The position numbers and the translations under genes were made by a program. The notes beneath the pieces are model-generated. The model was not told the DNA's origin. It made no database searches and saw only the letters and a list, made by a program, of their open reading frames with translations. This document shows positions 1 to 64,000 of a stretch of 64,000 nucleotides of DNA, piece after piece. Source of the stretch: Acidobacteriaceae bacterium (GTDB lineage Bacteria; Acidobacteriota; Terriglobia; Terriglobales; Acidobacteriaceae); contig PLCS01000014.1 in NCBI GenBank assembly GCA_003134855.1, positions 338-64,337 on the forward strand. Reading direction: 5' to 3'. Within the stretch, counting starts at the first letter, position 1. Each line of letters begins with the position of its first letter.

Positions 1-27
1 GGGAGCCTCTTTTGTCAATCCGTAAGC

Positions 28-735
28 CTACTGTTTGGCGCCCAGCTTCTGTGACGCAATCGAGCCGGCGGCGCCATCCTTGTCGGCGTCCTTCACCTTG
101 GCCCATAGCGCCTTCGCCAGATCCTGCTTGCCGGTTGCGGCATAGAGGCCTGCCAGGTCAAGCTGCGCCACGGCTGTTGACACCGTATCCGACGGCTTGG
201 CGGCCAGCGCATTGTAGAGGTCAATCGCCTCGGCATCGCGGTTGGTCTGGTGATAGAGCCCGGCCAGCGCCAGCTTGGCCAAGTTCGAGAGATTCCGGTC
301 CCATGCGCCGGCTGCAGCTTTCAACTCAGTTTCAGCAAGGCCGTTTTGCCCCAGTTCCTCGTAGGTAACGCCGGCAAAATAGTGGGCCTTGGCGCCCTCG
401 GCCATCCAGCCATACTGCTTAGCCACCGCGGCAAACTGCTGATTGGCAGCCTTCGCGCGATCGCCGGCCGACGCGTATACCCCCGGGGTTGGCGGGGCAC
501 CGGGCTGCGCAAGCTGCGCGGTGTAGGTGTCCAGAGCCGCGCCCAGCGCGGTGTCGGCCTTGTTTGAGGCCCAAACCCAGTAACCGATGGCGAGTCCGCC
601 CGCAACCAGCACGGCAACAGAAACGATGGCCCAGCGTTGAACGCCGGAACGATGACCGCTCAGCCAACTCATGCTGCTTGCGGTGGCCTGGGCAAAACGG
701 TCCTTCTTCAGGGCATGACGAGTTCTTGTATCCAC
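28..735 (-). CDS. Membrane-anchored tetratricopeptide repeat protein (YfgM/TPR_21-like)
   Basis: A 235-residue protein with a short basic cytoplasmic N-terminus, one transmembrane helix at about residues 34-56 and a periplasmic part (about 75-220) of alanine-rich helical pairs typical of TPR repeats, for example the stretch ending in EELGQNGLAETELKAA. This is the layout of the YfgM/TPR_21 family, which in proteobacteria associates with the SecYEG translocon and periplasmic chaperones. That role is only inferred here. The start is GTG at 735, preceded by an AG-rich stretch; no ATG lies closer. The gene runs off toward the left edge, so its operon partners are not visible. The fold assignment is fairly safe and the function is not. 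Confidence 0.75.
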   Translation of the reverse strand: MDTRTRHALKKDRFAQATASSMSWLSGHRSGVQRWAIVSVAVLVAGGLAIGYWVWASNKADTALGAALDTYTAQLAQPGAPPTPGVYASAGDRAKAANQQFAAVAKQYGWMAEGAKAHYFAGVTYEELGQNGLAETELKAAAGAWDRNLSNLAKLALAGLYHQTNRDAEAIDLYNALAAKPSDTVSTAVAQLDLAGLYAATGKQDLAKALWAKVKDADKDGAAGSIASQKLGAKQ

Positions 736-872
736 GAGGTCTCTTCTTATCCTTGGTTTGCGGCTCCGTACGGCTGGAGGCCTGCTATTGCAACCCCATT
801 AGTCTATCAGCGCGCCAACAGGGGCGTCCACCAGCACTTGCCGAGGGGCGGGCAGGGCGGTAGGATGATCTT

Positions 873-1250
873 ATGTATGAAGAGTTTAGCGTGAAGGATC
901 GCTGGAGCGGGGAAGAGCTGCATTGCCGCTGGAAAGGCACACAGGTGGCCATCGCCACACGGCACGCCGACGCCGTGGATGTGCGCTTCGATGTGAACGG
1001 GCGACCGATGTGGATTGCCCTGCCGCTGGAGGCTTGGGGCAAGCATAAGTTGCTGACAGGAAAGGTGATCACCGACCAGCTCGCGGTCCAGATCGCGGGG
1101 CGGTTCCTGAAACAACTGGTTGAGGAAGGCTACGACTCGCGGCGGGAAATCTATACCATGACCGTGGAGGAAGTCCTTGCGCATCTTGACGTTGTGGTCG
1201 CCGAGGCGCGGGCGCTGGGGGAGATGCCGACGCTCCCGGTGGGAGCGTAG
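873..1250 (+). CDS. Hypothetical protein, 125 aa
   Basis: A small soluble protein with no signal peptide and no membrane segment. The start ATG at 873 has an AGGA ribosome site seven bases upstream. The first 60 residues alternate hydrophobic and charged positions, as in a small beta-sheet domain; the second half (EYTMTVEEVLAHLDVVVAEARA region) is helical. I do not recognise the family. It is transcribed away from the TPR gene across a 137-base divergent gap, and its stop codon is followed directly by heptamer repeats. Codon use looks like that of the neighbouring housekeeping genes, so it is probably a real chromosomal gene rather than a recent arrival. Confidence 0.6.
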   Translation: MYEEFSVKDRWSGEELHCRWKGTQVAIATRHADAVDVRFDVNGRPMWIALPLEAWGKHKLLTGKVITDQLAVQIAGRFLKQLVEEGYDSRREIYTMTVEEVLAHLDVVVAEARALGEMPTLPVGA

Positions 1251-1251
1251 A

Positions 1252-1286
1252 GATCAGGGATCAGGGGTCAGAGATCAGGGACTTGG
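1252..1286. repeat. Short heptamer tandem repeat (GATCAGG type)
   Basis: Five heptamers in phase directly after the stop codon of the preceding gene: GATCAGG, GATCAGG, GGTCAGA, GATCAGG and a degenerate GACTTGG. It resembles the longer heptamer array at 1603-1665 in unit length and base composition. Confidence 0.7.
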
Positions 1287-1390
1287 GAGTTGACGCTCAG
1301 GGGCTGTTTTGGCAGGGAAAGTGATGCCTTCCAGGCTACTGATTTTCGCCAACTGTGAAGCTATCGTCAGCCGGTTTACCCCCAAAATGA

Positions 1391-1490
1391 ACAGCTACAG
1401 GTTACCGGTTTCGAGCAAAGTGGTGCTCTGTAGCTGTCCGGTTTTGCCTGAAATGGTGCTAGATAGCTGTCCACTTTCCCGGGAATGGCT
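1391..1490. mobile_element. Possible IS21-family end remnant (three imperfect terminal repeats)
   Basis: Three imperfect tandem units of about 33 bases (1391-1427, 1428-1460, 1461-1490) share AGCTGTCC-GGTTTTG or AGCTGTCCACTTTC cores and, in two units, end in TGGTGCT. Several reiterated copies of a core like this are typical of the ends of IS21-family elements. No transposase (istA/istB) is present, so this would be a solo end or scar. The family assignment rests on memory of such ends and not on an alignment. Confidence 0.35.
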
Positions 1491-1602
1491 GCAAGTACGT
1501 CATCAACAAATTTGAAATCGTCCCGGATGGCGGGACTCTGGGGTGTTTGGGGGCGAAGATTTGGCGTTTTTTCTTGACTATGGTTGGTCAAGTTTTTGGA
1601 GC

Positions 1603-1665
1603 AGGGACCAGGGAATAGGGAACAGGGACTAGGGACTAGGGACCAGGGACTAGGGACTAGGGAAT
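1603..1665. repeat. Heptamer tandem array, nine units of AGGGA(C/A)(T/C)
   Basis: Nine consecutive seven-base units: AGGGACC, AGGGAAT, AGGGAAC, AGGGACT, AGGGACT, AGGGACC, AGGGACT, AGGGACT, AGGGAAT. Only the last two positions vary. The unit length is not coding-compatible with any gene here. It is intergenic and probably evolves by slippage. Confidence 0.9.
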
Positions 1666-1947
1666 AAAGACTCGCTGGACGGCGAGAATTGGGTGGCTTT
1701 TTGTCTTCTCCGTTCTGGAAAATAGTGGGATTGAACTGCCGGATATAGGCGAATAAAAGGCCAATACCTACATCCTGACCTTCCGGCCGCGGGAGAGGTT
1801 CAGGCTTCCGGGCTGTCTGCGGGAAAGATCGGCCTCTTGTCCGTGACCCCGAAATACAGGTTACGAGATGCCGACTTTTCCGATACTAATGACGCAGACG
1901 GCTGGCCGACGCGAACCGGTCGGGCCATGTATTGGGGAAATCGCCTT

Positions 1948-3081
1948 TCACTTGCCTTCTAGGAGGGAGACTAGACCTTCAATTCTTCGAAAAACCTCAT
2001 CGAAGGTCAGAATACGGACGCCGACAAGTCTTTCTCTAAATCGTTCGAAGGAGCGTCTCATAGAATCGTCCACGAGTTCTTTCAATGCATTGCCAAGAAT
2101 CACTACGCAGTATGGTCTTGCCGCCGTGAGACGATCATCTGCTTGCTTTAGCGTGTGAAACTCCGCAGACAAGGACTCACTGTACTCAAGCACCTGAGAA
2201 ATTGCACCGCCCAAATCGATTGATGGTGGGAATGCACCATCACGGTATTTTGCACCCAGGATGTGAGATTGTGGCGTCTTAATTTCTACGAGAACGGCGG
2301 CCCCTGACGATTCTGTCCTGAACAAGAAGTCAACGATATTGCCTCCGGTGTTGGTCAAGTCCTTGCCACCAACGTACGCCTTTCCTTTGATAAGAACGAT
2401 GGGATAAGCGAACAATTGGGAGAGTACATAGGAATGACGAGCGAACAGGTTCTGCCAAAACTCCTCATCCTTGTTTTCCGTGTTGGCAGACCAACTCTTG
2501 AGTACAGAACGCAAGTTCGCGAGTCCAACCAGAGAATTTAATTCAGGCAGTTCCCCACCTTCATTTATCAATTCTTGCGCCTCAGTCTGTCTCGAAAGCC
2601 ACTGCAAGACTACACGCAAGGCCTGTACCCCGCCACTGCCGTGTGCAGACAAGAAACCCAACAAATCAGGCTCAGCGTCGGGAAGCAATTCTGAAAGAGA
2701 TCGATCCACCTTGAGCAGTTCTATTCTCCCCTTAGGTACGCCTTCTTGGCGATGAAAGCGATAAAGCGGAACGATCTCTCGAAGCAACTTGTACAACTCG
2801 CCTGCTGCCAACGAAAGCTGATAGCCCTCACCTTTCTTGAGAGAAGAGAACGGAAGTTTATCGAAATCTATCCATCGATCATTCCTCCCTTTTCGCTGAT
2901 AGAGGAAGCGGCCCCGCACAGATGCAAGAGGGTTTGTTGGATTATCGACGATTTCAGGGCGGAACAGAAGCCTCACCTGATCCCCACCGTCTCTGACCGA
3001 GATGTCGGAACAGCTCGCAGAATGCCTTGAGGTCGACTCTATCTCCACCTTCTCCATTCTCTTTCCGCACTCCTTTGCCAT
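1948..3081 (-). CDS. sduA: Shedu anti-phage nuclease (DUF4263, SduA-like)
   Basis: A 377-residue protein whose C-terminal half (about 200-377) matches the Shedu/DUF4263 nuclease. After EEFWQNLF (206-213) come D251 in NIVDFLF, the VEIK pair E266/K268 and the helix ISQVLEY around Q296. Together these form a PD-(D/E)xK active site. Shedu is a single-gene defence system in which the nuclease acts on DNA during phage infection. The N-terminal 200 residues are a variable region expected to sense the trigger. The start may be the first ATG (3081) or the ATG at 3057, which follows GGAAAGAGA. The gene is visibly less GC-rich than the flanking housekeeping genes, which fits horizontal transfer. It is divergent from the gene at 3239. 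Confidence 0.85.
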   Translation of the reverse strand: MAKECGKRMEKVEIESTSRHSASCSDISVRDGGDQVRLLFRPEIVDNPTNPLASVRGRFLYQRKGRNDRWIDFDKLPFSSLKKGEGYQLSLAAGELYKLLREIVPLYRFHRQEGVPKGRIELLKVDRSLSELLPDAEPDLLGFLSAHGSGGVQALRVVLQWLSRQTEAQELINEGGELPELNSLVGLANLRSVLKSWSANTENKDEEFWQNLFARHSYVLSQLFAYPIVLIKGKAYVGGKDLTNTGGNIVDFLFRTESSGAAVLVEIKTPQSHILGAKYRDGAFPPSIDLGGAISQVLEYSESLSAEFHTLKQADDRLTAARPYCVVILGNALKELVDDSMRRSFERFRERLVGVRILTFDEVFRRIEGLVSLLEGK

Positions 3082-3238
3082 GCACTCTGAACGACAAGAC
3101 CATGATACGCCGAAGACAGCCTGCAGTTCATAAGGATATGAGATAAGTCCCCCGTGCCGACGGAGCGATACAATTCAAGCGAGCACTCGGGATCGTCCGG
3201 CTGTAGAATACGAAAAGACATATTTTGCTTCGAACGCC

Positions 3239-4240
3239 ATGCCGCTGCCTGATATCGAATTGACGATCACGCCCCCTGCTCACTTGTATCAGGACGCCAG
3301 AAGATTCTTAAGATTCCTGCGAGTAGCCGCCCAAAAGCACTCCGTCAGAATTGCCGTCGAGGTTGACCGGTCCGGAACCTTCAAGTTGTCAATCCCTGCC
3401 AGAGATTGCGTAGGCTTGGACGCATTTCTGCAGGAGATTACCTTCCAGCATGGTCTGTATTACTATCTGTGCGGTGTTTCGAACAGAAGAGATGTAGCAC
3501 GGCTGATTGTAAAGCCGATCACCGAAAAGCTAATGCAATCCCAGTACGACGTTGCATATCCGGTTCAGATCAAGAAGCATCTTTTGAAAGGGACGCCAGA
3601 CTGGGCGGGAGGAGCATTCCTTGATGGAACAGCGCAGAAGTATGAGATTCTCTTTCAAAAGCTGAAGTTAAAGCTAGTGACGGGATATGAATTTGCCCGA
3701 GACCTGGATGATTTGCTTACAGAATTCATGCTTCTCCAACTCGGGCATCCAAAAGGTCTTCAAAGTCCAAAGTTCAATATTCTGGTCGCGAAGTGCGACC
3801 AGCAGGACGTGTTGCGAACCAAAGAGGTCCGGAAACTCTTTAATCAAGTCCATTCACTAAGGACAAAGGGACTCCATCGCTTGGAACGCGAGATCCCTGA
3901 TTCAGAGATCTCCGAAATTGCCCAAAACGTCTACGAATTCTTTGAATGGTTCGATGACTATTGGAGGGCTCAGGATGAAAAGACAACCATGCTTTCTGGT
4001 AAGAGATATAGAAGGATACGGTATGGTAAAGAGTCAATATCAACGGATGCACCGGAAGACTTCAAGGCACTTTGGGCAGAAGTGATAACGCGCCCCTGTC
4101 ATGATTGCGGGGTCATTAGGGGCGAGTTCCACCTGGATGGATGTGACATGGAGCGCTGCCCTCGATGCGGAGGTCAGTATTTCTGCTGCGACTGCAGGAT
4201 TGAGCAAGACAAATTCGAGTCCGCCGATCAGTCCCCGTAA
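3239..4240 (+). CDS. Unknown protein with possible HEPN motif and Cys-rich metal-binding tail
   Basis: A 333-residue soluble protein that I do not recognise as a named family. The middle is helical. At residues 208-213 it has R-T-K-G-L-H within FNQVHSLRTKGLHRLE, which fits the R-x4-6-H pattern of HEPN ribonucleases and is followed by long helices. The C-terminus (287-319) is a dense cysteine cluster: C287, C290, H298, C302, C307, C310, C316, C317 and C319, including ERCPRCGGQ, probably binding zinc. The gene is divergent from the Shedu nuclease across 157 bases and shares its lower GC, so the two may have arrived together. The ribosome site at the ATG is weak. A nuclease or defence role is inference only. 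Confidence 0.6.
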   Translation: MPLPDIELTITPPAHLYQDARRFLRFLRVAAQKHSVRIAVEVDRSGTFKLSIPARDCVGLDAFLQEITFQHGLYYYLCGVSNRRDVARLIVKPITEKLMQSQYDVAYPVQIKKHLLKGTPDWAGGAFLDGTAQKYEILFQKLKLKLVTGYEFARDLDDLLTEFMLLQLGHPKGLQSPKFNILVAKCDQQDVLRTKEVRKLFNQVHSLRTKGLHRLEREIPDSEISEIAQNVYEFFEWFDDYWRAQDEKTTMLSGKRYRRIRYGKESISTDAPEDFKALWAEVITRPCHDCGVIRGEFHLDGCDMERCPRCGGQYFCCDCRIEQDKFESADQSP

Positions 4241-4418
4241 ACGCCGTAGCGTTCGCCGATTTTCTGTGGCTCCCGACTTTGAGAGCTTTGGGCGAGTCTA
4301 GCCTTAGGTCAGTCGTCTTTCCTGGTGGGTCGGCGTGAGGGCGGGGTTGGAGCGCGGCTTCGCCGCGTGGGTTGATTTCTTCTGTCTTGTGGATGGAGTT
4401 GTGCCGGGGTTGAAAGTA

Positions 4419-4697
4419 GAAGTTTGACATTTACGAAAATCGCTCCCGGTTTGTCTTTTTACCTTCTTCTCGCAACACGTTTGAAGGGCATGGTGCATGA
4501 GCGCCGTCCCTACGGGACTCCGAATGAATTGCTGGTTGCGCTAACCCCACGCTACCACCCCAAGAAACAAAGACCATTTCTTGGGGACCCCGGAAAAGCG
4601 CGGGGCTAACAACCATTGCGCCTACGGCGCGGTGCGACGGAGTGATGCCGGCATGAAGTGCTTCTACACAGGCCCCTTTGAGGGGCACCAACCATAA
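4419..4697. repeat. Interspersed repeat family, copy 1
   Basis: This about 280-base stretch is homologous to 59322-59558. Shared blocks in the same order include GAAGTTTGACATTTACG, TTTTTACCTTCTTC, CGCCGTCCCTACGGGACTCC, GCGCGGGGCTAACAACC, TTGCGCCTA and CCCCTTTGAGGGG. Within it the hairpin CCCCACGCT...AAGCGCGGGG carries an extra inner hairpin (CCCCAAGAAA / TTTCTTGGGG, arms near 4557-4585) that the other copy lacks. It contains no protein that I can support. Confidence 0.85.
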
Positions 4698-4701
4698 AGC
4701 C

Positions 4702-4790
4702 AACCCCACGCTACCACCCAAGGAACAAAGACCATTTCTTGGGGACCCCGGAAAAGCGCGGGGCTAACAACCATTGCGCCTACGGCGCGG
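4702..4790. repeat. Direct duplicate of 4543-4632 within the interspersed repeat
   Basis: The 89 bases from AACCCCACGCT to TACGGCGCGG repeat 4543-4632 with only a few changes, including the inner TTTCTTGGGG arm. It is therefore a tandem partial duplication attached to the interspersed repeat. The remaining bases up to the epimerase start hold nothing recognisable besides the ribosome site. Confidence 0.9.
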
Positions 4791-4922
4791 GCGACGTGCT
4801 ACCTAATCACGAATGGGCCTCGTTGCGGCCGCGCAGACGGGGATGCAGCCCCCCGGTAGTATCCTTTTTCTAGTGGACGCCGGTATTGCGTCCACTGCAA
4901 ACAGGCTTCAGGGGAGAATTTT

Positions 4923-5870
4923 TTGGCAAGCTATCTTGTGACCGGAGTGGCGGGGTTTATCGGCCGCTCGATTGCCGCGGCCTTGCTGGCGCGGGGTGAA
5001 ACCGTACGCGGCATCGACAGCTTTATCACCGGAAAGCGCTCCAACCTGGAGGGCCTGGAAGCGATGGAGTTCATGGAGGGCGACCTGGCCGATCCGGCAG
5101 CCTGCGCGAAGGCCTGCGCGGGAGTCGAGATCGTCTTCCACGAGGCGGCGCTGGTTTCGGTGCCGCGCTCGGTGGACGATCCTGTGAGCAGCAACCGGAA
5201 TTGCGTGGACGCTACGTTGAATTTGCTGATGGCCGCCCGCGCCGCCGGGACACGGCGGGTGATTTACGCGGCCTCGTCGGCGGCTTACGGGGACACGCCG
5301 ACACTGCCCAAGCACGAGGGAATGCTGCCCCAACCCATCTCGCCGTATGCCGTGGCCAAGCTGGCCGGCGAGCATTACATGGGCGCCTTCACCCGTGTTT
5401 ACGGGCTGGAGACGGTGGTGCTGCGCTACTTCAACGTCTTCGGACCATTTCAGGATCCCACCTCGCACTACTCCGGCGTGCTGGCCATCTTTTGCCGCCG
5501 GATGCTGGCCGGAGAGCCGATTACCATCTACGGCGACGGCGAACAGAGCCGCGATTTTACCTACATCGACAATGTGGTTCACGGCAATCTGCTGGTGGCC
5601 GCTGCTCCGGCGGAAAAGGTCTCAGGCCGGATGATGAACCTGGCCACGGGAAGCAGCAGTACGCTGAATGAGACCGTCGAAATTCTGCGGGATCTGACCG
5701 GCTACCGCGGGCAACCGGCCTACGAGCCAGCGCGCGCCGGCGACATCCGCGACTCGCTGGCCGATATTCGCCTGGCCGAAGAACTGCTCGGCTACGCGCC
5801 CATTGTGGATTTCCGCGAAGGCCTGCTGCGCACCATCGAGTGGTACCGGAGCGGCGGCGGAGTGGAGTAA
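4923..5870 (+). CDS. NAD-dependent sugar-nucleotide epimerase (extended SDR)
   Basis: A 315-residue extended short-chain dehydrogenase that interconverts nucleotide sugars. The NAD-binding TGVAGFIG motif is at residues 7-14, and the catalytic Ser is in AASSAAYGD (S118/S119) with Tyr142 and Lys146 in SPYAVAKLAGE. RYFNVFGP (168-175) and GDGEQSRDFTYIDNV (204-218) are typical of UDP-hexose 4-epimerases of the GalE/WbpP type. The exact sugar cannot be read from sequence; UDP-GlcNAc/GalNAc 4-epimerase is a reasonable guess. The start is TTG at 4923, seven bases after AGGGGAGA. It is the first gene of the polysaccharide locus. Confidence 0.85.
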   Translation: MASYLVTGVAGFIGRSIAAALLARGETVRGIDSFITGKRSNLEGLEAMEFMEGDLADPAACAKACAGVEIVFHEAALVSVPRSVDDPVSSNRNCVDATLNLLMAARAAGTRRVIYAASSAAYGDTPTLPKHEGMLPQPISPYAVAKLAGEHYMGAFTRVYGLETVVLRYFNVFGPFQDPTSHYSGVLAIFCRRMLAGEPITIYGDGEQSRDFTYIDNVVHGNLLVAAAPAEKVSGRMMNLATGSSSTLNETVEILRDLTGYRGQPAYEPARAGDIRDSLADIRLAEELLGYAPIVDFREGLLRTIEWYRSGGGVE

Positions 5871-5924
5871 AACCTGCCCTGAGGCGGCTTTTCTCGCTTC
5901 TGGCAGTCTTTGTGACGGAATCTC

Positions 5925-5953
5925 TTGACGGATTGATTCCAATCAAGCACACT
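5925..5953 (+). promoter_or_regulatory. FNR/CRP-type palindrome in a putative promoter
   Basis: TTGATTCCAATCAA at 5933-5946 is a perfect palindrome and an exact match to the FNR-family consensus TTGAT-N4-ATCAA. It lies between TTGACG (5925-5930), a possible -35 box, and a weak -10 (CACACT, 5948-5953), about 90 bases before the GTG start of the polysaccharide export gene. Binding inside the spacer would suggest repression. The site is clear; the regulator is unknown. Confidence 0.5.
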
Positions 5954-6040
5954 GGCGGAGATTTCCTTTGTAGCATTGTTTCGTTTTGAATCCCAGGTCC
6001 GCCTCCGCCAATTGAACGTTGGGAGAGAGGTTCCCTGCCT

Positions 6041-8563
6041 GTGCCGGAATCAAATAACGTTCCGTTCGAATCGCCCCGCGAGCCCGATCCGTGGCCGGAT
6101 GCGCGGCCCAGCGCTGGTGGGCGCAATTCACGATCCATCCGTGAGCTAGGCGAAGTGCTGGCCCGCCGCCGTCGTTTGGTTGGCTCGGTGGTGGGGGGAT
6201 TGCTGCTGGCGTGCCTGCTCTATTGCCTCATCGCCCCCAATCAATACGAAGCCAGCGCCCGGGTGGAGTTGCGCGCCACGCCCATCTCCGCGCTCAGCCT
6301 GGGAGCGCCGGAGACGTTTGGGGCGGTCTCGATTCTCTCCGCGCCGTTGCAGCAGGAGACTCTGGTCAACGTCTTTCGCAGCGACCAACTGGCCTGGAAG
6401 GTGATTACCGGCCTCAAACTCTATCAGGCGCCGGGGTTCATGGGCGGATTTGCCGGGAAGTTTCCGGATTTTCACGCTGAAGCTCCCGCCGCTGACGCCC
6501 AGGCCTGGCTGCTGGAGAGATTTCAGAAGCGGCTACGCGTGGAAACCCTGCCGCGCACGTTGCTGATTCAGATTCGCTTCCGATCCCGGGACGCGGCGCT
6601 GTCGGCCAGCGTGGTGAACGCCTTGATTGCCGCCTACGGCCAGCAGGACACCGAGTCGCGGGTGCAGGCTACGTTGCAGGCCTCGGAGTGGCTTCAGGGC
6701 CAGCTCAAGGAGTTGAAGGCGCGCGGCGAGCGGGATCAGTTGCGGCTGGCGGCCTTCCAGCGGGAGCACGGCCTGCTGAATACGCCGGAGATAATGGCCA
6801 ACGGCCAGCCGGGCGAGACCCAGCACACCTCGGCCTTGCTGGAGCTGGATGAACTGGGCCGTGAGCTGGTGGCGGCCTCCACGGACCGGATTCTGCGCGA
6901 GGCGCAGTACCGGGCGGCCTCGCAAGGCGATCCAGAGTTGGTCATCGCCTCCGATCCGCGCTTGCAAGCCGAAAGCGGCAACTTCGCCACCGCGCTGCTC
7001 CAGCAGATTCACGCCCAGCACAGTCAGCTCGAACAGGAACAGGCTCAGCTCAACATCGAGCACGGCCCCAACTTCCCACGCGTCGTCGAGGTTCGCCGCC
7101 AGTTGCAAGATCTGGACCGGCAGAAGCAGGCCGAGGATGCCAAGCTGGTGGAGCGCTTCCGTGGCGCATGGCAGATGACCGTCGACCGCGAGCAACTGGT
7201 CCGCAAAAATCTTGAAGACGCGACCGGCGAAGGCATGAAGGCCAATGAAGCAGCTGCTCAATACGCGGCGATGCGCGAGGAGGCCAACGCTGATCATGAT
7301 CTCTACGTCCGGATGCTGGGGAAGGCCGAGGAAGCGGGTCTGGCCGCCGGCATCAAGGGTTCGAATATCTCCGTGGTGGATTATGCCCGCCAGCCAGTGA
7401 AGCCGGTGGCGCCCGATCTGCCGCTCTACATGGCCATTACGCTCTTTGCCGGCCTCTGGCTGGCGGTGGGAGGCGCGCTCTTGATGGAGTCGATTCGTCC
7501 CTCTCGTACATTTGTAGCACTGCTGGCGGTTGTGCTGGCCTGCGCAGTGGCCCTCGGCCAGGCGCCTACGCCCAGCACCTCCGGGCTGCCCACGGGAGTG
7601 GTCCGCATTCCCGCTCCGCAGCAGAACCCCAATCTGCCCAATCCCAAGGAATCGCCTGCAACCTGGGACAGCCCTGTCCAGGCTGGGCTGCCGCCGCTGG
7701 TCCGCGCGCAGTCGGCGTTGCCGATGCCCGCTCCCATCGCTCCCGGCGATTTCCTCGATGTCAGCGAGGTTCACACCCCGGAGTTCCATTCCGCGGTGCG
7801 GGTCTCGCCGTCGGGCACGGTGACGCTGCCGATGATTCATGAAGTACAGGTGGGCGGGATGGACGAGCAGGCCGCCGCGCACGCCATTGAAGCCGCGCTG
7901 GTGGCCCAGGGGATGCTGCTGCATCCGCAGGTCTCGGTTCTAGTGACCTCCTATGCCGGCCAGGACGTGAGCGTGCTGGGCGAGGTGGTGCGCCCCGGCG
8001 TCTATCCCTACACGCTGCACCATCGGCTGCTGGACCTGATCTCGGCCGCTGCCGGACTGGCGCCGAACGCCGGCCGCCTGGTGAACATCTTCCACCGCGA
8101 CGACGCCAGAACGCCGCATCCAGTAGTGCTGGACCCCAGCGGCACCGATACAGAAGCGGACCACAACCCGGAGCTGGCCCCCGGCGACACCGTTCAGGTC
8201 AGCCGCGCGGGGCTGGTTTACGTGGTTGGCGATGTGCAGCGCCCTGGCGGTTTTGCCGTCGATCCGGCGCAAGGATTGACGGTCGTTCAGGCGCTCTCGC
8301 TGGCCTGGGGACCGACGCAGAACGCCGCGATGAGCAAGGCCATTCTTATCCGCGAGCAGAAGGGCGGACGCACCCTGACCAGCCTCAACCTGAAACGCAT
8401 GCTGCACGGACAGGAGCCGGACCAGCCCGTCCGCGACCGCGACATTCTCTTTGTGCCCGACTCGGCGGCCAAAAACCTGTGGAATCGGACGGTGGAATCG
8501 GCCATTCAATCGGCAATAGGCGTTACGATTTATGCCGGGCTGGTTTATTCGCAGAGGTTTTGA
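6041..8563 (+). CDS. Fused polysaccharide chain-length regulator and export protein (Wzz-Wza)
   Basis: An 840-residue fusion. Residues 1-482 form a Wzz/GNVR-type co-polymerase: TM1 at about 47-65, a long periplasmic coiled coil and TM2 at about 460-482. A second hydrophobic stretch follows at 490-506, resembling a signal peptide (MESIRPSRTFVALLAVV, then LAC and ALGQA). Residues 565-780 are a Wza-type polysaccharide export domain (APGDFLDV) with two SLBB-like repeats (QDVSVLGEVVRPGVYPY and AGLVYVVGDVQRPGGF). In classical systems these are separate proteins, an inner-membrane length regulator and an outer-membrane exporter. No Wzc kinase domain is seen. The start is GTG at 6041 with GGGAGAGAGG upstream. 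The reading frame is continuous, but an internal start at 7484 could also make the exporter separately. Confidence 0.85.
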   Translation: MPESNNVPFESPREPDPWPDARPSAGGRNSRSIRELGEVLARRRRLVGSVVGGLLLACLLYCLIAPNQYEASARVELRATPISALSLGAPETFGAVSILSAPLQQETLVNVFRSDQLAWKVITGLKLYQAPGFMGGFAGKFPDFHAEAPAADAQAWLLERFQKRLRVETLPRTLLIQIRFRSRDAALSASVVNALIAAYGQQDTESRVQATLQASEWLQGQLKELKARGERDQLRLAAFQREHGLLNTPEIMANGQPGETQHTSALLELDELGRELVAASTDRILREAQYRAASQGDPELVIASDPRLQAESGNFATALLQQIHAQHSQLEQEQAQLNIEHGPNFPRVVEVRRQLQDLDRQKQAEDAKLVERFRGAWQMTVDREQLVRKNLEDATGEGMKANEAAAQYAAMREEANADHDLYVRMLGKAEEAGLAAGIKGSNISVVDYARQPVKPVAPDLPLYMAITLFAGLWLAVGGALLMESIRPSRTFVALLAVVLACAVALGQAPTPSTSGLPTGVVRIPAPQQNPNLPNPKESPATWDSPVQAGLPPLVRAQSALPMPAPIAPGDFLDVSEVHTPEFHSAVRVSPSGTVTLPMIHEVQVGGMDEQAAAHAIEAALVAQGMLLHPQVSVLVTSYAGQDVSVLGEVVRPGVYPYTLHHRLLDLISAAAGLAPNAGRLVNIFHRDDARTPHPVVLDPSGTDTEADHNPELAPGDTVQVSRAGLVYVVGDVQRPGGFAVDPAQGLTVVQALSLAWGPTQNAAMSKAILIREQKGGRTLTSLNLKRMLHGQEPDQPVRDRDILFVPDSAAKNLWNRTVESAIQSAIGVTIYAGLVYSQRF
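7468..7486 (+). promoter_or_regulatory. Possible internal ribosome site and ATG for a separate Wza-like product
   Basis: GGGAGG at 7468-7473 lies ten bases before an in-frame ATG at 7484 (codon 482). Translation from here would give a 359-residue protein beginning with a credible signal peptide (basic MESIRPSR, a hydrophobic core, then LAC or ALGQA). This would restore a free exporter alongside the fusion. Internal initiation is a prediction. Confidence 0.35.
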
Positions 8564-8623
8564 GGCGGAGTGAGTCAAGATTTTTTGTGAAGTGACTCTC
8601 TGGATGAGCCTCTGTTTTGAAAG

Positions 8624-8643
8624 GGCGCGGCTTTCGCCGCGCC
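8624..8643. repeat. GC-rich hairpin (GGCGCGGC / GCCGCGCC)
   Basis: A perfect eight-base-pair stem with a TTTC loop lies 60 bases after the export gene. There is no T-run, so it is not a standard terminator. A related GGGGCATTAGCCCCC hairpin follows, and a further inverted repeat (GAAATCTCT 8683-8691 with AGAGATTTC 8713-8721) precedes the next gene. Confidence 0.6.
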
Positions 8644-8761
8644 GCAACAAGAGAAAAACCGGACGGGGCATTAGCCCCCGATGAAATCTCTTCATTACGA
8701 TATAACTTGCACAGAGATTTCTTCGCACTTTCTTGCAGAATGCAGAACGAGGAGCTATCAA

Positions 8762-9544
8762 TTGCCTAACTCGACCTTATATAAGCAATTCGGCCGCATC
8801 ACATTCCTGCTCTCGTGCGTGCTGGTCGCGGGATTAAGCGGAGCGGCTCTGCGGCTGTTGCAAGCTCATGCGGGGAGCCGTCGCGCGTGGATGGCCGTGG
8901 GATACTGCCTGATTCTCCTGGGCGTCTTCTGGATCAGAAGCCTGGAGCGCCGCCTGGCGGATGCCGGATTGCCGCGCTGGAGCTTCTGGCCCTACTTCCT
9001 GATTGTCTTCACCGGGTGCCTTGCGGCGCATGGATTCAAGGTCGCGACGAGCCCGGAGACGCTGGCGCTCTTTCTTCTTCTTCAGCTACCGGCGGTTCTT
9101 TTTGAAAGCAAATCAGCACCCTCCGCGTTATCGCCCGAAGGAGTCAAGCTTCCAGTGAAGCCGGCGCGTCCGGTTGCGCCGCTCTCCGCCCTGGAGTTTG
9201 CGATCTTCCTGATGTTGATCGCCGGACTATGGCACGTTCTGCATCTGCTGCGAGGCGACGTTGCCGGCATGGCTCACTCGCGGGCCTGGAGGTATGCCCT
9301 GGATGCCGGCTCCTGGCTGCTTTGCGTGCCGTGGTTTTTCAGCGTGCGCGGGAGACTCAAGGCTCTTGGCCGGATGCGTTGGACTGCGATTCTCTGTACG
9401 ATTGTGCTTATTTCTTGCTTGCTGCTGTTTTACTTCAGAGTGATCAGCTTCCCGCAGGCGATTGTTTTGTTTATTGTTCTCCAAATTCCGATGATTATTC
9501 TCAGGCGTGAATCGATTTCCGCGAGATTTTTCGCCGAAGACTAG
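8762..9544 (+). CDS. Polytopic membrane protein of the polysaccharide locus
   Basis: A 260-residue integral membrane protein with about seven hydrophobic helices and a short cytoplasmic-looking Pro/Ala segment in the middle (around SPEGVKLPVKPARPVAP). I chose the TTG at 8762 because GAGGAG lies exactly seven bases upstream; the longer frame from 8681 starts inside an inverted repeat and has no ribosome site. No family motif is recognised. The gene overlaps the region just before the O-antigen ligase and is co-oriented with it, so a role in polysaccharide assembly or modification is likely but unproven. Confidence 0.6.
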   Translation: MPNSTLYKQFGRITFLLSCVLVAGLSGAALRLLQAHAGSRRAWMAVGYCLILLGVFWIRSLERRLADAGLPRWSFWPYFLIVFTGCLAAHGFKVATSPETLALFLLLQLPAVLFESKSAPSALSPEGVKLPVKPARPVAPLSALEFAIFLMLIAGLWHVLHLLRGDVAGMAHSRAWRYALDAGSWLLCVPWFFSVRGRLKALGRMRWTAILCTIVLISCLLLFYFRVISFPQAIVLFIVLQIPMIILRRESISARFFAED

Positions 9545-9566
9545 GATTCTTGAAAGGTTTCGTCTG

Positions 9567-10775
9567 ATGCGCCGCATTGCGTGGCTTCTGTTGCTGCTCT
9601 TCGCCTTCGCGATTCCATGGGAGTACTCCCTGGAACTGGGCGCGCCGCTGGGCAACATTGCCCGCTTCATTGGCGTTTTGCTGCTTCTGGTGGCGATTCC
9701 GGCGGTTTTTCAAGCCGGCCGAATGCGTTCTCCGGGCCCAATGCAATGGCTGGTGCTGGCTTTTTTTCTCTGGTTCTGCTGCACCTGCTTCTGGACCATC
9801 GATCCGCTTGTGACCGTGGCAAAGCTGCGGGGCTATCTCCAGGAAATACTTATCGTATGGCTGGTCTGGGAGTTTGCCGAGAGCGCCGGCGATCTGCGCG
9901 CGCTGTTGCGGGCCACCGTGGCCGGCTCCTGGGTGCTGGCCCTGCTGACGCTGGCGAACTTCGCCACGGCAGAGGTTTTGGCCAACCAGATTCGATTTGC
10001 CGCCGAGGGACAGGATCCGAACGACGTGGCCCGTTTTCTCAACCTGAGCTTCCCGCTGGCGGCGCTGCTGTTGAGCAGCGAGCCTCGCTGGCCCTGGCGT
10101 CTGCTGGCGGCCGGCTACCTGCCGCTGGGACTGGTCGCCGTCTTGCTCACGGCCTCCCGCGGAGGGTTCCTGGCGGCTCTTGTGGCGCTGGCGGGCAGCG
10201 GCATCCTGCTGGTTTATGGACGACCGCGCAGAGTGCTGGCCGGGGTGCTGACGTTGCCGCTTCTGGCCGCAGGTCTGTGGTTTACCGTTCCTCGCGGAAC
10301 CTATGAGCGCCTGGCCACGATCTCCGAACAGCTTCAGAGCGGCGACCTCAACCAGCGGTGGAATATCTGGCGGGCCGGCTGGCATGCCTTTGCGCGCGCG
10401 CCGTTCTTAGGCACGGGGGCGGGCACGTTTGTCAGCGCGGCCGGCGTGGCGCCCATCGATACAGCGCACAACACGGCTCTGACCATCGCGGTCACCGGCG
10501 GCCTGTGCGCGCTGTTTCTGGCCTCGACTATCGTCGCCATTGCCGTTTGGTCGATCACGCAAATCCGCGGCCCGCTCAAGTGGGCGCTGGCCACGGCGCT
10601 TGTGGTCTGGCTCATCACTTCGCTGGTAGCCACCGTGGAGGAGAGCCGCACTACCTGGCTGCTGCTGGCGATGATCGCGCTAGCTGGAAGGCTGGCGGCC
10701 GAGCAGCCTGAGGAGTTGGCTGCTTGCTTCCCGGCCGCCGTGCCGGGTTTCGGTAGCAGGTTAGTTCCGGGTTAA
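9567..10775 (+). CDS. O-antigen ligase/polymerase family protein (Wzy/WaaL)
   Basis: A 402-residue protein with about eleven transmembrane helices. The TASRGGFLAALVALAG region and the following large loop (with NQRWNIWRAGWHAFARAPFLGTGAGTF) carry the Wzy_C signature. Such proteins either polymerise undecaprenyl-linked repeat units or transfer finished chains, acting at the periplasmic face of the inner membrane. The ATG at 9567 is preferred over the upstream GTG (9507) because GAAAGG precedes it and the extra 20 residues would overlap the preceding gene. Polymerase and ligase cannot be told apart by sequence. The Wzz domain encoded nearby favours a polymerase in a Wzy-dependent pathway. Confidence 0.8.
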   Translation: MRRIAWLLLLLFAFAIPWEYSLELGAPLGNIARFIGVLLLLVAIPAVFQAGRMRSPGPMQWLVLAFFLWFCCTCFWTIDPLVTVAKLRGYLQEILIVWLVWEFAESAGDLRALLRATVAGSWVLALLTLANFATAEVLANQIRFAAEGQDPNDVARFLNLSFPLAALLLSSEPRWPWRLLAAGYLPLGLVAVLLTASRGGFLAALVALAGSGILLVYGRPRRVLAGVLTLPLLAAGLWFTVPRGTYERLATISEQLQSGDLNQRWNIWRAGWHAFARAPFLGTGAGTFVSAAGVAPIDTAHNTALTIAVTGGLCALFLASTIVAIAVWSITQIRGPLKWALATALVVWLITSLVATVEESRTTWLLLAMIALAGRLAAEQPEELAACFPAAVPGFGSRLVPG

Positions 10776-10830
10776 TCTGTATACGGGCGGTAAACATGAA
10801 GAGGATGCACAACCCGGCCAGCCTAGGGAT

Positions 10831-11130
10831 TCAGGCGGCGCGGACGCGTTCGACGGCGAGGCGCAGGCCCAGGGCTTTGAGGATGGCGGAGAGGCTGTGC
10901 AGTTCTGGGTTGCCCTGTTCGGAAAGTGTGCGGTAGAGCTGGGTCGGGTTCAGATTGGCCTTCTCCGCCAAGCTCTGCACCCCGCCAAAGGCTTTCGCCA
11001 TCTGGCGCAGAGCGATCAGCAGTTCGCCCTGTTCTCCGTCTTCAAGAATGCTATTCAGTAGCTCCAGCGCGTAGGAGGGGTCTTGCTTGAAAAGCTCCGC
11101 CATGGCTTCGTCGTGAGTTCTGTCTCTCAT
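10831..11130 (-). CDS. higA: HigA-type antitoxin (addiction module antidote)
   Basis: A 99-residue helix-turn-helix protein of the putative addiction-module antidote family. The HTH lies around VQSLAEKANLNPTQLYRTLSEQGNPELHSLSAILKALGL (residues 52-90). It neutralises the RelE-like toxin encoded just upstream and is expected to repress their shared promoter. The ATG at 11130 overlaps the toxin stop codon as ATGA, which couples translation. A ten-codon longer frame exists but would overlap the toxin further. The pair sits inside the polysaccharide locus, convergent with the ligase gene. Confidence 0.85.
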   Translation of the reverse strand: MRDRTHDEAMAELFKQDPSYALELLNSILEDGEQGELLIALRQMAKAFGGVQSLAEKANLNPTQLYRTLSEQGNPELHSLSAILKALGLRLAVERVRAA

Positions 11131-11453
11131 TGCTCCGCTCTCCTTTGCCAATCCTGCCATAATTCACAGGCCCGGCCGATCTCCGTATCCTGGCTGCGCT
11201 TGTCTCCACCACAGAGCAGCAAAACTACTTGCGCTCCGGCGAGGGCGTAATAGACTCTGTATCCGGGACCAATGTCGATGCGCAACTCCCAGACCCCATC
11301 ACGGCAGAACCTGTGGTCGCCGAAGTTGCCCAACTCCATTCGGTTGATTCTTCGGTCAACGGCAATCTTCGCCTTGGTGTCGCGAAGTTGACGACGCCAA
11401 TCCATGAAGAGGTCTTTATCGCTCCGCGTCAGGTAATGGCGAATCTCGTACAT
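11127..11453 (-). CDS. higB: HigB/RelE-family toxin (addiction module killer protein)
   Basis: A 108-residue basic protein of the RelE/ParE superfamily, subgroup of phage-derived Gp49-like or addiction-module killer proteins. The RINRMELGNFGDHRF, VWELRIDIGPGYRVYYA and VVLLLCGGDKRSQDTEI segments are characteristic. Members cleave mRNA on the ribosome. Toxin-before-antitoxin order is the HigBA arrangement. The length is typical and no residue seems missing, so the module looks intact. The predicted promoter leaves almost no leader before the ATG (see the operator entry). Confidence 0.85.
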   Translation of the reverse strand: MYEIRHYLTRSDKDLFMDWRRQLRDTKAKIAVDRRINRMELGNFGDHRFCRDGVWELRIDIGPGYRVYYALAGAQVVLLLCGGDKRSQDTEIGRACELWQDWQRRAEQ

Positions 11454-11459
11454 GGATGA

Positions 11460-11488
11460 AGTATCGTTTATAAACGAATTGATGTCAA
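11460..11488 (-). promoter_or_regulatory. higBA promoter with palindromic operator
   Basis: On the minus strand TTGACA (11488-11483), a 17-base spacer and GATACT (11465-11460) form a strong sigma-70-type promoter. The spacer contains the perfect 12-base palindrome CGTTTATAAACG (11465-11476), touching the -10 box, which is the likely HigA operator. The last base of the -10 box is only six bases before the toxin ATG, so transcription should begin at or next to the start codon. Confidence 0.65.
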
Positions 11489-11595
11489 GTTGATTTGCTG
11501 TGAAGTCAACAATTCACAATATGCTGGGAACCTTGGCGTAACGATTTGGAATGTCGTCGATTCAATCCTGTAGACTGGCGAATTAGCCGGCAATT

Positions 11596-12957
11596 ATGTT
11601 TTTGATCCCCCAACTCGCGCGGTACTTTCAGGGCGGCAGCGTCAACCGGCGCATCTTGCGCGCGGCGGCGGCGGTGGCGGCGGCGGGGGTTCTGGTCAAG
11701 GTTGTCGCTGCGTTCAAGGAGTTTGCCGTCGCCGGAGTTTATGGGCGCTCGGACGCGATGGATGCGTTTCTGGCGGCTTTTCTGATTCCCAACCTGCTCA
11801 TCAACCTGATCTCGGAGTCGATGAACCAGGCGTTGGTGCCGACGCTGATCCGGGTCAGGGAACGCGAGGGCCACGAGCGGGCACAGCAATTACTTTCGAG
11901 TTCGATGCTATGGGTCTGTGTGCTGCTGACCGCGGCAACGGCGGTGATGGCTCTGACCGCGCGCGGCTTCTTTCCGCTGATCGCCTCGCACTTTCCGCCG
12001 GAGAAGCTGGCGCTCTCGATTCGGCTTTTTTACGCGCTGCTGCCGGTGGTGCTGATCACCGGAATCGCCACCAACTGCACCGCCGTGCTGAATACCTTTG
12101 ACCACTTTGCGCTGCCCGCGCTGGCACCGGTGGCGACCCCGGCGGCGATCATTCTGGGAGCGCTGGTGTTGGGCGGGCGCTACGGAATCTGGGCGATGGT
12201 CTATGCGACGCTGATCGGCGCGCTGATTCACGTCGGCGCGGTGGCTTGGATGATGGACGCGCGCGGCTATCGCTTTCGGCTCTGGTGGCACGGAGCGACC
12301 GAGGCTACGCGCGAAGTGGCGCGCCAGTATGGGCCGATGCTGCTGAGCGGCGTGGTGGCCTCCGGCGGCCTGCTGGTGGATCAATCGATGGCCGCGATGC
12401 TGCCTGCGGGGAGCGTCTCCGCGCTGGCCTACGCCAACCGCTTTGTCAGCGTGGTGATTACGCTGCTGGCCGGGGCGGTCTCCTCGGCTGTGGTGCCGCA
12501 TTTTTCGCGCATGATCGCCCATGAAGATTGGGCCGGCTGCCGCCACACGCTGCGAACCTGGGTGCGGCTTACGGCGCTGGTGTCAACACCCATAGCTTTG
12601 GCGCTGATCGCCGGCTCGCACTGGCTGATTCGCACCGCATTCCAGCATGGCGTCTTCGGGCCAAACGACACGGCACTGGTGACGCCGGTGCTGGCGATGT
12701 ACGCGATTCAGATTCCTTTCTTTGTCTCCAGCCGGGTCTTCTACCGTTTTCTGGTTGCCTTGCGCAGAAGCGATTTGATTTTCTATTGCGGCGCGCTGAA
12801 TCTGGGGCTGGATGTGGTGCTGAACCTGATTCTCATGCGCTGGATGGGCGTGGCGGGCATCGCGCTGGCTACGTCGCTTTGGACCGTGAGCACCTTCCTT
12901 TTCCTTTGGTACTGGAGCTGGAAGTTGCTGCCGAAGGGGGAGATTGAGAGGGTTTAA
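11596..12957 (+). CDS. MurJ/MviN-family lipid-linked precursor flippase
   Basis: A 453-residue protein with about fourteen transmembrane helices and the MurJ signature near the N-terminus (GVLVKVVAAFKEFAVAGVYGRSDAMDAFLAAFLIPNL, residues 32-68, and ESMNQALVPTL). The family flips undecaprenyl-pyrophosphate-linked intermediates across the inner membrane. Because it stands in a polysaccharide locus and away from the dcw cluster, it may move an exopolysaccharide repeat unit (a Wzx role) instead of lipid II. The ATG at 11596 has only a weak ribosome site, but no better start exists. The toxin-antitoxin pair lies divergently upstream. Confidence 0.8.
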   Translation: MFLIPQLARYFQGGSVNRRILRAAAAVAAAGVLVKVVAAFKEFAVAGVYGRSDAMDAFLAAFLIPNLLINLISESMNQALVPTLIRVREREGHERAQQLLSSSMLWVCVLLTAATAVMALTARGFFPLIASHFPPEKLALSIRLFYALLPVVLITGIATNCTAVLNTFDHFALPALAPVATPAAIILGALVLGGRYGIWAMVYATLIGALIHVGAVAWMMDARGYRFRLWWHGATEATREVARQYGPMLLSGVVASGGLLVDQSMAAMLPAGSVSALAYANRFVSVVITLLAGAVSSAVVPHFSRMIAHEDWAGCRHTLRTWVRLTALVSTPIALALIAGSHWLIRTAFQHGVFGPNDTALVTPVLAMYAIQIPFFVSSRVFYRFLVALRRSDLIFYCGALNLGLDVVLNLILMRWMGVAGIALATSLWTVSTFLFLWYWSWKLLPKGEIERV

Positions 12958-12968
12958 GGAGTCTCCTC

Positions 12969-13360
12969 ATGAACCAAGCTGATTGAGGTTAGTGGTTTCC
13001 CACCCATTCCGCAAAAAACGCGGAATGGATGGGGCACGGAACTTTTTTGGCTTGTTCATTTCCGCCCATAACACGCCGACGCGGGTCGGGCTGCTCTTAA
13101 TGAACAAAGCTGGTTGAGGTTCGTGGTTTCCCACCTATTCCGCAAAAAACGCGGAATGGATGGGGCACGGAACTTTTTGGCTTGTTCATTTCCGCCCGCA
13201 ACACGCCGACGCGGGTCGGGCTGCTCTTAATGAACAAAGCTGGTTGAGGTTCGTGGTTTCCCACCCATTCCGCATAAAACGCGGAATGGATGGGGCACGG
13301 AGCTTTTTTGGCTTGTTCATTTCCGCCCGTAACACGCCGACGCGGGTCGGACTGCTCTTA
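12969..13360. repeat. Three tandem 130-base repeats, each with a variable-stem hairpin
   Basis: Three near-identical units (12969-13099, 13100-13229, 13230-13360) run from ATGAAC(C/A)AAGCTG to CTGCTCTTA. Each contains GTGGTTTCCCACC, the arm ATTCCGC, an A-rich loop, the arm GCGGAAT and GGATGGGGCAC (hairpins at 12992-13037, 13123-13168 and 13253-13298). Unit 2 has CCTATTCC in place of CCCATTCC, and unit 3 has ATAAAAC in the loop. The array fills the gap between convergent genes. No gene is supported here, although it can be read as open frames. Confidence 0.95.
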
Positions 13361-13376
13361 ATGAATCTTGCTTCGG

Positions 13377-14501
13377 TCAGCATTCCCTCGGCGGCTCAAG
13401 CCGCAGGCTTTGGTCGATCAGGCTCTCATAGGCCTGGATCGCGCGGTCGAGGCGGAAGGCTTCTACAAAGGGGTGGGCAAAGCGCTCACCCGGCCGCAAC
13501 GCATGAAGAGCGTCGAGCAGGGAAGCGGCAAGAGCTTCGGCGGAGATTTCCGGAGCGAGCCACACACCGGGCTGACCTTGCAGCAGCTCAACCAGACCTT
13601 CGCAAGCCGGCAAAGCCACAATGGGCAGTCCCGCGGCAGCCGCCTCCAGCAGGGCATTGGGCAGGCCTTCATGCCGGGAGGGCAGCACAAAGAGCGTTGC
13701 CTCCGGGAAGAGGGACCAGGGGCGCGCGAGGTAGCCGGAAAAGCGCACCGCCTCGTCGAGTCCCAGCGCATGGCGCTCGGCCTTCAGCATCGCCTCTTCC
13801 GGCCCAGCGCCGGCAATCAGCAGGCTGACGCCGGGAAAGTCGTTCCGGACGGAGGCCAAGGCGCGCAGCAGCAGATCGAAGCCTTTTTCCGGCGAGAGCC
13901 TTCCCATGGCCAACAAATGCGGACAGGGGGCGGTTTGCGGGGCAGGATTCAGGCCGATGGAATGGCGAATCTCCTCCACATCCACTGGGTTGGGCAGCAC
14001 CGCGAGCCGGCATTCGGGAAGACCAAGTTCCTGCGCGAGATCCACGGCCATCGCCCGCGTCTGGCAGATCACCCGGTCGGCGCGGCGGTAGAGCAGCCGG
14101 TAGAGCGGACGGGTGGTCCAAGGCAGCCCACCGAAGTTCAGGGCGGAGGAGACCGTCCCGTTCTGGCGCACCAGGACGCACGTACCGTGGGGAAAGAAGG
14201 GGCGCAGCAGCAGCACGAGAAAGTTCAGTTGGAAGATTCCGGAGAGGATCAGGCTGGGTTTCAGGCGGCGAACCAGCCGCAGCAAGCGGAGGGCCCCGAC
14301 GCGTACCCTGGGAGCGCCCAGAGCGTGGATTTGAATCCCAGAGGGCAGTCCTTCGCCGCCGGCCTCCGCCTGCGTGATCAGCCCCAGATGCAGCTCGTAC
14401 TTCTCCGCGGAGAGGCCCCGCGCCAGAAGTGCCATCACGCGCTCCGCGCCGCCGCCGCCGAGATGGGGAATCAACAAGAGAACCCTTGGCCGGTGATTCA
14501 T
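13377..14501 (-). CDS. Glycosyltransferase family 4
   Basis: A 374-residue GT-B fold glycosyltransferase. The N-terminal domain opens with RVLLLIPHLGGGGAERVM, the usual acceptor-binding loop. The C-terminal domain has GRLSPEKGFDLLLRA and the E-x7-E motif in SRHEGLPNALLEAAAAGLPIV, which binds the nucleotide-sugar donor. It transfers a sugar to a lipid-linked or polysaccharide acceptor on the cytoplasmic side of the membrane; neither donor nor acceptor can be named. It is transcribed opposite to the rest of the locus and is convergent with the flippase across the tandem repeats. A long open frame on the other strand is only its shadow. Confidence 0.85.
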   Translation of the reverse strand: MNHRPRVLLLIPHLGGGGAERVMALLARGLSAEKYELHLGLITQAEAGGEGLPSGIQIHALGAPRVRVGALRLLRLVRRLKPSLILSGIFQLNFLVLLLRPFFPHGTCVLVRQNGTVSSALNFGGLPWTTRPLYRLLYRRADRVICQTRAMAVDLAQELGLPECRLAVLPNPVDVEEIRHSIGLNPAPQTAPCPHLLAMGRLSPEKGFDLLLRALASVRNDFPGVSLLIAGAGPEEAMLKAERHALGLDEAVRFSGYLARPWSLFPEATLFVLPSRHEGLPNALLEAAAAGLPIVALPACEGLVELLQGQPGVWLAPEISAEALAASLLDALHALRPGERFAHPFVEAFRLDRAIQAYESLIDQSLRLEPPREC

Positions 14502-14531
14502 GGCCTGTGAAAAACCTCCCGGCTTTCAGCA

Positions 14532-14561
14532 AGTATAAGCAATCGTTCATATTATCGACAA
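14532..14561 (-). promoter_or_regulatory. Predicted promoter of the minus-strand glycosyltransferase
   Basis: TTGTCG (14561-14556), an 18-base spacer and TATACT (14537-14532) on the minus strand, about 30 bases before the ATG at 14501, within AT-rich DNA. The -10 matches five of six consensus positions and the -35 four of six. Confidence 0.4.
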
Positions 14562-14653
14562 TTAAAGTGTATTTTCACTAAAAAATTTTTCCTCTTGACA
14601 ACCTAAACCCTACTAATTTTTCCTCAGAGTATTGTTTTTGTTGATCTCCAGCG

Positions 14654-14696
14654 GGAGACCCTCTTATTAGGTCTCCTTCTGCAGGCCTCTTCCTGC
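14654..14696 (+). promoter_or_regulatory. Two adjacent hairpins in the leader of the second glycosyltransferase
   Basis: GGAGACC (14654-14660) pairs with GGTCTCC (14670-14676) and GCAGG (14681-14685) pairs with CCTGC (14692-14696). They lie in a 366-base stretch without a supported gene between the two divergent glycosyltransferases. The first part (to about 14650) is AT-rich with TTGACA at 14595-14600. The rest, to the GTG at 14868, shows no recognised riboswitch. A structured 5' leader is possible. Confidence 0.3.
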
Positions 14697-14867
14697 GTTG
14701 TCACGAGGAGAGCGGCGAAAGCGGAGATTGGGAGTGGATGTGCCAGGGCATGGGGTTGCCCGGCAGCATCCTGTAAGCATGACTTCTGAATCCGACGAGT
14801 CCCTTTCCGTGCGCGTCATCGATCCGGTTTTGTATCGGGACGCGAAAGTTCTTTCTGGGAGAGGCTC

Positions 14868-16178
14868 GTGTTCAAATGCAGCATACAGGTAGCGGTTACT
14901 GATTTTTTGCCCACATCATTTAGTGTGCGCAATCGCTTCTCATCCTCAGCCGCTCATCCGGCTCAGACGTCCCCATCCTCGCGAAGCCCCCACATCGTCG
15001 TCGGCATCACCAGTCCGCAAACCTGCCTAGTGCTGGGCGGCCGCTTGCGCACACTGCGCGAGGCGGGCTTTCGCGTCACGCTGGTTTCAGGCCCCGGCGA
15101 GCTGCTCACCCGCACCGCCGCGCAGGAAGGGGTCGAGTCGATTGCGATTCCCATGCGGCGGGAAATGGCGCCGCTGGCGGATCTTGTCTCCCTGGCGCGC
15201 CTGTGGTGGCTGCTCTACCGGCTCAAGCCGGAGATGACGGAGTTCAGCACGCCCAAGGCCGGGCTGCTGGGCTCCATTGCCGCACTGCTCTGCGGAGTGC
15301 CGACGCGGGTCTATTTTCTGCGCGGGCTCAAGCTGGAAACCTGCACGGGAGTCAAGCGCCGCATTCTTCTGGCCACGGAGAGGCTGGCCTCGGCCTGTTC
15401 TCATGCCGTGCTGTGCAATAGCGACAGCTTGCGCAGCGAGGCGCTCACTTTGGGCCTGGCGCCGGAGAGCAAGCTGCGCCTGCTGGGCAGCGGCAGCAGC
15501 AACGGCGTCGATGTGGAGCGCTTCCAACCGGGGCCGTGCAACCTGCGCGCCCGGCTGGGTCTTCCGCTCCATGCGCATGTTATAGGTTTTGTGGGGCGAT
15601 TGACTCGCGACAAGGGGCTGCCGGAGCTGGTGGAGGCATTCGACGCGATCCTAGCCGCGAAGCCGGAGTCGCATCTGCTGTTGGTAGGCTGGTTTGACGC
15701 CGCTGAAGATGCGCTCGGAGATGATCTGCGCTCGCGCATCGCAAGCCACCCGCGGATTCACATGACCGGGTTTGTCGCCGACACGTCACCCTATTACCGT
15801 GTGATGGACGTGATGGTCCTGCCCACCTGGAGGGAAGGCTTTCCCAATGTTGTACTGGAGGCCGCGGCCACCGGGATTCCCGTGGTGACAACCTTGTGCA
15901 CCGGCTCCCGGGATGCCGTGGTGCCGGAGGTGACCGGGCTGCTGATCCCCCCAGGCTATCCGTTCGCCATCAGCGAGGCCGTGCTGCAACTGCTGCACAG
16001 CCCGAAACGCCGCTGCCGTATGGGCCTAGCAGCCCGCGCATGGGTTCTCGACCACTATGTCAATGGGCGCGTCCTGGGTCTGACGGTGGGCTACTACCAG
16101 AACCTGCTGGAGCGGAATCTGACGAGGAATTCCAAGGTCGGGCTGGTTTCCGCAGATTCCGCCCTCAATCCGATCTGA
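14868..16178 (+). CDS. Glycosyltransferase family 4 (EPS biosynthesis)
   Basis: A 436-residue GT-B glycosyltransferase. The catalytic core begins near residue 45 (HIVVGITSPQTCLVLGGRL) after a Ser/Pro-rich N-terminal extension. GRLTRDKGLPELVEAF and the E-x7-E motif in PTWREGFPNVVLEAAATGIPVV mark the donor-binding domain. The N-terminal region around RTLREAGFRVTLVSGPGE resembles EpsD/PglA-like transferases acting on undecaprenyl-linked sugars. The start GTG at 14868 has GGGAGAGG directly upstream. The gene ends 12 bases from the stop of the convergent nuoN, with no obvious terminator between them. Confidence 0.85.
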   Translation: MFKCSIQVAVTDFLPTSFSVRNRFSSSAAHPAQTSPSSRSPHIVVGITSPQTCLVLGGRLRTLREAGFRVTLVSGPGELLTRTAAQEGVESIAIPMRREMAPLADLVSLARLWWLLYRLKPEMTEFSTPKAGLLGSIAALLCGVPTRVYFLRGLKLETCTGVKRRILLATERLASACSHAVLCNSDSLRSEALTLGLAPESKLRLLGSGSSNGVDVERFQPGPCNLRARLGLPLHAHVIGFVGRLTRDKGLPELVEAFDAILAAKPESHLLLVGWFDAAEDALGDDLRSRIASHPRIHMTGFVADTSPYYRVMDVMVLPTWREGFPNVVLEAAATGIPVVTTLCTGSRDAVVPEVTGLLIPPGYPFAISEAVLQLLHSPKRRCRMGLAARAWVLDHYVNGRVLGLTVGYYQNLLERNLTRNSKVGLVSADSALNPI

Positions 16179-16190
16179 GGCAGGAGTCCA

Positions 16191-17714
16191 TTAGGGCTGC
16201 GGCTCGACAGCATTTCCTGGCGCGCCGCTCTCCGCCGGAGGCGCTTGCAGCGTATGAGCGCCAGCCTCGGCCGCGCGCAGCACATCGCCGGGAATAATTC
16301 CCAGAACCAGCGTGGCCGCAACCGCCAGCAGCAGGGCCGCGCCCACCGCAATGCCGACTCGCGCCCCCTGCGCCACCTGCGGTGGGGCGGACTTTTCATT
16401 GCTATCATGCTCTGGACGCTGCGCGGCGGCCAGAGCCAAACGCAGATAGTACGCGGCGGCAAGGCCCGAATTCAGCAGGCCGATGATGACCAGCCAGATC
16501 GCTCCGCCGCCGATCGCAGTTGAGAATGAGATGAACTTGCCGAAAAATCCGCCGGTGAAGGGAATGCCGACCAACGAAGCCAGAAAGAAGATCAGCAGGC
16601 TGCCCAGCAGCGGCGAGCGGTAGATGAGTCCGCGAAAATCGTCGATCAACGGCAACTTTTCGTCGTAGCCGCTGGCCAGAGTAACCACCGCAAAGACGCC
16701 CACATTCATCGCAGCGTAGGCCGCGATGTAGAAGCAGGCGGCCATGATGCCGTCGTTGCCCAGTCCAGCGAAGGCGGCCAGCAGGTAGCCGGCATGGGCG
16801 ATGGACGAGTAGGCCAGCATACGCTTCACATTCGTTTGGCGCAACGCGGCCAGGTTGCCCACGGTCATGGAGAGCACGGCCACCACCCACAGCAGCGGCG
16901 ACCAGACCGGGCGCAGCGTGGGCAGCATCTCGTAGACCACCCGCAGCAGCAGCGCGAAGGCCGCGGCCTTGGGCGCGGTGGAGATCAGCGCCACCACCGG
17001 CGAGGGAGCGCCTTCGTAGACGTCCGGCGTCCACACGTGGAAGGGCGCGGCGGAGACCTTGAAGAGGATGCCCACCAGCATCAACCCCAGCCCGGCCAGG
17101 ATCAGCGAGTGATTCGGCGCGGTGGGGGCAAGGCGGGCGATTTCGTAAATCTCAGTTGTGCCGGTGGCGCCGAAGATCAACGCAATGCCGTAGAGCAAAA
17201 AGGCGGTGGCGAAGGAGCCGAGCAGAAAGTACTTGATCGCCGCTTCGGGGCCGCGGGCGGTGTTCTTGCGGTAACCCACCAGCACATACGTCGCGATGGA
17301 GGAGATTTCCAACGCGATGAAGACAAGCAGCAGCTCGACCGCACCGGTGAGCAGGCACATTCCCACAGCGCCAAAAACAATCAGCGCATAGAACTCGCCC
17401 TGATGGTGGCTCTCTTCGGGGAGCGTGTCCAGCGAGAGCAGCAAGGCTACTAGCACGAGGCCGCAGATCAGCACGTGGAAGAAGACGGTGAAGGCGCTGG
17501 TCTCGACCGTGCCGGAGAAGCCGGTGCCCATCGGCAGGGAAATCTGCCAGAGGCTGGCCCACAGCGCGAAGGTAGTGCCGAAGGCGGCCACCCAGCCCAG
17601 CGGACGGCGCGCCCAGCGAGGGGGCAGGGAAGCGTCGAGCAGCATTACCAGCACGCCGGTCAGCGTGAGGATGACTTCGGGAAGGATGCGGAAGATATCG
17701 GGAACAGGATTCAC
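16191..17714 (-). CDS. nuoN: NADH-quinone oxidoreductase subunit N
   Basis: A 507-residue antiporter-like subunit of respiratory complex I with about fourteen membrane helices, at the end of the nuo operon. Characteristic segments are the [32 protein letters not shown] region, [20 protein letters not shown] with its conserved lysine, and [20 protein letters not shown]. It forms one of the three proton-pumping modules of the membrane arm. Its ATG overlaps the nuoM stop codon by four bases. A Glu/His/Ser-rich hydrophilic insert near residue 440 ([15 protein letters not shown]) is typical of this position. Length is within the family range. Confidence 0.97.
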
Positions 17715-19312
17715 CGCTGGCCCTCCCCATTCGACTCACATTTCGCAGCAAGTTCAGATGTAGCAATAAGCTCAGGTGCCTCATGCGCTGCTGCTGCGCA
17801 AGTTCCATGCAGGATGATGGGGTACTGCGTCGCCGCTGCTTGTTGCGGTCGTAGCGGAGGATGCGGGCCCGTCTGAATGGTTGGCAGCCAGAACATCGGC
17901 GCTATGCCCATGACCAGCATCAGCGCGGCCAGAGGCCACAGGACGGTCAGCTGACCCAGGCGCAAATCTTCAGGCGGCTTCGATGTGGCCAGCGCGCTCT
18001 CCGGGCCGAAGAAGAGCCGCTGGACAAGCCAGAGCATATAGGCCGCGCCCAGAATCACGCCCAGCGTGGCGGCAATCGCCCAGCCTTTGCTGACGCCGGT
18101 AAAGGTGCCGAGCAGAATCATGAACTCGCCGACGAAACCGCCCAGCATGGGCAGGCCGATCATCGCGAGAGAGGCGAAGACAAAGAACGTGGCCGTGCGC
18201 GGCAGCTTTGCGGCCAGGCCGCCGTAGGCGTTGATCTCGCTGGTGCGGTAGCGGTCATAGAGCAGGCCAAGCAGCAGGAAGAGCGCGCCGTCCACCACGC
18301 CGTGATTCAAAATCTGATAGACCGCGCCCTCCCATCCGGTCAGCGTCAGGCCGTAGATGCCCAGTGTAATCAGACTCAGATGGCTCAGCGCGGCAAAGGC
18401 CATCAGCCGCCAGAAGTCGCGCTGCACGAGAGCCAGACACGCGCCGTAAAGAATGCCGATGACGGCAAGACCCACCAGGAGCGGAGCCACAGCCCGCGCC
18501 TGCGTGGGGAAGAGGCCGATGTGAAAGCGCAGCATGGAGTAGAGGCCCAGCTTGCCTGCGACGACCATCGCGAGTGCAACCGGCGCTTCGCTGAAGGTGT
18601 CCGCGAGCCAACCGTGAAGCGGGAAGACTGGGACCTTGACGGCAAAGGCGAAGAGAAACGTTAGAGCCACCCACCACAACGCGCCGGCTGGTAGTGCTCC
18701 GCTTGCAATCCACAGTTGGAGCGTCGCGAAGTCGAAGCTGCCGGTACGGGCATAGAGCCAGAGAATTGCAACGAGCAGCGGCGCAGATGGGATGAAGGTG
18801 AAGAGGAAGAACTTGAGCGCGGCCCTGGGTCCGTCCTTGCGGCCGTACATCGCGATGAGAATCGCCATTGGAACAAGCGACAGCTCCCAGAAGCCGTAGT
18901 AGAGGATCAGGTCGAGCGAGAGAAAGACGCCGAACATGGCCGTCTGCTGGACGAGGAAGAGCGCGAAGAAGAGCTTGCGGCGCTCGCGGATGGCGTTCCA
19001 ACTGGCGATGACTCCGATGGGAGCGAGCAGGCCGACTAGCACGACCAGCCAGAGGCTCAGCCCATCTACGCCCAGGTGATAGAAGATTGCGGGCTTCTCG
19101 ATCCACTGGAGATTGACGACAAACTGGAAGCCGGTTTGCGCTTTGTCGAAGTGCGCAGGCAGATGCAGCGTCAGGCCGAAGGTGGCGAGTGAGGTGAGGA
19201 GCGCGATCCAGTTGGGCAGCTTGACGCGGTCGGGCGCGAGCAGGACCAGCAACGCCCCGGCTAGCGGAAGCAGCAGGATCAGCGTGAGAATCGAGTTGTT
19301 GATTTCGTTCAT
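17711..19312 (-). CDS. nuoM: NADH-quinone oxidoreductase subunit M
   Basis: A 533-residue proton-pumping subunit of complex I. Conserved stretches include [33 protein letters not shown] with the key glutamate, [24 protein letters not shown] with the key lysine, and [22 protein letters not shown] place the start at the ATG at 19312 ([11 protein letters not shown]), four bases after the nuoL stop; the open frame extends 98 codons further upstream but only as a shadow of nuoL. The C-terminus carries an unusual His/Ala/Pro-rich tail of about 60 residues (from [10 protein letters not shown]). Confidence 0.97.
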
Positions 19313-19316
19313 TCTC

Positions 19317-21302
19317 TCAATGCCCCGCCAATCCAAGATGAATTGCTGGAAGAGTGGCCAGCACCGTTGTCCACGGAACCAACAGGAAGAGCAGAAGCGC
19401 CGCCGCGCCCGCGGCCAGCCACGCCGCGTAGGAGCGCAGATTGCCCGATTGCCAGCGCTGCAAGATCGCTCCGGCAAAGGTTGCGATGCCGCCGAGCAGC
19501 CAGGTCGCGCCGCCGAGAATACCCACGTCCACCACCCACTCCAGGAAGACTTTGGAGAAGCCGAGCAGCGGCTTGACGACCGTTGCCCCATAGAACTCGT
19601 CGACAAAATATTTGTTGGCCAGCAGCTTGTAACCGGCCGGCATGGCAGTGGCCCATTGCGCCGGACGCGCCGGCTTGCGGCGGTAGAACTTGTCGGCGAT
19701 CAGCCAGCCTTCCAGCGCGACAAGAACAGCCACGATGCTCAGGACGGTCTCCAGCGAGAGTGAGTACTGCGTATAAGGAACGAGGAGACGCCAACTGCTT
19801 GCTTCTGTAACTCTCGCGCCAAGGACAGGAGCGAGAAATTCGCCGAAGCCGAAGAGCCAGATCCAGCCGCCGCAGATGGAAAGAGCGGCAAGAATCAGCA
19901 GCGGCCCGCGCATCGACCATGGGCTCTCATGCGAATGGCTCTGCGGGCTGCGGGGTTCTCCGAGAAATGTCATGTACCACAGGCGGAACATATAGAACGC
20001 GGTCAGCAACGCCGTTAAAAGGCCGACAGAATACAGAATCTTGCCGTTGGTTCCCTGCAAAAACGCCGCATAAAGGATGGCATCTTTGGAAAAGAATCCG
20101 GCGAAGGGTGGAATTCCGGCGATGGCTAAAACGCCAACGGTGGTGACAGCGAAGGTGACCGGCAGCTTCTTCCACAAGCCGCCCATCTTGCGCAGGTCCT
20201 GCTCGCCGCCGATCGCGTGAATCACCGAGCCTGCCGCGAGGAAGAGCAGTGCCTTGAAGAAGGCGTGGGTCATCAGATGAAAGATCGCCGCGGAATAAGC
20301 CGCCACGCCGCAGCCGAGAAACATATAGCCGAGCTGCGAGATCGTCGAGTAGGCCAGCACGCGCTTGATGTCGTTCTGCACGAGGGCGATGGTCGCGGCG
20401 AAGATGGCCGTGGCCGCGCCGACAATGGCGACGACGCTTAGTGCGAAGGGCGAATGGTCGAAGAGAACGTGCGTGCGGGCGACCATGTAAACACCCGCCG
20501 TAACCATGGTGGCCGCGTGGATCAGCGCGGAGACCGGCGTGGGGCCTTCCATCGCGTCGGGCAGCCAGATGTAGAGCGGCAATTGCGCGCTCTTGCCCGC
20601 CGCGCCCATCATCAGGCAGAGCGCAATCACGGTGACAACGCCGCCGTTCCAGCCGGGATCTTGGCCTAGTTTTGTAGCGATCTCCGTGAAGGTCAGCGTG
20701 CCGAAGTTGGCGACCAGCAGAAACATCGCGATCAGAAAGCCGAAGTCGCCGATGCGGTTGACGATGAAGGCCTTCATGCCCGCGTCGGCCGCCGACTTCT
20801 TCTGGAACCAGAAACCGATGAGTAGATACGAAGCGAGGCCGACGCCCTCCCAGCCGATAAACATGACGAGCGCATTGCCGGCGAGGACCAGGACGGTCAT
20901 GAAGAACAAGAAGAGATTCAAATACGAGAAGTAGCGCGCGTAGCCTTCGTCGTCGCTCATGTAGCCGACGGAATAAACGTGAATCAGGAAGCCTACGCCG
21001 GTGACGACTAAGAGCATTACCAGTGAAAGCTGATCGAGGACGAAGCTGAAGTCGATGTGCAACAGGCCGGCGTTGATCCAGGGCAGCGGGCAGGTTTCAA
21101 TGTAGGGAAGGGAACTGACAGTCGCGCCAATTCCGAAGAAGCCCTGCGCCGCGTTGAGCACCAAGCCTAAGGCCGCCAACGGAGCCAACAACGCGACCGT
21201 CGTCACGATCCACTTGGGCAGTCGTCGGCCGAGGATTCCATTGATGAGGAATCCAGCGAAGGGCAGAAGCGGAATCAACCACAGATGGAGAGGTGCGTTC
21301 AT
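19317..21302 (-). CDS. nuoL: NADH-quinone oxidoreductase subunit L
   Basis: A 661-residue complex I antiporter-like subunit. It shows [77 protein letters not shown] and [19 protein letters not shown], plus the long amphipathic lateral helix expected at the C-terminus. The start at 21302 (MNAPLHLW) overlaps the nuoK stop as ATGA. The longer open frame upstream is a shadow of nuoK. It is the most distal pump of the membrane arm. Confidence 0.97.
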
Positions 21303-21622
21303 AGTTTCATTCGGTCGATGCGGTCGACGGCCAGGGTTGCGCGCGCGCGGAAGACGGCGATGATGATGGCCAATCCCACGGCAGCCTCCGCCGCGGCCAC
21401 CATCATTACAAAGAAGACGAAGATCTGCCCCTTCACCGCGTGCCACTGATGGGCGAAGGTGACAAAGGAAAGATTGACGCCGTTGAGCATCAGTTCAATG
21501 GACATGAAGATGGTAATCAGATTGCGCTTGATGAGGAAGCCAACGACGCCGAGTGAAAACAAGACAGCGCTCAAGAGCAGATACCAGGAGAGAGGGACTT
21601 CCTGCGAAAAGAATGCATTCAT
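21299..21622 (-). CDS. nuoK: NADH-quinone oxidoreductase subunit K
   Basis: A 107-residue membrane subunit of complex I with three helices. [26 protein letters not shown] and [23 protein letters not shown] carry the two conserved buried glutamates used in proton transfer. The start overlaps the nuoJ stop by four bases and the stop overlaps the nuoL start, so translation of nuoJKL is tightly coupled. Confidence 0.97.
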
Positions 21623-22149
21623 TTTCCGCCCGTCCTTTCTCTAATCCCTTGGGGGTCTCTGGCATCGTGGCCGGCTAGCGCTACCGCGCCCAGAATCGCG
21701 ATGAGAATCAATACCGAGGTGACCTCGAAGGGCAACAGCAACTTGGTGAAGAGTACCGCGCTCAGCTCTTCCGTCGAAGTGATGCCGTCGCTTAGCCGCG
21801 CCACGCCCAGGCCCTGCGTGTGCAGAATCACGGTGGCGATTATGGCGAGAATCGCGACGACCGAGGGAAAGCCCACACGGAGCGCCGCGCGGCTGCCCAG
21901 CGTGCGCTCCTCGCGCGATGCGTTCAGCAGCATGATGACGAAGGTGAAGAGCACCATGATCGCGCCGGCGTAGACGATGACTTGCGCCGCGGCCAGAAAC
22001 TCCGCGCCCAGCAACAGATAAAGCACGGCCAGCGAGACCATCACCACTATCAGCGACAAGGCGCTGTTGATGGGATGCGACTGGAGGAGCAGATTGATCG
22101 CTCCGACCAGGCAGAATCCCGCAAAGACGAGAAACAAAATCAGGTGCAT
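21619..22149 (-). CDS. nuoJ: NADH-quinone oxidoreductase subunit J
   Basis: A 176-residue membrane subunit with five helices. [50 protein letters not shown]-type sequence spans the pi-bulge helix important for coupling (conserved YAGAIMVLF). The start is the ATG at 22149, five bases after the nuoH stop region. In most operons nuoI would lie between nuoH and nuoJ; here the two are directly adjacent. Confidence 0.96.
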
Positions 22150-22153
22150 CGTA

Positions 22154-23200
22154 TCACCGGTACGCAAGCCAAAGGCTGGTCGCCACAATGTTCAGTATCG
22201 CCAGCGGCATCAGCCAGCGCCAGCCGAAGTTCATGAGTTGGTCATAGCGGAAGCGAGGCAACGTCCCGCGCACCCACACATACAAAAAGAGGAAAGAAAA
22301 AACCTTGAGCACAAACCAGAAGAGAGAAAGCCCGGCATCGAAAAAGACATTCTCGAAGGGCGGAATCAGATCGCCGAAGGGGCTGGTCCAGCCGCCAAAA
22401 AACAGCAGCGTGGCCACGCAACCCACCGTAATCATGTTGGCATACTCGGCCATGAAGAACATGGCGAACTTCATCGAGCTGTACTCGGTGTGATAGCCGC
22501 CGGTCAGCTCGCTCTCCGCCTCGGGCAGATCGAAGGGGGAGCGGTTGGTCTCCGCGTAGGCCGCCATCAGGTAAATGAAGAAGGCCACAAACTGCATTCC
22601 GCCAAAGACGTTCCAGCTGAGCATGCCCTGGGTCGCCTGCTGCTCGACAATCACTCTCAAATTGAGCGATCCGGCGCGCAGCACCACGCCCACCAGCGAG
22701 AGGCCCAGAGCCAGTTCGTAGCTGACCAACTGTGCCGAGGAGCGCAGCGCGCCCAGCAGAGAATACTTGCTGTTCGACGACCATCCGGCCAGCGCAATGC
22801 CGTAGACGCCGATCGAGGTGACGGCGAGAATCACCAGCAGGCCGATATTCACATTGGCGATCTGAAAGAGCGGCGGGCTACCGGCAACGGAAACCGGCAC
22901 GCCGAAGGGAACGACGCCGATGGAGATCAGCGCGCAACCCAGCGCCAGGATGGGAGCGATCAGATAGAGCGGGCGGTAGACGCCGGTGGGGATGATGTCC
23001 TCTTTGAGAAACGACTTTGCGCCATCGACGAGCGGCTGCAAAAGGCCGAAGGGCCCCACGCGGCTCGGCCCCCAGCGATTCTGGATGCGGCCGACGAGCT
23101 TGCGCTCCAGCAGCACGGTGTAGGCGACGGCCAGCAGCATCACCACCGTCACCACGGCTACCTTGAGCACGCTCCACAGAATGAATTGCACAATCGTCAC
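22154..23200 (-). CDS. nuoH: NADH-quinone oxidoreductase subunit H
   Basis: A 348-residue membrane subunit at the foot of the quinone channel. VLLERKLVGRIQNRWGPSRVGPFGLLQPLVDGAKSFLKED and AAYAETNRSPFDLPEAESELTGGYHTEYSSMKFAMFFMAEY are the hallmark loops that line the quinone site. The start is GTG at 23200, 21 bases after the nuoG stop. It is a complete protein of typical length. Its normal structural partners NuoB and NuoI are not encoded in this operon. Confidence 0.97.
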   Translation of the reverse strand: MTIVQFILWSVLKVAVVTVVMLLAVAYTVLLERKLVGRIQNRWGPSRVGPFGLLQPLVDGAKSFLKEDIIPTGVYRPLYLIAPILALGCALISIGVVPFGVPVSVAGSPPLFQIANVNIGLLVILAVTSIGVYGIALAGWSSNSKYSLLGALRSSAQLVSYELALGLSLVGVVLRAGSLNLRVIVEQQATQGMLSWNVFGGMQFVAFFIYLMAAYAETNRSPFDLPEAESELTGGYHTEYSSMKFAMFFMAEYANMITVGCVATLLFFGGWTSPFGDLIPPFENVFFDAGLSLFWFVLKVFSFLFLYVWVRGTLPRFRYDQLMNFGWRWLMPLAILNIVATSLWLAYR

Positions 23201-23221
23201 TGCTCTTCAGCCTCGTCGTTC

Positions 23222-25531
23222 TTACAACACCTTCAGCCCGCCAAATCGCGCCTGATGCACTTTCAGTTCCTTGAGCGCCGGGCTGTGTTCGCCCAGCGTT
23301 CCGGAGGTAAACAATCCGTCGTGAACGGGGGCGAACTCGCCCCGCCCGGTCAATGCCGTAACCGGCACAAAGCCCGGCTCGGTTGGCACATCGTTGCCAC
23401 TCAAAAGATTCATGTGGTCGAGCGCGTAGCCCGGAACCAGCCGGGCGATTTCGTCCAGCACCGCGAGCGGATCGAAGGGACTCATCTTCGGCTCAAGGTT
23501 GTTGGCCGCCAGCCAGACTGCATGACGGTCCGCCTCACCGGCCTGCACTCCACGCGATTGGCCAAGATCGGCCGTCGTTCCAGCTTTGCCGAAGGGCACG
23601 AGCGTCTTCACATCCACGCCCATCGCTCCGGCGAGACGGACAAGAATCTCGAACTCCGGCTTCACTCCGGCGCGATCGGCGGCCTTGTTGACCAATTGCA
23701 CATCGCCGAAGGTGTTGGTCACCGTGCCGCTTTTCTCATAGAGGCTGGCGGCGGGAAAGACGACATCGGCCAGCGCCGCCGTCTCGGTGAGGAAAATATC
23801 GGCGACGATCACGAAGGTCTTCTTCAGCGCCGCGGCATCCACGCTCAGCTTTACCGCGGGATCAGCGCCGACGATCAGCAATGCGCCCAGTTCGCCGTTA
23901 GCCGCAGCCTCCATCATCTCCTTGAGCGTCTTGCCGGGCGTTGCAGGCAGTCTTGGATACTCGAAAAAGGCGCCCGGAGCCGTCACCGGCACGTAGCCCG
24001 GAAGCAGGTCGGGCAAGAGGCCCATGTCGGCCGCGCCGCGCGAATTTGCGTAGCCGCCGAGGAAGGCAAAGCGTACATTACCTCGTTTCAAGCCCCACGC
24101 TACCAACTCCGTGACTTGCGCGCCGCTGTATTCGGGGCCGAAAACCACCAGCAGCGACTCCTCGGCCAGCACAGCCCTGCTGAAGTCAGAGTTGCTCTTG
24201 TCCAAATAGGCGGCTAAAGCCGGGTAGCCGTCCTCTGACAAATGCTGAACGGCCTTGGCCATGCGCTCCAGCTTGATCGCCTTCGCATTAGCGATGTAAA
24301 GCCGCGCGAGGTTTAGGCGTACATTGGTGCGCAGATTCCAGGCCAGCAGCGGATGCTCTTCGGTAGGATTGCCGCCGATGAGAAGTATGGCGGGGGCGGT
24401 CGCCGTCTCGCGCAGGCTGGCGGCTTTGCCCTCGTGCCCAGCCAGCGCCCGCGCAAAGGCCGCGTAGTCCGCGGTGCGCTCGTGGTCGATGTTGTTGGTT
24501 TGCAGCACGGATCGCGCAAACTTTTGCAGCAGGTAGTTTTCTTCGTTGGTGGTCCGGTTCGATCCGATCACGCCGATCGCCGCGCCGCCGCGGCTGTCGC
24601 GCATTTCCTTGAGAATGGCGGCCGACCTACGCAGCGCGTGCTCCCATGTGGCCGGCTCCAGCTTGCCTTCCGCATTGCGCACCAGCGGCTTGGTCAGGCG
24701 CTCCGGACTCGCGACGAAATCGAAGCCGAAGCGGCCCTTGGCGCAGAGAAAGTCGCCGTTGATGCCGCTCTTGTCGCGATTGTCGGCGCGGACTATCTCC
24801 GAGCCGTCGTTGGTCTGGCGCACGCCCAGCGTCACCTTGCAGCCGTCGGCGCAGTGCGTACAGACCGTCGCCACGTGGTTCATCTCCCAGGGCCGCGTCT
24901 TGTAGCGATAGCTGCCGCTGGTCAGAGCGCCGACCGGGCAGATGTCGATGCACATTCCGCACTGCTCGCAGTCGAGATGGTCGCGGCCATTGGGCGCAAT
25001 CGTCGAGCTGACGGCGCGGCCCTGCACGCCCAGCGCCCACACGTCCATGCCCTCGCCGCAGACGCGGATACAGCGGTAGCAGAGGATGCAGCGCGGGCGG
25101 TCGAAGTAGACGGCAGGCGACCACTGCTGCTCGTCGCGGTGCTGCTTGGCCTCGGTGTAGAGGCTCACGCCCGCGCCGTACTTGAAGGTCATGTCCTGCA
25201 ACTCGCACTCGCCGCCGGCGTCGCAGACCGGGCAGTCGAGGGGATGATTGCCGAGCAGCAGTTCGATGGTCGCCTTGCGCGCCTGGGCTATTTCGTCTGA
25301 TTCAGTAACGAAGACCTGTCCCTCGGCGACGGTCGTGGTGCAGGCGGTTTGCAGCTTCGGAACTTTCTCCTGGCGCACCACGCACATGCGGCAGGCGGCT
25401 TGCAGGCTGAGGCCGGGGTAGTAGCAGAAGGCCGGAATCTCGATGCCCGCCTTGCGGCAAGCGTCGATGAGCAGCGTCCCCGCGGGAGCTGTCAGCGTCT
25501 TTCCATCGACTATGAAGGTTACGTCTGCCAT
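23222..25531 (-). CDS. nuoG: NADH-quinone oxidoreductase subunit G
   Basis: A 769-residue iron-sulfur subunit of the complex I peripheral arm. Ligand motifs in order: the N-terminal [2Fe-2S] site (AFCYYPGLSLQAACRMC), HPLDCPVCDAGGECELQD, CILCYRCIRVC and CEQCGMCIDICPVGAL, then a molybdopterin-oxidoreductase-like domain beginning with CTHCADGCKVTLG. The ATG at 25531 is used. Its ribosome site AAGGA overlaps the hicB stop codon (TAAGGA), so nuoG now reads as the gene after hicAB. The first sixteen codons are duplicated upstream at 26048-26095 with three silent differences. Confidence 0.96.
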   Translation of the reverse strand: MADVTFIVDGKTLTAPAGTLLIDACRKAGIEIPAFCYYPGLSLQAACRMCVVRQEKVPKLQTACTTTVAEGQVFVTESDEIAQARKATIELLLGNHPLDCPVCDAGGECELQDMTFKYGAGVSLYTEAKQHRDEQQWSPAVYFDRPRCILCYRCIRVCGEGMDVWALGVQGRAVSSTIAPNGRDHLDCEQCGMCIDICPVGALTSGSYRYKTRPWEMNHVATVCTHCADGCKVTLGVRQTNDGSEIVRADNRDKSGINGDFLCAKGRFGFDFVASPERLTKPLVRNAEGKLEPATWEHALRRSAAILKEMRDSRGGAAIGVIGSNRTTNEENYLLQKFARSVLQTNNIDHERTADYAAFARALAGHEGKAASLRETATAPAILLIGGNPTEEHPLLAWNLRTNVRLNLARLYIANAKAIKLERMAKAVQHLSEDGYPALAAYLDKSNSDFSRAVLAEESLLVVFGPEYSGAQVTELVAWGLKRGNVRFAFLGGYANSRGAADMGLLPDLLPGYVPVTAPGAFFEYPRLPATPGKTLKEMMEAAANGELGALLIVGADPAVKLSVDAAALKKTFVIVADIFLTETAALADVVFPAASLYEKSGTVTNTFGDVQLVNKAADRAGVKPEFEILVRLAGAMGVDVKTLVPFGKAGTTADLGQSRGVQAGEADRHAVWLAANNLEPKMSPFDPLAVLDEIARLVPGYALDHMNLLSGNDVPTEPGFVPVTALTGRGEFAPVHDGLFTSGTLGEHSPALKELKVHQARFGGLKVL
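25484..25531. repeat. 48-base duplication, copy at the true nuoG start
   Basis: The first 48 bases of nuoG (codons M-A-D-V-T-F-I-V-D-G-K-T-L-T-A-P). It matches 26048-26095 at 45 of 48 positions. The three differences are all third-codon and silent (ATA/ATT, GGA/GGT, ACA/ACG). The two copies bracket hicA and hicB. Confidence 0.95.
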
Positions 25532-25539
25532 CAATATCC

Positions 25540-25836
25540 TTATGCCGAAATGGCCAGACGCATTTCAACAGGTAATAAGATTTCCAGCCATTCAACGTAA
25601 TAGCTTGAGGCTTCTTCGCCCGATTCTCGCGAGAAATCGTAGACGGTCGTCACGGGCTGAGGAATTGGATCGTGATCCTCTGCCATCCATCTGAGATGAG
25701 CATCCACCGCTTCCATGTACCGCTTGCGTGTTTCGTCAAGGGTTGGACCGACTGCAAAGCATCCGGGAATATCTGGCGCGAATGCTCCAAAACTCGTTTT
25801 ACCCACTTCAAAGACGACCAGAAATTCTGTTTTCAT
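25540..25836 (-). CDS. hicB: HicB-family antitoxin
   Basis: A 98-residue protein with the partial RNase H-like fold of HicB: FLVVFEVGKTSFGAFAPDIPGCFAVGPTLDETRKRYMEAVDAHLRWM near the N-terminus. It binds and inhibits HicA. There is no clear DNA-binding domain in the C-terminal 30 residues, so autoregulation is uncertain. The start overlaps the hicA stop codon by four bases. Its own stop codon overlaps the ribosome site of nuoG. Confidence 0.9.
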   Translation of the reverse strand: MKTEFLVVFEVGKTSFGAFAPDIPGCFAVGPTLDETRKRYMEAVDAHLRWMAEDHDPIPQPVTTVYDFSRESGEEASSYYVEWLEILLPVEMRLAISA

Positions 25837-26021
25837 TTCAGCCCCGCTTGTTTCAGCATCGCTTTTAGCGTGCCTACTGGAATTTCGTCGTTCGGATGAC
25901 CCGCTACCGTTACTTTACCCGGTTTTACAGGATGAATCCATTGCTGATGGCTGCCCTCTTGGATCTTGAGCCGCCAGCCATCGTCGCGCATTATTCGCGT
26001 GAATTCGCGGTATTTCATCAT
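25833..26021 (-). CDS. hicA: HicA-family mRNA interferase toxin
   Basis: A 62-residue double-stranded RNA-binding-like toxin. The catalytic histidine lies in QEGSHQQWIHP (about residues 22-32), followed by HPNDEIPVGTLKAMLKQAGL, the usual C-terminal signature. HicA cleaves mRNA. The start is ATG at 26021 or 26018; these codons overlap the stop of the truncated nuoG copy (ATGATGA), so the toxin is probably translated by ribosomes finishing that 25-codon frame. This is an intact module inside the nuo operon. Confidence 0.9.
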   Translation of the reverse strand: MMKYREFTRIMRDDGWRLKIQEGSHQQWIHPVKPGKVTVAGHPNDEIPVGTLKAMLKQAGLK

Positions 26022-26095
26022 TCACCCTGAAACAACCGGCACGCACTGGGAGCCGTCAGCGTCTTACCATCGACAATGAAGGTTACGTCTGCCAT
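26018..26095 (-). pseudogene. Truncated duplicate of the nuoG start (25 codons)
   Basis: An ATG at 26095 opens a frame identical to NuoG for sixteen residues (MADVTFIVDGKTLTAP), then diverges (SACRLFQGE) and stops at TGA, which overlaps the hicA start. It lies 15 bases after the nuoEF stop, where nuoG would normally begin. It therefore marks the original nuoG start, displaced by the hicAB insertion, and may now serve as a leader peptide for hicA. Confidence 0.9.
26048..26095. repeat. 48-base duplication, copy at the old nuoG start
   Basis: The partner of 25484-25531. Direct orientation, with the cassette of hicA and hicB between the copies. The divergence is three silent changes. Confidence 0.95.
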
Positions 26096-26110
26096 TCGTC
26101 TCAAGCACCC

Positions 26111-27937
26111 CTACACCACAACCAAATCCATGTGCTTTGCGAACGGACAGGGCTTGCCGTTCAGATGGTCTTCAAACTCTTTGCGGAACTTCTTCACGAA
26201 TGCAATCGTGGGCATTGCCGCCGCGTCGCCCAGCGGACAGAACGTCCGGCCCAGCATATTTTCTGCAAGGTACTGAATGTTGTCGATGTCCTTTGCCTCG
26301 CCGAAGCCCGCATGAAATCGCGTCAGCGATTTTTTGAGCCAGTCGGTTCCTTCGCGGCAGGGAATGCACCAGCCGCAGCTCTCGTGCTGATAGAAGCTGA
26401 TGGTGCGGAGCGCAAACTCGACGATGCAGGTCTGGTCGTCGATGACCACCACGCCCGCCGAGCCGAGCATTGAGCCGGCCTTGCCCACCTGGTCGAAGTC
26501 CATGCCGATGTCGATCTCTTCGGGCAATAAAACCGGAGTCGAAGAGCCGCCAGGAACGACGGCCTTCAATCCGCGCCCGCCCCTCACGCCGCCGGCCACT
26601 TCATAAATCATTCGCTTGAGGTTGTAGCCCATCGGCAGTTCGTAGACGCCGGGGCGCTCGACGTGGCCGCTGATCGAAAAAAGGCGCGTCCCTCCATTGC
26701 GCGGCGAGCCCACCTCGGCAAAGGCCGCGCCGCCCATCGCAATCACGTGCGGAACGGTGGCGATAGTCTCGGCGTTGTTGATCACCGTTGGCCCGCCGTA
26801 GAGGCCGACGACGGCAGGGAAGGGCGGCTTGATGCGCGGAATCCCCCGCTTGCCTTCCAGCGACTCCATCAGCGCCGACTCTTCGCCCACTTCATAGGCG
26901 CCCGCGCCGGTCTGCGTGATGATATGAAACTCGGTCCCCGTCGATTCGTCTCCGAGGCTAAAGATATTCTTGCCGAGAAAGCCGCGTGCATAAGCGTCTG
27001 CGACGGCCTTCTCCATAATTTCGAGCAGATAGCGGTACTCGCCGCGCAGATAGATGAAGCCCAGCTTGGCGCCGATGGCGAGACCCGCAATGATCGTGCC
27101 TTCGATGACCGCGTGGGGGTCATGCAGAAAGATCAGATGATCCTTGCAGGTTCCCGGCTCGCTCTCGTCGCCATTGACCAGCACGTACTTCGGTTTCGTC
27201 GACTGCTTGGGCACAAACGACCACTTCATGCCGGTGGGAAAGCCCGCGCCGCCGCGTCCGCGCAAGCCGCTGGCCTTCATCTCGTTGATGATCCAATCTG
27301 GCCCTTGCGCCAGGCACTTCTTCACAGCCTCGTAGCCGCCGAGTTCAAGATAGCGGTCGATCCTGGCCGCGCCCTTGCCGAAGCGCCGGGAGACGATCCT
27401 GACCTCATCGGGATGGTAGACCAACGCAGGCAGAGCGGCCCGCTCTTTCGCCTGTCGATAGCTGTCCAGAATGCCGGGAACCTGATCGGGCGTCAATTTG
27501 TTGTGGAAGTCATAGTTGACCTGAATCGCCGGCGCCCACGAGCAGGCTCCGATGCACTCGACTTCTTCGAGCGAAAACACTCCGTCGGCGGTAACTCCCT
27601 TGGGTCCGACGCCTAACTCCTGCTGAAAGCGCTCGTAGACTTCATAGCCTCCGCGCAACATGCAACTGATATTCGTACAGACCTGCACGTTGAATTTTCC
27701 CGCCGGCTTGAAGCGCAGCATTGAGTAGTAACTGGCCACGTTGCGTACGTCTAACTCGGTAATTCCAATCCGCTCGGCCACTTCGCTGATCACCGCATCC
27801 GACAAGTAGCCGACTTCATCCTGTGCGTAGAGCAGCATTGGAACGAGCGCCGAACGGCGCTGCGGGTACTTCGCCGCCAGCGCGTCAAAACGAGCCACCA
27901 GTTGGGGAGAAAACACGCTCATAGTTTCTTGGTTCAT
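26111..27937 (-). CDS. NADH-quinone oxidoreductase NuoE-NuoF fusion
   Basis: A 608-residue fusion of two complex I subunits. Residues 1-165 are NuoE, with [2Fe-2S] ligands C87, C92, C128 and C132 (CTNISC and CIGAC). From about 175 to the end it is NuoF: GLRGRGGAGFPTGMKWSFVP binds NADH and FMN, ESEPGTCKDH is the flavin loop and ESCGWCIPCREGTDWL with a later cysteine (TFCPLGDAA) holds the N3 [4Fe-4S] cluster. This is the NADH-oxidising tip. Elsewhere the two are normally separate genes. The start is the ATG at 27937, eight bases after GGGGGAG. All ligands are present, so it should be functional. Confidence 0.95.
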   Translation of the reverse strand: MNQETMSVFSPQLVARFDALAAKYPQRRSALVPMLLYAQDEVGYLSDAVISEVAERIGITELDVRNVASYYSMLRFKPAGKFNVQVCTNISCMLRGGYEVYERFQQELGVGPKGVTADGVFSLEEVECIGACSWAPAIQVNYDFHNKLTPDQVPGILDSYRQAKERAALPALVYHPDEVRIVSRRFGKGAARIDRYLELGGYEAVKKCLAQGPDWIINEMKASGLRGRGGAGFPTGMKWSFVPKQSTKPKYVLVNGDESEPGTCKDHLIFLHDPHAVIEGTIIAGLAIGAKLGFIYLRGEYRYLLEIMEKAVADAYARGFLGKNIFSLGDESTGTEFHIITQTGAGAYEVGEESALMESLEGKRGIPRIKPPFPAVVGLYGGPTVINNAETIATVPHVIAMGGAAFAEVGSPRNGGTRLFSISGHVERPGVYELPMGYNLKRMIYEVAGGVRGGRGLKAVVPGGSSTPVLLPEEIDIGMDFDQVGKAGSMLGSAGVVVIDDQTCIVEFALRTISFYQHESCGWCIPCREGTDWLKKSLTRFHAGFGEAKDIDNIQYLAENMLGRTFCPLGDAAAMPTIAFVKKFRKEFEDHLNGKPCPFAKHMDLVVV

Positions 27938-28003
27938 CGCATCAACTCCCCCGACAGAGTTCCGCAACTGAATCCATCCGCAACGGCGACAGTCGAACTC
28001 AAC

Positions 28004-28480
28004 TCAATCAAGTCCGCCACGGAGGATACCAGAAATGATGTCAACTGCAATTTCCTCAGGGCATAATCCTTCGGGCAGCATTCCTTCTTCAACGGCAGGA
28101 AGCACCTCCTGGCAGGCTTTATCCTGATTGCAAAGATATTCCTTCCGCGAGATTTCGAATCCATTCGGGGGACCGCTGATGATTGCCGTGACACGACATC
28201 CTCCTCCTATGATCCCAAGTCCCACCCTGCAGAGCGAATCTGTTCCGTATGTGAGAAGAATCTCCTCAGTGAAAGCCGGTAAATAATTCCGGTCAAGAGT
28301 GGCGGCTCCCCTCTTGCGCAGCTCCACATTGGCTTTGTTCATCTCCTCCCCGATATGCGCCTTTACTTTTTCAAAGAATACGCAAGGGTCTGCTCTCAGT
28401 TGTTTATGCCTTTCGGCCTCCAATTTGTCGGCAATCTGTATCATCCTTGCCTTATCGGCAAGCTTCGCGTAATTAACCAT
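28004..28480 (-). CDS. Unknown protein within the nuo operon
   Basis: A 158-residue soluble protein between nuoD and nuoEF, with the strong ribosome site AGGAAGGG just before the ATG at 28480, twelve bases after the nuoD stop. No membrane segment or signal peptide is seen. It has a charged helical first half (MIQIADKLEAERHKQLRADP) and several cysteines (33, 84, 94, and LCNQDKAC near 116-123), with a GLGIIGGGCRV turn. I recognise no family. Its base composition is clearly less GC-rich than the nuo genes on either side, which suggests later insertion, yet it is in line with the operon. Confidence 0.65.
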   Translation of the reverse strand: MVNYAKLADKARMIQIADKLEAERHKQLRADPCVFFEKVKAHIGEEMNKANVELRKRGAATLDRNYLPAFTEEILLTYGTDSLCRVGLGIIGGGCRVTAIISGPPNGFEISRKEYLCNQDKACQEVLPAVEEGMLPEGLCPEEIAVDIISGILRGGLD

Positions 28481-28492
28481 GTTCCCTTCCTT

Positions 28493-29713
28493 TCACCTGT
28501 CAATCTCTCCCAACACAATGTCAATCGATCCCACCACAGCCACCACATCGGCCAGCATCCGGCCTTTGCACATCGTCTCCAGCGCCTGCAACGTCGCGAA
28601 TGACGGATTGCGGAAGTGCACGCGATAGGGCTTGGCCGTGCCGTCCGAGACAATATAGTAACCCATCTGCCCGCGCGGCGATTCAATCCCCTGATACACT
28701 TCGCCCGCCGGAACCGCAAAGCCTTCGGTGACGATCTTGAAGTGATGGATCAGCGCCTCCATCTGCGTCTTCATCTTCTCGCGGTCGGGCAGCACGATCT
28801 TGGGCGCGTCGGCCGTGATCGGCCCCTCCGGCATTCCGTCCAGCGCCTGCTGGATGATTCCCACGCTCTCCCGCATCTCCTGAAGCCGGATTTCATACCG
28901 CGCCCAACAGTCGCCCTCGGTCGCAATCGGCACCTTAAATTGAAACTTCTCATAACCGGAGTAGGGCATATCGCGGCGCAGATCAAAGTCCACCCCCGAG
29001 CCGCGCATATTCGGCCCCGTCACACCCAGTGCAATTGCATCCTTTGCAGATAAGATGCCCACGCCCTGGAGCCGGTTGCGAAAGATTGGATTGCCGGTGA
29101 GCAGATTCGAGTATTCGTCGATCTTCTCAGGAAATGTCTTGATGAATTGCTGCACGCGATCGTGGAAATCGAGCGGCGGCTCCATCGAGAGGCCGCCGAT
29201 GCGGAAGTAGCTGGTCATCATGCGCTGGCCGGAGAGACCGTCGAAGATGCGCAGAATCTCTTCGCGCTCGCGGAAGCAATAGAGAAAGACGGTCAAAGCG
29301 CCAATGTCCATGGCGTGCGTGCCCAGCCAGATCAGGTGCGAATTCAGGCGGGTCAACTCGGCCAGCAGCACGCGCAGCCATTGCGCCTTTTCCGGGATTT
29401 CGAGGCCCAGCAGCCGCTCGACGGCCAGGCAATAGCAGAGATTGTTGGCCATGGGGCTGAGGTAGTCGATGCGGTCGGTGAGCGGGACAACCTGTTGATA
29501 GAACTTGGCCTCGCAGGTCTTCTCGATACCGGTATGCAGGTAGCCGATCTCCGGATAGAGGCGGACAACGATTTCGCCGTCAATCTCCACCACCAGGCGC
29601 AGAACCCCGTGCATCGATGGGTGCTGCGGCCCCATGTTCAGGATCATGTGCTGATCGTGCGCTCCCGTGGCCGCCGGAGCTTCGAGGATGGGGCTGCCAA
29701 TCGTCTCGGTCAT
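28493..29713 (-). CDS. nuoD: NADH-quinone oxidoreductase subunit D
   Basis: A 406-residue 49-kDa-type subunit that forms the quinone-reducing site. NMGPQHPSMHGVLRLVVEIDGE near the N-terminus contains the catalytic His of the quinone pocket. RLNSHLIWLGTHAMDIGALTVFLYCFREREE, FRIGGLSMEPP and MADVVAVVGSIDIVLGEIDR at the C-terminus are all standard. The start directly abuts the nuoC stop. Full length and intact. Its partner NuoB, which holds the N2 cluster facing this site, is not encoded nearby. Confidence 0.97.
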   Translation of the reverse strand: MTETIGSPILEAPAATGAHDQHMILNMGPQHPSMHGVLRLVVEIDGEIVVRLYPEIGYLHTGIEKTCEAKFYQQVVPLTDRIDYLSPMANNLCYCLAVERLLGLEIPEKAQWLRVLLAELTRLNSHLIWLGTHAMDIGALTVFLYCFREREEILRIFDGLSGQRMMTSYFRIGGLSMEPPLDFHDRVQQFIKTFPEKIDEYSNLLTGNPIFRNRLQGVGILSAKDAIALGVTGPNMRGSGVDFDLRRDMPYSGYEKFQFKVPIATEGDCWARYEIRLQEMRESVGIIQQALDGMPEGPITADAPKIVLPDREKMKTQMEALIHHFKIVTEGFAVPAGEVYQGIESPRGQMGYYIVSDGTAKPYRVHFRNPSFATLQALETMCKGRMLADVVAVVGSIDIVLGEIDR

Positions 29714-30208
29714 TCAGCGATACCCCTCCACCGGATAGTCCTTGCGCAGCGGGTGTCCCTGCCAGTCGTCGGGCATCATGATGCGGCGCAGATTGGGATG
29801 GCCCTCAAAGTTAATACCGAAGAGATCGAAGACCTCGCGCTCATAAAAATTTGCCGAGGGCCAGACGGGCGTGATCGACTCGACCGCCGGTGCGTCACTG
29901 TCCAGCAAAACACGCAGCCGGATGCGCTCCTTATAGATGTGCGAAAGAATGTGGTAGCTCAACTGGAAGCGCGGCGAGGAAGGGAACCAGTCCACCGCAG
30001 TCACATCCTCGAAGAAGTTGTAGCCGGCCGACTGCACCGTGGCAGCCGCCGAGCGAATCTCCTCCGCGGCAATGGTCAGCGTCAGCTCGCCACGGTCAAA
30101 CTTTGCATCCACCAGTGCCTCGGGCTTCCAGGCCAGAATGGCCTTGACCGCCGGATGCTCGGGCAGTCGCTCCAGTACCGCGGCCTTGCTCAGTAGCGTT
30201 TCGCTCAT
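29714..30208 (-). CDS. nuoC: NADH-quinone oxidoreductase subunit C
   Basis: A 164-residue 30-kDa-type peripheral subunit. The signature SANFYEREVFDLFGINFEGHPNLRRIMMPDDWQGHPLRKDYPV occupies the C-terminal third. The N-terminal part folds as an alpha-beta domain. It starts one base after the nuoA stop, where nuoB would usually lie. Confidence 0.97.
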   Translation of the reverse strand: MSETLLSKAAVLERLPEHPAVKAILAWKPEALVDAKFDRGELTLTIAAEEIRSAAATVQSAGYNFFEDVTAVDWFPSSPRFQLSYHILSHIYKERIRLRVLLDSDAPAVESITPVWPSANFYEREVFDLFGINFEGHPNLRRIMMPDDWQGHPLRKDYPVEGYR

Positions 30209-30209
30209 C

Positions 30210-30647
30210 CTAGAGGTCCGCCTTGTCCTGGCTCCAGTTCAGGATGCCCTTGCGCACGATATAGTAAAGCCCCACGGCCACAAAGCCCAGGTAGACCACC
30301 ATCTCCCAGAAGCCGAAGAGCTGGGAGCCGGTCATCGCGGGCAACTTGCGGTAGATCACCGCCCAGGGCATCATGAAGACCGTTTCCACGTCGAACAAAA
30401 TGAAGAGCATCGCCACCATATAGAAGCGCACGCTGAAGCGCTGCCGGGCGTCGCCCACTGCCACGATTCCGCATTCGTAGGCGGCCAGCTTGGTGGGCGT
30501 ATTGCGGTGCCGCCCGACGAACCACGAGGCCACCACCATCACCGCGCCAAGTCCAAAGGCGGCAAGGATTTGCAGCAAAAGCGGAAGATACTGCCAGTGA
30601 TATGGGATCATGACCGTCCAGTCCGGAAAAGTCACAGGGAAATACAC
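30210..30647 (-). CDS. nuoA: NADH-quinone oxidoreductase subunit A
   Basis: A 145-residue membrane subunit with three helices and the conserved KLAAYECGIVAVGDARQRFSVRFYMVAMLFILFDVETVFMMPWA segment, including the FDVE motif of the cytoplasmic loop. It is the first gene of the operon. The start is taken as GTG at 30647, five bases after GGGGG; an internal ATG at 30611 (MIPYHWQYLP) is also possible. Its downstream neighbour is nuoC and not nuoB. Confidence 0.95.
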   Translation of the reverse strand: MYFPVTFPDWTVMIPYHWQYLPLLLQILAAFGLGAVMVVASWFVGRHRNTPTKLAAYECGIVAVGDARQRFSVRFYMVAMLFILFDVETVFMMPWAVIYRKLPAMTGSQLFGFWEMVVYLGFVAVGLYYIVRKGILNWSQDKADL

Positions 30648-30696
30648 TCATCCCCCGAAGCCTCCAACGGCTCTAACACGACGGGATGCTGGTTTG

Positions 30697-30725
30697 AGCT
30701 TAGGTTTACCGCCTGATTCCGTCAA
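30697..30725 (-). promoter_or_regulatory. Predicted nuo operon promoter
   Basis: On the minus strand TTGACG (30725-30720), exactly 17 bases, then TAAGCT (30702-30697), about 50 bases before the nuoA start. The -35 matches five of six consensus positions and the -10 matches at the three most important ones. Confidence 0.5.
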
Positions 30726-30903
30726 GGCAACTGAGGCCGGCGTGCCGTTTTATACAGATCATTTCATCGTTTCATGAGACGCTTGCTCTGAATTCTCTCC
30801 CAGGCCGAAGAGCGGCTTCACGGAGTTGCTGTTGCCTGGACAGATTCCGGGTGGCTCCATTCTTCGACCTATAGGTAGAGTGAAGGCAACGGAGGCGTTG
30901 CAA

Positions 30904-30919
30904 TGTGATCTGCATCACC
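30904..30919. promoter_or_regulatory. CRP-type binding site
   Basis: TGTGATCTGCATCACC fits the CRP half-site pattern TGTGA-N6-TCACA with one mismatch. It lies 110 bases before the small gene at 31030 and about 180 bases upstream of the nuo -35 box, inside a 380-base stretch (30648-31029) with no supported gene. A perfect ten-base palindrome, ACCTATAGGT, lies just before it at 30867-30876. Which gene it controls is unknown. Confidence 0.4.
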
Positions 30920-31029
30920 TCTATTCCCATAGTTGCACGCGACAATACATTGTCCGCTCGTGGGAAACAGTACGTTCGTCATCTGAACATTCGGTGCGCT
31001 CAGCCGAAGAACAGAGTGAGGATAAAACC

Positions 31030-31341
31030 ATGGCAGCCACCACGACCTCCAGCTTCTCGATTCCGGTCCTCGCCAAGGCCGCATTCACAGGACGTGAGTG
31101 TCCCAATCGCCGTCGCCGCATTACCCCTGAAGCGGGGCACGCGCTGGAGATCCTTGGCCACGCCGTCGAATATCTTACTGACGAGTTCGTGTATGAGGAC
31201 GGTGCGCTATCCGCCAGGAATGCGCAGTTGCAGGCTGTGCAGATACTGATGGCGCTCAACCGTCAGGTCTACTTCGCGTGTCCGGAAGTGCCGACCTTTG
31301 CCGAGCGTTGCCGCACTCTGCTGCATCTTCACTCGGCGTAG
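31030..31341 (+). CDS. Hypothetical protein, 103 aa
   Basis: A small soluble protein. I take the ATG at 31030 because GTGAGGA lies just upstream and the preceding 68 codons of the open frame look like leader DNA. The C-terminal two thirds (RRRITPEAGHALEILGHAVEYLTDEFVYEDG and NAQLQAVQILMALNRQVYFAC) form a neat helical domain. No family recognised. Strong translation signals and a possible CRP-type site upstream suggest a real, regulated gene. Confidence 0.6.
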   Translation: MAATTTSSFSIPVLAKAAFTGRECPNRRRRITPEAGHALEILGHAVEYLTDEFVYEDGALSARNAQLQAVQILMALNRQVYFACPEVPTFAERCRTLLHLHSA

Positions 31342-31500
31342 CCCTTCCCAAATATGTGCATTTGGAGTTGTTTGCTATACACAACAAAGGCAGACTGGCG
31401 ACTCTTGACAGCGGAATCTGCCATTTGGCCGGAAGAGAGTTCGCCGCCGGCGTCGAAATCATCGAAAAATAATTAATTTCATTTTTCCACAAAAAAATTC

Positions 31501-31529
31501 TTGACATAAATTACTGTGTAGCGCATAGT
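31501..31529 (+). promoter_or_regulatory. Promoter and likely operator of the PadR gene
   Basis: TTGACA (31501-31506), a 17-base spacer and CATAGT (31524-31529). An imperfect palindrome, ACTGTGTAGCGCATAGT, overlaps the -10 box and is a plausible autoregulatory PadR site. The first base of the transcript would fall about 15-20 bases before the ATG at 31553. Confidence 0.55.
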
Positions 31530-31552
31530 GTGTGTAGTACAGGATGTGGCGC

Positions 31553-31912
31553 ATGGTAATCCCAATTAATTCCGAAGCCTTTGAAAACCTTCGCCTCGAG
31601 CTTCGCCGCGGCTGCCTGGTACTGGCCGTCCTGGCGGCGCTGCGCAGCGAGCAATACGGATATACGCTCCGTAAAACCCTCTCCGAGCGTGGCCTGGAAA
31701 TCGATGAAGGCACGCTCTACCCCCTCTTGCGACGCCTTGAAACCCAGGGCCTACTGGACAGCGAGTGGCGAGAGGAAGAGAAGCGCAAGAAACGTTTTTA
31801 CCTCCTCTCCGCCGACGGCGCCCTCGTTCTCGACCAGTTGCTCGCCGAATGGCGCAACCTCGATTCCTCAATCTACACAATTCTCAAGGAGCAAAGTCAT
31901 GGAACTGATTGA
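31553..31912 (+). CDS. PadR-family transcriptional regulator
   Basis: A 119-residue winged-helix protein. It has the family signature RRGCLVLAVLAALRSEQYGYTLRKTLSERGLEIDEGTLYPLLRRLETQGLLDSEWREE, with the wing at KRKKRFYLLSADG. PadR proteins of this short subfamily repress their own operon, which typically encodes a HAAS-domain membrane protein, as here. The ATG at 31553 with AGGA eight bases upstream is preferred to the ATG three codons earlier. It overlaps the next gene by 14 bases. Confidence 0.9.
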   Translation: MVIPINSEAFENLRLELRRGCLVLAVLAALRSEQYGYTLRKTLSERGLEIDEGTLYPLLRRLETQGLLDSEWREEEKRKKRFYLLSADGALVLDQLLAEWRNLDSSIYTILKEQSHGTD

Positions 31913-32897
31913 ACGCTATCTCGAAGCCGTCAAATTCGGACTGCCCAAGCGGCAGAAGGACGACATCATCGCCGAACTCTCCGAGGACATCTACTCCCAG
32001 ATCGAGGAGCGAGAGACAGCCCTCGGCCGCAAGCTAAATGAGGGCGAAGTCGAAGAGATTCTCAAACAACGCGGCCACCCCCTGCTGGTGGCCAATCGCT
32101 TCCTGCCGCAGGAGTCCCTGATCGGGCCGGTATTCTTTCTCATCTACCGTTTTGTTCTGAAGATCTTTGCCTACGGCTACCTGCTGCCCTATACGCTGGT
32201 GTGGATTGGGCTGATGATCTTCAGCCCGTCCTATCGCTTCGAACAAACCCATCCCTCGTGGTTTGGCGCATTCGCGTCGTTGTTCAGTTACTTGTGGTTC
32301 GCCTTTTGCCTGGTGGTTGTACCGCTCACCATAGCCTTCGCTGTATTGGAGCGTCAGCAAGCCAGAGTGCGCTTTTTCGATCGCTGGAGCCCGCGCAAAC
32401 TTCCGCCCGTCCGCAACCCCAATGCGATCCCGCGCTCTTCCTCCGCGGCGGAGGTGGCCGTCAACCTGATCTTTTTCGTCTGGTGGGCCGTTTACGCGCA
32501 CTCCCCAGAGCTGCGGATCGGCTCAATGATCCACATCTCCTTCCAACCGCAATGGCTCTGGTTCTTCTGGGGCTACCTCGCGCTGGCGTTGGGCAATGCC
32601 GCGCTTTCAGCTACGAACCTGCTGCATCCCTATTGGACGATAATTCGGGCCAAGCTGCGCCTGTTCTCCGATGGCGTGGGAGCGGCGCTCTTTTGCTGGC
32701 TCATGCAGGCCAACATCCTGGACGGAATGTCCATTACAAATGTGCCAGCCGAAAAGGCGACGGCTCTTACCCAGGCCATCAATCACTGGATGACCACGCT
32801 CTTCCCGGCGGCCATCGTCGTCGGCCTGGTTGTGATCGCAACCGGCATCTATCGAATCGTTCGGCTGAAACCGGCAGTAGAACACTCTTTGCCATAA
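31899..32897 (+). CDS. HAAS-domain membrane protein (PadR partner)
   Basis: A 332-residue protein. Residues 1-70 (LIERYLEAVKFGLPKRQKDDIIAELSEDIYSQIEERE, then EVEEILKQRGHP) are the HAAS alpha-helical domain that accompanies PadR regulators. The rest has about six transmembrane helices. Its biochemical role is unknown; HAAS proteins are thought to link membrane state to the PadR repressor. The start ATG at 31899 follows AAGGAG and lies inside the end of the padR frame, showing translational coupling. The longer frame from 31581 is a shadow of padR. Confidence 0.8.
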   Translation: MELIERYLEAVKFGLPKRQKDDIIAELSEDIYSQIEERETALGRKLNEGEVEEILKQRGHPLLVANRFLPQESLIGPVFFLIYRFVLKIFAYGYLLPYTLVWIGLMIFSPSYRFEQTHPSWFGAFASLFSYLWFAFCLVVVPLTIAFAVLERQQARVRFFDRWSPRKLPPVRNPNAIPRSSSAAEVAVNLIFFVWWAVYAHSPELRIGSMIHISFQPQWLWFFWGYLALALGNAALSATNLLHPYWTIIRAKLRLFSDGVGAALFCWLMQANILDGMSITNVPAEKATALTQAINHWMTTLFPAAIVVGLVVIATGIYRIVRLKPAVEHSLP

Positions 32898-33045
32898 TCG
32901 GAAGAACAAACTCCAAGGAAATGCAACTGCACTGAGCGGAATGCTGTCTCACCGGACATACAGCTTGCAGAGGTGAAACTCAAATTGAATGTGCCAGCCC
33001 TTCGCCGGACGGCGGGGCGCCTTAACCCATGCAAAGGAGACCAAT

Positions 33046-34266
33046 ATGACAACGACTATCGCAGTACAAACTACCGCCGCCCAGACCGCATCGGCGCCAA
33101 AATATAACCATGCAATCGGCTACCTGCGCGCCTTCATCGTTGCGCTGGTCGTTGCGCATCATGCGGCGCTCGCCTATTATCCGCTTCCGCTGCTGCCGCC
33201 CGCTTCGCTTGTCGATCAGCCGCGCTGGTGGGGAGCATTTCCCGTTCTTGATGCACATAAGTGGAGCGGCTTCGCTCTCTTCGCAGGCTTCAACGACGTC
33301 TTCTTCATGTCGCTTATGTTCTTCCTCTCCGGCCTGTTCGTGTGGCATGGACTGTCAAAAAAGGGCGCAGCGAAGTTTCTGCGCGGCCGCCTGCTGAGGC
33401 TCGGCCTTCCGTTTGTGGTGGCGGCCGCTGTCTTAGCGCCGCTCGCCTACTATCCGACCTATCTGCAAATCTCCGGCCACGACGGCATCGCCGGATACTG
33501 GCATCAATGGCTCTCGCTGGGGAATTGGCCGGCCGGCCCTGGGTGGTTTATCTGGGTTTTGCTCGCCTTCGACGTCATCGCCGCTCTTCTGTTCGTATTG
33601 GCGCCCAAGTGGGGCCAGGCGCTGGGCGCGCTGACTTCGGGCGCGGCTCGCAGGCCAGTGCTCTTCATTATCGCGTTGGCCGCAATTTCCGCGCTTGTCT
33701 ACATCCCCATGGCGCTCCATTTTTCATCTCTTGCGTGGACGGCCTTCGGCCCGTTTACCTTCCAGACCAGCCGGATTCTTCATTACCTGGCATACTTCCT
33801 GATTGCGGTTGGAGTGGGAGCTTATGGAGTGGATCGCGGCCTGCTCGCCCCGGACGGAAAGCTCGCCCGGCGCTGGCCTTTATGGGTTGCGGCTGCTCTG
33901 GTGATCTTCGCCGCGGCAACAGTTGTCACGCTTATCGCTCTCGCCACGGGCAGTCAATCGCAGGGATTGGCCCTCGCTACGGACGCGGGATTCGCGCTCT
34001 CGTGCGCGGCTTCCTGTTTTGCGTTTCTGGCCCTGTTTCTCCGCTTCGCGCGATCCGGCTCACGGCTCTTCGACAGCCTCAGCGCGAATTCGTATGGAAT
34101 CTATCTTGTCCACTATGCGTTCGTGAACTGGCTGCAATACGCACTCCTGCCGGCATCGCTTCCCGCGGTGGTGAAGTGGGTGATCGTCTTTCCCGGCGCG
34201 CTCCTGCTCAGTTGGGGCACAGTAGCATCGATGCGCCGCATTCCGGCTATCGCGAGAGTGGTATAG
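33046..34266 (+). CDS. Acyltransferase family 3 membrane protein
   Basis: A 406-residue protein with ten to eleven transmembrane helices. YLRAFIVALVVAHHAALAYYPLPL carries the conserved His of acyltransferase-3 enzymes, FFLSGLFVWHGLSKKGAAKFLRGRLLRLGLPF holds the second signature arginines and SANSYGIYLVHYAFVNWLQY the last. These enzymes acylate sugars, often on surface polysaccharides, using a cytoplasmic acyl donor. The ATG at 33046 follows AAAGGAG; the open frame extends 19 codons upstream without a site. The target is unknown. Confidence 0.85.
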   Translation: MTTTIAVQTTAAQTASAPKYNHAIGYLRAFIVALVVAHHAALAYYPLPLLPPASLVDQPRWWGAFPVLDAHKWSGFALFAGFNDVFFMSLMFFLSGLFVWHGLSKKGAAKFLRGRLLRLGLPFVVAAAVLAPLAYYPTYLQISGHDGIAGYWHQWLSLGNWPAGPGWFIWVLLAFDVIAALLFVLAPKWGQALGALTSGAARRPVLFIIALAAISALVYIPMALHFSSLAWTAFGPFTFQTSRILHYLAYFLIAVGVGAYGVDRGLLAPDGKLARRWPLWVAAALVIFAAATVVTLIALATGSQSQGLALATDAGFALSCAASCFAFLALFLRFARSGSRLFDSLSANSYGIYLVHYAFVNWLQYALLPASLPAVVKWVIVFPGALLLSWGTVASMRRIPAIARVV

Positions 34267-34281
34267 GGTATTTTTCCTATT

Positions 34282-34397
34282 GGTGTAGAGTGCGGCGTGG
34301 ACCGGGAGGTCCACGCGACAGCCGGCCTGGAGGCCGGCGCTACCTGTTTTTTCAGCGACCGGCAACCTTAAGCCAAGCAGGAGATCCACTCTATACC
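34282..34397. mobile_element. MITE-like hairpin element, also a possible terminator
   Basis: A 116-base element bounded by 11-base inverted repeats, GGTGTAGAGTG (34282-34292) and CACTCTATACC (34387-34397), with one mismatch. Inside are two strong hairpins: GCGTGGACC/GGTCCACGC (34295-34316) and GCCGGCCT/AGGCCGGC (34321-34338). The second is followed by CTGTTTTTT, so it may also terminate the acyltransferase transcript. There is no protein inside. The internal hairpins resemble common intergenic repeats of this phylum. Confidence 0.55.
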
Positions 34398-34439
34398 ATC
34401 AGGCAAAATGCTCTAATCGTTCATCGCCTGGGAGCCGGC

Positions 34440-37346
34440 CTATTTGATCTCCAGTTGATCAAGCTGAAACTGGAATTTGGCAGGCTCCTGGATGCGAATG
34501 AAACCCAGCCCAGTCAGGTCGCTTCCGTCAGTTTCAAAGGACGAGAAGGGGAAGACGTACTGCTTCCATTCCGGCCCGGCGACGAAGGTGGTCATTGCGG
34601 GCATCTCTCCGGACTGTCCGTTGCGCGACTCGGTCTGACCGATGAGCGTATAGGTCTTGCCATCGCCCTTTGCCCAGAAGCTGATGGTCTTCTTGGCGGA
34701 GAGATTGGCGGGCTCCTCCGGCTTGGCGCCGGGAAAGTAGAGCGCCCCTGCCCAGGCGAATGGCGAGCCGGCCACCACCTCGCCGGTGACCTGCAACGCT
34801 CCCTTGGTATTCGCCGCGCCGGGCTGCACAACTTCCAGCTTGGCCGTCGATTTACCGCCATTCATCTGATCGCCGCCTCCCATCCAGGAACCGTAATTGG
34901 CGGCAATCTTGCCATCGTCAAAGGTGCTGACCACCCCCGATTCGGAACCAACCGGCGGAGGCTGCATGGGGCGTCCGGTTTCCCCGTTTGCGCTGCCAAC
35001 GGTCAGCCGGACTTTGCTCGTATGGTCGGAGCTGGGGCCGACCATCAGCTCAAAGACTCCCGGCTCCACGACACGGTGCATATCCGTGTCCAGCATTGAT
35101 AGCATCTCCGGCGTGATGGCGAACTCGACCGTCCGCTTCTCGCCGGGCTGGAGTGTAATGCGCTGGAAGCCTTTCAACTGCATCACAGGCTGCGTAACCG
35201 AGGCGATCCGCTGATGCACATACAACTGCGGCACCTCATCCCCCGCGCGCGCGCCGGTGTTGGTGATCTCCACGCTCAGCCTGGCCGTGCCTCCGGGCAT
35301 GATCCGCTCCGGCTCGACGCGCAGGTGATCGAAAGTGAAGGTGGTATAGCTCAATCCGGAGCCGAAGGCGAAGAGCGGTTTGCGCGTGCTGAACTCATAA
35401 CTGCGGTTGGCAGAAGGCTTGTGATTGTAAAAGTCGGGCAGAGCGCCCACCGTGTGGGGGAAGGTGATGGGCAGCTTGCCGCCGGGATTGGCATCGCCGA
35501 AGAGGATCGCGGCTGCGCCCGTCCCGCCTTCTTCACCCAGATACCATCCCTCAAGAATCGCCGGAACCTTCTCGGCAATATAGTTGATGGAAAGCGGCCG
35601 ACCATTGATCAGCAGAACGATCGTCGGCGTTCCGGTTTCAACCACGGCCTTCACCAGGTCGTTCTGCGCCCCCAGCAGATCGAGGGAATCACGGTCTCCG
35701 AGGTGCATCTCCGCATAGGCTTCACGGTTGGTGCTTTCGTTTTCGCCTACCACCAGAATGGCGACGTCTGCTTTGCGCGCCGTCTCCACCGCCGCCTGGA
35801 TGGAAGCCGTCTGGGTCCTGGGATCAATAAGTTCCACACCGTTCGCCCACCAGCCGCGGAAGCCCTGCGGCGCGTTGGTGATCTTGCACCCTTCCGCATA
35901 GAGCACCGTGGCCTTGCTGCCCACGCGCGCGCGAATGCCGTCCAGAATGCTGACGCCATAGCCTGGATCGCGGCTATAGCCGCCGATATGCACGTCCGCA
36001 GCGTTGGGTCCGATCACCGCGATGGTCTTTAATTTGGCCAGTTCCAGCGGCAGCAGATTCTTGTCGTTCTTGAGCAGCACCATCGCTTCGCGCGCGGCCT
36101 CGATGGCCAGCTTGCGGTGCTCCGGACTGTTATTCACACGCTCGGCATACTCCGGGTCCACGTACGGATTGTCGAAGAGTCCCAGCCGGAACTTGGTGGC
36201 CAGCACGCGGGCGGCGGCCCTATCCACTTCGCTCTCCGGCACGATTCCTGCTTTCACCTGAGCCACGAGCGTGCGATAGACGGAGCCGTCGGAAAGGTCG
36301 TAGTCGACCCCCGCGGCCAGCGCCAGGCGCGCGGCGTCCGCCTTGTTGGCCGCAACCTGATGCGTTCCAATCAGCATCTGCAAGCCGTCGCCATCGGAGG
36401 TGATGTAGCCGTTGAAGCCCCACTCCTGGCGCAGAACGCGGTCGAGCAGCCAGTGATTGATGTGCGAGGGAATGCCGTCGATCTCGTTATAGGAGGCCAT
36501 AATGCTGCCCACATGGGCCTCCTGCACGGCGGCTTGAAAGGGAATCAGGAAATTCTCGCGGATGATCCGTTCGGAGTAGTTACCCGGAGCTGTGTTGGTG
36601 CCGCCTTCAGGCTGGCCATGCACGGCAAAGTGCTTGGCCGTGGCCATCACATGATGGCGATCAATGAGAAAAGAATCGCCCTGCAAGCCTTCAATGGCGG
36701 CCACTCCCATGCGCGCAGCCAGATAGGGATCTTCGCCGTAGGTCTCCTCCGTCCTTCCCCAGCGGGGATCGCGCGCAATGTCGAGGACGGGAGAAAAGAC
36801 CTGACCCGAGCCGCGCGAGCCGGCTTCGTCCCCGACTGCGGCGAAGACCCGCTTCACCAGCGCCGGATCCCAGGTGCTGGCCAGACCCAGCGCCTGCGGA
36901 AAGCTGGTGCTGCCATACTCCATGTATCCGTGCAGCGCCTCGCCAAAAAAGATCGCCGGGATGCCCAGCCGCGTCTTTTCGCGCAGATAGCGCTGCACTC
37001 CATTGCGCAGAATCGCGGCGTCGCGCGGAGTAAACTTGAATTCGTCGCCCCACTCGTTGTTCAGGATTTTTCTAGCCTGCTCGTTGGTATAGGTTCCGGT
37101 CGGATCGATCACCTCAACCCGGTTCTCCCACCCGCCCGAGATTTGCTCCACCTTTTCTTCCAGCGTCATGCGCGGCAGCAGGTCGGCGACCCGGTCTTGA
37201 ATGGGGAGGCTTGCGTCCCGATAGCGCGGCGTATCGATTGCCTTGGCTGGCTTTTCCTGGCTGTTGGCCCTAAAGGCGTTCAGGTTCAGGCCGAGCAGAA
37301 GCACGGCAACGAGATACAAACTGGCATTGCTTTTGGGATTGATCAT
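34440..37346 (-). CDS. Secreted GH3 beta-glycosidase with C-terminal CBM-like module
   Basis: A 968-residue exported glycoside hydrolase. A signal peptide (1-30) is followed by the GH3 N-domain (about 45-390) with the FGEALHG, ATAKHFAVHG and GYITSDGDGLQML motifs, the last holding the catalytic aspartate. Then come the GH3 C-domain (about 420-650; VGENESTNREAYAEMHLGDRDSLDLL), a fibronectin-like domain (DEVPQLYVHQ, 690-775) and an extra C-terminal beta-sandwich (about 795-968) resembling CIA30/CBM11-type folds. It probably releases glucose or xylose from plant or fungal glycans in the periplasm or outside. The substrate cannot be fixed from sequence. Confidence 0.88.
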   Translation of the reverse strand: MINPKSNASLYLVAVLLLGLNLNAFRANSQEKPAKAIDTPRYRDASLPIQDRVADLLPRMTLEEKVEQISGGWENRVEVIDPTGTYTNEQARKILNNEWGDEFKFTPRDAAILRNGVQRYLREKTRLGIPAIFFGEALHGYMEYGSTSFPQALGLASTWDPALVKRVFAAVGDEAGSRGSGQVFSPVLDIARDPRWGRTEETYGEDPYLAARMGVAAIEGLQGDSFLIDRHHVMATAKHFAVHGQPEGGTNTAPGNYSERIIRENFLIPFQAAVQEAHVGSIMASYNEIDGIPSHINHWLLDRVLRQEWGFNGYITSDGDGLQMLIGTHQVAANKADAARLALAAGVDYDLSDGSVYRTLVAQVKAGIVPESEVDRAAARVLATKFRLGLFDNPYVDPEYAERVNNSPEHRKLAIEAAREAMVLLKNDKNLLPLELAKLKTIAVIGPNAADVHIGGYSRDPGYGVSILDGIRARVGSKATVLYAEGCKITNAPQGFRGWWANGVELIDPRTQTASIQAAVETARKADVAILVVGENESTNREAYAEMHLGDRDSLDLLGAQNDLVKAVVETGTPTIVLLINGRPLSINYIAEKVPAILEGWYLGEEGGTGAAAILFGDANPGGKLPITFPHTVGALPDFYNHKPSANRSYEFSTRKPLFAFGSGLSYTTFTFDHLRVEPERIMPGGTARLSVEITNTGARAGDEVPQLYVHQRIASVTQPVMQLKGFQRITLQPGEKRTVEFAITPEMLSMLDTDMHRVVEPGVFELMVGPSSDHTSKVRLTVGSANGETGRPMQPPPVGSESGVVSTFDDGKIAANYGSWMGGGDQMNGGKSTAKLEVVQPGAANTKGALQVTGEVVAGSPFAWAGALYFPGAKPEEPANLSAKKTISFWAKGDGKTYTLIGQTESRNGQSGEMPAMTTFVAGPEWKQYVFPFSSFETDGSDLTGLGFIRIQEPAKFQFQLDQLEIK

Positions 37347-37484
37347 GGCGATTGCGGATTTCTCCTGTCTTTTCCAAAGCTATCGGCGATTCATCGTAAC
37401 ACTACAGAAAGAACTACGAGAATTACATCGGAATGGTTCCAGGCGGCTGGATGTTATCATTGCGCAGGTCAGGCTGGGTTCTGT

Positions 37485-40400
37485 CTATCCCAGCACCTGC
37501 ACCGATCCTTTGCCGACTAACTCCTCGACCCGCTGCACCCATCCGCGATCCGCCGCCACGCTCATCCCCTCCGGTTCCAGGATCACCGCGTACTCGCCCT
37601 TCATTTCCAAGTGCAGCATCACCTTGCCCGGTCCGGGCGCGGCATCCGCGGCACTCTTGAGGCTGATAAACATATCTTCTGTCGCGCGCTCCAGATTGAT
37701 GCGAATCCGCACCCCCGTCGGCACCTTCACCTGCACCTCTTCCAGCGCCTGAATCGAACTGACCGCTATCTTCGGCGCAGCATCCTCGTCGCCCATCAGC
37801 ACGCCGCGCACCAGCACCGGAGCCTCCATCTTCAACTGCCCGGAAAGCCGCTCGTAATCCCGCGAAAAACAGATCAAATCAATCTTGCCCGTCGCATCTT
37901 CCAGCGCCGCCTGCGCATATAACTTCTGGTCCCGCTTGCTCTTCTGCACGCGCAAACCCAGAATCATTCCCGCTACCTGTATCTCGTCCGCCGGCTCTGA
38001 CTGCGATCCCCAGCGCTTCTCCGGCGGCTTGCGCTCCAGCGCCTCGGCCACGGAAATCACTCCCGTCAAGTTACGCAACTTATCCGCGTACTTATCCAGC
38101 GGATGACCCGAAACAAAGAAGCCCAGCACCTCTTTCTCATTGGCCAGCCGCTCGCTCTCTTCCCATTCGGCCACCTTGGGCAGGTCGTCGTTTCCGCGTC
38201 CCGCCTTGGGCCCCTCATCGAATAGCCCGAAGAGCCCGCTCTGGCCCTGCGCCGCATCCTTCTGCATCTTCTGCGCCCGTTCCATGGCTTTATCGACGGC
38301 GGCCATCAGCGGCGCGCGCTTGCCCAGCGCGTCCAGCGCTCCAGCCTTGATCAACGACTCGATCACCCGCTTGTTCATCACCCGCAGATCGACCTTCTCG
38401 CAAAACTCCCAGAAGCTCTTGAAATTTCCGCCAGCCTCCGCGCGCGCTTTTAGAATCGACTCAATCGCATTGCCGCCGACATTCTTCACCGCCGCCAGGC
38501 CAAACCGGATCGCCTCTCCGTGCGGCGTAAACTGGCTCCCTGAAACCTGCACGTCCGGCGGCTCCACGCGGATTCCCATCTCCTTGCACTCGCCGATATA
38601 CTTCACCACATTTTCCGGCTTCGATGTCTCCGAAGTCAGCAGCGCAGCCATAAACTCCATCGGGTAATGCGTCTTCAAATAAGCCGTCTGATAGGCCACC
38701 AGCGCATAAGCCGCCGAGTGCGACTTATTAAATCCGTACCCGGAGAACTTCTCCATCTGGTCGAAAATATCGCCGGCCGCACTCTTCGCATGCCCCAGCG
38801 CTGCCACTCCGCTCATGAAGCGGTCCCGTTGCTCGGCCATCGCTTCCGCGTTCTTCTTTCCCATGGCCCGGCGCAGAACGTCAGCCTCGCCCAGCGAGTA
38901 ACTCGCCAGCACGTTCGCGATCCGCATCACCTGTTCCTGGTAGACGATCACCCCGAACGAGCCTTTCAGAATCTCTTCAAGCTCCGGCAGCATGTACTCT
39001 ACCTTGCGCCGCCCCCACTTGCGTTCGATGAAATCGTCGATCATGTCCATGGGTCCCGGCCGGTAGAGCGCATTCAGCGCCGTTAGTTCTTCTACTGAAT
39101 CCGGTTTATATCGCCGCAAAATATCCCGCATTCCGCTTGACTCAAACTGAAAAATACCCGATGTCAGCGCCGAGTGAAAGACCTTTTTGAACGTCTCCTC
39201 GTCGTCTGGCGGAATCGCCTCGATGTCCACCTTCTCGCCGCGATTGCTTTCGATCAGCTTCAGGCAATAGTCGATCACCGTCAGCGTCGCCAGGCCGAGA
39301 AAATCCATCTTCAGCAGACCCATCTTCTCGACGGCCTTCATATCATAGGCAGTTACAATTTCGTCGTTCTTCGTCTTCGCCAGCGGCACCAGCTCGATCA
39401 GCGGCCGCGGCGCAATCACCACCGCCGACGCATGAACCCCCGACCCGCGCACCAGCCCTTCGAGCTTCTTCGCCGTATCAATCAGCTCGTGAATCTGCGC
39501 GTCGTTGTCGTATACGTTGCGCAGATCCGCTACGTCCTCCAGAGCCTGGTCAATCGTCATGCCCACCGTTGCCGGAATCAGCTTGGCAATCCGGTCCACG
39601 TCCCCGTAAGGCATATCCATCGCGCGGCCGCAATCCTTGATAGCCGCCTTGGCCGCCATGGTATTGAAGGTAATAATCTGCGCCACCTGCTCGCGCCCAT
39701 ACTTCCGAGTTACATATTCGATGACTTCTCCGCGACGGTTCTGGCAGAAATCCACGTCGATATCCGGCATCGTCACTCGCTCCGGATTCAAGAACCGCTC
39801 GAAGAGCAGCACGGACTGCATCGGATCGATGTTGGTAATCTCCATCGCATACGCCACCAGCGAGCCGGTTGCCGATCCGCGTCCCGGCCCGACTGGAATT
39901 CCGTTATCCCGCGCATACTTGATAAAATCCCACACAATCAGGAAGTATCCGGAGTAATTCATCTGCTTGATGATGCCGATCTCATATTCCAGCCGCGACT
40001 CGTATTCATGTAGCGGCGTTCGCAGCACTCCGCGCGCCGCTAACTGCCGCACCGCCGTGTCGAGCCGTTTTTTATAACCCTCCCGGCAAACTAACTCGAA
40101 GTAACTGTCAATCGTATGCCCCTCCGGCACCGCAAACTCCGGAAAGGGATTCTCCACCGGTTTCAGCTTTAACTCGCAGCGCTCGGCAATCTCCATCGTC
40201 CGCTGCATCAACGCCGGGGAATCCGGGAAGATCCTTCCCATTTCGTCCGCGCTTTTTACAAAAAACTGGTCGGAATCAAAGCGGAAGCGTTCCTTATCGT
40301 GAATCTTTGCGCCCGTCTGCACGCAGAGCATCACATCATGCGCGTGACTGTCCTCGCCGCAGAGATAATGCGAGTCATTGGTCACCACCAAAGGGATATT

Positions 40401-40988
40401 CGACTCGCGCTCCATGCGGAAGAGCGCCTCGTGAATCTGTTTCTCCTGCTCCAGGCCCTGATCCTGAATCTCCAGAAAGAAGTTGCCTTTGCCGAAGATG
40501 TCTTCGTATTGCTGGGCCACGCTCTTCGCCTTCTCGTAGCGGCCTGCCATCAACTCCTCGCACAGCTCGCCGCTCAGGCAGCCGGAGAAGCCGATCAGGC
40601 CTTTGGAATTTTCAGCCAGGTAGCGCTTGCTCACGCGCGGCTTGCGGTAGAAGCCGTGCAGCGAGGCCTCCGAGGTAATCCGCACCAGGTTGCGGTAGCC
40701 CTCGTCGTTCTCCGCCAGCACCAGCAGGTGATTGTTCTCGTCCCCTTCGCCGGGCGCGCGGTGGTCCTCGTGCTTGCAGATGTACAGCTCGCAGCCCAGG
40801 ATCGGCTTGATTCCCTTAGCTTTAGCCGCATCAAAGAAGTGGACCGCACCGTAGATATTCCCGTGGTCGGTCATCGCGACAGAGGTCTGTCCGAGCGCTG
40901 CCACCCGGTCGACAAGTTTGGTGAGGTCGCAAGCCCCGTCCAGCAGCGAGTACTCGGTATGCAAATGCAAATGTGTGAATTCAGCCAT
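37485..40988 (-). CDS. dnaE: DNA polymerase III alpha subunit
   Basis: The 1167-residue catalytic subunit of the replicative polymerase. It starts with the PHP domain (FTHLHLHTEYSLLDGACDL) and continues with the polymerase active site (PVGPGRGSATGSLVAYAMEITNIDP, then PDIDVDFCQNRRGEVIEYV with the metal-binding aspartates), the tandem helix-hairpin-helix region and a C-terminal OB fold and tau-binding region. I use the ATG at 40988; twelve further codons upstream lack a ribosome site. Length and motif order are those of DnaE1. It is monocistronic, with 138 bases to the GH3 gene downstream. Confidence 0.97.
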   Translation of the reverse strand: MAEFTHLHLHTEYSLLDGACDLTKLVDRVAALGQTSVAMTDHGNIYGAVHFFDAAKAKGIKPILGCELYICKHEDHRAPGEGDENNHLLVLAENDEGYRNLVRITSEASLHGFYRKPRVSKRYLAENSKGLIGFSGCLSGELCEELMAGRYEKAKSVAQQYEDIFGKGNFFLEIQDQGLEQEKQIHEALFRMERESNIPLVVTNDSHYLCGEDSHAHDVMLCVQTGAKIHDKERFRFDSDQFFVKSADEMGRIFPDSPALMQRTMEIAERCELKLKPVENPFPEFAVPEGHTIDSYFELVCREGYKKRLDTAVRQLAARGVLRTPLHEYESRLEYEIGIIKQMNYSGYFLIVWDFIKYARDNGIPVGPGRGSATGSLVAYAMEITNIDPMQSVLLFERFLNPERVTMPDIDVDFCQNRRGEVIEYVTRKYGREQVAQIITFNTMAAKAAIKDCGRAMDMPYGDVDRIAKLIPATVGMTIDQALEDVADLRNVYDNDAQIHELIDTAKKLEGLVRGSGVHASAVVIAPRPLIELVPLAKTKNDEIVTAYDMKAVEKMGLLKMDFLGLATLTVIDYCLKLIESNRGEKVDIEAIPPDDEETFKKVFHSALTSGIFQFESSGMRDILRRYKPDSVEELTALNALYRPGPMDMIDDFIERKWGRRKVEYMLPELEEILKGSFGVIVYQEQVMRIANVLASYSLGEADVLRRAMGKKNAEAMAEQRDRFMSGVAALGHAKSAAGDIFDQMEKFSGYGFNKSHSAAYALVAYQTAYLKTHYPMEFMAALLTSETSKPENVVKYIGECKEMGIRVEPPDVQVSGSQFTPHGEAIRFGLAAVKNVGGNAIESILKARAEAGGNFKSFWEFCEKVDLRVMNKRVIESLIKAGALDALGKRAPLMAAVDKAMERAQKMQKDAAQGQSGLFGLFDEGPKAGRGNDDLPKVAEWEESERLANEKEVLGFFVSGHPLDKYADKLRNLTGVISVAEALERKPPEKRWGSQSEPADEIQVAGMILGLRVQKSKRDQKLYAQAALEDATGKIDLICFSRDYERLSGQLKMEAPVLVRGVLMGDEDAAPKIAVSSIQALEEVQVKVPTGVRIRINLERATEDMFISLKSAADAAPGPGKVMLHLEMKGEYAVILEPEGMSVAADRGWVQRVEELVGKGSVQVLG

Positions 40989-41151
40989 GGCTACCTCGAT
41001 TCTAGCCGCCAAGCAGTAGTCCAAGGCCGCTGAAACGCCGGTTGAAATCCAGTGCCAATGAGGAAAACGAGGCAGCGTTGCAAATTAAGAATTTAATTTG
41101 AATGTTCGCCTTCTGTTTGCTATGCTGTTTCAAGTAGTTCAAGGAGGCATC

Positions 41152-41337
41152 GTGGCGATCTTTACAATTGAGGTTGATGGGAAACTGGTCAAACAGATCA
41201 AGGCTGAGGATTTCTTCGACAAGGGTGAAATGATCTATTTTACAGACGATCAGAATGCCAATGTTGGCAGCGTTGTCAGAAAACCCGGTATGACGGTTAT
41301 CAAACAGGGTCATGAGCATCGGGATTCGATTGGTTGA
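41152..41337 (+). CDS. Small hypothetical protein, 61 aa
   Basis: A short soluble protein (AIFTIEVDGKLVKQIKAEDFFDKGEMIYFTDDQN...) with a beta-rich pattern. I use the GTG at 41152 because AAGGAGG lies four bases upstream; the longer frame from 41098 has none. It is divergent from dnaE. No family recognised. Its composition is less GC-rich than dnaE and similar to the following accessory genes. Confidence 0.5.
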   Translation: MAIFTIEVDGKLVKQIKAEDFFDKGEMIYFTDDQNANVGSVVRKPGMTVIKQGHEHRDSIG

Positions 41338-41414
41338 ATCCGTCCCCTCAGCTCCAGCTTTGTATCGGCTCAAGGCGTCAATCAATCTGAGTCGATGATC
41401 TTCCCCAGAAGGCT

Positions 41415-41453
41415 GGGTGCCCCGGGTCCCTCCTTTGGGACCTGAGAAACCAC
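41415..41453. repeat. Variable-stem hairpin repeat, left flank of the TIR-like gene
   Basis: GGGTGCCCC, arm GGGTCCC, loop TCCTTT, arm GGGACCT, then GAGAAACCAC. Read on the other strand it has the family flanks GTGGTTTCTCA and GGGGCACCC. It is a near copy, in the same orientation, of 42443-42481. Confidence 0.8.
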
Positions 41454-41554
41454 GCCCCCCACCGCGTTTTCGATGCGAAACCCGCCGCCTCGTCTCGCAG
41501 CTAACCCATGCAGTTTATAATGACCACGGATCTCTTTGTGTTTTTGGAAGCCTA

Positions 41555-42388
41555 ATGGAACTCCAACTACAATTCGAGAATTTGCGGTTTCCCGAATCAG
41601 TCATCCGCCAAGCTGTGTCCACGATGGAACAGCTGCCGAACGCGAAGGGCCCGGGCAGATACTCTACCTTAAGCGCAACTGTAGGTTCCGAAACGTGGTA
41701 CTTTGACGAAGCCGAAGAGTTCTTTGCAGGCTTCCCTAAGGCCAACGATGCCAGCTTCCGTTACGCAATCCCATTGAAGACGGATAACAGGTTCTGCATC
41801 CTTTGGTATTTCCTGCATGCCTCGAATTCGCGGGTGCATATTTCATCGGAAGAGCGAAGCGAAATCCAGGCCATTATGAATGTGTTTCGCGGCTCCCAAA
41901 AATTGGCAACCCCAATTTATGAAGAGAAGAACCGGCAGAAATCTATTGAAGAAAAGAAGTTCAACATATTCTTAGGTCATGGACACAGTCTGGATTGGCA
42001 ACAGCTCAGAGATCACCTGCGAGAAAAGCACGAATACAATGTTGTTACATTCGAGACAGGCGCTCGTGCCGGACACAATACGAGAGATATTCTTGAGGAA
42101 ATGCTGGGCCAAAGTTCATTAGCCTTCCTTATCCTGACCGGCGAAGACGAGATAGCCGATCAACGCGTTCGGGCACGACAGAACGTGATTCATGAAACCG
42201 GACTGTTCCAAGGGAAACTTGGTTTCTCCAAGGCAATCGTCATACTGGAAGAAGGCGTCGAAGAATTTTCAAATAATGCTGGCATCCAACACATTTCCTA
42301 CACCAAAGGGCATATCGAGGGTGTTTTTGGCGATGTCGTAGCCACCATTAAGCGTGAAATGAAACGAAGAGGTCTGCAGAACGGATAG
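41555..42388 (+). CDS. TIR-like nucleotide-binding protein (PF10137 type), putative defence effector
   Basis: A 277-residue protein. Residues 135-277 match the predicted nucleotide-binding TIR-like domain seen in CBASS/Pycsar effectors: FNIFLGHGHSLDWQQLRDHLRE, VVTFETGARAGHNTRDILEEML, SSLAFLILTGEDE and ARQNVIHETGLFQGKLG, with conserved E214 in the last. Such domains degrade NAD+ when activated during phage infection. The N-terminal 125 residues (ETWYFDEAEEFFAGF ... SSEERSEIQAIMNVFRG) are an accessory domain often found with it. No cyclase gene lies nearby, so it may act alone or with a distant partner. The ATG at 41555 is preferred; upstream codons run through the hairpin repeat. It is less GC-rich than its surroundings. 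Confidence 0.75.
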   Translation: MELQLQFENLRFPESVIRQAVSTMEQLPNAKGPGRYSTLSATVGSETWYFDEAEEFFAGFPKANDASFRYAIPLKTDNRFCILWYFLHASNSRVHISSEERSEIQAIMNVFRGSQKLATPIYEEKNRQKSIEEKKFNIFLGHGHSLDWQQLRDHLREKHEYNVVTFETGARAGHNTRDILEEMLGQSSLAFLILTGEDEIADQRVRARQNVIHETGLFQGKLGFSKAIVILEEGVEEFSNNAGIQHISYTKGHIEGVFGDVVATIKREMKRRGLQNG

Positions 42389-42442
42389 TGGTAAGAGGTG
42401 GGTAATCCAGATCCCATAAAGGCTATAAAGCCCAATAAATCC

Positions 42443-42481
42443 GGGTGCCCCAGGTCCCGCCTTTGGGACCTGGGAAAACAC
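42443..42481. repeat. Variable-stem hairpin repeat, right flank of the TIR-like gene
   Basis: GGGTGCCCC followed by a perfect nine-base-pair stem CCAGGTCCC/GGGACCTGG (loop GCCTTT) and GAAAACAC. It is in direct orientation with 41415-41453. From here to the next gene at 42677 nothing else is recognised apart from GC-rich repeat-like DNA. Confidence 0.8.
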
Positions 42482-42676
42482 GAACCCCACCACGGCCGCC
42501 GGGGCTTTCCCTTCTCCCGGCAGGGAGAACGCGAGAATAGCCCACGGTGAATTCCGCAGCGGACGAAACCCTGGGTCAGCGTCCTCCCATTCACCCCGCC
42601 GTCCCGTAGGGCCGGCGCAAAACTTTCGTTTTTTTTGATTCGTGGAAAGGGTTACGATAAAGAAGAGGGCCGGACG

Positions 42677-42913
42677 ATGGCAAATGCGGCAACCGATGTT
42701 GAAATCGATTGGATGGGCTGCGAGCTGATCGAATCAGTCCCCGGCAAGGTTTCGGGAAGGCCCATTGTGCGTGGAACGCGCATCCTGCCTGACGCCATAG
42801 TCGGCAGTTACGACCTCGGCGAGACGATCGACGAACTGCGCGAGGGCTTTCCTGCCCTCACTCTCCCTCAAATCCAACGCCTGATTGAGTTTGCCCACTC
42901 CCAGCGAGGCTAG
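42677..42913 (+). CDS. DUF433-family antitoxin
   Basis: A 78-residue protein with the DUF433 core VSGRPIVRGTRILPDAIVGSYDLGETIDELREGFPALTLPQIQRLIEFAHSQ, a small winged-helix-like fold that acts as the antitoxin of VapC-like DUF5615 toxins. The ATG at 42677 has GAGGG upstream; the frame extends 14 codons further without a site. The toxin remnant follows after eight bases. The domain is full length, so the antitoxin may still be made without a working toxin. Confidence 0.8.
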   Translation: MANAATDVEIDWMGCELIESVPGKVSGRPIVRGTRILPDAIVGSYDLGETIDELREGFPALTLPQIQRLIEFAHSQRG

Positions 42914-42921
42914 GCCGTCCG

Positions 42922-43014
42922 GTGAAAATCCTGCTCGATGAGAATCTCGATCACGCCCTGCGCAAGCTACTTGGGCTACTTGAGGTCTTCACCGTAACGT
43001 ATATGGGCTGGTGA
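42922..43014 (+). pseudogene. Truncated DUF5615 PIN-like toxin
   Basis: A GTG start opens a frame reading KILLDENLDHALRKLLGLLEVFTVTYMGW and then stops at TGA. This is the N-terminal strand-helix-strand of DUF5615 toxins, with the active-site DEN, cut at the point where the family normally continues with an NG-x-LL segment. About two thirds of the usual length is missing, so it is very likely inactive. Confidence 0.8.
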
Positions 43015-43139
43015 AGGATAAACCTGCATTGTCCCACGGTATTGAGAGAAGCGAGTATGGTGCCAACGGACTTCCGAAGGCCGCCAAGTGATTTGCGTCA
43101 CAGTATACTGATTCTTGCACCGGTAAGGTGAGAAGCGAA

Positions 43140-43976
43140 ATGTATCTGCTCTGGCTGCGAGTTGCGGTGATCCTCTATGCGGCGGCTTCTGTCGCCGTCT
43201 TTCCGGCCGTGCTCTACGGGCGGGTGGGCTGGCGCAAAAGCTGCGTCCACCTGGCCGGCATGGCCTTCTTCTTCCACTTTATCTCCTGCGTCGAGATGCT
43301 GGTCCAGGCCCATCACTGGATGCCGGTGGGGGTGCGCGAGATGGAGTCGCTACTGGGCTTCGTCCTTGCCGGAGTGTTCTTTCTGGTTTGGTGGCTTTAC
43401 GACGCGATCTCCCTTGGAATCTTTGTATTACCCATTACTTTTTTCGTGGTTTTTGTGCCTTCTCTGGGCGTTGACCGCTATATGTTTCCCTCCGCCGGGG
43501 TGCGTTTCAGTTGGCTGGTAGCGCATATCGCCGCGCTGCTGGCGGCCTATGTAGCGCTTGGCTTTAGTTTACTGGCCTCGATCCTCTACCTAGTTCAGGA
43601 GCGCCGCCTGAAGAGCAAGCACAAGCCCGGAGAAGACTCCTGGTGGCTGCCGCTGGACTGGCTGCCGCCGCTGGACACGCTGGAGCGCATCGCCCACGCC
43701 ATGCTGGAGTTCGGCTTTCCCTGCGTGACCGTCGGCCTGGTGATTGGCTCGGTTCTGGCGCAGGAGACCGTTCTTGGCGCAGGCTACTTCCGCGACCCCA
43801 AAGTCATCGCGTCGTTTGCCATGTGGGCCATCTACGTCACTCTGCTGTTTGTTCGCCGCAGCGCCGGATTGCGCGGACGCCGTGCTGTGTATCTTTCCGG
43901 CGCCGTCTTCCTGGTGATGCTGGCCGTGCTGGCCGCCAATGTCTTCAGCCGCGTGCACAGGTTCGGTCCGCAATGA
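43140..43976 (+). CDS. HemX/CcsA-like cytochrome c assembly membrane protein
   Basis: A 278-residue protein with eight predicted helices. The tryptophan-rich VFFLVWWLYDAISLGIFVLPITF region, a conserved His in WLVAHIAALLAAYVALGFSLLASILYL and the preceding loops match the CcsA/HemX family, whose members handle heme during cytochrome c maturation or affect glutamyl-tRNA reductase levels. Its position immediately before hemA, with ATGA overlap, is the classical hemX position. The ATG at 43140 follows AAGGTGAG; the GTG four codons earlier is less likely. Confidence 0.85.
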   Translation: MYLLWLRVAVILYAAASVAVFPAVLYGRVGWRKSCVHLAGMAFFFHFISCVEMLVQAHHWMPVGVREMESLLGFVLAGVFFLVWWLYDAISLGIFVLPITFFVVFVPSLGVDRYMFPSAGVRFSWLVAHIAALLAAYVALGFSLLASILYLVQERRLKSKHKPGEDSWWLPLDWLPPLDTLERIAHAMLEFGFPCVTVGLVIGSVLAQETVLGAGYFRDPKVIASFAMWAIYVTLLFVRRSAGLRGRRAVYLSGAVFLVMLAVLAANVFSRVHRFGPQ

Positions 43977-45298
43977 GCCTGGTCCTCATCGGCGTCAACC
44001 ACAAGACCGCGCCCATTGAGGTGCGCGAGCGGATCGCTATCTCGCGCGACGATCTGCCGGAGACCACGCGTGCGCTGGCCGCCGTGCCCGGCGTCGCCGA
44101 GTGCATGATCGTCTCGACTTGTAATAGGGTCGAGATTCTGGCCGCGGTTGAGTCTGATGCTGCCGGCCTGGCTGGCTTTTTGCAGCGGCATTTTGGCCTG
44201 GACCCGGCGCTGCTCGCTCCGCACCTCTACGAGCATCGCGACCAGGAGGCGGTGCGGCACTTGTTCCGCGTGGCCGCCAGCCTGGACTCGATGGTGGTGG
44301 GCGAGCCGCAGATTCTGGGCCAGGTCAAAGATGCCTTTGCTGTGGCGCGCGCGGCGGGCACTGTGGGCGGGCAGCTTGAGCACCTTTTGCAGAGCACCTT
44401 TGCCGCCGCCAAGAGGGTTCGCACGGAGACGGAGATTGGCTCTAATTCGGTTTCCATCGCCTCGGTGGCCGTGGAGCTGGCGCGCAAGATCTTCGGATCG
44501 CTGCAAGGGCGCACGGTTTTTCTGGTGGGCGCGGGCAAGATGAGCGAGCTGGCCGCGCGGCATCTGGTGCAGCAGGGAGCGGGCGCGATTCTGGTGACCA
44601 ACCGCACGCTGGAGCGGGCGCGGCGCATGGCGGAGAGCTTTGCGGGGCAGGTGATCCCCTTCGAGCAGCTTTACGAAGCGGCCAGCCAGGCCGACATCGT
44701 GATCAGCTCGACCGGCGCGCCGCATCCCATCTTCCGTCGTGAGCATGGGCAAGCCTTTATGCATCGGCGGCGCAACCGGCCGATGTTCTTCATCGACATT
44801 GCCGTGCCACGCGACGTGGACCCGGCGATGGGCAAGCTGGAAGGCATTTTTGTCTACGACATCGACGACCTGCAAGCCGTGGCCGCGGTGCACATGGTGG
44901 AGCGCAGCCGTGAGGCTACCGACGCAGAGGCGCTGATTGCCGCCGAGGTCGAGCGCTTCCATCAGCGGCTGCTCACAGTTAATGTGGCTCCGGCGATTGT
45001 GGCGCTGCAACACCAGGCCGAGGAGATTCGTCAGGCGGAGTTGCGGCGCGCGCAGGCTCGGCTGGCTTCGCTGAACGCGGAGCAGCTTGCGGCGGTGGAG
45101 GCGCTGACGCGCGGGCTGGTCAACAAATTTCTCCATCCACCGATGCAGGCGCTCAAGCAGGCCGCTCGCGAGAACGATGCAGCGCGCCTGGAATTGCTCT
45201 GCGAGACCTGGTCGCTGCCTGCGGGTGCTCAGAATTCTGAAACAGAGAAGGCTGAGGAAGAGCCCGTGAACGAGAGTAGCGGGGAGAGCCGTCCATGA
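43973..45298 (+). CDS. hemA: Glutamyl-tRNA reductase
   Basis: A 441-residue enzyme that reduces glutamyl-tRNA to glutamate-1-semialdehyde, the first committed step of heme synthesis by the C5 pathway. GVNHKTAPIEVRER opens the catalytic domain, C50 in STCNRVE is the active-site thiol, GEPQILGQVK lies in the substrate site and VGAGKMSELAARHL is the NADPH-binding loop. The C-terminal dimerisation helix is present. The start overlaps hemX and the stop overlaps hemC, indicating one coupled operon. The open frame upstream of 43973 is a shadow of hemX. Confidence 0.97.
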   Translation: MSLVLIGVNHKTAPIEVRERIAISRDDLPETTRALAAVPGVAECMIVSTCNRVEILAAVESDAAGLAGFLQRHFGLDPALLAPHLYEHRDQEAVRHLFRVAASLDSMVVGEPQILGQVKDAFAVARAAGTVGGQLEHLLQSTFAAAKRVRTETEIGSNSVSIASVAVELARKIFGSLQGRTVFLVGAGKMSELAARHLVQQGAGAILVTNRTLERARRMAESFAGQVIPFEQLYEAASQADIVISSTGAPHPIFRREHGQAFMHRRRNRPMFFIDIAVPRDVDPAMGKLEGIFVYDIDDLQAVAAVHMVERSREATDAEALIAAEVERFHQRLLTVNVAPAIVALQHQAEEIRQAELRRAQARLASLNAEQLAAVEALTRGLVNKFLHPPMQALKQAARENDAARLELLCETWSLPAGAQNSETEKAEEEPVNESSGESRP

Positions 45299-46254
45299 AG
45301 CTGCGCATCGGAAGTCGCGGCTCGCAACTGGCCCTGTGGCAGGCAAACCACATCGCCGCGTTGCTGCGCGGCCTGGGGCATGAGGTCGAGATCGAGATCA
45401 TCAAGACCACCGGCGACCGGCTGCAAGAGGTCACCTTCGCCCAGGTCGGGGCCATCACTGGCGACAAGGGAATGTTCACGAAAGAAATCGAAGAAGCGCT
45501 GGCGGATGGGCGCGTGGACCTGGCTGTTCATTCGCTCAAGGATTTGCCCACCGAGCTGCCGGAGCCGTTTGCGCTGGCCGCGACGCCCCCACGCGTGGAC
45601 CCGCGCGACGTTTTTGTTTCGGTGAAGTATGAGAATCTGGCGGCGTTGCCGCAGGGCGCGCGCGTGGGCACCAGCAGCCAGCGGCGGCGGGCACAGTTGA
45701 AGGCCGTGCGGCCCGACATTGAGGCTGTCGAGTTTCGCGGCAATGTGGACACGCGGCTGCGCAAGCTGGCCGAAGGGCAGGTGGAGGCGATTCTGCTGGC
45801 GGCGGCCGGACTTGACCGGTTGGAGAAGACCGAGTGGGTGCGCGAGCGGCTGGAGCCGAAGGAGTTTTGCCCGGCGGCTGGGCAGGGAGCGCTGGGCATC
45901 GAAACCCGCAAGGACGACGCGGCGACGATGGCGGCGGTTGCCTTCCTTGACGATGCGGCCACGCGCTTTGCCGTCACCGTCGAACGGGCCGCGCTGGCCG
46001 CGCTCGGCGGAGGCTGCCAGGTGCCCATCGGCATTCATTGCCGGCCGTGGCTGAAGGAGGATTCCGGCGCGGATAAAGCTCTTTGGGACGAATTCTTTGC
46101 CGTCGTCGCCGCTCCCGAAACGGGTGAGTCTGTCCGCATCCACCACATCGCGCTTCATGTTGGCGCGGAGCCGGCGACGCTGGGCCGAAAGATAGCGCAA
46201 AAGCTGATCGATGCAGGCGCGGGTCCGCTGCTGGCCGCTGCGGGAGGCGCGTAA
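45295..46254 (+). CDS. hemC: Hydroxymethylbilane synthase (porphobilinogen deaminase)
   Basis: A 319-residue enzyme that joins four porphobilinogens into hydroxymethylbilane. IGSRGSQLALWQAN opens domain 1, VDLAVHSLKDLP holds the catalytic D83, GTSSQRRRAQL the substrate-binding arginines and LGGGCQVPIG the dipyrromethane-cofactor Cys241. All are present. The start overlaps hemA by four bases and the stop overlaps the hemD start by one base. Confidence 0.97.
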   Translation: MKLRIGSRGSQLALWQANHIAALLRGLGHEVEIEIIKTTGDRLQEVTFAQVGAITGDKGMFTKEIEEALADGRVDLAVHSLKDLPTELPEPFALAATPPRVDPRDVFVSVKYENLAALPQGARVGTSSQRRRAQLKAVRPDIEAVEFRGNVDTRLRKLAEGQVEAILLAAAGLDRLEKTEWVRERLEPKEFCPAAGQGALGIETRKDDAATMAAVAFLDDAATRFAVTVERAALAALGGGCQVPIGIHCRPWLKEDSGADKALWDEFFAVVAAPETGESVRIHHIALHVGAEPATLGRKIAQKLIDAGAGPLLAAAGGA

Positions 46255-47039
46255 TGAGCGCGCTGCCGTTGCTGGGCCGTCGCGTGATGGTCACCCGCGC
46301 CGCGCATCAGGCCGGCAAGCTCAGCGAGGGCTTGCGCGCGCTGGGAGCGGAGCCGGTCGAGGTTGCGGTGCTGGAGATTCGCCCGCCGGAGAGTTTTGCG
46401 CCGCTGGACGCGGCGTTGCGTCGGCTTGACAGCTACGATTGGCTGATTCTGACCAGCGGCAATGCGGTGCGGGCGCTCGCCGAGCGGGCCGCGGCGTTGG
46501 GGATTGCGCTGGCGCAGCCGGTTGGCATGAAGGTGGCGGCGATTGGCGAAGCTACTGCGGCTGCGGCGCGGCTGATGGGATTTACCGTAGCTTTTGTTCC
46601 CGCAACCTATGTGGCCGAGAGCCTGGCCGATGGGATGAGCGCTCAGGTCACGGGCCGGAGAATTCTGATCGCACAGGCCGCTGTGGCCCGCGATGTGATT
46701 CCGGATGGGCTGAGGGCTGCAGGCGCTGAGGTCGATGTGGTCGAGGCTTACCGTAACGTCCTGCCCGATGCCGCGCCGGAGCAGCTTCGCCAAGCACTGG
46801 GGAAGGGAATTGCCGCCGCCACCTTCACCAGTTCCTCCAGCGCAACGCATCTGGCCGAGGCGGCGCGCGTGGCTGGGATTGCGTGGCCGCTGGCGGGCGT
46901 TCCGGCGGTTTCGATTGGGCCAATTACCAGCCAGACCTTGCGTGAGCTGGGCTGGCTGCCCGCGGCAGAGGCGAATCCCTCCGACATTCCGGGGCTGATT
47001 GCGGCTGTCGGTGCGTGTCTTGCATCGCTGACTCGCTAA
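46254..47039 (+). CDS. hemD: Uroporphyrinogen-III synthase
   Basis: A 261-residue enzyme that cyclises hydroxymethylbilane with inversion of ring D. The sequence is poorly conserved in this family; visible features are RRVMVTRAAHQAGKLSEGLRALG at the N-terminus, WLILTSGNAVRAL, KVAAIGEATAAAARLMGF and the C-terminal FTSSSSATHLAEA ... VSIGPITSQTLRELG. Position after hemC supports the call. The next gene is convergent. Confidence 0.93.
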   Translation: MSALPLLGRRVMVTRAAHQAGKLSEGLRALGAEPVEVAVLEIRPPESFAPLDAALRRLDSYDWLILTSGNAVRALAERAAALGIALAQPVGMKVAAIGEATAAAARLMGFTVAFVPATYVAESLADGMSAQVTGRRILIAQAAVARDVIPDGLRAAGAEVDVVEAYRNVLPDAAPEQLRQALGKGIAAATFTSSSSATHLAEAARVAGIAWPLAGVPAVSIGPITSQTLRELGWLPAAEANPSDIPGLIAAVGACLASLTR

Positions 47040-47046
47040 CTCGTTT

Positions 47047-47093
47047 GGGTGCCCGATCCTTTCCGCGTTTTTGTGCTGGGGGTGGGATACCAC
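47047..47093. repeat. Degenerate variable-stem hairpin repeat
   Basis: GGGTGCCCGATCC ... GGGTGGGATACCAC carries the family flanks (other strand GTGGTATCCCACCC and GGGCACCC) but its stem no longer pairs well. A further GGGTGCCCCACC follows at about 47115. It occupies the gap between convergent hemD and nth. Confidence 0.55.
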
Positions 47094-47133
47094 AAAAGCT
47101 ATGTGCGAAGAGCGGGTGCCCCACCGCAGGGGG

Positions 47134-47820
47134 CTAACTCCGCCAGGTCTTGTCCTTCGCCATGCAAAGCTGCTCAAGGTTGCAGCGGTCGCATTTGGGT
47201 TTGCGGGCCTCGCAGACCTGGCGGCCGTGGTGGATGATCTGGTGGGAGAAGTCGATCCAGCGGCTCTCGGGCAGAATGCGCATCAACTCCTGCTCGACCT
47301 TTTCGGGCGTCTCGCTTTTGGCCAGGCCGAGGCGGCGGGCGATGCGAAAGACGTGCGTGTCCACTACCACGCCCTCAGCCTTGCGGAAGGCTACGCCGAG
47401 GACGACGTTGGCTGTCTTGCGCGCCGCGCCGGGGATGGTGACTTGCTCCGCTAGTGTTTGCGGAACCTGGCCGCCGAAGTCGGAGACGATCTTGCGCGCC
47501 GCGCCCTGAATCGACTTAGCCTTGTTGCGAAAGAATCCCGTCGTCCGGATGAGAGCTTCGAGTTGCGGCAGCGTAGCCTTGGCCATCTTTTGCGGGGTAG
47601 GGAAGCGGCGGAATAGCTCCGGAGTGACCATGTTGACGCGCACGTCGGTGCATTGCGCGGAAAGGATTGTGGCTATCAGCAGCTCCCAGGGCGAGCGATG
47701 GATGAGGGCGCACTCGGCGCGGGGATAAGCTTCGTCGAGAGCTGCGAGGATGGCGGAGATGCGGTCGGGGGCGAGATCGCCGTGCTGCGCTTTGTACTGC
47801 TTCTTCATGATTGGTTTCAT
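47134..47820 (-). CDS. nth: Endonuclease III (DNA glycosylase/AP lyase)
   Basis: A 228-residue base-excision repair enzyme that removes oxidised pyrimidines and nicks the abasic site. The catalytic Lys135 (ARKTANVVL) and Asp154 (VVDTHVFR) are present, and the C-terminal [4Fe-4S] loop CEARKPKCDRCNLEQLC has the usual C-x6-C-x2-C-x5-C spacing. The helix-hairpin-helix reads IPGAARKTA, where the family has LPGVGRKTA; losing the second glycine of this DNA-backbone-binding turn is unusual. Otherwise full length. It is convergent with hemD. Confidence 0.95.
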   Translation of the reverse strand: MKPIMKKQYKAQHGDLAPDRISAILAALDEAYPRAECALIHRSPWELLIATILSAQCTDVRVNMVTPELFRRFPTPQKMAKATLPQLEALIRTTGFFRNKAKSIQGAARKIVSDFGGQVPQTLAEQVTIPGAARKTANVVLGVAFRKAEGVVVDTHVFRIARRLGLAKSETPEKVEQELMRILPESRWIDFSHQIIHHGRQVCEARKPKCDRCNLEQLCMAKDKTWRS

Positions 47821-47984
47821 GGCAGGCTTGGTCGAATCGACACTGGTTAAGATTTGGGTCTTCTCTATCCTTTCGCTAAAACTTGTGAAGACTGGTTAAC
47901 CGTTTAGCAAGTTAGCCACCGCTTCGCGGTGATAGCAGGTTCGCGAGTTAGCGGATTCCTGGGCAAGTCCGGCATATAGACAAC

Positions 47985-48809
47985 CTACAGGCTGCCGCTG
48001 AGCCAACTGCCAAGTTTCTCGATCGGCAGGCGGACGCTGATGAAGAACTGGCCGAAGAGGGCGTAGACGGCGCTGACTGCGTCGAAGCGCATCTCGTAGA
48101 TGAGCTTTTTGAAGACGACCGGGTCGTCGGCGAAGAGGTCTACGCCCCACTCCCAATCGTCGAAGCCAATCGAGCCGGAGATGATCTGCTTGACCTGGTC
48201 GCCGTAGCGGCGGCCGATGAGGCCGTGCTCGTGCATCATGCGCTGGCGTTCGGCGAACGGGACGGTGTACCAATTGACCTGCTCGCCGCGCTTGCGGTCC
48301 ATGGGATAGAAGCAGAGGTAGCGGGCTTCGGGAACGGCGGGGTAGAGGCGCGGCGCCATCGCGGCGGATTGGCGGGCGAGCGTGGCGGCGATCTCGGCCT
48401 TCCACTCCGGCGAGTGCTGCTCCAGATTGGCGGCGGCTTCGTAGCTCTTGCGCGTCGATTCGTAGAGGCCGAGTTCGACGACTGACACATACGAGTGGCG
48501 CAATTCCAGAAAATCGTAAAGTTCCGTCTGGGCGAGGTCGAGTTCGACCTGATTGAGAGCTTCGAGCGAGTTGCGGAAGTGAATCAGAACCAGGTCGCCC
48601 TTGTGACCGAGCTGGGAGAAGAGCGCGGTCTGGATGGGCGCGCCTGCCTCCCTGCGTTCCAGGCGGTTGAGCGTGGCGACGGCCTCGGCGGCAATCTTTT
48701 CGCGTTCGCCGTCCGCGCAGGAGCGCCAGGCCTTCCAATCGAAGCGGAAGAACTGGTGGAGCAGGAACGAGCCTTCAAGCGTAAGCGGGACGGGGGGGAA
48801 GTCGGCCAC
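47985..48809 (-). CDS. hemQ: Coproheme decarboxylase (HemQ, chlorite dismutase family)
   Basis: A 274-residue ferredoxin-fold protein of the chlorite dismutase superfamily. YPMDRKRGEQVNWYTVP with the catalytic Tyr181 and the proximal His195 in MMHEHGLIGRRYGDQ mark HemQ, which converts coproheme III to heme b with hydrogen peroxide. GSIGFDDWEWGVDLFADDPVVFKKLIYEMRFD is the conserved C-terminal block. True chlorite dismutases have a distal Arg loop not seen here. Its closeness to hemACD suggests the coproporphyrin-dependent heme route. The start ATG is at 48809. Confidence 0.92.
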   Translation of the reverse strand: MADFPPVPLTLEGSFLLHQFFRFDWKAWRSCADGEREKIAAEAVATLNRLERREAGAPIQTALFSQLGHKGDLVLIHFRNSLEALNQVELDLAQTELYDFLELRHSYVSVVELGLYESTRKSYEAAANLEQHSPEWKAEIAATLARQSAAMAPRLYPAVPEARYLCFYPMDRKRGEQVNWYTVPFAERQRMMHEHGLIGRRYGDQVKQIISGSIGFDDWEWGVDLFADDPVVFKKLIYEMRFDAVSAVYALFGQFFISVRLPIEKLGSWLSGSL

Positions 48810-48910
48810 GGAATGATCTCCTTGAATACCCCCTCATGGTAACAAACCACCTGCGGTGGGGCAGCCGCCTTCGGCAGAGTGACAAGGTGCGTGTGGCTGG
48901 TTTTTGGTGC

Positions 48911-48961
48911 GTGGTTTCCCACCCTTGGCACAAGAACAAGAACGTGCCAAGGATGGGGCAC
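48911..48961. repeat. Variable-stem hairpin repeat
   Basis: GTGGTTTCCCACC, arm CCTTGGCAC (48923-48931), a 12-base loop, arm GTGCCAAGG (48944-48952), then ATGGGGCAC. The flanks equal those of 12992-13037, but the nine-base-pair stem is entirely different and still perfectly paired. It sits in a 359-base gap (48810-49168) between hemQ and dedA that also holds a GGTAACAAACCACC stretch and a second copy at 49005. Confidence 0.85.
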
Positions 48962-49004
48962 CCAGGCAGTTGGGGGAGTGGCGGCACACGGCGGGTCGGG
49001 GTTC

Positions 49005-49093
49005 GTGGTATCCCATCCTTGCGCCAGGATTACAAGATGCAGGTCCTTCGACTCCGCTGCGCTCCGCTCAGGATGACAGCAAGAATGGGGCAC
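49005..49093. repeat. Variable-stem hairpin with a second repeat nested in its loop
   Basis: GTGGTATCCCAT-C-CTTGC at 49005-49021 pairs with GCAAG-A-ATGGGGCAC at 49079-49093. Its loop holds the unrelated widespread repeat that begins CCTTCGACTCCGCTG and ends CTCAGGATGACA. The conserved C/A mismatch of the family is kept. No gene is present. Confidence 0.7.
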
Positions 49094-49168
49094 GAAGCTC
49101 TCGGTTGTCCCACGACCCGCACCGGAGAGAGCCAGACCCCGGCCTGGACCGATATACTGTTAACGCGC

Positions 49169-49807
49169 ATGAGCGAAAAGATACTTGCCTTTCTGGTGCA
49201 TTTTGTAACCCACGTGATTGATATGGGCGGCTACGCGGGAATTGCCGCGCTGATGGGGATTGAATCGGCCTGCATTCCACTGCCCTCGGAGATCATCATG
49301 CCGTTTGCCGGCTTTCTGGTCTATGCCGGCCGCTTCAGCCTCTTCTGGGTGGCCACGGCCGGGGCGATCGGCTGCAACCTGGGTTCGGTGGTCGCCTATT
49401 GGATCGGCGCGAAGGGCGGACGGCCGCTGGTGGAGCGCTACGGCAAATGGGTGCTGATGAGCCACCACGATCTGGACCGCATGACGGAGTTTTTCCTGCG
49501 CTATGGCTCGATTGCTGTGCTGCTGGCGCGCCTGCTGCCGGTGGTGCGGACCTTCATCGCCTTTCCGGCGGGCATCGCCCGGATGCCGCAGCTTCGCTTT
49601 CACATTTATACGTTTGCGGGTTCCTGGCCATGGTGCTTCGCGCTGGCCTATGCGGGCATGAGGCTGGGCCAGGCCTGGCACACGGACCCGCGCTTTTACG
49701 CAGCCTTCCACCGTTTCCATCTGGGCGTCGAGTTGGCGCTGGTGGCGGGGATCGTCTGGTTTGTATGGTCGCACGTGAGGCGTGGCAGGCATACGGAGGC
49801 CGCGTAG
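49169..49807 (+). CDS. DedA-family membrane protein
   Basis: A 212-residue protein with four to five membrane segments. IESACIPLPSEIIMPFAGFLVYAGRFSLFWVATAGAIGCNLGSVVAYWIGAKGG is the DedA/SNARE-associated core, with the conserved E and the GxxxG helices, and FFLRYGSIAVLLARLLPVVRTFIAFPAGIARM contains the functional R and the re-entrant loop. DedA proteins are implicated in recycling undecaprenyl phosphate and lipid flipping at the inner membrane. The ATG at 49169 is taken although its ribosome site is weak; the upstream frame runs through repeats. TATACT at 49153-49158 may be the -10 box. Confidence 0.88.
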   Translation: MSEKILAFLVHFVTHVIDMGGYAGIAALMGIESACIPLPSEIIMPFAGFLVYAGRFSLFWVATAGAIGCNLGSVVAYWIGAKGGRPLVERYGKWVLMSHHDLDRMTEFFLRYGSIAVLLARLLPVVRTFIAFPAGIARMPQLRFHIYTFAGSWPWCFALAYAGMRLGQAWHTDPRFYAAFHRFHLGVELALVAGIVWFVWSHVRRGRHTEAA

Positions 49808-49926
49808 CAGCAGATGAGACTGAGGTGGGACGAGGGCAACCTGCAAGGCGTACACTGTTTCGGTTGCCTGAAATAGTTTGAACGGCCCGGATTACCGGAG
49901 CAATCACAATCAGATTAGGAGAAACA

Positions 49927-51264
49927 ATGGGAAATGAAGAGCAAGGCGGCCAAAAAGCAGCGGCGATTGCGCCCGCCACGGGCAAACTAGGGGTGATGGT
50001 GGTGGGCCTGGGCGCCGTCGCCACCACGATGATCGCCGGAGTGGAGGCCGTCCGCCGCGGATTGGCCAAGCCGATCGGATCGCTGACGCAGATGGGGACG
50101 ATTCGCCTGGGCAAGCGCACCGACAACAAATCGCCGCTGATCAAGGATTTTGTGCCACTGGCCAAGCTCGACGACGTGGTCTTCACCGGCTGGGACATCT
50201 TCGAGGACAACGTCTACGAGTCGGCCGCGCACGCCAAGGTGCTGGACGAGAAGACGCTGGAGCAACTGAAGCCTTTTCTGGAGACGATCAAGCCGCTGCC
50301 GGCGGTCTTCGACCAGTATTACGTGAAGCGCCTCAACGGCACGCACGTGAAGAAGGGCAAGAACAAGCGCGATCTGGCCGAGCAGTTAAGGGCTGATATT
50401 CAGGCCTTCAAGAAGACCGTGGACCGCGTGGTGATGATCTGGGCCGCGTCTACGGAGATTTTTATCGAGCCGACGGCGGTGCATCAGAGCATCGAGGCCT
50501 TCGAGGCGGGGTTGGAGAACAACGACATCGCCATTGCGCCGTCGCAGATTTATGCCTACGCGGCGCTCAGCGAGGGCGTGCCCTTCGCCAACGGCGCACC
50601 CAACCTGACGGTGGACTTCCCGGCCATGGTCGAGCTCTCCAAGCGCAACGCTGCGCCGATCTGCGGCAAGGACTTCAAGACCGGCCAGACATTGATGAAG
50701 ACAGTGCTGGCGCCGGCCCTCAAGGCGCGCCTGCTGGGCGTCTCCGGCTGGTTCTCGACTAACATTCTGGGCAACCGCGACGGCGAAGTGCTGGACGATC
50801 CGCAATCCTTCAAGACCAAGGAGGAGTCGAAGCTCGGCTCGCTGGATTACATCTTCCAGCCGGAGCTTTACCCCGACCTTTACAAGAATCTTTACCACAA
50901 GATTCGCATCAACTATTACCCGCCGCGCGGCGATGACAAAGAGGCCTGGGATAACATCGACATCTTCGGCTGGCTGGGCTACCCGATGCAGATCAAGGTG
51001 AATTTCCTTTGCCGCGATTCGATTCTGGCCGCGCCCATCGCGCTCGACCTGGTGCTCTTCCTGGACCTGGCCAAGCGCACGCCGGAGCTGCGTTCGCTCG
51101 GCATTCAGGAGTGGCTGAGCTTCTATCTGAAATCGCCGCAGTCGGCCCCCGGCCTTTATCCGGAGCACGACCTCTTCATCCAGTCGATGAAGCTCAAGAA
51201 CACGCTGCGCCACATCATGGGCGCGGACCTGATCACCCACTTAGGCCTGGAATACTACGATTAA
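49927..51264 (+). CDS. ino1: Inositol-3-phosphate synthase
   Basis: A 445-residue NAD-dependent enzyme that converts glucose-6-phosphate to inositol-3-phosphate. VMVVGLGAVATTMIAGVEA is the nucleotide-binding start, and GKDFKTGQTLMKTVLAPALKARLLGVSGWFSTNILGNRDGEVLDDPQSFKTKEESK holds the catalytic lysines and the NILGN(R)DG motif of the eukaryote-like class. The full length is typical of the bacterial INO1 group. The start ATG follows AGGAGAAACA. It stands alone; the product may feed inositol lipids or compatible solutes. Confidence 0.95.
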   Translation: MGNEEQGGQKAAAIAPATGKLGVMVVGLGAVATTMIAGVEAVRRGLAKPIGSLTQMGTIRLGKRTDNKSPLIKDFVPLAKLDDVVFTGWDIFEDNVYESAAHAKVLDEKTLEQLKPFLETIKPLPAVFDQYYVKRLNGTHVKKGKNKRDLAEQLRADIQAFKKTVDRVVMIWAASTEIFIEPTAVHQSIEAFEAGLENNDIAIAPSQIYAYAALSEGVPFANGAPNLTVDFPAMVELSKRNAAPICGKDFKTGQTLMKTVLAPALKARLLGVSGWFSTNILGNRDGEVLDDPQSFKTKEESKLGSLDYIFQPELYPDLYKNLYHKIRINYYPPRGDDKEAWDNIDIFGWLGYPMQIKVNFLCRDSILAAPIALDLVLFLDLAKRTPELRSLGIQEWLSFYLKSPQSAPGLYPEHDLFIQSMKLKNTLRHIMGADLITHLGLEYYD

Positions 51265-51329
51265 CCACCTGCAGTAGGTCAGCCGCCACCTGCGGTGGCG
51301 CAGACGCTCCCGTTGGTCGCAAAAGCAAC

Positions 51330-51358
51330 AACGCCTCACACGTTTGGGTGGGGCGTTT
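51330..51358. terminator. Hairpin terminator after ino1
   Basis: AACGCCTCAC (51330-51339), an eight-base loop and GTGGGGCGTT (51348-51357), ten pairs with one G-T, then T. It lies between convergent ino1 and the phosphatase gene. A second GC-rich hairpin (CGCCACC/GGTGGCG, 51284-51300) precedes it. Confidence 0.55.
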
Positions 51359-51418
51359 GCCTGCGCGCCGGAATCTATTTGCCCAGCAGCGGCACGCCTT
51401 CCTGTTGCGCGACTCGGC

Positions 51419-51532
51419 TCAGGCATCGTCGAGAGTGGCCAGCGGGAGCGAGACGCGCAGGGCGAGTTCCAGGTAGGTGGCGTCGTAGACGGTCAGACGG
51501 TGAAGATCGGCCAATTCCAGCGTCCGGCTCCA
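51419..51532 (-). pseudogene. C-terminal remnant of a VapC-type PIN-domain toxin
   Basis: On the minus strand a frame ending at TGA (51419-51421) reads WSRTLELADLHRLTVYDATY, then LELALRVSLPLATLDDA. This is the C-terminal strand-helix of VapC toxins, where TVYDAxYLELAL carries the third active-site Asp. No start codon and no N-terminal two thirds are present, so only about 37 codons survive. No matching VapB antitoxin is seen. It lies in the 313-base gap between ino1 and the SpoIIE-type phosphatase. Confidence 0.75.
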
Positions 51533-51577
51533 AGTGTGCTTCCGCTTTTCGCCATCAACCCTGCCAGAGCCGTTCCG

Positions 51578-53701
51578 CTATGCAGCCACGGCAGGAGCCA
51601 GCCGCCGGACGGTGAGCACGGTGATGTCGTCTTCCTGGCCGAAGTCCTTGGCGGCATCGGCGATGTAGAAGGCGGACTGGTTGCTGAGATTGTGGACACG
51701 GCTAAAGCCGAAGAGTTCGCCGGAGGGCTGGCGTGCCTCGACGACTCCATCCGACATCAACAGAATCCGGTCGCCGGGGTGCAGGTAGAGCCGGACCTCC
51801 GGGTAGTTCACCTCGGGCAGAACGCCCAGCGGCAGGCCGCCGGGCAGCGCGACCTCCTGGCTGTTCAGGTAAGGCGGCAGGTGGCCGGCGTTGGCCAGCA
51901 CCAGCTCTCCGTTGGCGCTGAACCAGGCGGCCTGGCAGGTGGTGAAGCTGTCGTCGCCCACCAGCACGCGATTGAGCGAGGCGAGAATTTTGGCCGGGCT
52001 GCGCTCCGGGGTGCTGCGCAGCGCTCCCATCAGCATGGAGACGTTCATAGCTGCCTTGAGGCCCTTGCCGGCCACGTCGCCGATGACCACCAGCAGCCCG
52101 CCGTCGGCCGCCGGCTGGACGTGATAGAAGTCGCCGCCCACCTCGTTGGCTGGGTTGTAGACGGATTCCACCTCGAAGCCTGGAGTTGCGAGCCTCTCTT
52201 GGGGAATCATCAGCTCCTGCACGCTGCGGGCAGCGGCCAGCTCGCTGGAAGCCCGCTCCTGATCACGCTGCACGTGCAGGAAGCGGACGAAGATGATGAG
52301 CACGATAACGAAGATGCCGGTGAAATCGGCGATGGAGGCAAAGTGAATGGGGATGGGTCCGGCCTGCACGGTGAGCGGGCGGTATTTGGCGCCGCCCCAG
52401 GTCTCCATCATTCCTCCCGTGAGCATCGGCTCAATCCAGCCCACCAGGGTCAGTACCAACGGAATCAGCAGCAGGCCGGCTTCGAAGTTACGACGGAGCG
52501 TGGCCGCGATCAGTGTGGCGAAGATGAAGATCAGCCATCCCAGGACCCACACCAGGCTACTGAGAGCCACCGCGATCAGAACAAACCCCATGACACTGGA
52601 ATGTGCCGCCAGCAACAGGCTGGCGCCCAATGCCGCCAGGATGGGAGCGGTATAACGAAGCAGCAGAATGTACCAGCGCTTGCGCAGCGAGAGGAAGGAA
52701 ACCAGGAATTCGAAATAGAGATACGCCGCGGCCACAAGCAACTGAAACATGAGGGCCCCATACCAAAAAGTATCTAAACGAGCCGAGGATCCGGCCAGTT
52801 CGACAATCGCGATGGGGGCTTGAAACAGTTCATACATGGCGAGCCACAGATACTCGATGTGGCCCCTCTGATTGATGAATAGCGTCAGCAGGAAAAGAGC
52901 GAGCACCGTCAGCAGAATGCTGTTGACCAGCCGGGGGAGCCGTTCGAGGAGGCTATGAATGGACCACAGTTCGAGTGTTCGTGTCAGATCTTCCGAGTTC
53001 CCCAGGCGCATCTTGCGGGTGGCAAAGAAGTGGGTGTAAGCGCCCACTCCGAAAGGGTAATAAGTGGTCCTCACCACCAGTGTCAGGGAGGTTTCCTCAG
53101 GCGCCAGGTTCAGGCTGTAAATGCGGGTGATCTGCTCGTACATGCCGGGCGCATCCGAGTTGGGTCCCTGCGGCTGGATTGGCTTGCCGTTGGCGAAGAC
53201 ATCCAATCCCAATGCGTGCGCGCTTGGGTCCAGCGACGTGTTCTGCGTACCCGGCAATTCAATGAGTATGAGAATAGGTCCGTGATTGGGCGCCAGCTTG
53301 ATGTGCAGCCGGAACCAGGCGTAGGGCCGCTGGTGGCCTTTGGGGCGGCCGGCGTTGGAATCTTCATTGGGAGCGCCCGCGGGATGATCCTCATCGGGGA
53401 CGTCGTCAAAGGACTCCTGGGCGTCGCGGACGGCCCATGTGGAGTCGTCGAACTCGGAGGTGGCCGCCGCCGGGTTGGAGGTGATGCCGACGCGCCAGCC
53501 CTTGTCGAGAAGCAGCGGCGAGCCCAGGCTGGTGGCGTCGAAGAGGATTTCGGGGGTGCGCTGGGGGTTGGCGGGGGCGGGTTGGGCATGGCTGTGCGGG
53601 AGCAGCTGACCTTCCAGCGGGGGATGGGGCGGCGGTTGCTGGGCAATGAGTTGCATCGTTCCGCATACGGCTATGGCAACCAACATGATCAGTTTTCGCA
53701 A
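51578..53701 (-). CDS. Membrane SpoIIE-type serine phosphatase
   Basis: A 707-residue exported and membrane protein. After a signal peptide, a periplasmic beta-sandwich domain (about 45-245) resembles 7TM-associated extracellular sensor domains. It is followed by seven to eight helices (about 265-490) and a cytoplasmic SpoIIE/PP2C phosphatase (about 505-705) with EVGGDFYHVQPAADGGLLVVIGDVAGKGLKAAM, metal-binding aspartates, NAGHLPPYL and LMSDGVVEA. Such proteins dephosphorylate anti-anti-sigma factors in partner-switching stress pathways in response to an external cue. The TTG at 53701 is chosen because GGGGGA is seven bases upstream and the product starts with a clean signal peptide. No anti-sigma genes are adjacent. 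Confidence 0.85.
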   Translation of the reverse strand: MRKLIMLVAIAVCGTMQLIAQQPPPHPPLEGQLLPHSHAQPAPANPQRTPEILFDATSLGSPLLLDKGWRVGITSNPAAATSEFDDSTWAVRDAQESFDDVPDEDHPAGAPNEDSNAGRPKGHQRPYAWFRLHIKLAPNHGPILILIELPGTQNTSLDPSAHALGLDVFANGKPIQPQGPNSDAPGMYEQITRIYSLNLAPEETSLTLVVRTTYYPFGVGAYTHFFATRKMRLGNSEDLTRTLELWSIHSLLERLPRLVNSILLTVLALFLLTLFINQRGHIEYLWLAMYELFQAPIAIVELAGSSARLDTFWYGALMFQLLVAAAYLYFEFLVSFLSLRKRWYILLLRYTAPILAALGASLLLAAHSSVMGFVLIAVALSSLVWVLGWLIFIFATLIAATLRRNFEAGLLLIPLVLTLVGWIEPMLTGGMMETWGGAKYRPLTVQAGPIPIHFASIADFTGIFVIVLIIFVRFLHVQRDQERASSELAAARSVQELMIPQERLATPGFEVESVYNPANEVGGDFYHVQPAADGGLLVVIGDVAGKGLKAAMNVSMLMGALRSTPERSPAKILASLNRVLVGDDSFTTCQAAWFSANGELVLANAGHLPPYLNSQEVALPGGLPLGVLPEVNYPEVRLYLHPGDRILLMSDGVVEARQPSGELFGFSRVHNLSNQSAFYIADAAKDFGQEDDITVLTVRRLAPAVAA

Positions 53702-53997
53702 GGCGACGTCCCCCACTTCCGCGTGTATTCCACTGTAATTCAGACGGAGGCCGGCAACAAAGTGGATCTGGTATTGCGATAAAGAATGCAGATTTCGGAG
53801 GCCATTGATTGCTCCCTGAACCGCCTCCTTCCTGGGCAGATTTGGCTCCGCGGGCGAAATATTGGTCTAGGCTGTTGCCAATTGAGCAATGAGTAGCGTC
53901 TAAATAGTGGAGCGAAGCGGCCCAGTCCCCAGGGCTGTGCAGCGTAAGCCCGCCGCACTCCAGGCTGCGAGAATGGAATTGTGCCGGAGGTGAGGTC
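53702..53997. other. Divergent intergenic region, nothing recognised
   Basis: 296 bases between the divergent phosphatase and peptidase genes. I see no gene, repeat or clear promoter. The peptidase ribosome site (GGAGGTGAGG) is at the right end. Confidence 0.6.
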
Positions 53998-55254
53998 ATG
54001 CGGAGAATGCGGATAGCTTCCCAGGCAGCGGCGCTGGCAGGACTGGCGCTGGCGGTTTCCTTGGCCACGAGTTCATGGGCGCAGTCCACTCCGACGGTTA
54101 CGTCTCCATCAAGCATGCCGCCTTCGAACACACCCACAGCCCAGCCGGCTCCGGGAACGTCGCCCGTTGGAGGGGACACTCCCGCCAGTGCGCCTTCCAA
54201 GCAGCCCGCGCCCGGAACGACGCCGGTGGGAGGCGACACCGCGGCCACCACCGTGAATCCAGACAAGGTGATCGAGCCGGGCAGTCAGAAGGTCAACGTG
54301 AAGCCCGGCTCCATTGAAGACGTGGGCGCCGTGGGCAATCGCGACATCGGCGCGCGGGGGGTAGGGAACTGGTACTCGACCGACTATGAGATCAGGATGG
54401 GCCGGACGTATGCCCAGGAGGTCGAGAAGAGCACCAAGCTCATCACCGATCCGGTGGTCACCGAGTACGTGAACCGCATCGGCCAGAACATCGTCAAGAA
54501 CTCCGACTGCAAGGTGCCGTTCACCATCAAGGTAATCGACTCGGATGAGATCAACGCCTTCGCGCTTCCCGGCGGCTTTTTTTACGTCAACTCGGGCCTG
54601 ATCCTCAACGCCGACGAAGAGGCCGAACTGGCCGGTGTCATGGCCCATGAGACGGCCCACGTCTGCGCCCACCACGCGATGCGCGAGATGACCCGGCTGA
54701 ACTATGCCCAGATCGGCATGGTGCCGGTGATGATTCTGGTGGGCGGCTGGACAGGTTACGGCATCTACGAAGGCGCCCAACTAGCCCTGCCGATCACCTT
54801 CCTCAAGTTCTCCCGCGATTTCGAAGCGCAGGCAGACTACCTGGGCGTCCAATATATGTATCGCGCCGGTTACGATCCCCAGGCCTTCATCACATTCTTT
54901 GAGAAGGTACAGGCGCTGCAGAAGCGCAAGCCGGGACTTGTCTCCAAAGCCTTTGCCGATCACCCACAGACCCCCGATCGCATTCTCCACTCCCAGGAGG
55001 AGATTGCCCGCATTCTGCCGCCCAGGGACGAGTACACGGTGACCACCTCGGAGTTTGACGACGTGAAGGCGCGGCTGGCGCGCATCGAAAACAAGCGCCG
55101 GCTCACCGACACGAAGAAAGGCGCCAAGCCGTCGCTGCGCAAGGCCGGTACGGGAACCGGCGACCCGCCCAGTCCGTCCAGCACCTCCAGCACCAGCAGC
55201 ACCTCCAGCGACGACGACAAGCCCACCCTGCACCGCCGCGACGACCTGAACTAG
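53998..55254 (+). CDS. Secreted M48-family metalloprotease (BepA/YfgC-like)
   Basis: A 418-residue exported protease. Signal peptide at 1-28, then a Pro/Thr/Gly-rich linker with an internal duplication (QPAPGTSPVGGDT and QPAPGTTPVGGDT, 49-81). The peptidase domain (about 125-350) has the zinc motif H217-E-T-A-H221 and the third ligand E276 in SRDFEAQAD. The C-terminus is a Ser/Thr-rich low-complexity tail. Homologues such as BepA and LoiP degrade misassembled outer-membrane proteins in the periplasm. The start has an excellent GGAGGTGAGG site. Confidence 0.9.
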   Translation: MRRMRIASQAAALAGLALAVSLATSSWAQSTPTVTSPSSMPPSNTPTAQPAPGTSPVGGDTPASAPSKQPAPGTTPVGGDTAATTVNPDKVIEPGSQKVNVKPGSIEDVGAVGNRDIGARGVGNWYSTDYEIRMGRTYAQEVEKSTKLITDPVVTEYVNRIGQNIVKNSDCKVPFTIKVIDSDEINAFALPGGFFYVNSGLILNADEEAELAGVMAHETAHVCAHHAMREMTRLNYAQIGMVPVMILVGGWTGYGIYEGAQLALPITFLKFSRDFEAQADYLGVQYMYRAGYDPQAFITFFEKVQALQKRKPGLVSKAFADHPQTPDRILHSQEEIARILPPRDEYTVTTSEFDDVKARLARIENKRRLTDTKKGAKPSLRKAGTGTGDPPSPSSTSSTSSTSSDDDKPTLHRRDDLN

Positions 55255-55313
55255 AGCCTCTCCGGCAATCCCAAGGCAGTTTGAACCTGCAGTTTGCTTA
55301 TGCGAAATTACAG

Positions 55314-55343
55314 TTCACATGGACCTATATTTCGGTGTATGAT
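55314..55343 (+). promoter_or_regulatory. Promoter of the RES-Xre operon
   Basis: TTCACA (55314-55319), an 18-base spacer and TATGAT (55338-55343), both five of six to consensus, 23 bases before the antitoxin ATG. AAGGAGG follows as the ribosome site. Confidence 0.55.
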
Positions 55344-55365
55344 GAGACCATAAGGAGGCATAGCA

Positions 55366-55854
55366 ATGGCGCAGGCTCATTCCGCGGCCACGCAAATCGA
55401 ATCGGCAGCATCCGCCCAATGGGAAGGGAAACACCGCATTCCCTCCAGAGCCGCGATCGCAGGGCGATCTGGCGCGGTGAGGAATCTTGTCGGACTGTCG
55501 CTGAAAGCACATCGAGGGATTTCCAAGGCTGAGGCTTCTCAACTCTTCCAGCGCATAGCCGCAACGTCATCTCTGCCTTTGGGCACGCTGCGGGCCGAGC
55601 TGATTCCCGATTCCAGTTGGAAGAGAGCGGGGCAGCGGCTTGGACCGCAGGCCAGCCAAACGGCGGCGAGGCTGATGCACATTCTTTCCGTCGCAGAGCG
55701 GGTCTGGGGCAATGAGACCGATGCCACTGAATGGCTCAATGGTCCGCACCCGGAGTTGCGCGGCGTAACGCCGCTCTCCTTGCTCAAAACCGAAGCCGGC
55801 GGGCGGGCGGTGGAGGCACTGCTGGGCGCTCTTGAATTCGGATTCCCCGTTTGA
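55366..55854 (+). CDS. Xre/MbcA/ParS-family antitoxin
   Basis: A 162-residue antitoxin of a RES-Xre module. The C-terminal DUF2384 toxin-binding domain is clear: VWGNETDATEWLNGPHPELRGVTPLSLLKTEAGGRAVEALLGALEFGFP. The middle (about 38-100) is the helical Xre-like DNA-binding and dimerisation part. It is expected to block the toxin active site and repress the operon. The ATG at 55366 has AAGGAGG seven bases upstream. The toxin gene follows after 12 bases. Confidence 0.85.
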   Translation: MAQAHSAATQIESAASAQWEGKHRIPSRAAIAGRSGAVRNLVGLSLKAHRGISKAEASQLFQRIAATSSLPLGTLRAELIPDSSWKRAGQRLGPQASQTAARLMHILSVAERVWGNETDATEWLNGPHPELRGVTPLSLLKTEAGGRAVEALLGALEFGFPV

Positions 55855-55866
55855 GGCCATCGCCGG

Positions 55867-56298
55867 ATGATCATCTTCCGAATGCACGGAATTTCTCAGG
55901 CCGCCTTCGATTCTTCGGGCGCGTTTCTCCAGCCGGGCCGCTGGCACTCGGCAGGCACGCGCATCGTTTATGCCGCCGAGCACGCCAGTCTGGCTGTGCT
56001 GGAGACGCTGATCCACGCCGGGGGCCGAAAAATGCCTCCCAGAGTCATCAGCCGGATTCACCTTCCTGACGATATATCCGTTGAATCCGCGCCGTGGATG
56101 GAGATGCCCGATTCGCAGAGCTTCGGCGACGCCTGGGTGAGGGATGCGCGTACTGCCGTGCTGCGCGTGCCAAGCATCGCGGTGAACCGCATGGAATCGA
56201 ACTTCGTGCTCAATCCCCGCCATGCGGATTTTCCGCGCATTCAGCTTGGGAATCCAGAGCAATTTGTCTTCGATCCGCGCTTCTTTCTTGCCGGGTAA
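55867..56298 (+). CDS. RES-domain toxin (NAD+-degrading)
   Basis: A 143-residue RES-family protein. IFRMHG at the start and QPGRWHSAGTRIVYAAEHASLAVLETLIHAG carry the conserved Arg25, Tyr35 and Glu46, and VPSIAV in the C-terminal half holds the conserved Ser. RES toxins deplete NAD+ by phosphorolysis or hydrolysis. Length and motifs are complete, so the module appears functional. It lies 46 bases upstream of murC and is transcribed in the same direction. Confidence 0.88.
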   Translation: MIIFRMHGISQAAFDSSGAFLQPGRWHSAGTRIVYAAEHASLAVLETLIHAGGRKMPPRVISRIHLPDDISVESAPWMEMPDSQSFGDAWVRDARTAVLRVPSIAVNRMESNFVLNPRHADFPRIQLGNPEQFVFDPRFFLAG

Positions 56299-56344
56299 TG
56301 GCGCACCGATTCTGGCGCAATGGTACTCTTGACTTTACATTCTT

Positions 56345-57712
<1,368 letters not shown>

Positions 57713-57775
57713 ACGCTCATTCAGCCCCGCTGCTATCCTATGGCCCGCAATCATTCCCGCAATCGGAGGAGAAGA

Positions 57776-59224
57776 ATGGCGCAAAATTCACGCAGAAAAT
57801 TCTTGAAGACGGCTTCCGCGACGGCCGCGGCCCTGGCAGTATCGAGGAGCATTCCGGCCTGGGCGGGTGTTGCCGGATCAGCCGCTCCGGTGCAAGTCTG
57901 GGCCACCTATCGCGACCGGCGCCATGCGCAGGCCGCGTCACTGGCCTGGAAGGCCGCCACCGAGGCCGCTCCCGACGCTATCGCCCTTGATCCCGGCGCA
58001 ACTCGCCAGGAGATTTTGGGCTTCGGCGCGGCGCTCACCGATGCGGCCTGCTACGTGTTGAGCCAGATTCCGCAGGCGCAGCGCGACGAACTGATGCACG
58101 ACCTCTTCGCCCCGAGTGAGATGGCCCTGAATGTCTGCCGCACCTGCATCGGCTCCAGTGACTATTCGCGCACCGCCTACAGCTTCGACGAGAGTCCCGA
58201 GCCCGATCCGGAGCTGAAGAAATTCTCTATCGACCACGACAAGGCCTACATTCTGCCCACGCTGCTTCAGGCGCGCAAGGTGAATCCGGAGCTGTTTCTG
58301 TTCTCTTCGCCGTGGTCTCCGCCGGGGTGGATGAAATCCAACGGCTCCATGCTGGGCGGGGCGATGCGCAAGCACAGCTTCGGGCCTTACTCCCGCTACT
58401 TCCTCAAATTCCTTGAGGCTTACAAGGCGGAGGGTGTCGGAATCGATGCCGTCACCGTGCAGAATGAAGTGGATACCGACCAGGACGGCAATATGCCCGC
58501 CTGCCTGTGGGGCCAGGAATATGAGACCGAGTTTGTCGAGAACCACCTCGGCCCGGTCCTGCGCAAAGCGGGCCTCTCGACCAAAATCTGGGTGATCGAC
58601 CACAATTACAATCTGTGGGGTCGCGCGATTGGCGAGTTGAGCCTTCCCGGCGTCAGCCAGTACGTCGACGGCATTGCCTGGCACGGCTATCTCGGCGAGC
58701 CTTCGGCGATGACGCGCGTCCATGACGCTTTTCCGCAGAAGAACGCCTACTGGACCGAGGGCGGCCCGGACATTCATGCCGCCGACTACCTGACCGACTT
58801 CACCAATTGGGCGGAGACCTTCAACGGCATTGCCCACAACTGGGCGCGGTCGATTACCGCGTGGAATGTGGCTCTCGACGAAAAGGGCAAGCCGAATATC
58901 GGCCCGTTCAGTTGTGGCGGAGTGGTGACGGTGGACGATGCTACCAAGAAGGTGACGCGCAGCGGACAATACTGGGCCTTTGCGCACTATTCCAGGCACA
59001 TCCGCCGCGGTGCCAAAGTCTTCGAGACCAATGCGATAGGCCAGGAAGCGGAGCAGGGAACTGCCAGCTCCGTTTCGCACTCCGGCTTCCGCAATCCGGA
59101 CGGCAGCTTCGTGGTCGTGCTGGCCAACCGAGGCCCGGAGAAGCGGGTGCAATTGCTGCTCGGCTCGCAGATGCTCGAAATCGACCTGCCCGCCAGCTCC
59201 GTGCATACGTTGCAGTGGGCGTGA
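57776..59224 (+). CDS. Tat-exported GH30 glycoside hydrolase
   Basis: A 482-residue enzyme with a twin-arginine signal (SRRKFLKTASATAAALAVS, cleavage near residue 30) and a GH30 (alpha/beta)8 barrel: GFGAALTDAACYVL, SSPWSPPGWMKSNG, acid/base Glu231 in TVQNEVD and nucleophile Glu328 in YWTEGGPD, followed by the C-terminal beta domain (about 400-482). GH30 enzymes cleave beta-glucosidic, beta-1,6-glucan or xylan linkages; the substrate here is unknown. The ATG at 57776 follows GGAGGAG. Its place between murC and ftsQ is unusual for a dcw cluster and suggests insertion. Confidence 0.9.
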   Translation: MAQNSRRKFLKTASATAAALAVSRSIPAWAGVAGSAAPVQVWATYRDRRHAQAASLAWKAATEAAPDAIALDPGATRQEILGFGAALTDAACYVLSQIPQAQRDELMHDLFAPSEMALNVCRTCIGSSDYSRTAYSFDESPEPDPELKKFSIDHDKAYILPTLLQARKVNPELFLFSSPWSPPGWMKSNGSMLGGAMRKHSFGPYSRYFLKFLEAYKAEGVGIDAVTVQNEVDTDQDGNMPACLWGQEYETEFVENHLGPVLRKAGLSTKIWVIDHNYNLWGRAIGELSLPGVSQYVDGIAWHGYLGEPSAMTRVHDAFPQKNAYWTEGGPDIHAADYLTDFTNWAETFNGIAHNWARSITAWNVALDEKGKPNIGPFSCGGVVTVDDATKKVTRSGQYWAFAHYSRHIRRGAKVFETNAIGQEAEQGTASSVSHSGFRNPDGSFVVVLANRGPEKRVQLLLGSQMLEIDLPASSVHTLQWA

Positions 59225-59669
59225 GGAGTTTTGCGGACTATTCAGACTTGCGACTTTTGCTATCGAAGCTTTGATAGGTTATTCGATTGGGAGAACCCCC
59301 GGTTGTGCAGGGGTGGCAGCTGAAGTTTGACATTTACGGGAGGCACCCACGGTTTATGTTTTTACCTTCTTCCTGCGAAAACGTTAGAAGGGCGCGGAGC
59401 ATGGGCGCCGTCCCTACGGGACTCCGGATGAATGATTGGTTTCGCCTACCCCACGCTGAAGCGCGGGGCTAACAACCATTGCGCCTATGGCGCAGGCGAT
59501 GGGCTGCTACCGGCATGGATCGCTTATACAGGCCCCTTTGAGGGGCCACCAACCATAATGGAATCGATACACCCGTAACATTACTGGTTCATTCCGCGCC
59601 GGTTGAGGAAAACGCGGGCGAAGGCCCGGCTATAGTGAAATCTGGCGACTCTCACGACCTTGCTCAGGC
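59225..59669. other. Intergenic stretch before ftsQ, 445 bases
   Basis: No gene is supported. Most of it (59322-59558) is the second copy of the interspersed repeat. The rest contains a weak CTATC/GATAG hairpin just after the GH30 gene and nothing else recognised. Confidence 0.7.
59322..59558. repeat. Interspersed repeat family, copy 2
   Basis: Homologous to 4419-4697 over its whole length with the same block order, but with the simple hairpin CCCCACGCT-GAAGCGCGGGG, lacking the inner hairpin of copy 1. It ends with CCCCTTTGAGGGG and ACCAACCATAA. It separates GH30 from ftsQ. Confidence 0.9.
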
Positions 59670-61070
59670 GTGACGACACTTATCAGCAATCGAACTCGTT
59701 CCCTCGTGTGGGAAGATGAAGCGCCCGCAGAGCCTCGCTTGCGGCGCATGGGGCAGACTGTACCCCCGACACGGCGCGCGCTACCCGCCATGCCGCTGGA
59801 TAGCTCCGGCCCGGACGACGATGACTCACCACCGATGAAGGCGGACCGCAAGGGCGGAGGCCGCTTAGAGCGCCCGCGCAACCGCTGGTGGCGTCCGGCG
59901 AGCACGGCGGGGCGCGTGCTTTTGCTGCTCGCAACGCTGGCTGTGCTGGGCGGCCTCGCTACTGCTGCTTATCTTCTCAAGAGCTATCTGGACCGCGACG
60001 AGCGCTTCCGCATTGCCGGGGCGGGTAACATCGCGGCCAGCGGGCTCACCGAGGTCAGCCGCGCGGAGATGCTGCCGGTCTTCGGCGAAGACATCGGGCG
60101 CAATATCTTCTTTGTTCCCTTGAGTGAACGGCGCAGGCAACTGGAACAACTGCCCTGGGTTGAGCGGGCTACAGTGATGCGCCTGCTGCCGGACCAGATT
60201 CGCGTCTCGGTGGTGGAGCGGCAGCCGGTGGCCTTTGTGCGCCTGGGGCAGCAGATAGGCCTGGTGGACGCAAGCGGCGTTCTGCTCACCATGCCGGCGG
60301 CCATGATGGCCCAGCGGCACTATTCCTTCCCGGTGGTGACCGGCTTTGACGCTCACGACCCACTCGCATCGCGCAAGGCGCGCATGGCGGTCTATCAGCG
60401 CTTGCTGGCCGAACTGGACTCGAACGGGCAACAGCTCTCCGAACAAATCTCGGAGATCGACTTGACCGATCCCGCGGACGCCAAGGTACTCATGCCAGAG
60501 CAGGGCGGGGACATTTTGGCCCACTTCGGCGAAGACCAATTTCTTGAGCGCTACCAGCGCTACAAGGCGCACATCAGTGAGTGGCGTCAGCAGTATCCCA
60601 AGCTGGCGGCGGTGGATTTGCGTTATGAGCAGAAGGTGGTGCTGGAGATGGCGGCTGGAACCAACGTGGCGCAAGCCGCGGCCGAGGAGCAGAGCGCGGT
60701 CACGACCGGCGACGGCAAGCCCTCCGATGGGCAGACCGCGGGCGAATCTCCTGAAAAGCAGCCATCAGCCCCCGTTGATTCCGCCGGCGCAATCTCCGGG
60801 CTAAAGCCCGGAGCTACCGCTCTTGCCGGCAAGCCGCGGTCGAATGCTCCAGTGAAGCCAGGCAAGGCGGGCTCAAAGCCGGTGGCAAATCGCTCGACCA
60901 AGCCAATCAATTCCACGGCGCATAAGAACCCAAAAGCCGTAAAGGTCTCCGCTGAGAAGGCGGCAAAGACAAAGAAGCGCGCGGAGGCCAAACCCGCCGC
61001 GTTGAACGTGAACAGGCAGAAGAGTGCCCCAACCATACGTCCGGCCATGTCAGCCGGAATAGGCCAGTGA
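59670..61070 (+). CDS. ftsQ: Cell division protein FtsQ with long C-terminal tail
   Basis: A 466-residue bitopic division protein. A cytoplasmic Pro/acidic N-terminus (1-80) is followed by one membrane helix (82-104), the periplasmic POTRA domain (about 112-190; FRIAGAGNIAASG ... WVERATVMRLLPDQIRVSVVERQPVAFV) and the FtsQ beta domain to about 345. FtsQ links early and late divisome proteins. The last about 120 residues form a Lys/Ala/Pro-rich disordered tail, unusual for the family, and include a 20-base hairpin repeat (60794-60813). The GTG start at 59670 is uncertain; ATGs at 59748 and 59790 are alternatives. The stop overlaps ftsA. Confidence 0.9.
   Translation: MTTLISNRTRSLVWEDEAPAEPRLRRMGQTVPPTRRALPAMPLDSSGPDDDDSPPMKADRKGGGRLERPRNRWWRPASTAGRVLLLLATLAVLGGLATAAYLLKSYLDRDERFRIAGAGNIAASGLTEVSRAEMLPVFGEDIGRNIFFVPLSERRRQLEQLPWVERATVMRLLPDQIRVSVVERQPVAFVRLGQQIGLVDASGVLLTMPAAMMAQRHYSFPVVTGFDAHDPLASRKARMAVYQRLLAELDSNGQQLSEQISEIDLTDPADAKVLMPEQGGDILAHFGEDQFLERYQRYKAHISEWRQQYPKLAAVDLRYEQKVVLEMAAGTNVAQAAAEEQSAVTTGDGKPSDGQTAGESPEKQPSAPVDSAGAISGLKPGATALAGKPRSNAPVKPGKAGSKPVANRSTKPINSTAHKNPKAVKVSAEKAAKTKKRAEAKPAALNVNRQKSAPTIRPAMSAGIGQ
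60794..60813. repeat. Hairpin repeat inside ftsQ (CTCCGGGCT / AGCCCGGAG)
   Basis: A perfect nine-base inverted repeat in the coding sequence of the FtsQ tail (reading S-G-L-K-P-G-A). Similar GGGCTAAAGCCC hairpins are normally intergenic, so this looks like a repeat absorbed into a disordered coding region. Confidence 0.6.
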
Positions 61071-62284
61071 GTGAGATGAGCCAGAGGCAAGACAATCTGA
61101 TCGTGGCGCTGGACATCGGCAGCGCGTGGACCCGCGTGCTGGCGGCGGAGTTGTATGAAGGTGCGCCGCGCTACTGCGGGCATGGAGTAGTGGCGTCTGC
61201 GGGGATGCGCAAGGGGCTGATCGCCGAGCTTGGCCCGGCCGCCAAGTCGGTGAAGGCAGCGATTGAGCAGGCCGAGTTTGTGGCCAGCGCCAACATCGGC
61301 GAGTGCGTGGTGGGCGTGGGTGGACCGCACATTCGCGGACTCAACACCAACGGCGGAATCGAGCTGGGCGGCCGCATGCGCGAGATCGACGCGGAGGATG
61401 TGCGCAGCGCCGTCGAGCGGGCGCGGGCCGTGGAGCGGCCTCCAGACCGCGAGATTCTGCACCTGCTGCGCCGCCAGTTCATCCTCGACGGCCAGCCGGG
61501 CATCTTCGACCCGGTGGGCATGGTGGGTAAGAGGCTGGAAGTCGAGTTGCACATCGCCACCTGCTCCGGCAGCGCGCTTCAGAGTTCAGTCACCTGCGTC
61601 AATCGCGCCGGCCTGGAAGTGACGGAAGCCATTCTGGAATCGATTGCCGCCGCCGAGGCCGTGCTTTCGGCCGACGAGCGGGAGCTGGGCGTCTGCCTGC
61701 TGGACATCGGCTGCCACTCCAGCGATCTGGTGGTGTTCTTCGAAGGCGCGGTGGTGCATACGGGCTCCGTTCCGATTGGCGGACAGCACTTTACCAACGA
61801 CCTAGCGGTGGGCCTGCAGGTGCCTGTGGCAATGGCCGAGGAGTTGAAGTGCCGGTACGGTAACGTGGTGGTGACGGATGTGCCGCAGAACGAGGACATA
61901 GAGATTGCCAACCCTCAGCCGCAGATGCTGAGCCTGCGCAGGATGGCCGAGATCCTGGAGCCGCGGGGCTGCGAACTGCTTCAATACGTCAAAGAGAACC
62001 TGCGCCATGGCGGTGTGCTGGAGGCCCTGGGCGCGGGCTGCGTGCTCACTGGCGGCGGGGCGATGCTGCCCGGTATGCTCGACATTACCGAGAGCCAGTT
62101 GCGGGTTCCGGCGCGCACCGGACTTCCGGTTCGCCTCTCGCAATTGCCCGGCGGGATGGTCCATCCGAGCTTTTCCGTGGCGATTGGCATGATTCTTTAT
62201 GCCAATCGCACACGATCGAATCTGGTAGAAGAGAGCACCACATGGCGCTCCAGGGTGCGCGCCGCTTTTGCAGGAAGTTTTTAA
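61067..62284 (+). CDS. ftsA: Cell division protein FtsA
   Basis: A 405-residue actin-like ATPase that tethers FtsZ to the membrane. IVALDIGSAWTRVLAAEL is phosphate loop 1, ELGVCLLDIGCHSSDLVVFFEGAVVHTGSVPIGGQHFTNDLAVGL the phosphate-2 and SHS2-following region, GCVLTGGGAMLPGM the adenosine motif and the last residues (TTWRSRVRAAFAGSF) the amphipathic membrane-targeting helix. The start is GTG 61067 or ATG 61076, both overlapping ftsQ. ftsZ follows after 57 bases. Confidence 0.97.
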   Translation: MSEMSQRQDNLIVALDIGSAWTRVLAAELYEGAPRYCGHGVVASAGMRKGLIAELGPAAKSVKAAIEQAEFVASANIGECVVGVGGPHIRGLNTNGGIELGGRMREIDAEDVRSAVERARAVERPPDREILHLLRRQFILDGQPGIFDPVGMVGKRLEVELHIATCSGSALQSSVTCVNRAGLEVTEAILESIAAAEAVLSADERELGVCLLDIGCHSSDLVVFFEGAVVHTGSVPIGGQHFTNDLAVGLQVPVAMAEELKCRYGNVVVTDVPQNEDIEIANPQPQMLSLRRMAEILEPRGCELLQYVKENLRHGGVLEALGAGCVLTGGGAMLPGMLDITESQLRVPARTGLPVRLSQLPGGMVHPSFSVAIGMILYANRTRSNLVEESTTWRSRVRAAFAGSF

Positions 62285-62341
62285 CCGCAATCATTCGAAG
62301 TTAGATCATTCGAGGTCAGGAAGCAGGAGGACGGAGCCCAA

Positions 62342-63826
62342 ATGGAAGAGCAGAAGAGTGAAGGCGGAGAGATGCGCATTCAATATCACGAGGAGAGCCC
62401 GCGCGGCGCGCGCATCAAGGTCATCGGCGTAGGCGGAGGCGGCGGCAACGCCGTCAATCGCATGATCCAGGCCCGTTTGGAGGGTGTGGAGTTTATTGCC
62501 GCCAACACCGATGTGCAGGCGCTCAAGGTCTCCCATGCGCCGGTCAAGCTGCAACTTGGCGTCCGGCTCACCTCCGGGTTGGGCGCAGGGGCTAATCCCG
62601 ACGTGGGACGGCGCGCCGCTTTGGAAGACTCGGAAAAGATCATCGAAGCCCTGGAAGGCGCGGACATGGTCTTCGTGACCGCCGGCCTGGGCGGCGGAAC
62701 GGGCACGGGCGCCGCGCCGGTGATCGCCTCGCTGGCCAGCGAGATGGGCATTTTGACCGTGGCCGTGGTCACCTGTCCCTTCGGCTTCGAGGGCAAGCGC
62801 CGCCAGCGGCAGGCCGAGCAAGGCTTGAAGGAACTGCTGGAAAGCGTTGACACGATGATTGTTATCCCCAACGAGAAGCTGCTGGCCGTGGCCAAGGACG
62901 CCGGCTTCTTTGAGAGCTTTCGCATCGCCGACGACGTGCTGCGCCAGGGCGTGCAAGGCATCAGCGACATTATCACCATCCCCGGCATCATCAACCGCGA
63001 CTTTGCCGACGTGAAGACCACCATGGCCGGCATGGGCCACGCGGTGATGGGCACGGCGGTGCGCTCGGGCGAGAATCGCGCCATGGAAGCGGCCCAGGCG
63101 GCGATGGCCTCGCCGCTGCTCGAAGCCGGCGCCATCGACGGCGCGCGTGGCATCCTCATCAACATCACCGGATCAAGCTCGCTCAAGCTCTCCGAGGTCA
63201 ACGTGGCCTCGTCGCTCATCCAGTCCGCAGCTCACGAGGACGCGAACATCATCTTTGGCGCCGTGCTGGACGAGAAGATGGGCGAAGACGTCAAGATTAC
63301 CGTCATCGCCACCGGCTTTCGCAACCAGATGCCGGAGCGGCGCGAACGTATGTTGAGCGTGCTAGAGCCGTCCGTGGTTTCGATTCCGCTGGATTCCGCG
63401 CCGATGGCCTCGGTTCCTCTGGCTGCGCCTGAAAACAGGCTTCCGGCGACTCCTTCCACCTCTGCTTCCGCGCCGGTTCTTGCGCCCGCATCTCCGCCGC
63501 GCTTCCTCTCGCAAGATGAAGAGCCGGAAGACGCGGTCGAAGCCGAGGAGGTGGCAGAACCAGAGGAAGATGATGGGCCAACCTATTATTCTGCCACCGC
63601 GCCTTCTGCCCCGAACTCAGCCGACGCTGAGCCCGAGCGTGTCGAAACGGACAGAGAACTTCAACAGGAGGAGATGGAAGCGGCTGCCAAGCCTGCAAGA
63701 CCGAAGTTTGCCGAATTGTCCGAGGAGCCGGCCTACACCCCGCCGCCTAGTGAATACGTAGAGACCAACGTTGAGACGCAGCCGGATCTGGAGAAGCCAA
63801 CATTTCTGCGGCGGCTGGGGTTTTAG
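62342..63826 (+). CDS. ftsZ: Cell division protein FtsZ
   Basis: A 494-residue tubulin-like GTPase that forms the division ring. [17 protein letters not shown] and the GTP signature [10 protein letters not shown] are intact, and the T7 loop [15 protein letters not shown] holds the catalytic aspartates. After residue 330 comes a long Pro/Glu/Ser-rich linker of about 150 residues, longer than in most FtsZ, and the conserved C-terminal peptide [13 protein letters not shown] that binds FtsA. AGGAGG precedes the ATG. The last 174 bases of the window after it hold no gene that I can support. Confidence 0.98.
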
Positions 63827-64000
63827 GTGACCAATTTGTATCGCAATGGGCCGCAGAGGCGTATAGTGCAATATAGCTCTAAAAATGCAAGGCTGCCTCT
63901 TGCGCCGACAGACAGTGCGCCGGGATCAGAGTTGGCTTCTCGCAACAGGGGCTGTAAGCTGTTTGCGAAGTGGCCGATAAGAGTGGTATTCCGGTTGTGA

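Follow-up and report, generated by a model that had tools for sequence, protein, structure and literature searches.

The gene at positions 6041–8563 of the window, the 64,000-nucleotide stretch of DNA analysed here, was an open frame of 840 codons on the forward strand with a GTG start. It encoded a kinase-less co-polymerase (PCP) of the Wzz/Wzc type and, after it, an exporter (OPX) of the Wza type; a segment resembling a signal peptide separated the two. The start column contained TTG, GTG, or ATG in 54 of 60 homologues, which backed the annotated start. Pfam matches were found to Wzz (residues 33–123; 24.2 bits, slightly under the cut-off of 25.5) and GNVR (residues 411–481; 42.4 bits against a cut-off of 27.7), and further downstream to Poly_export (residues 566–635) and SLBB_2 (residues 641–720, the better of two stretches). 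The union of co-polymerase and exporter in a single frame, as claimed in the preliminary description, was thus borne out, with Pfam domains in both halves.

In the structure model, TM1 of the co-polymerase was a helix of residues 44–64 (positions 6170–6232, on the forward strand like all features below unless stated), with a mean pairwise identity of 0.57 over residues 43–64 in the 64 alignment rows used for TM1. The periplasmic domain (residues 65–459; 6233–7417) contained long helices at residues 185–243 and 346–436, and the PCP part ended with the TM2 helix (residues 460–484; 7418–7492). The identity of the TM2 region (residues 459–481) was 0.61 in the alignment of fused frames. A third hydrophobic helix of 14 residues (490–503; 7508–7549) was followed by a proline-rich linker with the predicted mature OPX N-terminus (residues 507–565; 7559–7735), which begins QAPTPSTSGLPTG. 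The identity within residues 522–562 was 0.33, and pLDDT values were below 50 across residues 500–562. The OPX domains, Poly_export and the SLBB repeats, occupied positions 7736–8467, and a helical C-terminal tail (residues 810–839; 8468–8557; identity 0.73) was a candidate outer-membrane helix. The tail was modelled as helices 814–827 and 830–839, but with pLDDT below 50.

The two TM helices and the Wzz/GNVR periplasmic domain, seen by Pfam, the model, and Foldseek, placed the N-terminal half in the PCP-2 class, and the Poly_export and SLBB domains identified the C-terminal half as an OPX. The best Foldseek matches of the PCP half were Wzc chains (E = 1.2e-12, TM-score 0.24), and Wzc was also matched by hmmsearch (E = 6.3e-12). 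The fusion shares with Wzc, the PCP-2a protein of E. coli, the two TM helices, the long helical periplasmic arms, and the GNVR end. However, Wzc has a cytoplasmic tyrosine kinase, whereas no PCP-2a-type C-terminal tyrosine kinase was found by Pfam in the fusion chain, where the signal peptide and the OPX come straight after TM2. The Poly_export and SLBB domains are common to the fusion, Wza of E. coli, and the GumB/EpsE relatives. Wza (2j58) was matched with E = 4.8e-14 and the class-3 OPX WzaB (9n9a) with E = 9e-23; the best solved-structure match by sequence was a class-3 OPX. The helical tail of the fusion, a candidate for the C-terminal outer-membrane helix (Wza_C) that marks class 1 OPX proteins, was conserved but of low model confidence. 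The NCBIfam EpsE model gave 130 bits, under its cut-off. PCP and OPX proteins, which take part in building and exporting a sugar polymer, meet in the periplasm and are usually made separately; Wza is encoded alone, whereas the OPX of the fusion sits in the PCP frame with a buried signal peptide. Kinase-less PCP-2 proteins are described for EpsV of Myxococcus and HfsA of Caulobacter, which work with a separate pseudokinase; the available portion of that source (PMC12004946) mentions no OPX joined to either. A naturally fused PCP–OPX was not found in the literature searched, including the accessible parts of PMC9603273, PMC9601211, PMC12004946, PMC7112194, and PMC12881504.

The gene cluster around the fusion was conserved. 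Seventy-seven loci were scanned for neighbours, with at least two genomes counted twice (L044/L053 and L113/L136). An NAD-dependent epimerase (4923–5870) lay upstream in 59 of 77 loci, many contigs stopping before it. Downstream, a Wzy_C-domain polymerase/ligase (9507–10775) was present in 75 of 77 loci and a MurJ/Wzx-type flippase (11596–12957) in 59 of 77. Two group 1 glycosyltransferases followed, one on the reverse strand (13377–14501; matched in 52 of 77 loci, including one or more cross-matches) and one on the forward strand (14868–16178; 52 of 77, with at least seven low-identity cross-matches on the other strand). No separate kinase of the PCP-2b type occurred among the eight neighbours scanned. 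A stand-alone kinase-like frame of 301 amino acids (C17), above the family cut-off, was present elsewhere in the genome, with no sign of serving the cluster.

When 80 genomes of the genus were compared, matches at E ≤ 1e-60, sorted by hand, were obtained in 65, and no match at this threshold in the other 15. The junction was crossed in one frame in 60 of the 65 matching genomes, and the frame was uninterrupted over both halves in 54, the source genome being included in both counts. The six further genomes (G009, G066, G070, G071, G074, and G091) were in-frame across the junction within the matched stretch, and were interrupted elsewhere by NN gaps, the end of a contig, or an indel. The remaining matches comprised an NN gap at the junction (G063), OPX fragments at a contig edge (G067 and G099), and two other than the fusion, a 749-codon PCP frame (G069) and a PCP fragment joined to other sequence (G082). 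The fusion also occurred in two more genera of the same family, g19 and g60, and Terracidiphilus gabretensis strain S55 (L109) carried the fused frame. A further candidate, G113, was dropped; it was listed with a 1095-codon frame, but the sequence stretch contained a PCP frame of 762 codons.

The fused set consisted of 69 of 74 loci, with L110, L112, L115, L117, and L119 excluded and the distant partial matches L120 and L121 outside the set. L013, with its frame broken at NN, was left out of alignment A1, and L036, the same genome as L109, was present in the 69-row set but excluded from the 68-row counts. In the five of the 74 loci that were out of a single frame, the cause was an NN gap in one, an indel in another, and a contig edge in the remaining three. 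As frames were broken only by such gaps, indel, or edges, no stop had been regained between the halves in gap-free copies. No fusion of this type was found beyond the family in 396 genomes of the phylum, at E ≤ 1e-30; in the phylum and family scans two candidates per genome were scored, by which distant fusions could be missed. Among plasmids, 152 records matched, none with one place covering more than 80% of the query.

The fusion is fixed in one clade of soil Acidobacteria. An assembly or sequencing artefact, to which the broken copies might point, has a negligible probability. Six interrupted copies were inspected and had five NN gaps and one single-base shift in the linker (G091), away from the hydrophobic segment, and the fused frame recurred in many assemblies, including that of strain S55. 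According to the preliminary description, consistently separate homologues together with a frameshift or sequencing error near position 7484 would have made the fusion an artefact; this combination did not occur within the clade. In the rest of the family, G375 was the one exception among genes that were otherwise separate where found.

The closest unfused relatives were pairs of a pcp-kinase and an opx gene in the same family (L122–L127 and L129–L133). The regions around unfused relatives contained both genes in 11 of 14 cases, and in 10 of these opx followed pcp. The products of the pairs are homologous to the halves of the fusion, and the signal peptide of their stand-alone OPX ends in [AGS]Q as in the fusion. 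Unlike the fusion, they are encoded by separate genes and have a longer PCP with a kinase-like end, and the kinase domain would have been lost at fusion.

The segment between the halves, R489-TFVALLAVVLACAVALG506 followed by Q507, contained the 490–503 helix as a signal-peptide core and a signal peptidase I-like site, A504-L505-G506/Q507 (7550–7561). The +1 residue was Gln in all 69 fused frames, the −1 residue was Ala or Gly in 67 of 69 (Pro in one homologue), and the −3 residue was small or aliphatic in 69 of 69. In 19 of the 69 the −3 residue was Leu, Ile, or Met, which is allowed but less than ideal. Identity was 0.25 in the loop, 0.31 in the core, 1.0 at the +1 Gln, and 0.79 in residues 508–521. 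Uninterrupted by charged or strongly polar residues, the core extended over 15.1 residues on average, compared with 20.7 for TM2. The −3/−1 rule was satisfied at 25 of 818 alignment positions, and among these only position 507 also followed a stretch with a mean hydropathy above 2; the runner-up, 1.93 at position 478, was within TM2. In a loose search of unfused OPX relatives, 36 of 36 distinct sequences carried [AGS]Q where the core ends or no more than 22 residues from there. Judged by pattern, an internal signal peptide with a −3/−1 site was present, and its conservation was shaped like that of a cleavable signal peptide. The buried signal-peptide-like segment of the preliminary description was thus supported by a variable core and conserved −1 and +1 residues, but its suggestion of a lipobox at LAC was rejected, because the Cys501 column was Cys in only 8 of 69 frames. 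For the same reason the OPX was not of the lipoprotein type of Wza, which is acylated (PMC9601211, seen in part), as it had no conserved lipid-attachment Cys. A lipobox-like pattern occurred in 8 of 68 homologues, including the window gene, at differing places.

A second signal was located at the end of TM2. GGAGG, a Shine–Dalgarno (SD)-like sequence (7469–7473, within GGGAGG at 7468–7473), fell in the codons of Gly477 and Gly478, followed at 7481–7486 by TTG (481) and ATG (482; 7484–7486) as candidates for an internal start. Ten bases separate GGGAGG from codon 482, and the product from 7484 would have 359 amino acids. Met482 was kept in only 16 of 69 fused frames, and a conserved Met482 as such was rejected. 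The start signal may, however, sit at 481 or 482, and internal initiation was therefore retained. GGAGG with a start codon at 481/482 was present in 32 of 68 homologues, against a mean of 5.5 and a maximum of 12 in 300 synonymous shuffles, which strengthens the case for internal initiation in about half of them. Start codons at 481 or 482 were mildly enriched (49 of 68; shuffle mean 38.7, maximum 46). Of 68 control windows, however, 7 had start codons in as many homologues, and 11 when ATG was counted. Gly477 was encoded by GGA in 41 of 60 homologues, rank 1 among 47 Gly columns, and in 16 of 27 representatives below 70% identity (other Gly columns: mean 0.19, maximum 0.39). Among 826 codon positions, the mean anti-SD energy was lowest at codons 481/482, with −7.75 in the better of two windows compared with −6.86 at the fusion start. 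A start codon with a strong SD reached a frequency of 0.46 at codon 481, with codon 586 close at 0.40.

In contrast, GGAGG was absent in 36 of 68 homologues, and both GGAGG and a start codon in 19 of 68. A start codon accompanied GGAGG in 32 of 32 copies, compared with 17 of 36 without GGAGG, a count uncorrected for kinship; corrected for kinship, the association was non-significant (about 4 pairs to 0 of 7, median p = 0.125). The folding energy was −18.7 kcal/mol at the internal site, −18.0 at random in-gene sites, and −13.9 at the fusion start. Thus, of the internal ATG and ribosome site put forward in the preliminary description, the SD-like sequence with a nearby start codon held for about half of the homologues, whereas the ATG itself did not. 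Internal initiation would probably take place in this half, the window gene included, and add to the OPX.

We infer cleavage, internal initiation, and stoichiometry from sequence. A fairly probable reading is that of an envelope polyprotein from which signal peptidase I releases a PCP and a mature OPX, topped up by internal initiation in about half of the homologues. One chain would be translated, and its kinase-less co-polymerase would be set in the inner membrane by TM1 and TM2. As the former signal peptide of the exporter, the third hydrophobic segment would direct the remainder through the Sec translocon, after which signal peptidase I would cut A504-L505-G506|Q507, and the OPX of 334 predicted residues, with the N-terminus QAPTPSTSGLPTG, would go to the outer membrane; the uncut chain would have about 90 kDa. 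Each full-length translation would yield one PCP and one OPX, as in the 8:8 ratio of Wza–Wzc. Where the SD and start codon at the TM2 end are present, extra ribosomes could begin and more OPX would be made. One gene thus probably yields two parts, one in the inner membrane and one released for export. The options are not exclusive, since the mature OPX would be identical whether it came from cleavage or from internal initiation. The preliminary description had offered a choice between a tether and internal initiation; internal signal-peptide cleavage, a third option, fitted the conservation better, and for about half of the homologues initiation also had support.

The third segment could instead be an uncleaved anchor, TM3, from which the OPX would reach the outer membrane on the proline-rich linker as an octamer bridging both membranes. 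The single frame is consistent with this, as are an N-terminus presumably inside and three hydrophobic segments, which would place the OPX in the periplasm, and the conserved C-terminal tail. The flexible linker of about 60 residues could span an estimated 200 Å (at 3.5 Å per residue), and the Wza–Wzc octameric heterodimer is about 360 Å long, according to the accessible part of PMC12881504. However, such a tether is rather unlikely, because an anchor needs neither the +1 Gln nor the −1 Ala/Gly, yet both are constrained while the core varies; in addition, the core is shorter than TM2, and the segment ends like stand-alone OPX signal peptides. It is improbable that an at least partly uncleaved chain forms a single-chain exporter, in which eight copies with three inner-membrane helices and a C-terminal outer-membrane helix would make the whole channel from polymerase to surface and internal initiation would add free OPX.

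A nested gene, in which the OPX would come mainly from codon 481/482 and the full-length chain would be a by-product or quickly trimmed, with no role for the fusion frame, would account for the enriched GGAGG and start codons and for an anti-SD energy similar in strength to that of the fusion start; of 41 unfused PCPs, 5 also had GGAGG in their TM2 codons. This is unlikely, since the 19 homologues without either signal are still fused and no stop has been regained between the halves; furthermore, the internal site is not unstructured, and the kinship-corrected test was non-significant. Intragenic SD-like runs have been linked to pausing, and the run could mark an elongation pause that times the insertion of TM2 and the signal peptide rather than a start. 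Such a pause would bear on the SD signal alone and could go together with cleavage. The location at the TM2 end would suit it, and GGA was retained in several homologues with a non-Gly codon 478 and GGAGG lost, but the start codon accompanying GGAGG in every copy makes it very unlikely.

As a polyprotein processed by signal peptidase, the fusion would be a candidate for a class that, to our knowledge, is rare in bacteria, and a single frame may lead to the same product in two ways. FbcH of Bradyrhizobium, a cytochrome b/c1 polyprotein, is one chain cut at an internal signal sequence. It likewise has an inner-membrane part followed by an exported part, but belongs to a respiratory complex and is unrelated to the proteins of the fusion. 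The kinase is thought to govern PCP assembly. A clade with PCP and OPX in one frame, no kinase, and a kept cut site would be a natural experiment on stoichiometry, and would also inform how far the kinase is needed. The system is testable, since strain S55 carries the fusion.

Another fused gene was found in the same family, in G375 (L139), where PCP, kinase, and OPX were in one frame of 1097 codons. It has an internal signal-peptide-like segment before the OPX, as in the fusion, but has kept the kinase (AAA_31) domain. Of the 62 genomes in the genus of G375, 1 had this type, which is probably of independent origin.

The PCP–OPX fusion gene (6041–8563, + strand) was a single open frame of 840 codons, and both of its halves belong to known families. 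Family profile searches located Wzz at residues 33–123 (24.2 bits, under its 25.5 cut-off) and GNVR at 411–481 in the co-polymerase (PCP) half, and Poly_export at 566–635 with SLBB from 641 in the exporter (OPX) half. NCBIfam gave EpsF-like and EpsE-like partial matches, each below its cut-off. A PDB sequence search with a homologue profile matched a class-3 OPX (9n9a, E 9e-23), Wza (2j58, E 4.8e-14), and Wzc (9xgv_A, E 6.3e-12). The AlphaFold model, built from 30 sequences and unreliable in its global arrangement (mean pLDDT 69, pTM 0.37), was composed of transmembrane helices TM1 (residues 44–64) and TM2 (residues 460–484), a short helix (490–503), and a low-confidence stretch (500–562), followed by the OPX folds. 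Foldseek ranked Wzc chains at the top, followed by Wza chains, with low whole-query TM-scores (best, 0.24). Residues Cys58, Tyr61, and Cys62 of TM1 were invariant in a 29-row alignment; in a 30-row alignment Tyr61 was invariant and both cysteines were at least 90% conserved. The commonest start codon was TTG (35/60), followed by GTG (17) and ATG (2). A PCP without kinase is already known (PMC12004946), and a natural PCP–OPX fusion was not found in those portions of the literature that were searched.

A match to the fusion at E ≤ 1e-60 was present in 65 of 80 genus genomes, which were classified by hand. The preliminary description had proposed a Wzz–Wza fusion, and this was borne out: an uninterrupted frame spanned both halves in 54 of the 65, including the window's own genome, and in six more (G009, G066, G070, G071, G074, and G091) the matched stretch passed the junction in one frame. 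In one genome (G063) an NN gap lay at the junction, in two (G067 and G099) the match was an OPX fragment at a contig edge, and two (G069 and G082) did not carry the fusion. Of six interrupted copies that were inspected, five were broken by two-letter NN gaps and the sixth by a one-base shift near codon 537. Sequencing or assembly error as the source of the fusion was ruled out by its recurrence and by the nature of these breaks. The gene can be missing, because 6 of the 42 good-quality genus genomes (15 of all 80) had no match at this threshold. The fused frame was found in three genera of the family (g1, g19, and g60) among 398 genomes of 79 genera, with two candidates scored per genome. Named carriers included Terracidiphilus gabretensis S55, renamed Occallatibacter gabretensis in a 2026 paper (PMC12935467). 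At the G082 locus (L039), a PCP fragment (residues 1–257) joined another, glycosyltransferase-like sequence, with no OPX match within the stretch; this is either a rearranged copy or a misassembly.

Around unfused relatives 14 regions were fetched, of which 11 contained both genes and three showed OPX alone. The opx gene lay downstream of pcp in 10 of the 11 two-gene regions and upstream in one (L130). The PCP frames of these regions were 723–786 codons long, and four examined by eye finished in kinase-like sequence. Among the matches listed, a 763-residue PCP–kinase query was matched almost to its end in most unfused relatives. The kinase is absent from the fusion, and therefore the simplest path to its origin would be loss of the kinase domain coupled with fusion to the opx frame. 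A second, separate case was found in genome G375 (locus L139, 8096–11386, + strand), where a single frame of 1097 codons encoded PCP, a kinase domain (AAA_31), a signal-peptide-like segment, and OPX; among 62 genomes of that genus, one carried it.

The junction was compared across 69 fused frames (68 distinct). A signal-peptide-like segment was buried in the fusion, as had been described. Residue 507, following the candidate cut site, was Gln in 69/69; position −1 was Ala in 51, Gly in 16, Cys in 1, and Pro in 1, and position −3 was Ala in 29, Leu in 15, Gly in 13, Ser in 4, Ile in 3, Thr in 3, Met in 1, and Val in 1. Mean pairwise identity fell from 0.61 in TM2 to 0.25 in the loop and 0.31 in the hydrophobic core, reached 1.0 at Gln507, and was 0.79 at 508–521, 0.33 at 522–562, and 0.71 in the OPX domain. 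This pattern points to a constrained cut site and new N-terminus behind a drifting core. The stretch lacking charged or strongly polar residues averaged 15.1 residues in the core, compared with 20.7 in TM2 and 17.6 in TM1 (64 rows). As a control, the −3/−1 rule applied at 25 of 818 alignment positions, and only 507 also followed a stretch whose mean hydropathy exceeded 2. In unfused OPX proteins, [AGS]Q occurred no further than 22 residues from where the hydrophobic core ends in 36/36 distinct sequences, by a loose search without a chance control. Judged from sequence, the buried segment is most plausibly the exporter's signal peptide, retained in cleavable form. The lipobox suggested earlier did not hold, since its Cys was present in only 8/69 frames. 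About 78% of the OPX proteins in class 1 and almost half of those in class 3 are predicted to be lipoproteins (PMC9603273), whereas the OPX of the fusion does not appear to be a lipoprotein.

An internal start at the ATG of codon 482 had been suggested as one possibility. Met482 itself was present in only 16/69 frames, but the nucleotide sequence told a different story: GGAGG plus a start codon at 481/482 occurred in 32/68 copies compared with a mean of 5.5 and a maximum of 12 in 300 synonymous shuffles. In the tree, 28 of these 32 fell in the 52-row clade containing the window; among the 36 copies without GGAGG, 17 had a start codon and 19 had neither signal. The Gly477 codon was GGA in 41/60, the highest share among 47 Gly columns (runner-up 0.40, mean 0.18), and the Leu481 codon was TTG in 17/38, ranking third of 105 Leu columns, of which the first was the true start column. 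Mean anti-SD energy was lowest at codons 481 and 482 among 826 positions. When the set was reduced to representatives sharing less than 70% identity, at which four-fold sites are mostly saturated, Gly477 was still GGA in 16/27, whereas other Gly columns averaged 0.19 and reached at most 0.39. Of 41 unfused PCP frames, collected on condition of exceeding 600 codons, five had GGAGG within the TM2 codons, and GGA made up 42 of 162 TM2 Gly codons. Other observations, like the 19 copies with neither signal, count against an internal start. Start codons alone were only mildly enriched at 481/482 (49/68; shuffle mean 38.7, maximum 46), a level equalled by 7/68 control windows (11/68 for ATG). Codon 586 came near 481/482 on start plus strong SD, the site was as structured as random in-gene sites, and a kinship-corrected SD/start test reached a median p of only 0.125 (about 4 pairs to 0 of 7). 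The chances of internal initiation in the window's lineage are about even, and we take it to be absent in some subclades.

In the proposed mechanism, full-length translation would put TM1 and TM2 into the membrane, the third hydrophobic segment would open export again, and signal peptidase I would split PCP from OPX. Such processing has its nearest precedent in the cytochrome b/c1 polyprotein of Bradyrhizobium. Cleavage would maintain at least one OPX per PCP, consistent with the octameric Wza–Wzc heterodimer (PMC12881504), and internal starts would supply further OPX with the same mature end. The linker of about 60 residues is, on paper, long enough for the OPX to stay joined to the PCP as an uncleaved tether, which we consider unlikely. 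Cleavage by signal peptidase I, with any internal starts adding OPX, is the most likely arrangement.

The gene cluster around the fusion was stable. A Wzy_C protein was found in 75 of 77 loci scanned and an epimerase and a flippase in 59/77 each; two glycosyltransferases gave hits in 52/77 each, with at least seven cross-matches for the second and one for the first. Many contigs stopped short of these genes. Upstream of the cluster lay a Shedu-type SduA defence gene (1948–3081, − strand; Pfam SduA_N and SduA_C; PADLOC SduA, E 2.5e-108), adjoined by a gene for a 333-residue protein (3239–4240, + strand) without Pfam or PADLOC match. A toxin–antitoxin-like pair (10831–11453, − strand), a Gp49 family protein and an HI1420-type antidote, was located between the polymerase and flippase genes. 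Neither the SduA gene nor this pair had a match in the 77 related loci, within the reach of the loci and their flanks. A hydrophobic protein without Pfam match (8681–9544, + strand), whose gene overlapped the polymerase gene, was present in 4 of the 77.
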